Virus record (IMG/VR): IMGVR_UViG_3300034418_005428
Coordinates: 1-20,234 of that record
Strand: one strand, 5' to 3'
Length of the DNA stretch: 20,234 nucleotides
DNA from: a virus
The notes beneath the pieces were generated by a model. It made no database searches, was not told where the DNA came from, and worked only from the letters and a program-made list of their open reading frames with translations. A program made the position numbers and the translations under genes. Numbering within the stretch: the first letter of the stretch is position 1; each line of letters starts with the position of its first letter. Of this stretch, positions 1 to 20,234 are shown piece by piece.

Positions 1-306
1 TAAATCAATAGCTCCATCGCCATCGTCATCATAGGTAGCAGTAATGTTTGTATGACTACCATTGGTATCAAGCATATCACCGACCACATCTTGTACATAT
101 TCAGTAATAGTTTTGGTACCAATATAAAAGTTAGTAGGTGTAGATACTTTTACTGAGTTACTTGCAATTAACAGGTCAGATGCAGTGCCATCACCATCAT
201 ATAATGCTTTTAGTGTTGTGGTAATACCTGCAGTCTCTCCTGTGTGAATTAACTGCACATAGCCCTGATTTACAGGTGTATTTCCTAAGTTAGTATTACT
301 ACTCAA
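1..306 (-). CDS. Partial virion/tail protein (C-terminal end beyond the window)
   Basis: This open frame runs off the left edge, so only the first 102 codons are visible. It begins MSSNTNLGNTPVNQGYVQLI and is rich in Thr, Asn, Gly and Asp, like phage tail or decoration proteins. The start is a TTG at 304-306, chosen because AAGGA lies 8 bases upstream and an in-frame stop (TAG) lies two codons upstream. It overlaps the end of the FmdB-like gene by 8 bases, so the two are probably translationally coupled. Its place downstream of the major capsid gene supports a structural role. No family was recognised; the virion role is inference from composition and position. Confidence 0.6.
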   Translation of the reverse strand, partial: MSSNTNLGNTPVNQGYVQLIHTGETAGITTTLKALYDGDGTASDLLIASNSVKVSTPTNFYIGTKTITEYVQDVVGDMLDTNGSHTNITATYDDDGDGAIDL

Positions 307-523
307 TGTCTAATTCCTTATATAAATCTTTATCTTTCATTCTTTTGTGACCTCTACCAATATCATCTGAAAATATAGTAGGTTTTGAGATTAATCTTGT
401 GAGTGTTCCATCTTCGTTGCAATTGTGAACATTTTTATTACATTTCACTAATTTTTCGTCATTCATGCCTTGTATTGTTTCAAATTGTTTACCACAAGTG
501 CATTTATATTCGTATATCGGCAT
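299..523 (-). CDS. FmdB-like zinc-ribbon small protein
   Basis: This 74-residue protein starts MPIYEYKCTCGKQFE, the signature opening of the FmdB/CxxC regulatory-protein family (usually MPxYEYxCxxCGxxFE), which folds as a small zinc ribbon. Here the first cysteine pair is spaced C8-x-C10 instead of CxxC. The second candidate pair is C28 and C35 in a KCNKNVHNC segment, so the metal site looks irregular. Such genes are common as small accessory genes beside phage structural genes, and their role is unknown. It sits after the capsid gene and its hairpin and overlaps the next gene. The family call rests on the N-terminus; function is not known. Confidence 0.7.
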   Translation of the reverse strand: MPIYEYKCTCGKQFETIQGMNDEKLVKCNKNVHNCNEDGTLTRLISKPTIFSDDIGRGHKRMKDKDLYKELDIE

Positions 524-554
524 GTCTACTCCATTTAAATTAAAAATTGATACT

Positions 555-585
555 ATATAGGGGCATCAAAAAGATACCCCTATAT
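555..585 (-). terminator. Strong hairpin after the major capsid gene
   Basis: A 13-bp stem (ATATAGGGGCATC at 555-567 pairing with GATACCCCTATAT at 573-585, with one G-T wobble) closes a 5-base loop. On the minus strand it lies 18 bases beyond the capsid stop codon and is followed after a short gap by a run of Ts (plus-strand A-run near 542-546). On the plus strand TTTT follows directly. It may be a partial terminator or an mRNA-stabilising hairpin that raises capsid output relative to the genes downstream. Confidence 0.75.
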
Positions 586-602
586 TTTACTGATTTAACC
601 CA

Positions 603-1469
603 TTACGGATTGTTGAAATTAACAATTCCTAATGAAGTTGAACTTGCAGCATGTGATAATGCAGCACCGAATAATACATCTGCAACAATGCTTGTAGCCA
701 AGTGGTCAATGTCATATGCTGACTGAACTCTTGGTGCAAACTGTTGTGCAAAGTAAATTGATTCTCTCTTAAAGATAGAACCACTTTCGTCTCCAGTACC
801 ACCATCGTCATCCCAATCTACTGATGAGTAAACTGGCATACCGTAGATTTCCATGATAGAACCACTTGCTATTGGATTAGCAGCATCGCCTCTTTTTTGT
901 GCCTCAGTAAAGTCGCCTAATCCCATTAGGTTCATATACATAGCAGGTGATGCATAAAAGAATGTGTTTCCATCTGTGTAATCAAATCCTGCATCAAGAA
1001 GTTTCTGTAGTCCACTTCTTACTTCTGCAGTTGTTGGTGCATTATCTGCAGCCAAAGAAACATCATTACCAGTAGCAGATTGAATGATATCTACTGCAAG
1101 ATAGTTTTCAATTTTCTTTGCTAAAGCATAACCCATAGATTGTGCATAAGCATTGAATAAGTCAGCAGACTCTTGAACTCTTACAATGTCTTCAATTCGT
1201 TTTGCTTCGTATTGATGTTGATTTAATGATAATTGAATCACTCCATCTGTGTTAGCAGAATAAGTCACTGCAGTATCTGCTGATTTAGCAGCAGCAGTTT
1301 CTTCTGTCACTTTAGGAATGTTCAATATGTCGCCACCATTTGCAACCATTGATGAAAAGTCTAATACTTGATTTCTTAATCTGAATTGTCTTTCAGCATA
1401 GTCAAGAATAGCATCTCTCCACATCTCTGGAATAAAATTAGCAGCAGTTGTTGTTGTTACATTTGCCAT
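603..1469 (-). CDS. Major capsid protein (HK97-fold type, inferred)
   Basis: The 288-residue product begins MANVTTTTAANFIPEMWRDA and continues with a region for which phage coat proteins are typical: an N-terminal segment on filament or particle building, then LNIPKVTEET, repeated Ala/Thr-rich strands, and a long helix near residues 95-135 (RIEDIVRVQESADLFNAYAQ). Its size suits a T=7 siphovirus-like coat protein. A good ribosome site (AAAAGGGG) lies 9 bases before the ATG. It lies immediately after a scaffold-like gene and is followed by a strong hairpin, the usual arrangement for a highly expressed coat gene. The exact coat family could not be assigned from sequence alone. Confidence 0.85.
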   Translation of the reverse strand: MANVTTTTAANFIPEMWRDAILDYAERQFRLRNQVLDFSSMVANGGDILNIPKVTEETAAAKSADTAVTYSANTDGVIQLSLNQHQYEAKRIEDIVRVQESADLFNAYAQSMGYALAKKIENYLAVDIIQSATGNDVSLAADNAPTTAEVRSGLQKLLDAGFDYTDGNTFFYASPAMYMNLMGLGDFTEAQKRGDAANPIASGSIMEIYGMPVYSSVDWDDDGGTGDESGSIFKRESIYFAQQFAPRVQSAYDIDHLATSIVADVLFGAALSHAASSTSLGIVNFNNP

Positions 1470-1483
1470 TTTGGTTTCCCCTT

Positions 1484-2026
1484 TTAACTATTGTTTCTAT
1501 ACCCCTCAACTATCTGATTCCAAAGGTTAGGATTCCTTCTTGCTTGTTCTCTATCCTCAGCACTCATTTCACTGAATTTAGTATTTTGAGCAAACTTTCC
1601 TGAACTCACTACTTCCTTTGCATCTGATATCTGCACTTTTTTCTTACCCAATCTGTCAAGGTGCTTTTCCAACTTCATTGTTGGGAGGTCTTGGTATATT
1701 TCTCTATCATCATCTGACAGTTGAGACAGCAGATGTTCTCGTCTTTCTTTTTCTTGATTTTGGAAAGTTTCAACGATAGGTTTTAACTGCTCGTTTTCTG
1801 CTTTCATTGTTTCATATAAAGATTTGAACTCCTCTTTTTCCTCAAGTCTTTTTTGTTCTTGAAGTTTTAGATTCTCTTTGAGTTCGTTTAACTCAGCCTC
1901 TGCTGTTTGGGCTCTTTGGCGATATTTTTTGCTTTCTGCAATATACTCGCCCACTTCATTATTTACTTCCTGTGTAGGAGTTTCTGCTACTGCTTGTTCT
2001 TCTACTATTTTATTTTCTTCTGACAT
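1484..2026 (-). CDS. Capsid scaffolding protein
   Basis: This 180-residue protein is very acidic and lysine-rich and is almost entirely predicted helix or coiled coil: residues 30-100 are heptad-like with many Glu, Lys, Leu and Gln. It has a disordered Glu/Val start (MSEENKIVEEQAVAE) and a short C-terminal segment (AEDREQARRNPNLWNQIVEG) that could be the coat-binding end. Phage scaffolds have this composition and sit directly upstream of the coat gene, as here (14-base gap). AAGGAG lies 5 bases before the ATG. Role inferred from composition and position; the protein would guide procapsid assembly and then leave or be cleaved. Confidence 0.82.
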   Translation of the reverse strand: MSEENKIVEEQAVAETPTQEVNNEVGEYIAESKKYRQRAQTAEAELNELKENLKLQEQKRLEEKEEFKSLYETMKAENEQLKPIVETFQNQEKERREHLLSQLSDDDREIYQDLPTMKLEKHLDRLGKKKVQISDAKEVVSSGKFAQNTKFSEMSAEDREQARRNPNLWNQIVEGYRNNS

Positions 2027-2035
2027 ACTGTCTCC

Positions 2036-2503
2036 TTATTTGATTATAATGTTTTTTTTTGAAAGTTTTTTAATATTTCTTTCAAAGAGTTTTTCTACAT
2101 CTCTCATTACTAAGTTCTTATTAGCCTCAGTCAAATCGTAGATATCATATCCTCTACTTCTATTGCCTAATACGATTTCTCCTCTATCATAAGTTATGAC
2201 AGCAGTATCTTTTTTAGAACTTGCTCTCATGCCTCTTAGTGTTTGTCCAGTTAATTTCATATTAACAAAAGAAGTCTGTGTATCTGTAGATTGACCTACA
2301 AAACCTTTTAATTTTTTACCAGTGCGAAGGCTTTTCATGCTGTTTCGCTTGTACTTTTTGTAAGGCTCACTTTTATATCTTAATCCTCTTTTACCATTTT
2401 GGAATTTGCCTTCAGCAGCATCTGCCTGTATGACATCAATAATATCTGCTGCGAGTAGTTCCATAAACTTGTTGGTAATTTTTATTGTATCTCTAAATCT
2501 CAT
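2036..2503 (-). CDS. gpG-like virion morphogenesis / tail-completion protein (tentative)
   Basis: The 155-residue basic protein has a mid segment MKLTGQTLRGMRASSKKDTA followed by a glycine-containing strand and a C-terminal helix rich in Lys and Asn (YDLTEANKNLVMRDVEKLFE). The 'LTGxxxxGMR...RGYDIYDLTEAN' layout resembles Mu gpG-type virion morphogenesis or tail-completion proteins, which act at the head-tail junction. The family link is a weak visual one. Its start overlaps the end of the head morphogenesis gene by 4 bases (ATGA), and it precedes the scaffold gene, so it belongs to the head-building operon. Confidence 0.5.
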   Translation of the reverse strand: MRFRDTIKITNKFMELLAADIIDVIQADAAEGKFQNGKRGLRYKSEPYKKYKRNSMKSLRTGKKLKGFVGQSTDTQTSFVNMKLTGQTLRGMRASSKKDTAVITYDRGEIVLGNRSRGYDIYDLTEANKNLVMRDVEKLFERNIKKLSKKNIIIK

Positions 2504-3195
2504 AATGCTCTTACCCAGTCATGTCTACAGTTATAACCACCTCTACCTGAGAATGTTACATATCCTAACTTATCAATCTCTTTTCTTGTAAGAGGCTTTT
2601 CTTTTAGTGCTTTTCTACATACATCACGAGTTTTATCGTCATTAGTTCCAATGTATTTAAATTTGACATCAGGAAATTGTTCAAATGCTTTTGCTCTTGA
2701 TGCATTGCTAAATCTTGCTAATCCATCGTTAATCAAAAAAGATACCTCGCTGCTGCTGATATAAGTACCAACTCCAAATCCTCTTGTTAGGTTTTCCATG
2801 ACTTGTTGATTTGTTTCCCCTGTAATGATACTTCTTATCATAGCAGCTTTGAGGTTATCTGAATATTGTCTAACACCACTTGTTAAATATGCCATATCTA
2901 AATCTCTTAATCCTTGTAGAACTTGAATACTTGCAGCAGGTACTTTGGCTAACTCCCTTCTTGATAGTTCTCCAAATATTGCTGCTATTTCATCATCATA
3001 AGTTTTCCCCACTTTGTTGATAAGTTGTGAATAACCTAATCGTTCCATTTCCTCAAAGAAATCAATTTGTTTAGCCAATCGTATTAACTCAGTATCTGTG
3101 ACTTGCGATAATCCTTTTACTAAAGAATCTATTTTGACAAATAAATCCTCTTGTATTTTTGCTATCTCTTTGCTGTAAAAGTCTAACTTAGCCAA
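2500..3195 (-). CDS. Minor head protein, Mu F / SPP1 gp7-like
   Basis: The 231-residue protein ends with the hallmark of the phage Mu protein F / SPP1 gp7 head-morphogenesis family: a TNDDKTRDVCRKAL segment followed about 25 residues later by FSGRGGYNCRHDWVRAL. Members are minor capsid proteins carried inside the head and bound near the portal. The remaining N-terminal part is helical. The start is a TTG at 3193-3195, with AGG 8 bases upstream; no good in-frame ATG exists nearby. It overlaps the portal gene by 8 bases, the standard portal then minor-head order. Confidence 0.85.
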   Translation of the reverse strand: MAKLDFYSKEIAKIQEDLFVKIDSLVKGLSQVTDTELIRLAKQIDFFEEMERLGYSQLINKVGKTYDDEIAAIFGELSRRELAKVPAASIQVLQGLRDLDMAYLTSGVRQYSDNLKAAMIRSIITGETNQQVMENLTRGFGVGTYISSSEVSFLINDGLARFSNASRAKAFEQFPDVKFKYIGTNDDKTRDVCRKALKEKPLTRKEIDKLGYVTFSGRGGYNCRHDWVRAL

Positions 3196-4519
3196 CTTGT
3201 CTACCTATTCTATCAATAATGGACTGTGTGCCATCCTCTTGTTGTGGCTGTTCTGAGTCTAATTCCTCAAGCATATTGTCTATTTCCTCATCTAATAAAT
3301 CAGGATTCTTTTTTCTCAAATAGCTTTTTCTTGTTTCTAACTCATTAGCGAATGCCCAAGTGTAATACTGTATTTCCTCAGATTGACTCATTGGTACTTC
3401 TCTTTCAGCAAAGTCTACACTAAACTGGTCACCAAGATTTATACCACCTGATACTTCACATATTCTACTTGCAATTTTAAATTGTTCTTGTTCAAAAGGT
3501 CTATAGATTTGTTCTACATCACTTCTCAGTGCATCCATTAAGTCTATTTCTGACATTTTCTTAGACAATCCACTTTCCTGTGCATTGTTAGTCCAATTGA
3601 TACGAACATTGTTGGCTTGTGCTATAGAATCCACCATATATCGTGTAGATTCAATCATTCCATTAATATTGGAGTTAGGACTCGCATAATTAAAGTTCGC
3701 ACCCTCAGGCAGCACTAAAGCCTTATCTTGCCCCATTGCTATTCTTTGTTCTGTGTCAAGTCCTGTAAATACTGGCTGACCCAATGCGAATCTACCATGC
3801 AATGCTAATTCAGTTAAAAGAATATTCACACTTCTCATACCATTGACTAAGTCTGTAGCACCTTCTCTAAAATAATCTCTTGTAAATGCATGTCTATGTG
3901 CAATGTTAAATGGAATAATATCTCCATAAGGATTTCTATCACCATCTACAATAGAAGTGATTTTACCCTTAGATGATATCATGAAGTGCTTTCCTTCCAT
4001 ATCGTCAGTATCTTTTGACCAAAACATATATTGTGCATCCTCACTTCTTGCTTGAAGTTGTGATTCTGCTTGATACATAACAGCAAATGGCTCATCCTCA
4101 TTTGGCTTAAAGAATGGAATAAAAAAGTGTATTGGTCTATACTTCAGTTTTTGCTCATTGTCATCCCAATGTGTGTACAATGCCTCAGTTCCAAGCAGGT
4201 ATACCAATTGCTCATATTGTTTCATAAAACTATCAAAGTCACCCAAGACTTCATTATACTTGTCATTGAGTCTTACTGGTGATTGTTGATAGACTAAAGT
4301 TCTACGACTTATAATGTTTCTCACCAAATTAATATACATTGGTGGAATCTGTGATAAACTTTCACTGTTAAAGTATTGCTTTAAGTCTTGCTCTAAATTA
4401 ATTCCTTCGTAATAATCAAGAAGTCGTTCTCTTTCTTCCATTTGATTATCGTATTGATTCTGTATGGTATCCATAAGTAAGTCATACAGCATCTTTTCTG
4501 TTAAATTATAAATTATCAT
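3188..4519 (-). CDS. Portal protein
   Basis: The 443-residue protein has the length and layout of a siphovirus portal, which forms the dodecameric DNA channel at the capsid vertex and docks the terminase. Visible support: a helical N-terminus with RERLLDYYEGIN near residue 30, the segment NLVRNIISRRTLVYQQSPVR near 64-84, and a stem or wing region with a DRNPYGDIIPFNIAHRH-type loop typical of portals of this class. The C-terminal 50 residues are acidic (SEQPQQEDGTQ). It lies between the large terminase plus a small membrane protein and the Mu F-like minor head gene. The call rests on length, context and these segments. Confidence 0.85.
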   Translation of the reverse strand: MIIYNLTEKMLYDLLMDTIQNQYDNQMEERERLLDYYEGINLEQDLKQYFNSESLSQIPPMYINLVRNIISRRTLVYQQSPVRLNDKYNEVLGDFDSFMKQYEQLVYLLGTEALYTHWDDNEQKLKYRPIHFFIPFFKPNEDEPFAVMYQAESQLQARSEDAQYMFWSKDTDDMEGKHFMISSKGKITSIVDGDRNPYGDIIPFNIAHRHAFTRDYFREGATDLVNGMRSVNILLTELALHGRFALGQPVFTGLDTEQRIAMGQDKALVLPEGANFNYASPNSNINGMIESTRYMVDSIAQANNVRINWTNNAQESGLSKKMSEIDLMDALRSDVEQIYRPFEQEQFKIASRICEVSGGINLGDQFSVDFAEREVPMSQSEEIQYYTWAFANELETRKSYLRKKNPDLLDEEIDNMLEELDSEQPQQEDGTQSIIDRIGRQVG

Positions 4520-4701
4520 CCCTCATACCTATTTTTTGTCATTTGTGATAATGTTTGTTCTTCTAATATGTAATCTGCATATTGTTTAAACAACTTCTCA
4601 TCTTTTTTCTCTTGTTTGTCTACTAAGTGCTGACCATACAGAAAAGCAGTAACCAAAGATATCAAAAAACCACATGAAAGACCTAAAGCAAAGGTTACCA
4701 T
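4516..4701 (-). CDS. Small single-pass membrane protein
   Basis: The 61-residue protein has one hydrophobic segment (residues 2-24, VTFALGLSCGFLISLVTAFL), then a charged Lys/Glu-rich cytoplasmic-type tail. It overlaps both neighbours, the large terminase by 7 bases and the portal by 4 (ATGA), so it is certainly in the same operon. AAGGA lies 11 bases before the ATG. The function is unknown. Small membrane proteins between terminase and portal occur in other phages. A holin role is possible but not supported by any endolysin nearby. Confidence 0.7.
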   Translation of the reverse strand: MVTFALGLSCGFLISLVTAFLYGQHLVDKQEKKDEKLFKQYADYILEEQTLSQMTKNRYEG

Positions 4702-5888
4702 TGTATCGCAGTTCCTTTTCCTTTAAATCCATAACGATATTCAATAGGATACATTAAACCATCCAAAAAGTGTGATAAGGTTTCTGTTTTAAGAATGGCA
4801 CCATTATCCATAGTACACAATTCTAAGTCTCTAATCAAGTTTTTACATTTTGGATTTACATAAAGTCTAATGATACCTGCTGCACTTTCTAACATGTTAT
4901 TTAGTGCATTCAATCTATCTTTTTGTGTTGGATTAGCCTTTTTACTAATCACAGTGAAACCTGCCTCTTGTAGTATTCTATGGTCAGATTTCGTACTATT
5001 ACTTGTTCTTGCTTTACCTGCTGGGTCAGGATAAACTGGAATATTAGGTGCAATCTGTGACATTTTCTGTGCGAGTTCAAATGTGTTGGAGTTTTGCATA
5101 CCTATTTCATCAATAGCATACACAGTACCATCTGTGAACTCACATAATAGAATAGCAGTTAGATAACTGGCTACTCCAAAGTCTACACCCCAAAATAATC
5201 TTGTGCTTGTTTCCATGTTTTTTAAATGTTTTGTTCTGTCAAAATTATATGCTGCACGATTAGCAGATGATTCAAATGATGCCAAATATTCTTGTCTAAA
5301 TGTTTGTGCATCTAAATTCTTTTTAGCACTCTCAATCTCATCCTCACTAATAAAGCCACCATCTAAGGTAGTAAACTGCCAAGACTTATAATCACTTTCA
5401 TTTTGACCTTTTACCCACAAATCATAGAAATGGTTTTGTGTACCAGTTGGAGTACCTACAAACAATGCTTGACCTTTAGTCTCAGATAACATAGGCTGTA
5501 TAATTTCGCCCCATACATTTGCTTTCATAAATGCATATTCATCTAATACGACTTTATTCAAACTAACTCCACGAATGCTGTCTTCATTGTTTGCACCTTT
5601 GAGTTCAACTTTTGCATTATTTTTGAATGTAATTGATAACTCACTTTCATTAATCCTAACATCCCTACCTGACAATGCTTTTTTAAGAATACCCCATGCA
5701 ACCATTTTTGCTTGAGTATATGAAGGAAAAACAATCCATCTTCTTTCATAAGGCTGTATTTCTGTTGAAAGTAGCCACATGACTGCGAAATAAGTCTTAC
5801 CCCATCTACGACCACAGCATAATATCTTGTACCTATGTGAGTCATGGAATAGGATATTGTATCTTGTTTCGTCAATTTTCCACTTCAT
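4695..5888 (-). CDS. terL: Terminase large subunit
   Basis: This 397-residue protein is the DNA-packaging motor and genome-cutting nuclease. The ATPase domain shows Walker A GRRWGKT at residues 26-32, Walker B VVLDEYA at 113-119 and the coupling motif FVGTPTG at 143-149. The RNase H-like nuclease domain starts at FWGVDFG (catalytic Asp at about 236) and ends with SHFLDGLMYPIEY near residue 380, which carries the last acidic residue. ATG at 5886-5888 is preferred over the TTG one codon upstream. The frame overlaps the small subunit gene by 17 bases, indicating coupled translation. It is short but complete. Confidence 0.95.
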   Translation of the reverse strand: MKWKIDETRYNILFHDSHRYKILCCGRRWGKTYFAVMWLLSTEIQPYERRWIVFPSYTQAKMVAWGILKKALSGRDVRINESELSITFKNNAKVELKGANNEDSIRGVSLNKVVLDEYAFMKANVWGEIIQPMLSETKGQALFVGTPTGTQNHFYDLWVKGQNESDYKSWQFTTLDGGFISEDEIESAKKNLDAQTFRQEYLASFESSANRAAYNFDRTKHLKNMETSTRLFWGVDFGVASYLTAILLCEFTDGTVYAIDEIGMQNSNTFELAQKMSQIAPNIPVYPDPAGKARTSNSTKSDHRILQEAGFTVISKKANPTQKDRLNALNNMLESAAGIIRLYVNPKCKNLIRDLELCTMDNGAILKTETLSHFLDGLMYPIEYRYGFKGKGTAIQW

Positions 5889-6222
5889 CAAAATTAAAGA
5901 CCTTTATTGGTTCATCAGTTTCCGATATTCCAATAGTTTGTACTGGTCTACCCTCTGTTCTATCAGCGATAAACTGCACTGCCCATTGTTTTCCTTGAAC
6001 TGCATACATCATAGTAGTCCTTAAGATTGCTTCCATCATTGTCATTTCTTCTGTATCTACCTGATTAAAGAGTTTATTTACTCTTTCTTTTAACTCTGGT
6101 GGAACATCTTCTGCACCAATATTTTTCAACATGGTGGCAATAGATTGACTTCCCTTTGGTCTACCATGACCTTTGGAGAATGAGTTGCCCTCTTTGAATC
6201 TCCCTTTGTTGTCTCTTTCCAT
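5872..6222 (-). CDS. terS: Terminase small subunit (DUF5681-like N-terminus)
   Basis: The 116-residue protein starts MERDNKGRFKEGNSFSKGHG and has RPKGSQS at about 26-32, the GRFKxGN...GRPKGS signature of the DUF5681 family, which is often found as the gene before a phage large terminase. The rest is helical (residues 40-95), suitable for oligomerisation and DNA recognition, with an acidic tail (ETDEPIKVFNFDEVEN). It would recognise the packaging site and hand DNA to the large subunit. Position directly upstream of terL with a 17-base overlap supports this. No clear Shine-Dalgarno site precedes the ATG. Confidence 0.78.
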   Translation of the reverse strand: MERDNKGRFKEGNSFSKGHGRPKGSQSIATMLKNIGAEDVPPELKERVNKLFNQVDTEEMTMMEAILRTTMMYAVQGKQWAVQFIADRTEGRPVQTIGISETDEPIKVFNFDEVEN

Positions 6223-6230
6223 AAATTTTA

Positions 6231-6254
6231 CCGATTGTTACCGTTTTTAATCGG
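6231..6254. repeat. Inverted repeat just upstream of the small terminase gene
   Basis: CCGATT (6231-6236) and AATCGG (6249-6254) form a 6-bp inverted repeat around a 12-base centre. On the minus strand the same stretch carries CGGTAA twice (11 bases apart). It lies in the 24-base gap between the HNH gene and the small terminase start, overlapping the HNH stop codon. It could be a hairpin or a terminase recognition site. Function is inference. Confidence 0.4.
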
Positions 6255-6726
6255 CAAACAAGTCTACTTGAACAACTTCATGTTCTTCAACAATTTTTTT
6301 AGGTATATAAACTCCAGCTTCAATATCTAATAACACTTGGTAATTGTTTTCTTCCACTGTTTCATACGATACCAATTCAAACCTATTATCCAAACATTCC
6401 TTTTTAAAAAACATCCAATGTCTACCTCTGTAGTTCTTAAACATCTTTTTGTCTTTTATAGCCTTTTTATAAAACTTCCACACTTTTTCGTTCTTGTATC
6501 TACAATGAATCATCATGTGGCATATATAACAAAGACCAAATTGTCCAATGTGTTTGCCAAAAGGGGATGAATAATTCTCACTGTGCCATTCTAAAGCACC
6601 TTGTGTTTGTGTACATATATCGCACTTAGTTGGATATTGAGGTTTAAAACCTTTTGCTTGTTGATTTCTAAACCATTTGAGAGCAGCAAGTCTTTGCTTA
6701 CCACTAAATCCATTATAACTATTCAT
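6247..6726 (-). CDS. HNH-like zinc protein upstream of terminase
   Basis: The 159-residue protein carries CDIC (C35, C38), then EWHSENYSSPFG (H48), then LCYICHMMIHCR (C66, C69, H70, H74). The paired cysteines and His-rich core are those of a zinc-stabilised HNH-like (beta-beta-alpha-metal) fold known in many phage small proteins. HNH proteins next to terminase genes help cut packaging ends in several cos phages, so this role is plausible here. The C-terminal part (residues 100-159) is Glu-rich and of unknown function. Whether it is an active nuclease is uncertain, because the classical HNH asparagine is not obvious. Confidence 0.75.
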   Translation of the reverse strand: MNSYNGFSGKQRLAALKWFRNQQAKGFKPQYPTKCDICTQTQGALEWHSENYSSPFGKHIGQFGLCYICHMMIHCRYKNEKVWKFYKKAIKDKKMFKNYRGRHWMFFKKECLDNRFELVSYETVEENNYQVLLDIEAGVYIPKKIVEEHEVVQVDLFAD

Positions 6727-6750
6727 GCCCTTAATTTACTAATTGTCAAA

Positions 6751-7197
6751 CTATAGAACAAGGTCTGCATGCCAAACACCAGTACGAACTTCTTTATTTA
6801 TGGTAAATCCTTCTTTTTCGTAATAGTGTGGATGCAAGGTTAAGACCTCTATAACATCATATCCTTTGTCTTTAGCTATATATTTTCTCATTTCAGTAAG
6901 AAAATGACCAAATCCAAAACCTCTAAATTCTTTATCTATAAAATCGCCTTTAATGCGACATTTATTCTTTGCAAGATATAATCCACAACATCCAATAGAA
7001 TCGTGTTTTTTCCAACCAATTCTCATGATATTAAACCACATGGTATTGTTGGTATCACTTATACTTACTCTTTCTTTAGCAGCACGACTCTTATATCCCT
7101 TTATATCATCATAGGAACATTCTCTAATGATAATTTCATCCTTAATAAATGTATAAGGATTTTCTTTGCCATTTTCTATGATATAATCAGGATTCAT
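6751..7197 (-). CDS. GNAT-fold acyltransferase
   Basis: The 148-residue protein has a recognisable GNAT core: strand RIKGDFIDKE (81-90), acetyl-CoA-binding motif A with RGFGFG at residues 92-97, a helix (HFLTEMRKYIAKDKGY), strand VIEVLT and the motif B region HYYEKEGF at 124-131. GNAT enzymes move an acyl group from acyl-CoA to an amine; phage Mu Mom, a DNA-base modifier, is a distant member. The start is ATG at 7195-7197, preferred over an upstream ATG at 7264-7266 that would give a 23-residue extension and an 80-base overlap. It overlaps the IbrB-like ParB gene by 11 bases, so it is the last member of that cassette. The substrate is unknown. Confidence 0.78.
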   Translation of the reverse strand: MNPDYIIENGKENPYTFIKDEIIIRECSYDDIKGYKSRAAKERVSISDTNNTMWFNIMRIGWKKHDSIGCCGLYLAKNKCRIKGDFIDKEFRGFGFGHFLTEMRKYIAKDKGYDVIEVLTLHPHYYEKEGFTINKEVRTGVWHADLVL

Positions 7198-7699
7198 TTT
7201 TATACTGTGGATACCATGCTTTGCTGTATTTATAACTCTTAATATTTTTTGCTTTGAACACACCATCTTGATACAGCAAATCTATTTCTTTTGGTGTAGC
7301 CCCTAATTCTTTGGCAAGTTCTTTTGTTTCCCACTTATGCTTATCAACCAACTCTTTGACCATTTCTGACATACGAACTGCCACATGGCTGCCTTTTGCT
7401 CTATTCATTCTTACAGTCAATATCATGGCTTGGTCTCTTGGTACATCAAAAATGACACATGGTACTTTACCATCATATTTTTTTCTTAATTTTTTACTTT
7501 CACGACTCAACATAGTTCTATGAAATCCATCTATGATGACTAAATCTTTAGATATAATCACAGGCTGTACCCAACCTATTGAATCTATGTTATTTTCTAA
7601 ACTTCTTAACTCAGGATTAAACACGACATTTGGATTATAGTCATTTGCCTCCAATGAGTCAGCATCTATCCACTGAATGTTATTTATTGGGTCGTTCAT
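7187..7699 (-). CDS. ParB/Srx-fold protein, IbrB-like
   Basis: The 170-residue protein has a ParB N-terminal domain: YNPN (21-24), GWVQPVII (42-49), the phosphate-binding-type DGFHR (57-61) and RMNRAKGSH (97-105). The last motif (IRHNRARGxH in relatives) marks the IbrB-type subfamily that is paired with PAPS-reductase-like proteins in E. coli IbrA/IbrB and in phages. A helix-turn-helix-like part follows (WETKELAKELGATPKEIDLL, 123-142). Its start overlaps the PAPS-reductase stop by 4 bases (ATGA), with AGAGG upstream. IbrB is known only as an activator of host genes; its biochemistry is unknown. ParB-fold proteins can bind and hydrolyse CTP or act as nucleases. Confidence 0.82.
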   Translation of the reverse strand: MNDPINNIQWIDADSLEANDYNPNVVFNPELRSLENNIDSIGWVQPVIISKDLVIIDGFHRTMLSRESKKLRKKYDGKVPCVIFDVPRDQAMILTVRMNRAKGSHVAVRMSEMVKELVDKHKWETKELAKELGATPKEIDLLYQDGVFKAKNIKSYKYSKAWYPQYKNES

Positions 7700-8757
7700 C
7701 TTGCCTCTTTACTTAATGGTAATAATTCTCTTTTATATGCCCCTGAAATAAAATATTTCAAGATATGTCCAACAGGATATGCCTCATTATCGTTTCTATT
7801 GGCAACAACTGCTTTTTTGAACATTTTATAAGCTTCATGCTTTTGTTTAGGGTCAGTAATAAAGTCTTTGATATAACTCAATACTGACTGCATGTTTTTT
7901 CCATATTTTTTTGTTAGTCCTGACATATCGTATTCACGATAGTATCTTTCTTGCACCAACATCTCAGGAAATATATCTATGACCTGAGAATATAAAAGTG
8001 GGTCTAAAGTTCTTAGTTTGTGAAACTTTTTGGCAGCCTCTTGATGTATTGGTGTCGCAACTCTCAAAGAGTCTCCATTCCATACTTGCCAATCATAAAT
8101 AGGACAATAATCAATATTGTTATCGTAAAAATATCTAAATATGTCATTTTCCTCCCAATCGTATACTGGTTTCACCAATTTTATATTAGGCATATTTATT
8201 TTTGTTCCACAAATGTAGTTTTCATTGATTTTATTCATGCAAGATGCATATCTAATCAAACTTTCACTTGCCCTTATACCATTGATATAAGCAATTTTAC
8301 CTGAATAATATTCTGCAACTAAATGGTCCATGGTATCCTGTGAGAACACCCTGTCATCGTCAACAGTTATCGCATAATCAGGTATTGGTCTTATATGCTT
8401 TCTATCTTTATCCCATTGGATATATGTATGAGTTTGACCTAAAATATATTTTTGACTGTAAAGTGGCACACAGAAATACTTCATGTCTACCCAGTCTTTT
8501 TGTCTATACTCATTGACAAAATCTACAATGGCATTAGATATTAATTCTTCATCTCTAAATACCACATTGACTTTTTCTATCCCCCTGCTGTTTGCCACTT
8601 CTTTTACAAGATGCAGTGCAGCAAGACTATCTTTTCCACCACTGAACATTACCACAATGGTATCAAAGGTGTCAAATACATGGTTAATTCTTTTTATAGC
8701 CTCATCATAGACATTGGTTTCTATGTAGACTCTTTCTCTTTTTCTAAACTTCGCCAT
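7696..8757 (-). CDS. PAPS-reductase-family ATP pyrophosphatase, IbrA/DndC-like
   Basis: The 353-residue protein has the PP-loop SGGKDS at residues 39-44 (MFSGGKDSLAAL), the family signature of adenylating ATP pyrophosphatases. It then shows GIRASES (160-166) and PVYDWEENDIFRYF (197-210), both typical of PAPS-reductase-like proteins. Close relatives are IbrA and, more distantly, DndC, which helps put sulfur into the DNA backbone. Enzymes of this class activate a substrate with ATP. The ATG at 8755-8757 is preferred to the TTG one codon upstream. It overlaps the first ParB gene by 14 bases and the second by 4. No DndA, DndD or DndE homologue is in the window, so phosphorothioation is not proven. 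Confidence 0.85.
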   Translation of the reverse strand: MAKFRKRERVYIETNVYDEAIKRINHVFDTFDTIVVMFSGGKDSLAALHLVKEVANSRGIEKVNVVFRDEELISNAIVDFVNEYRQKDWVDMKYFCVPLYSQKYILGQTHTYIQWDKDRKHIRPIPDYAITVDDDRVFSQDTMDHLVAEYYSGKIAYINGIRASESLIRYASCMNKINENYICGTKINMPNIKLVKPVYDWEENDIFRYFYDNNIDYCPIYDWQVWNGDSLRVATPIHQEAAKKFHKLRTLDPLLYSQVIDIFPEMLVQERYYREYDMSGLTKKYGKNMQSVLSYIKDFITDPKQKHEAYKMFKKAVVANRNDNEAYPVGHILKYFISGAYKRELLPLSKEAR

Positions 8758-9358
8758 CAATCATTTCTGACACATGCTTGTCAATACGACTTGAATGTGT
8801 TTCCAAATGTGGATATTTTTCCTTTAATAATTGCAGGAAATTATGCCAATTAGACTGTTGCTGTTCATTGTCAAATATAATGTTATATTGAATAATGGCA
8901 TTTCCATACTTTTCATTCTCAGGAACATATTTATCATCAGATAAGTCAAACTCCTTTGAAACTGTATCAAAGAATAATTCATTCTCTTTAAATCCCCAAT
9001 TTAACAATTCGTCAATGTCAAACTCATTGGCTAATTTATCCCAATCCCATGTACCACTATTTTTGTTGAGTCTAATATTTAATTCTCTTTCTTGTGCTTT
9101 AGAAAGATTTAATTCAACACATGGTACTTCTGCGATATTCAACATTTTAGCAATTTTCAGTCTTTGGTGTCCACCTACGACATAATTTTTTCTTTTGGGA
9201 TTTACATTGATGATTATTGGGTCAATAAAACCAAATGTTTCAATAGATTTTTTCAAATCCTCATGTTGTTTTTCAGACAACTGTCTTGGATTATATTCTG
9301 CCTCAACGAGTTCGTTGATTTTCTTTTGAACTATTTCTATGTTTCTGACTGCAGCCAA
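8744..9358 (-). CDS. ParB-like protein, first of the modification cassette
   Basis: The 204-residue protein has a complete ParB N-terminal domain: EYNPRQLS (21-28), GFIDPIIIN (43-51), GGHQRLK (62-68), VPCVELNL (78-85) and LNKNSGTWDWDKLA (97-110). This last motif and the following DELLNWGFKENEL are usual in phage ParB proteins that carry a C-terminal adenine methyltransferase; here that domain is absent and a short tail follows. The start is TTG at 9356-9358, with AAAGGG 9 bases upstream and no ATG available. It is the first gene of the leftward late operon. ParB/Srx domains may bind CTP or DNA or cleave DNA. Confidence 0.82.
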   Translation of the reverse strand: MAAVRNIEIVQKKINELVEAEYNPRQLSEKQHEDLKKSIETFGFIDPIIINVNPKRKNYVVGGHQRLKIAKMLNIAEVPCVELNLSKAQERELNIRLNKNSGTWDWDKLANEFDIDELLNWGFKENELFFDTVSKEFDLSDDKYVPENEKYGNAIIQYNIIFDNEQQQSNWHNFLQLLKEKYPHLETHSSRIDKHVSEMIDGEV

Positions 9359-9417
9359 AATAGTATCCCTTTGTTTCAGGTTATGTTCGTAAAGACGAAA
9401 ATAGGGTTTTACCCCTC

Positions 9418-9446
9418 TATATAAGAACTCAGTTCGTTTACAAAAT
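9418..9446 (-). promoter_or_regulatory. Candidate late promoter with a palindrome in its spacer
   Basis: On the minus strand, ATTTTG (9441-9446) and TATATA (9418-9423) are separated by 17 bases. The -35 is poor, as expected for an activator-dependent promoter. The spacer holds an 11-bp palindrome, GAACTCAGTTC (9425-9435), a possible operator. Downstream, before the first ParB gene, lie two short hairpins (GGG/CCC at about 9401-9420 and CGT/ACG at about 9388-9397). Placement is by sequence resemblance only. Confidence 0.45.
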
Positions 9447-9515
9447 TAGGTCTTTTTTATCTGTCTGTGGCTCTAAGTCTTGATATTGTTGATGAAAAAA
9501 AATTATCCATGATAC

Positions 9516-9552
9516 AAAAAAGCCCCACTCTTACTATATAAGTTGCAGGGCT
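9516..9552 (-). terminator. Rho-independent terminator of the early operon
   Basis: On the minus strand a stem AGCCC/GGGCT (9548-9552 with 9521-9526), extended by further pairs including CTT/AAG, closes a loop and is followed by six Ts (plus-strand A-run 9516-9521). It lies about 24 bases past the stop of the last early gene at 9576. It should stop early leftward transcription before the late promoter. Confidence 0.85.
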
Positions 9553-9575
9553 CTTTCGTTTAGTAGCCAACCAAA

Positions 9576-9962
9576 TTATAGGTCTCTTGTATGTATGCTA
9601 TAATTCAAGTTCGTGTTTTTTTTCAAGTAATCCACCAACACAGTATAACCTACATCATCTAAGGCTGCACTTTGTGCACCATTGTCAAATCTTGGGTTAT
9701 ACTCAAACTCTACTGTATATCCCCAATATTCGTCATATTTCAAAAAACCTTCTGCAGCAAGGGCTTTCAAGGTTTTGTCAGATTTCTTACCATTAAAACC
9801 TAATGCAGTCCAACGACTATACCAAGGACCATTGTAATATGTATCCTCAGGTGTCAAGCCTTTTGTCTTTCTATATTGTGTAAGCCATTCAGCGACTGCC
9901 TCCTTAGCCAACTCAACACCTTCCTTGTAGGTCTTAATAATATACTCAGTTTCCATATTCAT
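9576..9962 (-). CDS. Early protein of unknown function
   Basis: The 128-residue protein was not recognised. It begins with an amphipathic helix (residues 5-30), then an aromatic-rich stretch PWYSRWTALGFNGKK (46-60) and a segment KALAAEGFLKYDEYWGYTVE (66-85) that could be a small winged-helix-like fold. AAGGAGG lies 7 bases before the ATG. The start overlaps the stop of the preceding gene (TAATG). It is the last gene of the promoter-proximal unit that starts at 10589. A terminator follows it. Confidence 0.75.
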   Translation of the reverse strand: MNMETEYIIKTYKEGVELAKEAVAEWLTQYRKTKGLTPEDTYYNGPWYSRWTALGFNGKKSDKTLKALAAEGFLKYDEYWGYTVEFEYNPRFDNGAQSAALDDVGYTVLVDYLKKNTNLNYSIHTRDL

Positions 9963-10252
9963 TATGCAACCTCCTTACCATATAGAAGTTCAATTCTCCA
10001 ATCGTGCCATTCATTATAAGTATCAAACTTAGGCTGCTCAATGAATTCCTGCCATTTCATGTAAGTATGCTCAGAATCAAATAATTTTGTAAACTCATCA
10101 GCATCCTTCATAGTCCAATAGTCATGTATAGGATTCCAACAACTTCTACAGACTATACCAAACTCAGTTCCTTTGTCACTTGCACCACAACAACTCGAGA
10201 ATTGTAGTGTTATATCGTCATTCTTAAACTCTTTTTCTATAATTATACTCAT
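9962..10252 (-). CDS. Small zinc-ribbon-like early protein
   Basis: The 96-residue protein has a cysteine pair at 21-22 (SSCCGASDKG) and a second at 35 and 38 (CRSCWNPI), enough for a zinc ribbon. The rest is rich in Trp and acidic residues (KWQEFIEQPKFDTYNEWHDW). AAGGAGAAC lies 5 bases before the ATG. It is cotranscribed with its neighbours. A role as a nucleic-acid or protein binder is likely only by fold; function unknown. Confidence 0.7.
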   Translation of the reverse strand: MSIIIEKEFKNDDITLQFSSCCGASDKGTEFGIVCRSCWNPIHDYWTMKDADEFTKLFDSEHTYMKWQEFIEQPKFDTYNEWHDWRIELLYGKEVA

Positions 10253-10270
10253 TTTTCGTTCTCCTTTTTT

Positions 10271-10528
10271 TTAATATATACAATTAAATCCAGTGAAATG
10301 TGCACCATTTGCTGCTGCAATCTGACCATTCCAAATAATAGTCCATCTTCCACTCATTGTTCTACATCTAATATAACAAGCACCAAGTTTCAAAAGTCCT
10401 TGTACTCTTTCATCCTTCTGCATTGCTCTATTCAAGTTATCTTCAGTAGCATAAGTTTTTGCATAATCATCAATTGCAATCTCTCTACCTTTAATATCAT
10501 TTTCAAATGTTGTTCTGTTGTTTTCCAT
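10271..10528 (-). CDS. Early protein of unknown function
   Basis: The 85-residue protein starts MENNRTTFENDIKGREIAID. The ATG at 10526-10528 is chosen over one 9 codons upstream because AAAAAGGAGAAC lies just before it. It has an N-terminal acidic helical half and a C-terminal half with two cysteines (GACYIRCRT) and WTIIWNGQIAAANGAHFTG. It is the first gene behind promoter 10561-10589 and so is probably expressed strongly. No family was recognised. Confidence 0.72.
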   Translation of the reverse strand: MENNRTTFENDIKGREIAIDDYAKTYATEDNLNRAMQKDERVQGLLKLGACYIRCRTMSGRWTIIWNGQIAAANGAHFTGFNCIY

Positions 10529-10560
10529 TTTTTGTTCTCCTTTTTGTTTCAACATATAAG

Positions 10561-10589
10561 ATATTACATGCCTGAATCAATACATACAA
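10561..10589 (-). promoter_or_regulatory. Early promoter (class member C)
   Basis: On the minus strand TTGTAT (10584-10589) and TAATAT (10561-10566) are separated by 17 bases. The spacer begins GTATTGA, shared with two plus-strand promoters. Five bases past the -10 comes ATGTTGAA, again shared. It lies directly after the sigma-like gene stop and drives the genes at 10528-9576. Confidence 0.78.
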
Positions 10590-10889
10590 CTATTTTCGTA
10601 AAAATTTTTCCTTAACGAAAACTGCTGCTTTTTGGAGTTTTTTGGATGCCCTATGGAAATAGACTCGTGCTGTGCTTTCTTCTATTCCTAAGGTTAAAGA
10701 TATGTCTTTGAAACTTCTTTGATACAGTGTTCGGTCTATGAACACTTCATACTCTTGTTTGCTAAATTCTTTCGATGCTACGATACCTGCCATCATAAAT
10801 CTAATTCGTCTTTTAATATTTTTTTCTTCCTTAGATATTTCATCTAAGAGTTGTTGATACCCAAAAGCCTCGTTATCAATATGTTTCAT
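10590..10889 (-). CDS. Sigma-70 region 4-like transcription factor
   Basis: The 99-residue protein has a C-terminal helix-turn-helix at about residues 58-86 (RSFKDISLTLGIEESTARVY then FHRASKKL) that matches sigma-factor region 4, the domain that binds the -35 element. It is preceded by a helical, charged N-terminal half (EEKNIKRRIRFMMAGIVASK). No region 2 is visible, so it is not a full sigma factor and may be a modulator of RNA polymerase or an activator. Its start overlaps the preceding gene by 14 bases and has no clear ribosome site. It may control the weak late promoter near 9430; this is inference. Confidence 0.75.
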   Translation of the reverse strand: MKHIDNEAFGYQQLLDEISKEEKNIKRRIRFMMAGIVASKEFSKQEYEVFIDRTLYQRSFKDISLTLGIEESTARVYFHRASKKLQKAAVFVKEKFLRK

Positions 10890-11241
10890 AGGTAAGTTCT
10901 AATTCAGGGAAATGTTCCACTAAATCTTTTTTCTTAATCCTTTCAATTATTCTTCTATGTGGTCGTATCGTATTTTTTAAAGTTCCATATTGGAATCTAA
11001 CCCAACTTAATAAAAAGTATTGATTGTTGTCAATCTTAATCATGCCCAACTTATCAAGTATTTGTTGTGGTATCTCTTTATCAAATCCAGTATAGAATTT
11101 AATCACTTCATCGTCATACTCCCAAAAACCATCAAAAGAACATGTACTTGTAATGAACATCCAAAGCACTTTTTCATCATTGGACATTTTGCGAAACCAT
11201 TGCTTTTTAAAAATATCAGCATCCATAAATCGCTTTACCAT
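10876..11241 (-). CDS. Winged-helix replication-type protein
   Basis: The 121-residue protein begins MVKRFMDADIFKKQWFRKMS and continues DEKVLWMFITSTCSFDGFWE, a pattern found at the N-terminus of phage replication organiser / initiator-like proteins (KRF...D..IW...WF..L....K.LW.YL...CD..G.W). It includes IPQQILDKLGMIKIDNNQYF (about 56-75) and a basic tail (RPHRRIIERIKKK). The longer phage versions add a helicase-loader domain, which is missing here. The ATG at 11239-11241 is chosen because GGAGG lies 6 bases upstream. It overlaps the exonuclease gene by 7 bases. Confidence 0.72.
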   Translation of the reverse strand: MVKRFMDADIFKKQWFRKMSNDEKVLWMFITSTCSFDGFWEYDDEVIKFYTGFDKEIPQQILDKLGMIKIDNNQYFLLSWVRFQYGTLKNTIRPHRRIIERIKKKDLVEHFPELELTYETY

Positions 11242-11879
11242 TTGTAACCTCCACTTGTTTTTAAATCCTGCAAGTTTAAACAATTCTGAAACACTTTCCA
11301 ACCCCAATCTAAATCTTTCTTGGTTATCTTGTATTCTTTGTATTCTTTTTTGTCTTTACTCAGTTTTAAAATTATACCACCAGTGATTTTATTACCAGTA
11401 TTTTCTTCATATAGTTGTCTATATGCTGCTAATTGAACAATGTATTCATCATGGCAACTATTTGAGGTTTTAAAATCTAAGATATAATATTTACCTCGTT
11501 CTTTGAATATGCAATCCACTGTGCCACCAAACTTATATTTCTCACTGACTAATTTAATTTCTGTATCACATATCTGCCACTTCTTGCCCTGCTGCCAATC
11601 CCAATATCCATAATAGGCTGTCTTAGCCTCAGATATCTGTGTTGGTGTATAATTGTCAAGAATAACTGATTTGCCTTCTATGAAACTTTCAATCATCTTG
11701 TGTGCCAATGTACCAGTTTTTCCTGCATTAGTAAGAATCTTCATAGAATCATCACCATTTAGACAATGCTTCCTTGTCCAACCAATTAAGACTTGTTTAT
11801 TCCAACCTAATTGGGCATTGATAATAGTTGTCACTGACTTTACTCTTTTATCATTGACCTTGTATATAGTATGGCTCAT
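11235..11879 (-). CDS. RecB/Cas4-type PD-(D/E)XK exonuclease
   Basis: The 214-residue protein shows the full motif set of the RecB-like nuclease family: TLAH (H60), E107, FGGTVD (D122), YILDFKTS (D135, K137) and the QxxxY motif (Q149-Y153, QLAAYRQLY). Such enzymes are phage exonucleases that make single-strand ends for recombination and recycle host DNA. No four-cysteine iron-sulfur cluster is visible, so it is nearer RecB-like phage exonucleases than typical Cas4. It overlaps the next upstream gene by 4 bases (ATGA). Together with SSB it suggests a recombination-repair module. Confidence 0.88.
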   Translation of the reverse strand: MSHTIYKVNDKRVKSVTTIINAQLGWNKQVLIGWTRKHCLNGDDSMKILTNAGKTGTLAHKMIESFIEGKSVILDNYTPTQISEAKTAYYGYWDWQQGKKWQICDTEIKLVSEKYKFGGTVDCIFKERGKYYILDFKTSNSCHDEYIVQLAAYRQLYEENTGNKITGGIILKLSKDKKEYKEYKITKKDLDWGWKVFQNCLNLQDLKTSGGYKW

Positions 11880-12142
11880 TTGTAGTCCTCAATCCATGAT
11901 TTTTGTTTTAAATTGCTTATTGAATTGTAGAAGTCAAAGACTTGCCATTGTCTTCCATGTTCTTTGTAAAACTCCTCTCTTTCCTTTAAATGCTCAGGAC
12001 ACCATGCATCATAGTTTTTGAATTTTTGCATTCTTTCTTCCAATGAACCTGCATACTTACCAAATTGTTTATATGTAGGGTGCGATTCTTTTATTTTTTT
12101 GTTTTTGTTTTGCCATGCTTTTTCTCTATTATTTAATTTCAT
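11876..12142 (-). CDS. Small basic early protein, function unknown
   Basis: The 88-residue protein is rich in Lys, Glu and aromatic residues (KLNNREKAWQNKNKKIKESH, then EREEFYKEHGRQWQVFDFYN). No family was recognised. It has one internal cysteine-proline motif (AWCPEHLKEREEF). It overlaps a newly read 50-residue gene upstream by 4 bases (ATGA) and the exonuclease gene downstream by 4 bases. GGTGGAGGA precedes the ATG. Tight coupling to the exonuclease suggests a partner or regulator; that is inference only. Confidence 0.72.
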   Translation of the reverse strand: MKLNNREKAWQNKNKKIKESHPTYKQFGKYAGSLEERMQKFKNYDAWCPEHLKEREEFYKEHGRQWQVFDFYNSISNLKQKSWIEDYK

Positions 12143-12291
12143 TCCTCCACCTTTTTTATTCCATTCATATTATTATAACTGATAAATTCATATCCTATCT
12201 CAGTGAGTTCAGCAATAAGTTTGATTATTTTTTTGTGAATCTCCACTGCTTTTATCATTCTTCTATATTTTTCTGCCTCATCAGTCTTCAT
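12139..12291 (-). CDS. Small helical protein of 50 residues
   Basis: This short frame was found by reading the gap between the HNH gene and its downstream neighbour. It begins MKTDEAEKYRRMIKAVEIHK and ends NNMNGIKKVEE. GGAGG lies 9 bases before its ATG. It overlaps the HNH gene by 11 bases and the next gene by 4 (ATGA). The first 35 residues are predicted helix with a leucine/isoleucine heptad. No family was recognised. The overlap pattern, good ribosome site and fully open frame make it very likely real. Confidence 0.78.
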   Translation of the reverse strand: MKTDEAEKYRRMIKAVEIHKKIIKLIAELTEIGYEFISYNNMNGIKKVEE

Positions 12292-12694
12292 CTAAATAGT
12301 CCTCCGATTGTTTTATTCTTAAGTCATCTGTCATTAATTCTATTTCTTTTCTAAATTCTTTTGAGTTTAAATATTTCTTTTCTCCTGATTTCAATGTGCT
12401 ATTTCTTCTTTGCTGCAAAGCATCATATTTTTCTTGTCCAAGTCTTGCCAATACAAATTCTCTATGTTCATTGGGATTACCACCTAAATAAGCATGACAT
12501 CCATAACAAAGAGCCATTGTATTGTCCTCATCAAATCTTACAGTCCATGCACCTCTCGACCAATAATGACTACAGTGTAGAGCATTCGTAGGAGGTGTAT
12601 ATTGTTTTGAACATCTTTGACATGTCCAATTATCTCTTGTTCTTATATATTTACTCCAAGCAACATCACTTTGGAATAGTTTTACCTTAGGCAT
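12281..12694 (-). CDS. HNH endonuclease
   Basis: The 137-residue protein has CQRC (C25, C28), ALHCSHYWSRG (H40, H43), RFDEDN (N58) and LCYGCH (C63, C66, H67): a complete zinc-bound HNH nuclease core. The SHYxSR...RFDxxN...LCxxCH order recalls lambda NinG-like recombination endonucleases, but the link is not firm. Acidic and charged helices follow (residues 80-137). AAAGGAGAAC precedes the ATG. It lies in the early block beside SSB and exonuclease, where HNH nucleases help in DNA repair, branch cutting or host-DNA breakdown. Confidence 0.85.
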   Translation of the reverse strand: MPKVKLFQSDVAWSKYIRTRDNWTCQRCSKQYTPPTNALHCSHYWSRGAWTVRFDEDNTMALCYGCHAYLGGNPNEHREFVLARLGQEKYDALQQRRNSTLKSGEKKYLNSKEFRKEIELMTDDLRIKQSEDYLDED

Positions 12695-12713
12695 ATTGTT
12701 CTCCTTTGAAAAT

Positions 12714-12766
12714 GGGCTGTGGGTAGAATATGTTGAATAGTGGAGAACTACTTTTAGACACAGCCC
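12714..12766 (-). promoter_or_regulatory. Hairpin between ssb and the HNH gene
   Basis: An 8-bp stem GGGCTGTG (12714-12721) with CACAGCCC (12759-12766) closes a 37-base loop, which itself contains a smaller TAGT/ACTA hairpin. On the minus strand ATTTT follows, a weak T-tract, so it may attenuate transcription between ssb and the HNH gene. The plus-strand loop also carries ATGTTGAA...GGAGAAC, resembling the leader of the early promoters but in reverse orientation. Confidence 0.55.
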
Positions 12767-12777
12767 AAATCATTAAA

Positions 12778-13374
12778 TTAAAATGGTAAATCATCCTCAG
12801 GAACTTCCTCCACTTTTGGTTCCTCAAGTTTTACAGGCTGTGCAGGTGCTGCATCTTGATTTTCACATGCATCCACAAACGATTCAATTCTATTGAAGTT
12901 CTCAACAAATTGTTCTTTTGTCCAACTAAGCCCTTGTGCCATATAGACCTGCATTGTATTATTGAATATCATGCCGAATCTTGCACCATTATTCACAAAA
13001 GGTTTCTCTTTTGCTGCTTGTTCTTTTTTCAACATCTCGTCAAATTCATTAATTGACTTAGTGACTTGCTCAATTTTCTGCTCACTTCGTAATGCTGCAT
13101 CAACTTTCCAATAATACATCAATTGGTCATTCTTAGTAAAGGATTCATAACTCAATGATATCTCATCACCAATACTGAAGTCATCTAATTTTCTTTTCAA
13201 TGTATCACTTGCATCCAAAGTAAGCTGCTGACCATTCTGTAGAACATTGTATGCCCAAACAGAAAATGTACCACCTGAATACTGCTTTTCCTCACGAACA
13301 GCATTACTATTCAAAGTAAAGGTAACACTTGTACCTGGATTCTGTTTTAGTTTCTTTAAATCAATATAACTCAT
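12778..13374 (-). CDS. ssb: Single-stranded DNA-binding protein
   Basis: The 198-residue protein has a beta-rich OB-type domain (residues 1-95, with AYNVLQNGQQLTLDASDTL and YYWKVDAALRS), a helical middle, a Pro/Glu-rich linker (PAQPVKLEEPKVEE) and the acidic SSB tip EVPEDDLPF. That C-terminal tip is the protein-binding end of bacterial SSB and is the strongest evidence. It would coat single-stranded DNA during replication and recombination. AGGAGAAC lies 6 bases before its ATG. The OB domain is divergent from E. coli SSB. Confidence 0.85.
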   Translation of the reverse strand: MSYIDLKKLKQNPGTSVTFTLNSNAVREEKQYSGGTFSVWAYNVLQNGQQLTLDASDTLKRKLDDFSIGDEISLSYESFTKNDQLMYYWKVDAALRSEQKIEQVTKSINEFDEMLKKEQAAKEKPFVNNGARFGMIFNNTMQVYMAQGLSWTKEQFVENFNRIESFVDACENQDAAPAQPVKLEEPKVEEVPEDDLPF

Positions 13375-13383
13375 ATAGTTCTC

Positions 13384-13620
13384 CTATTTTCTATGCTCTG
13401 CAGAAGTTGGATTTGCTGATTTCAAATACTCATCTTCTGTAGGCTGTTTATCTTTTTCTACTTTTAACTCGTCTAATTTATGTTGAAAATTTTTTCTTAT
13501 CAACATAAAATTTTCTCTTATTTCATCCCTATCTGCATCACTGATTTGTGAACCACTGATTAGCAGCAACAACTTGTCAAAGAGTTCAATAGGAATGTCA
13601 GTTATCGTTATCTTATCCAT
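13384..13620 (-). CDS. Small helical early protein, unknown
   Basis: The 78-residue protein starts MDKITITDIPIELFDKLLLL and has a long charged helix (residues 25-60, DRDEIRENFMLIRKNFQHKL). GGAGG lies 9 bases before the ATG. It overlaps the upstream nuclease-like gene by 8 bases and ends 9 bases before ssb. A coiled-coil dimer is likely from the composition. No family was recognised. Confidence 0.7.
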   Translation of the reverse strand: MDKITITDIPIELFDKLLLLISGSQISDADRDEIRENFMLIRKNFQHKLDELKVEKDKQPTEDEYLKSANPTSAEHRK

Positions 13621-14056
13621 TCATCTTATCCTCCAATTGAGTTAGCCAACGAAACATTGGATTATTCATAGAACTTACCATGTAGTTACCAATTGTTCCT
13701 AAAAACTCCTGCACAGTCTGATTAGATTTAGACCATATACCCATATAGTAATATCTAACCACTTGACAATCAGCAATTACAATATCTCCTTTTTGTTTAG
13801 GATGCTGTATCTCAAGATACCATGCAAATTTCTTGTTATGTGATTTTTCCCAAGCATCACAGATTCTTGTATAAGCCAAGGTTTGTCCAGTAGGCACTTC
13901 TTTGTTTTCTTCTTTAACCTCCCCAAGAATCAATACTGTGTTATCTATTTCATAACAAAAGTCTATATCTGTTGGGGATTTGTTCCCATGCTGCAGACCA
14001 CTGAACAAGTGCATCTGCCGAAACAACTTGTCATTAATTATGCTGCGACTTGTCAT
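13613..14056 (-). CDS. PD-(D/E)XK nuclease-like protein
   Basis: The 147-residue protein has PTDIDFCYE (D30, D32), then a hydrophobic strand LILGEVKEE (E46, K48) and GQTLAYTR (Q58). This D...ExK...Q layout is that of a compact PD-(D/E)XK nuclease, as in small phage endonucleases. The remainder (HPKQKGDIVIADCQVVRYYY) is strand-rich. GGAGG lies 6 bases before the ATG, which overlaps the upstream gene by 23 bases. It might be a Holliday-junction or structure-specific nuclease, since none other is evident; that is inference. Confidence 0.72.
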   Translation of the reverse strand: MTSRSIINDKLFRQMHLFSGLQHGNKSPTDIDFCYEIDNTVLILGEVKEENKEVPTGQTLAYTRICDAWEKSHNKKFAWYLEIQHPKQKGDIVIADCQVVRYYYMGIWSKSNQTVQEFLGTIGNYMVSSMNNPMFRWLTQLEDKMNG

Positions 14057-14303
14057 TCATAGCCTCCATAAAAGTTTTCTTAAATGTATCTTTGAACTCT
14101 TGCTCAGCTTTTTGTTCTTCATAATGGTTTTTCACTTTTGCATAATGTATTGCATCAACGATTTCTCCAAACTCCTTTTGGTCATAATGCTTTATACTGA
14201 TTTCTTTAATCATGCCAATTGTATCTCGCATTAGTTCAAACACTTTACCAAGATGCTTATCTAACTCTTGTTCCATTATCTTAATTTTAGATTCTGTTGC
14301 CAT
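14034..14303 (-). CDS. Helical early protein, unknown
   Basis: The 89-residue protein starts MATESKIKIMEQELDKHLGK. ATG at 14301-14303 is chosen because AAGGAGG lies 6 bases upstream; a longer frame from 14354 has no good site. It is almost all helix, with charged Lys/Glu faces (KNHYEEQKAEQEFKDTFKKT), and ends in MNDKSQHN. It overlaps the DUF2958 gene by 17 bases and the nuclease-like gene by 23. No family was recognised. Confidence 0.7.
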   Translation of the reverse strand: MATESKIKIMEQELDKHLGKVFELMRDTIGMIKEISIKHYDQKEFGEIVDAIHYAKVKNHYEEQKAEQEFKDTFKKTFMEAMNDKSQHN

Positions 14304-14664
14304 TGATTGCCTCCTTAAGTAATTGACCTTCTTTGTAGAAGTTGTCTCGTTCAACTCTTAAGCCCCATGGTAATTTCAAACTCATCACTTCCATTAAGTC
14401 AAAACTACCCATTTCAAAACCATATCCTAAATCCACAGCACCAAAGCACATTCCATACTCATCCATTTCACAGATAAGCCATGTTCCTTGTCCTGCAGGA
14501 TTAAAGAGTTTCATCTCTACCACTGATTCCTCAGTAGTAAGACCCAACTCAAATTGGTTATAATGTTTTTGATATAGTTTATCTAATTCATGTGCTTTCA
14601 TAAACACATATTCTTCACTGACATTGCCAGTATTAAACTCATTGATTTTATCATGTATTGTCAT
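14287..14664 (-). CDS. DUF2958-family protein
   Basis: The 125-residue protein carries the DUF2958 pattern: KLFNPAGQGTWLICEMD, then FGAVDLGYGFEMGSFDLMEV and finally LPWGLRVERDNFY. Members occur on plasmids and phages and have no known function. ATG at 14662-14664, with GGAGG 4 bases upstream, is preferred over ATGs about 14-16 codons further up, since a newly read 45-residue gene occupies that stretch in another frame and ends at 14651 with a 14-base overlap. The family call is firm by motif, function unknown. Confidence 0.78.
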   Translation of the reverse strand: MTIHDKINEFNTGNVSEEYVFMKAHELDKLYQKHYNQFELGLTTEESVVEMKLFNPAGQGTWLICEMDEYGMCFGAVDLGYGFEMGSFDLMEVMSLKLPWGLRVERDNFYKEGQLLKEAINGNRI

Positions 14665-14788
14665 GATGCCTCCACTTATTCCATTCGTTTCTACCATAGT
14701 CGTCTTCATCAATTATGTTCCTTGATTTCCACAACTCTATTATATCACCAAAAAACTCTTTTGCAAAATTAACCAACTCTTTTAGCAT
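14651..14788 (-). CDS. Small charged protein of 45 residues
   Basis: This frame begins MLKELVNFAKEFFGDIIELW and ends NEWNKWRHHDNT. It starts inside the last codons of the upstream gene (20-base overlap) and ends overlapping the DUF2958 start by 14 bases, the same arrangement as its neighbours. A GGA-rich stretch (GGAAG) lies 5 bases before the ATG. The N-terminal half is an amphipathic helix, the end is Trp- and His-rich. Without it, about 100 bases would be non-coding in a region that has almost none. No family recognised. Confidence 0.65.
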   Translation of the reverse strand: MLKELVNFAKEFFGDIIELWKSRNIIDEDDYGRNEWNKWRHHDNT

Positions 14789-15014
14789 TAGGTCTTCCAG
14801 TAAATTCATTTTTCAATTCATACAATATGTTTGTCATTTCGTTACTGCTGTTCATAAATTTATCATATTGTCTTTTTGCTGCTTTAAACTGTTTCGCATA
14901 TTCAGTAGCCTTAACAACATCACCTCTACCTTTAGCATCCAAAAATTTATCAAATAAATCTTCAGTTTTTTCTAACAGCTCATCAGCTTTCTTAAATGTT
15001 TTATCGTAATTCAT
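14769..15014 (-). CDS. Helical early protein, first gene of the leftward early operon
   Basis: The 81-residue protein starts MNYDKTFKKADELLEKTEDL and is entirely helical and charged, with a likely coiled coil over residues 8-60. ATG at 15012-15014 is chosen over one 9 codons upstream because TGGAGAAC lies just before it and the upstream ATG falls in the transcript's presumed start. It is the first gene after the promoter at 15047-15075. The end, TGRPNAKRVG, is basic. No family was recognised. Confidence 0.72.
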   Translation of the reverse strand: MNYDKTFKKADELLEKTEDLFDKFLDAKGRGDVVKATEYAKQFKAAKRQYDKFMNSSNEMTNILYELKNEFTGRPNAKRVG

Positions 15015-15046
15015 TTTTTGTTCTCCATTATTGTTCAACATATAAG

Positions 15047-15075
15047 AAACTAAGCATAAGAAAATTAGGATGCAA
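15047..15075 (-). promoter_or_regulatory. Leftward early promoter (class member D)
   Basis: On the minus strand TTGCAT (15070-15075) and TAGTTT (15047-15052) are 17 bases apart. The -10 is weak, but the next bases (CTTATATGTTGAA) match promoter C base for base and keep the same spacing. It drives the early operon starting at 15014. It lacks the GTATTGA extension. Confidence 0.6.
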
Positions 15076-15124
15076 TAGTTATTTAAAATTATTTTTTATG
15101 GTATAGAAACACTATTAAAAGGGT

Positions 15125-15153
15125 TTGCATGTATTGAGTCTGATACTTATAAT
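15125..15153 (+). promoter_or_regulatory. Rightward early promoter (class member A)
   Basis: TTGCAT (15125-15130) and a perfect TATAAT (15148-15153) are 17 bases apart. The spacer begins GTATTGA, as in promoters B and C. Transcription should start about 15159, giving an 80-base leader before the gene at 15240. It lies back to back with the leftward promoter at 15047-15075. Confidence 0.85.
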
Positions 15154-15161
15154 AAGGTATG

Positions 15162-15182
15162 GAAGTTAGGAACTATAGATTA
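15162..15182 (+). repeat. Left arm of an inverted repeat flanking a small gene
   Basis: AAGTTAGGAACT (15163-15174) lies at the presumed start of the transcript from promoter A. Its inverted copy AGTTCCTAACTT lies at 15543-15554, just past the gene's stop. Similarity extends several bases on the inner side with a 1-base gap. Possible operator pair or a long-range RNA stem. Confidence 0.55.
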
Positions 15183-15239
15183 GAACAAAAGGTTGAAAAC
15201 CCTGAAACCAAAATAAGACAAGGTAAAGGAGGTGAAACA

Positions 15240-15536
15240 ATGTATCAAGATTTAGATAATGTTGAACAGTTCATTGCAGGTGAGCATGGTGGAGGTCTAA
15301 CACAACAAGAAAAAGACTCAGTAGCCAATGTGGTTAAAGAACTAAAAACCTTTAATGAACATGAACTATCTATGTATATGGTGGAAGAAGTAAATGGATT
15401 TACAGAAAGACACCATGATTGGTTGCAATTATTTGTAGATACCAATTTAATTATAGATAGAATGCCTAATAAGTTTAGTTGTAGAGTAATGACTTTGCTA
15501 AGGCATAGCATAAGACACCTAATAAACAAATATTAA
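15240..15536 (+). CDS. Small early protein, unknown
   Basis: The 98-residue protein starts MYQDLDNVEQFIAGEHGGGL. ATG at 15240 is chosen because AAAGGAGGTG lies 5 bases upstream; a longer frame from 15159 begins at the presumed transcription start and has no ribosome site. It is acidic in the first half, helical (QQEKDSVANVVKELKTFNEH), and basic at the end (RVMTLLRHSIRHLINKY). No helix-turn-helix or known family was recognised. It is the only gene between promoter A and the DnaA-box region, so a role in replication control is possible but unproven. Confidence 0.78.
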   Translation: MYQDLDNVEQFIAGEHGGGLTQQEKDSVANVVKELKTFNEHELSMYMVEEVNGFTERHHDWLQLFVDTNLIIDRMPNKFSCRVMTLLRHSIRHLINKY

Positions 15537-15539
15537 TTT

Positions 15540-15682
15540 ATAAGTTCCTAACTTTCTAAAAATGTGGATAAGTTGATAAGATTGTGGATAAGTAAGACTT
15601 ACAAAAGAGTTATGATACTACTAAAGACAAAGACAAATATAAATATAAATATATGGACAAAGAAAAAAAACAAATAAAGGTA
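15540..15682. other. Candidate replication origin: two DnaA boxes and an AT-rich tract
   Basis: The sequence TGTGGATAA, the reverse of the perfect DnaA box TTATCCACA, occurs at 15563-15571 and 15583-15591, in the same orientation and exactly 20 bp apart. GATAAG recurs between them. An 11-bp palindrome GTAAGACTTAC (15592-15602) touches the second box. An AT-rich tract with AAAGAC and AAATAT repeats follows (about 15622-15680), suitable for unwinding. The right arm of the flanking inverted repeat (AGTTCCTAACTT, 15543-15554) lies just before the boxes. Origin function is inference; the boxes themselves are clear. Confidence 0.6.
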
Positions 15683-15711
15683 TTGCATGTATTGATTGTG
15701 GTAATTAATAT
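15683..15711 (+). promoter_or_regulatory. Rightward early promoter (class member B)
   Basis: TTGCAT (15683-15688) and TAATAT (15706-15711) are 17 bases apart, with GTATTGA at the start of the spacer. Five bases after the -10 comes ATGTTGAA, as in promoters C and D. It drives the two small genes at 15744-16032. Confidence 0.8.
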
Positions 15712-15743
15712 TAGGTATGTTGAATAAAAAAAAGGAGAACAAA

Positions 15744-15827
15744 ATGATATTAGATATAATCGGATTTGCTTTTTTTGTGATTGTAATGTGGGAATTCTTT
15801 AAGGAGGTAGTTAGTGAAATTGGGTAA
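15744..15827 (+). CDS. 27-residue membrane peptide
   Basis: The short frame encodes a peptide beginning MILDIIGFAFFVIVMWEFF and ending KEVVSEIG. AAGGAG lies 6 bases before its ATG, 32 bases past promoter B's -10. Residues 4-19 are hydrophobic and could span the membrane; the rest is amphipathic and charged. Its end overlaps the start of the next gene by 14 bases, the usual coupling seen in this genome. It may affect the host membrane or superinfection, but its function is unknown. Confidence 0.72.
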   Translation: MILDIIGFAFFVIVMWEFFKEVVSEIG

Positions 15828-16032
15828 AAAGCCAAAAGGAGTCAAACTAATTATCAAAAGTGAGAATGAACAAAAATATGATATTGGTATCTATATGCTG
15901 CGAAAACAAGCATTCAAAGAATTACAAAGATATGGAGAACCAAGAGCCCAAACGATTGGGCAATTGGATGATTTAGGTTGGCATACTGCCTATACTAAAG
16001 ATGAATTAAAAATATGGAAGAAAAAAAAATAA
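15814..16032 (+). CDS. Small basic early protein, unknown
   Basis: The 72-residue protein starts at GTG (15814-15816), with AAGGAGG 6 bases upstream, and begins MKLGKKPKGVKLIIKSENEQ. It is basic at both ends and ends in a run of lysines (KIWKKKK). The middle (YGEPRAQTIGQLDDLGWHTA) could be a small DNA- or RNA-binding fold. It overlaps the membrane peptide gene by 14 bases and ends at the large terminator hairpin. No family was recognised. Confidence 0.75.
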   Translation: MKLGKKPKGVKLIIKSENEQKYDIGIYMLRKQAFKELQRYGEPRAQTIGQLDDLGWHTAYTKDELKIWKKKK

Positions 16033-16087
16033 CCTTTGTTCCCTGCAGGTTTGTTCTCTATACCTTTTTTTCCTGCAGGGTCAAAGG
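16033..16087 (-). terminator. Long hairpin terminator between convergent genes
   Basis: CCTTTG (16033-16038) plus CCCTGCAGG (16041-16049) pair with CCTGCAGGG (16072-16080) plus CAAAGG (16082-16087), giving 15 bp with a small bulge and a 22-base loop. On the minus strand TTATTTTTTTT follows, so it ends leftward transcription of the tail genes. It begins right after the stop of the plus-strand gene at 16032 and may also stop that message, although there is no T-tract on the plus strand. Confidence 0.88.
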
Positions 16088-16091
16088 GATA

Positions 16092-16859
16092 CTATTGAAT
16101 TTGTTGTCTTAAAGTAAGTTGTGTTGCGAATCTGCTATCTGCGACTTCTGTAAATACCAAAGGCTTATCTAAACGAACCCAATGAAATTCACTGCCATCA
16201 TAGTATAAGAATTTTTTGGACTCTCCTTTGAGTGCATTCTGCATTGTAATCAAATCTGTCTTAAAAGTAGAACTAATATTTTGAAAACTGATAGTAATTA
16301 TTTCTTGACCTGGATTCACATTCAATGCATACTCTACTCCACCTAATGACCTTTGTACTTGGTTTTCATAATCAATGGAAGTTTGAACATTGACATCAGG
16401 CTCTATCTCAAATGATAGTTTTTTACCAATTAAAACTTCTGATACATTTGATACTGCATTTAAAAATTTAACATAGAATTTATCACTGGTAGTTTCAGTT
16501 AAATCTCCAACTTTCCACCCTGCCTCAGTTGCCACTGCTATTGTTTCTAAATTCGTGATACTTCCACTTGTACCACTTAATATCCTAATAATAGAACCAC
16601 TACCACCACTTGCACCTGTAAAATATGCTGCAGCAACATCTGCTGTCGCACTACTCCCAACTGCATATTGAATTGTATCACCACTATTTATTGCTGAAAA
16701 AGTTGTTCCAATATTTTGGTCTGCTGACCTTTCATGATTTGTGATAACATCTGATTCTGCAAAAGTTTGTGTTGGCGAAGTTCCTGATACTGTACCTTCA
16801 TTTACATCGTTATCACTTCTATACATATTAATTGAATCATAAATAAAATATGATGCCAT
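16092..16859 (-). CDS. Tail/baseplate structural protein
   Basis: The 255-residue protein is strand-rich, with many Ser, Thr and Gly residues (residues 20-130), then a globular C-terminal part: QVQRSLGGVEYALNVNPGQE followed by KSKFLYYDG-type strands and a final VFTEVADSRFATQLTLRQQ. This ending resembles tail assembly proteins of lambdoid and related siphoviruses. GGGAGG lies 7 bases before its ATG. It follows the 799-residue tail gene with a 2-base gap and is the last gene before the terminator. A structural role is inferred from composition and position. Confidence 0.65.
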   Translation of the reverse strand: MASYFIYDSINMYRSDNDVNEGTVSGTSPTQTFAESDVITNHERSADQNIGTTFSAINSGDTIQYAVGSSATADVAAAYFTGASGGSGSIIRILSGTSGSITNLETIAVATEAGWKVGDLTETTSDKFYVKFLNAVSNVSEVLIGKKLSFEIEPDVNVQTSIDYENQVQRSLGGVEYALNVNPGQEIITISFQNISSTFKTDLITMQNALKGESKKFLYYDGSEFHWVRLDKPLVFTEVADSRFATQLTLRQQIQ

Positions 16860-16861
16860 TA

Positions 16862-19261
16862 CTAAACCTCCCTACATTGAATTTGGACATTGCCAATTCT
16901 TCTTTTTAAATCTGTTATTATAAATTTTTTACCTGACCATGCATCCTTAAATAAACGAGTCGGCATGGCTACAAAGCTATCAAAGGTATCTGATATTTCA
17001 TCAAATGGACTACCTAATTCACTGAATGTTATTTCACCAAAATCTACAAAGTCACCTATTTGCAGCATTCCATATTTCTCAGGATTTACCAATGTCGCAC
17101 TAACAGTTGTTCTATATTGACCAAACAATGACTTTCTAAAGTTAAGCCAACTGGTATTCCTACTTGTGCCACTGATAGCAATAGCAGCTTTCAAGAAGTC
17201 TAAGTTTATTTCTTGTTTTTGGTGCAATGTACTATCAAAGATTACTGAATGCTGTGAGCCACTTTCTGTAGATACATATGTTTCATTATTTGTATATTTA
17301 TTTTCTGCAGGGTGTTCATTGAAGTTTACCACTACATTTGTTTCTAAATCTTGAACTGGTGTGATTCCCAACTCATAATTACTAATATCATTTTGAGATA
17401 AATCCACTGTAGCAGTTGGACTGTTTGGTATCGTAAAGTACCTAAATTCAGTGACTCCTGTAATCGCAGTTTGTTGTGCCTGTGGACTATATTCAAAAAA
17501 GAAACATCCTTCATACTGAAGTTTTTTCATTACATCTTCTAACATCATAGGCTCATACAGACTTAATCGTGTTTGCCAATGTGTTGTGCTGTTAGTTGTC
17601 GTTGAGTCTCTTAATTCTGCTACACCTTTATATCCATTGTTTAAATTATCTGCATCAGTAGCTAAAGAATCAATTCCTACAAAATCTTTTATCAATTGTC
17701 TATGTATGGAAACAGGATTGTTCAAATCATCATTGACTCCTGTATGACCATTAAAGTCACTTGTTTTTATATCTTGACCAATATATAGTTTTTCAATGTT
17801 TGCATTAGATTCTTGTTTTGCTATAGGCTCATCAGTTGTTTCTAATGTCGTTGTATATGTTCCTAAAATACTGTGTATTTTTAAATCACATGTAAAGTCA
17901 TCAAATTGACCCTGCGAAGGTTCATCCGAAGTTAATTCTAAAGACAGTCTCAATCTATCTTGTATTTGTCCATCTTTAAAAATATCATCAAATTGAGTTT
18001 GATTTAATATGAATGACTTTGTAGTTGTAGAAACATCTGAAGTTTGTATTGTACTCGCACCACCTTCAAAGAATATTGCATTTGTTTGGTCAGCCATATT
18101 AGAGTCACTGGATAAGTCATCTGAGTGCATGTAAAGTTTGACACCTGAAAATCCATTATTTCCTGTGAATGTTATTGAGTACCTAACACTAATTGTGAAT
18201 CCTGTTAATTTATGCATTGGTTTCGCAAACTTTAAAAATATTGATGACCCTGCTACATCCTCATTAGTACTATCATCAGCAGGATTCAATCTGTTGGAAA
18301 TCGTAGCAAAACTGGTATTGTTCAATGTACCATCAGAATTTAAGTCTAATATGTTTGCAGGATTTGTGATTGTCGCAGTTTGCAAAAGTGATGAACTATA
18401 CATTGATTGTTCATTACCATTTTCATCTGTAAAATCATTTGGCACCATGTTAAAATCTTTGACTAACTTGCTATTGACTTCAACAGTTGTACCACCATCA
18501 GCATCAGCAGGATTCAACAGTTTTGAAGTTGTAGTGGATGAAAAACCTGACTTTGTCAATGGTATAAATCTTTGAACATTTTTATCATAAAACTCTAAAT
18601 TACTAATGCTGGAAGTATTGTTTGCAATTTTGTTTGGTAATAAAAACACCAAATTATCATTATCATTTCTTATATATGGAACTTCATAAAGATTAAATAT
18701 ATCTTTTGAGTAAACAGAACTTGATGATTGACCAAAATCACCCAACACATATGGTATTTGTACACCTGCAAAATCTCCAGTTGTCTTTGCCTGTGGTAAT
18801 GATACATTTTGGAATGGTCTATTTGATATAACATTTATGATAACTGTATTGTTGCTGTATCCAAAACTTGATATTTTACCACTAAATATTTGAAGTGCAT
18901 TCGCAGCAGTATTATCATTATCAATTTGACTCAATACATTCACTTGTCCATTGATATATTCATTGCCTAATAATTCCAATAAGGTAGTACCATCAATATC
19001 AATGTTAGCAATATTCAAAGTGATAGCACCAGTTTTTGTTGTAAAACTTTTTAGGTCTAAAGAATAATTCACCTGTGGTTTATTTAAAATTGCAGGATAA
19101 TAATCAACATTGTTGTATTGTGTTTCTGCGAAACTAAATGCTAAGTCAGGTGTATTGGTTGTCAATATACTGGAGTTAGTATTTTTAAATATTTGGACTA
19201 ACCAATTCTCAGTAATTGTTGCCCCCAACTTGCTTTCATAATTGCTATTTGTAAAACTCAT
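16862..19261 (-). CDS. Large tail tip/hub-type structural protein
   Basis: The 799-residue protein is the largest in the window. Its N-terminal part (ITENWLVQIFKNTNSSILTT, then DLKSFTTKTGAITLNIANID and FSGKISSFGYSNNTVIINVI) is beta-rich, like proteins that form a tail hub or tip. A Ser/Thr/Asn-rich middle (300-480) could carry a lectin-like insert. The C-terminal part (SLYEPMMLEDVMKKLQYEGC, then LVNPEKYGMLQIGDFVDFGE) is again hub-like. No endopeptidase motif was seen. It overlaps the preceding gene by 4 bases (ATGA). The tail-tip role is inferred from size, composition and context. Confidence 0.62.
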   Translation of the reverse strand: MSFTNSNYESKLGATITENWLVQIFKNTNSSILTTNTPDLAFSFAETQYNNVDYYPAILNKPQVNYSLDLKSFTTKTGAITLNIANIDIDGTTLLELLGNEYINGQVNVLSQIDNDNTAANALQIFSGKISSFGYSNNTVIINVISNRPFQNVSLPQAKTTGDFAGVQIPYVLGDFGQSSSSVYSKDIFNLYEVPYIRNDNDNLVFLLPNKIANNTSSISNLEFYDKNVQRFIPLTKSGFSSTTTSKLLNPADADGGTTVEVNSKLVKDFNMVPNDFTDENGNEQSMYSSSLLQTATITNPANILDLNSDGTLNNTSFATISNRLNPADDSTNEDVAGSSIFLKFAKPMHKLTGFTISVRYSITFTGNNGFSGVKLYMHSDDLSSDSNMADQTNAIFFEGGASTIQTSDVSTTTKSFILNQTQFDDIFKDGQIQDRLRLSLELTSDEPSQGQFDDFTCDLKIHSILGTYTTTLETTDEPIAKQESNANIEKLYIGQDIKTSDFNGHTGVNDDLNNPVSIHRQLIKDFVGIDSLATDADNLNNGYKGVAELRDSTTTNSTTHWQTRLSLYEPMMLEDVMKKLQYEGCFFFEYSPQAQQTAITGVTEFRYFTIPNSPTATVDLSQNDISNYELGITPVQDLETNVVVNFNEHPAENKYTNNETYVSTESGSQHSVIFDSTLHQKQEINLDFLKAAIAISGTSRNTSWLNFRKSLFGQYRTTVSATLVNPEKYGMLQIGDFVDFGEITFSELGSPFDEISDTFDSFVAMPTRLFKDAWSGKKFIITDLKRRIGNVQIQCREV

Positions 19262-19476
19262 CTTCGTCTTTTCCCTCTTATTAAGTCTCTATCTGCTTTT
19301 CTTGCACCACCTCTACCAGTTACAAAACTACGAACCCTACCTGCTGCCCAAGCATGTGCAGATACACCTGCACGACTACCTGAACTGTAATATGCACCTA
19401 ATCCTCGTTTGTAAACTTTTCTTAAAGTAGCAGCAGAAAAACCTTTACCTGAATATTTTTTTATGGTCGCAGCCAT
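19258..19476 (-). CDS. Small basic DUF5824-like protein
   Basis: The 72-residue protein reads ATIKKYSGKGFSAATLRKVY and then RGLGAYYSSGSRAGVSAHAW, AAGRVRSFVTGRGGARKADRD. The VYxRGxGAYYSSGSRxGxxAHxW...R..SF pattern is that of the phage DUF5824 family, of unknown function. ATG at 19474-19476 is used because a longer start at 19536 would overlap the previous gene by 50 bases; the ribosome site is weak either way. It ends RGKRRR. A nucleic-acid or virion-associated role is possible. Confidence 0.68.
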   Translation of the reverse strand: MAATIKKYSGKGFSAATLRKVYKRGLGAYYSSGSRAGVSAHAWAAGRVRSFVTGRGGARKADRDLIRGKRRR

Positions 19477-19486
19477 ACCACTGACT

Positions 19487-19687
19487 CTACCTCTTTTTTT
19501 TCTTACCACTTGCCACTCTCTTTTTACTAATAGCATCCATCATAGCAGGTGTTAATTTACCTGCTTTATAAAGTTTTGCTGTTCTTTTAATTTCTCTTTC
19601 TGTTTTTTTTCTATTTTTTGAATTAGAAAGATATTTTAATGGTACACCTGATTTACTCTTTTTCACTTTTCTAAACTTTCTTTTCAT
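19487..19687 (-). CDS. Small lysine-rich protein, unknown
   Basis: The 66-residue protein is very basic (MKRKFRKVKKSKSGVPLKYL...). It contains GVPLKYLSNSKNRKKTEREI followed by KLYKAGKLTPAMMDAISKKR, a pattern I recall from small phage proteins found near DUF5824-like genes, but I cannot name its family. It overlaps the thioredoxin-like gene by 4 bases (ATGA). Its charge suggests DNA or RNA binding, possibly packaged with the genome. Confidence 0.62.
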   Translation of the reverse strand: MKRKFRKVKKSKSGVPLKYLSNSKNRKKTEREIKRTAKLYKAGKLTPAMMDAISKKRVASGKKKKR

Positions 19688-20064
19688 TTAGTAATCTCTT
19701 TTTTAATTTTATTCAAGATTTCATCTTCTCTAAATTTCATTGATAAGTCTGCCTCAAATCGTTTTACTTCTACACCATATTCAAAGATGATAATGGTTGG
19801 TACTACTGATATATCCCATTCTTTTTGTATGACTGCACCAATGTTTTTATTGGCAATATCTACATATCCAGTATAGCATTTTTCTAATTTTTCTAATGGT
19901 ATTTTGTTTGCCCAATTCCAAGAAGCATTCACTTCTATAACTGCACAAAATTCATTCTTCATTAATTGAATATCTTGAAAACTATCCAAAGATGCTGATT
20001 GTGAGTATAGCGACGAAGTAAATAATCCAAGCACCAATAGCCACATATTTATCAATTTTTTCAT
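19684..20064 (-). CDS. Secreted thioredoxin-fold protein lacking CXXC
   Basis: The 126-residue protein has a signal peptide (residues 1-22, MKKLINMWLLVLGLFTSSLY then SQS) and a thioredoxin-like core: VIEVNASWNWANK (42-54) where the WCGPCK active site would be, and VVPTIIIFEYG (87-97) with the cis-proline P89. The active-site CXXC is replaced by NWAN, so it cannot do the usual redox reaction. C40 and C63 remain. It would act in the periplasm or on the cell surface. It follows the partial gene at the right edge and precedes small basic genes. The fold call is by motif; function unknown. Confidence 0.72.
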   Translation of the reverse strand: MKKLINMWLLVLGLFTSSLYSQSASLDSFQDIQLMKNEFCAVIEVNASWNWANKIPLEKLEKCYTGYVDIANKNIGAVIQKEWDISVVPTIIIFEYGVEVKRFEADLSMKFREDEILNKIKKEITK

Positions 20065-20074
20065 AATCCATATC

Positions 20075-20234
20075 CTAATTGTTGTTCATTTTCAGTAGAG
20101 TATCATTAATACTTCTTGTATCTTCTTTAATGTCATCTACTTTATCTTCTAATTTTTCTACTTTTTCTTCAGTATTTAAAATTGAATTTCTAATCATCTG
20201 ATCCTTAAGATCATATTCTGTTCTACTGATTGGT
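20075..20234 (-). CDS. Partial coiled-coil protein (start outside window)
   Basis: The last 52 codons of a minus-strand gene are visible, ending at TAG (20075-20077). The product ends in EEKVEKLEDKVDDIKEDTRS and then INDTLLKMNNN. Heptad spacing of I, V and L with many charged residues marks a coiled coil. Short proteins of this kind occur as holin-accessory (XhlA-like) or tail proteins, but the start is missing, so no call is made. Its stop lies 10 bases before the thioredoxin-like gene. Confidence 0.6.
   Translation of the reverse strand, partial: PISRTEYDLKDQMIRNSILNTEEKVEKLEDKVDDIKEDTRSINDTLLKMNNN

Follow-up and report, generated by a model that had tools for sequence, protein, structure and literature searches.

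Gene content of the locus

The window, i.e., the whole stretch of DNA that was analyzed, is an IMG/VR virus contig of 20,234 bases with a GC content of 33%. It carries a module of five genes in the order ParB1, IbrA-like PP-loop protein, IbrB-like ParB2, GNAT acyltransferase, and HNH-like protein, followed by the terminase genes; all five module genes and the downstream late genes are located on the minus strand. The first four genes had been presented in the preliminary description as a cassette that heads the late operon, with overlaps of 14, 4, and 11 bases. The open reading frames of this block are all present on the minus strand, and the overlaps hold given the ATG starts. The block does not end at the GNAT gene: the gene for the HNH-like protein, located 24 bases downstream, is a part of it. 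The position at the head of the late operon is plausible, as a 217-base gap lies upstream and late genes follow on the same strand, but a scan of the window revealed no promoter above chance. The genes following the HNH gene on the same strand encode a probable small terminase subunit (5872-6222; DUF5681, 7.6e-8), the large terminase subunit (4695-5891; Terminase_6N, 1.7e-16; phrog_2, 3.7e-44), whose start is overlapped by the former gene, and then the portal-position, head-protease-like, and capsid proteins. Both terminase genes are context and lie outside the module.

ParB1 (8744-9358; 204 aa) starts from a TTG codon with AAAGGGA upstream and matches ParB_N in Pfam (2.8e-9, 37.4 bits, cut-off 26.3) and phrog_620 in PHROGs (1.8e-34). 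The alignment of its homologs revealed a conserved C-terminal domain, IIQYNIIFDNEQQQ..W..FL..LK..YP..ET...RI, and a retained GGHQR box. ParB2 (7187-7699; 170 aa) matches phrog_2159 (8.2e-62) and, weakly and under the cut-off, ParB_N (18.1 bits); its IIDGFHR box is retained as DGFHR among the homologs. The two proteins are mutually related (hhalign, 97.9%), and both are related to the CTP-binding ParB/Noc proteins. The annotations of the regions viewed name no ParA next to the module.

The PP-loop protein (7696-8757; 353 aa from ATG 8757, with TTG 8760 as an alternative start) contains the SGGKDS motif and belongs to the PAPS_reduct family (1.2e-13, 51.9 bits, cut-off 22.5) and to phrog_2302 (8e-109). 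The solved folds closest to its predicted structure (pLDDT 89) are FAD synthase, PAPS reductase CysH, and ATP sulfurylase CysD, two of which (FAD synthase and CysD) are adenylylating enzymes; TilS and the tRNA thiolases stand lower in the list. The preliminary description had drawn a parallel with DndC, and insertion of sulfur into the phage DNA, by DndC-like phosphorothioation or otherwise, would be consistent with the shared PAPS_reduct superfamily, with weak matches to the DndC and BrxP profiles, and with a study of a M. abscessus prophage that likens its own PAPS reductase-like protein to DndC (PMC8092301). DndC is recognized by a cysteine dyad and three 4Fe-4S cysteines (PMC10853773). The alignment of the PP-loop homologs contains a single near-invariant cysteine, C218 (28/29), and therefore lacks the dyad, the cluster cysteines, and the conserved C-terminal catalytic cysteine of CysH. 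The scores against DndC (TIGR03183, 18.9 bits, cut-off 290.4) and CysH (TIGR00434, 21.0 bits, cut-off 165.1) are far under the respective thresholds. We consider sulfur insertion highly improbable, and the parallel with DndC is abandoned. The missing DndC and CysH cysteines, the low scores, and the nearest folds argue for a chemistry in which the PP-loop protein would adenylate its target for attack by a non-sulfur nucleophile, with room left for a sulfur donor protein.

The GNAT gene (6751-7197; 148 aa from ATG 7197, or 171 aa for 6751-7266 from ATG 7266) occupies a position that we refer to as the cap slot. Its product scores just under the threshold for Acetyltransf_7 (1.3e-5, 25.9 bits, cut-off 27), and 25 of 31 GNAT homologs match Acetyltransf_1 or _7. 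The structural model (pLDDT 92.5) has an unambiguous standard acetyl-CoA GNAT fold with an RGFGFG loop, and its Foldseek matches are GNATs. The last product of the module (6247-6726; 159 aa) belongs to a family with the pattern CxxC, HxExY, CxxCHxxxH, in which C35, C38, H48, E50, C66, C69, H70, and H74 are invariant among 21 homologs. This pattern, with the Zn cysteines and the H..CH..H arrangement expected of an HNH endonuclease, makes it a candidate nuclease; searches of Pfam and PDB gave no convincing match.

Conservation of the module and exchange of the cap gene

Nearly the same segment is present in two contigs, L002 and L003, and the order ParB1, PP-loop, ParB2, GNAT, HNH is kept in six contigs at 53-70% PP-loop identity. 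This gene order recurs in other virus contigs at 50-79% ParB2/PP-loop identity, far beyond chance. In contig L006 (68% PP-loop identity), the layout is the same, but GNAT is swapped for a class I SAM methyltransferase of 183 aa with a DLCCSTGLLG motif, which sits exactly between ParB2 and HNH. This alternative cap (phrog_11826) is unrelated to GNAT. The methyltransferase alignment contains invariant ARR...E and GR and lacks the (D/N/S)PP(Y/F) motif of DNA amino-methyltransferases; the profile resembles small-molecule methyltransferases.

Salgado and 031MP004, both isolated phages, have the methyltransferase form, as does the prophage prophi79-1; Pipefishvirus Phlyer has the core, i.e., ParB1, PP-loop protein, and ParB2, with GNAT and methyltransferase both missing. 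The Pipefishvirus large terminase subunit was considered as a possible carrier of a fused cap and rejected, its extra length being an intein. The tblastn search with the window GNAT gave no match among isolated phages; thus, the known GNAT-type modules come from contigs of uncultivated viruses and from two bacterial contigs of metagenomic origin (L161 and L164). The slot is occupied by an opposite-strand gene for a 182-aa protein in L210 and by a second ParB1-like gene in L086, which recur too rarely to define a third type of cap.

The co-occurrence of these genes was assessed in a pool of PP-loop-anchored, methyltransferase-anchored, and GTDB-genome loci from IMG/VR, isolated phages, and prophages, using profile HMMs built from seed members and iterated across all loci. 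The census was limited to close PP-loop homologs (E < 1e-110, at least 300 aa), which formed 81 clusters at 90% identity. GNAT is present in 32 clusters and the methyltransferase in 34, neither was recognized in 11, and 4 are undetermined. No cluster has both caps, compared with 13.4 expected under independence (hypergeometric P of zero, 2e-11); as the clusters are not independent, the tree of PP-loop proteins weighs more than this value. This maximum-likelihood tree, obtained by a quick search with midpoint rooting and containing some long branches, implies at least 14 switches between GNAT and methyltransferase. The switches extend into the clade of the window, in which L004, L005, and L008 have GNAT and L006 has the methyltransferase. 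Among the 55 clusters with complete flanks, both ParBs are present in 54, a cap in 48, and HNH in 46. Some of the 11 clusters without a recognizable cap may hold divergent caps; taken as they are, they indicate that the cap is not always required.

Anchoring the searches on other genes removes the bias of the PP-loop starting point. Core genes are present in 20 of 21 GNAT-anchored loci, and the remaining contig begins inside GNAT. The HNH-anchored scan, for which a narrower set of homologs was used because the broader alignment was too divergent, revealed core genes in 49 of 54 loci, with the other five ending within about 300 bases of HNH. For the methyltransferase, core genes are present in 59 of 62 loci; two of the other three end close to the gene. 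In the third (L098), 2.7 kb lies upstream, and the complete 13.6-kb record contains no PP-loop gene. The methyltransferase query matched 18 of 50,697 annotated phage records, all from Arthrobacter, Bacillus, or M. abscessus phages, and the core adjoins the gene in all 18. Of 150 Nocardia genomes, the PP-loop, methyltransferase, and HNH profiles match an identical set of seven, exactly once each, and in these genomes ParB1, PP-loop, ParB2, methyltransferase, and HNH lie side by side.

HNH proteins beside terminases assist packaging in other phages. The locus could thus be a loose cargo spot, with HNH serving the packaging machinery and GNAT and methyltransferase being unrelated morons that landed at one site; related terminases are found in Vibrio phages, with the matches beginning near the left end of the record. 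Several observations make this explanation very improbable, and the searches with four anchors, which show the opposite of caps and HNH standing beside other genes, largely refute it. With very few exceptions, the methyltransferase accompanies the core, and this holds genome-wide in the 150 Nocardia genomes. The gene order in L054, L064, and L067 is PP-loop, cap, HNH, ParB2, so that HNH and the cap lie between core genes, away from the terminase; this variation implies that they follow the core and not the terminase. In a single metagenomic case (L193), GNAT and HNH are joined in one in-frame reading frame of 260 aa (GNAT 1-125, HNH 123-258).

ParB1, the PP-loop protein, ParB2, one cap, and the HNH-like protein constitute one conserved, repeatedly transferred genetic unit that is present in many phages and prophages unrelated to one another and is often located by the terminase genes. 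The recurrence of the families in other phages and prophages, on which the preliminary description had made its reading depend, is confirmed; the HNH partner and the exchangeable slot had been overlooked there. This slot is the most informative clue to the function of the module. The two caps replace each other, and both keep company with one and the same core and HNH protein; thus, GNAT and methyltransferase, in spite of their different folds and cofactors, most likely both act on the product of the same core. No description of the module was found in the searchable literature, which leaves most subscription papers and preprints outside its scope, and the five-gene unit with an exchangeable cap appears to be undescribed in the literature searched.

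Proposed role of the module

We propose that the module builds and then caps a chemical mark, probably on the phage DNA, and that the HNH-like protein would cut uncapped DNA; in our estimate, this reading has about an even chance of being correct. Of the preliminary description, the view that the combination is a conserved functional unit is upheld, and a composite modification pathway is the best reading overall; the DndC and Mom parallels are not supported. The two ParB/Srx proteins, acting as NTP-dependent DNA-loading or phosphotransfer partners, would bring the PP-loop protein to DNA. The PP-loop protein would then use ATP to adenylate the target position, where a nucleophile, most simply an amine, would be attached; this step is modeled on TilS and GMP synthetase and not on sulfur insertion by DndC. 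The attached group would be acylated by GNAT or, in other phages, methylated by the methyltransferase. Finally, HNH might cut DNA that lacks the finished mark, either of the host or of a rival, or introduce nicks during marking, and the packaged phage DNA would bear the mark.

The simplest proposal for the core intermediate is that it bears an amine: acetyl-CoA- and SAM-dependent enzymes both act on such nucleophiles, which would make the caps interchangeable. A more specific version, in which a ParB-delivered PP-loop enzyme adds an amine or a similar group to a DNA base after replication, acylation or methylation finishes the same intermediate, and HNH polices the result, would be a new type of hypermodification of phage nucleic acid; we regard it as tentative. 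Several features count against a marking role. The methyltransferase has no DPPY motif, HNH has no convincing Pfam model, and both cap profiles look generic, resembling amine, protein, or small-molecule enzymes. In addition to the 11 clusters without a recognizable cap, there are the distant IbrAB pairs of Streptococcus, Flavobacterium, and enteric phages and plasmids, whose name refers to an effect on transcription; those of their loci that were examined lack both cap and HNH.

DNA is favored as the target because of the two ParB domains, the nuclease-like partner, and the position beside the terminase. The same enzymes could instead act on RNA, a host protein, or a small nucleotide, the PP-loop protein adenylating the target, the cap finishing it, and HNH being a toxin, so that the module would serve as a weapon for host takeover or against superinfection. 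Modification of tRNA is the task of three relatives of the PP-loop protein, TilS, NcsA, and TtuA, and the adenylylation carried out by FAD synthase targets a small molecule. The generic character of the caps would fit such targets, 5 of 14 methyltransferases weakly match a tRNA methyltransferase family (phrog_4752), and the GNATs of phage polyvalent proteins have been interpreted as protein modifiers (PMC5512222). The features that favor DNA fit this alternative less well, and we consider it unlikely, albeit the strongest competitor of DNA marking.

According to the proposed DNA-marking pathway, the same core intermediate would be acylated in phages with GNAT, methylated in phages with the methyltransferase, and bare in the capless ones. 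The GNAT form of the window is known from metagenomic contigs alone, and cultured phages cover the other two forms; the availability of methyltransferase-form phages of Bacillus subtilis (031MP002-004) and Arthrobacter (Salgado and Laroye) and of the capless Pipefishvirus Phlyer, a phage of Mycobacterium smegmatis, makes this prediction directly testable by mass spectrometry of nucleosides. If DNA is indeed the target, the chemistry of this anti-restriction or self-marking would be new, and the module would offer novel enzymes that modify DNA.

Comparison with known systems

The similarity of the middle pair to IbrA/IbrB, noted in the preliminary description, was corroborated by comparison with E. 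coli phage PhiR5_2 (hhalign, 99.8% and 5.8e-29 for IbrA; 100% and 4.1e-40 for IbrB). In enteric phages and on plasmids (there as DUF3440), a PP-loop PAPS_reduct protein likewise adjoins a ParB-domain protein, both being homologous to those of the module, whereas no ParB1, cap, or HNH is annotated by the PhiR5_2 pair. Such pairs occur across phages and hundreds of plasmids. IbrA/IbrB is known solely as a transcription co-activator with undefined biochemistry; no biochemical study of it was found in the literature searched, subscription journals and preprints being outside its scope. The module adds three partners to this pair.

By analogy, the core might bind DNA and turn on late phage genes, with the cap tuning its activity. 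Two points agree with such a role: the middle pair is clearly homologous to annotated co-activators of prophage gene expression, and the module is located upstream of the late genes. However, the name co-activator defines no mechanism, and this role leaves the ATP-using PP-loop enzyme, the exchangeable cap, and the obligate HNH partner unexplained; moreover, a DNA mark could alter transcription by itself. Co-activation of this type is improbable in our view.

The trio of ParB, PAPS reductase, and ParB annotated in actinobacteriophages and Bacillus phages is the same core in the methyltransferase form (Salgado, 031MP004, and prophi79-1). There the genes are annotated singly, and we found no paper in which the trio is considered as one entity or GNAT is mentioned as the alternative cap.

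The Mom-type GNAT of jumbo phages is fused to an endonuclease, which has been interpreted as a mark-self/cut-other arrangement (PMC7824862). Here, a phage GNAT is similarly linked, and in L193 fused, to an endonuclease-like domain, and the same logic may apply. The partner is HNH in our module and REase in the fusions, and GNAT depends on the ParB/PP-loop core and is exchangeable with the methyltransferase. The relationship to Mom of phage Mu suggested in the preliminary description did not hold up, as the GNAT has no detectable similarity to this protein (hhalign probability 0.5%, E 0.13).

The combination of a PP-loop enzyme with a ParB-superfamily protein is shared with DndC/DndB phosphorothioation and with BrxP of type 4 BREX, from which the module differs in its cysteine signature and scores, as well as in having cap enzymes and HNH instead. 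Neither a cysteine desulfurase nor DndD/DndE is named in the annotations of those neighborhoods that were examined, a subset of the loci. Finally, in the Dpd pathway of 7-deazaguanine modification, a ParB-like ATPase, DpdB, partners a base-inserting enzyme (PMC12839542), and a finishing enzyme, DpdC, acts afterwards. The module resembles this division of labor and has no TGT/DpdA or DpdC; the PP-loop enzyme would be the base modifier here.

Unmatched reading frames of the window

Two large open reading frames (255 and 799 aa) lie on the minus strand at positions 16092-19261 of the window, for which no Pfam match above the cut-off and no PHROGs match were found.

Fusion and additional genes within module loci

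In a single metagenomic virus contig, L193, the cap GNAT and the HNH-like protein are naturally fused in frame (5629-6411). Additional genes interrupt the module in two other loci: (i) in L200, a cysteine-rich gene of 257 aa and of unknown family (3584-4357) is located between the genes for ParB1 and the PP-loop protein, and (ii) in L065, two genes (4762-5786) separate ParB2 from the methyltransferase. By eye, one of the latter resembles a MazG-type pyrophosphatase and the other a PhyH-type dioxygenase, whose product could be an additional tailoring enzyme.

Layouts lacking the cap

In the more distant PP-loop/ParB loci (L083-L095), a second, smaller PAPS_reduct protein replaces the cap, and HNH is absent from most of them; this layout is possibly a further variant of the module. 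In Mycobacteriophage Phlyer, the terminase gene (L012:2714-5236), located immediately downstream of ParB2, contains an intein (PF14890, 3e-12). The Amycolatopsis plasmid pAmyja1 (L221) encodes ParB-PP-loop-ParB-HNH without the cap, and also carries phage terminase and portal genes.
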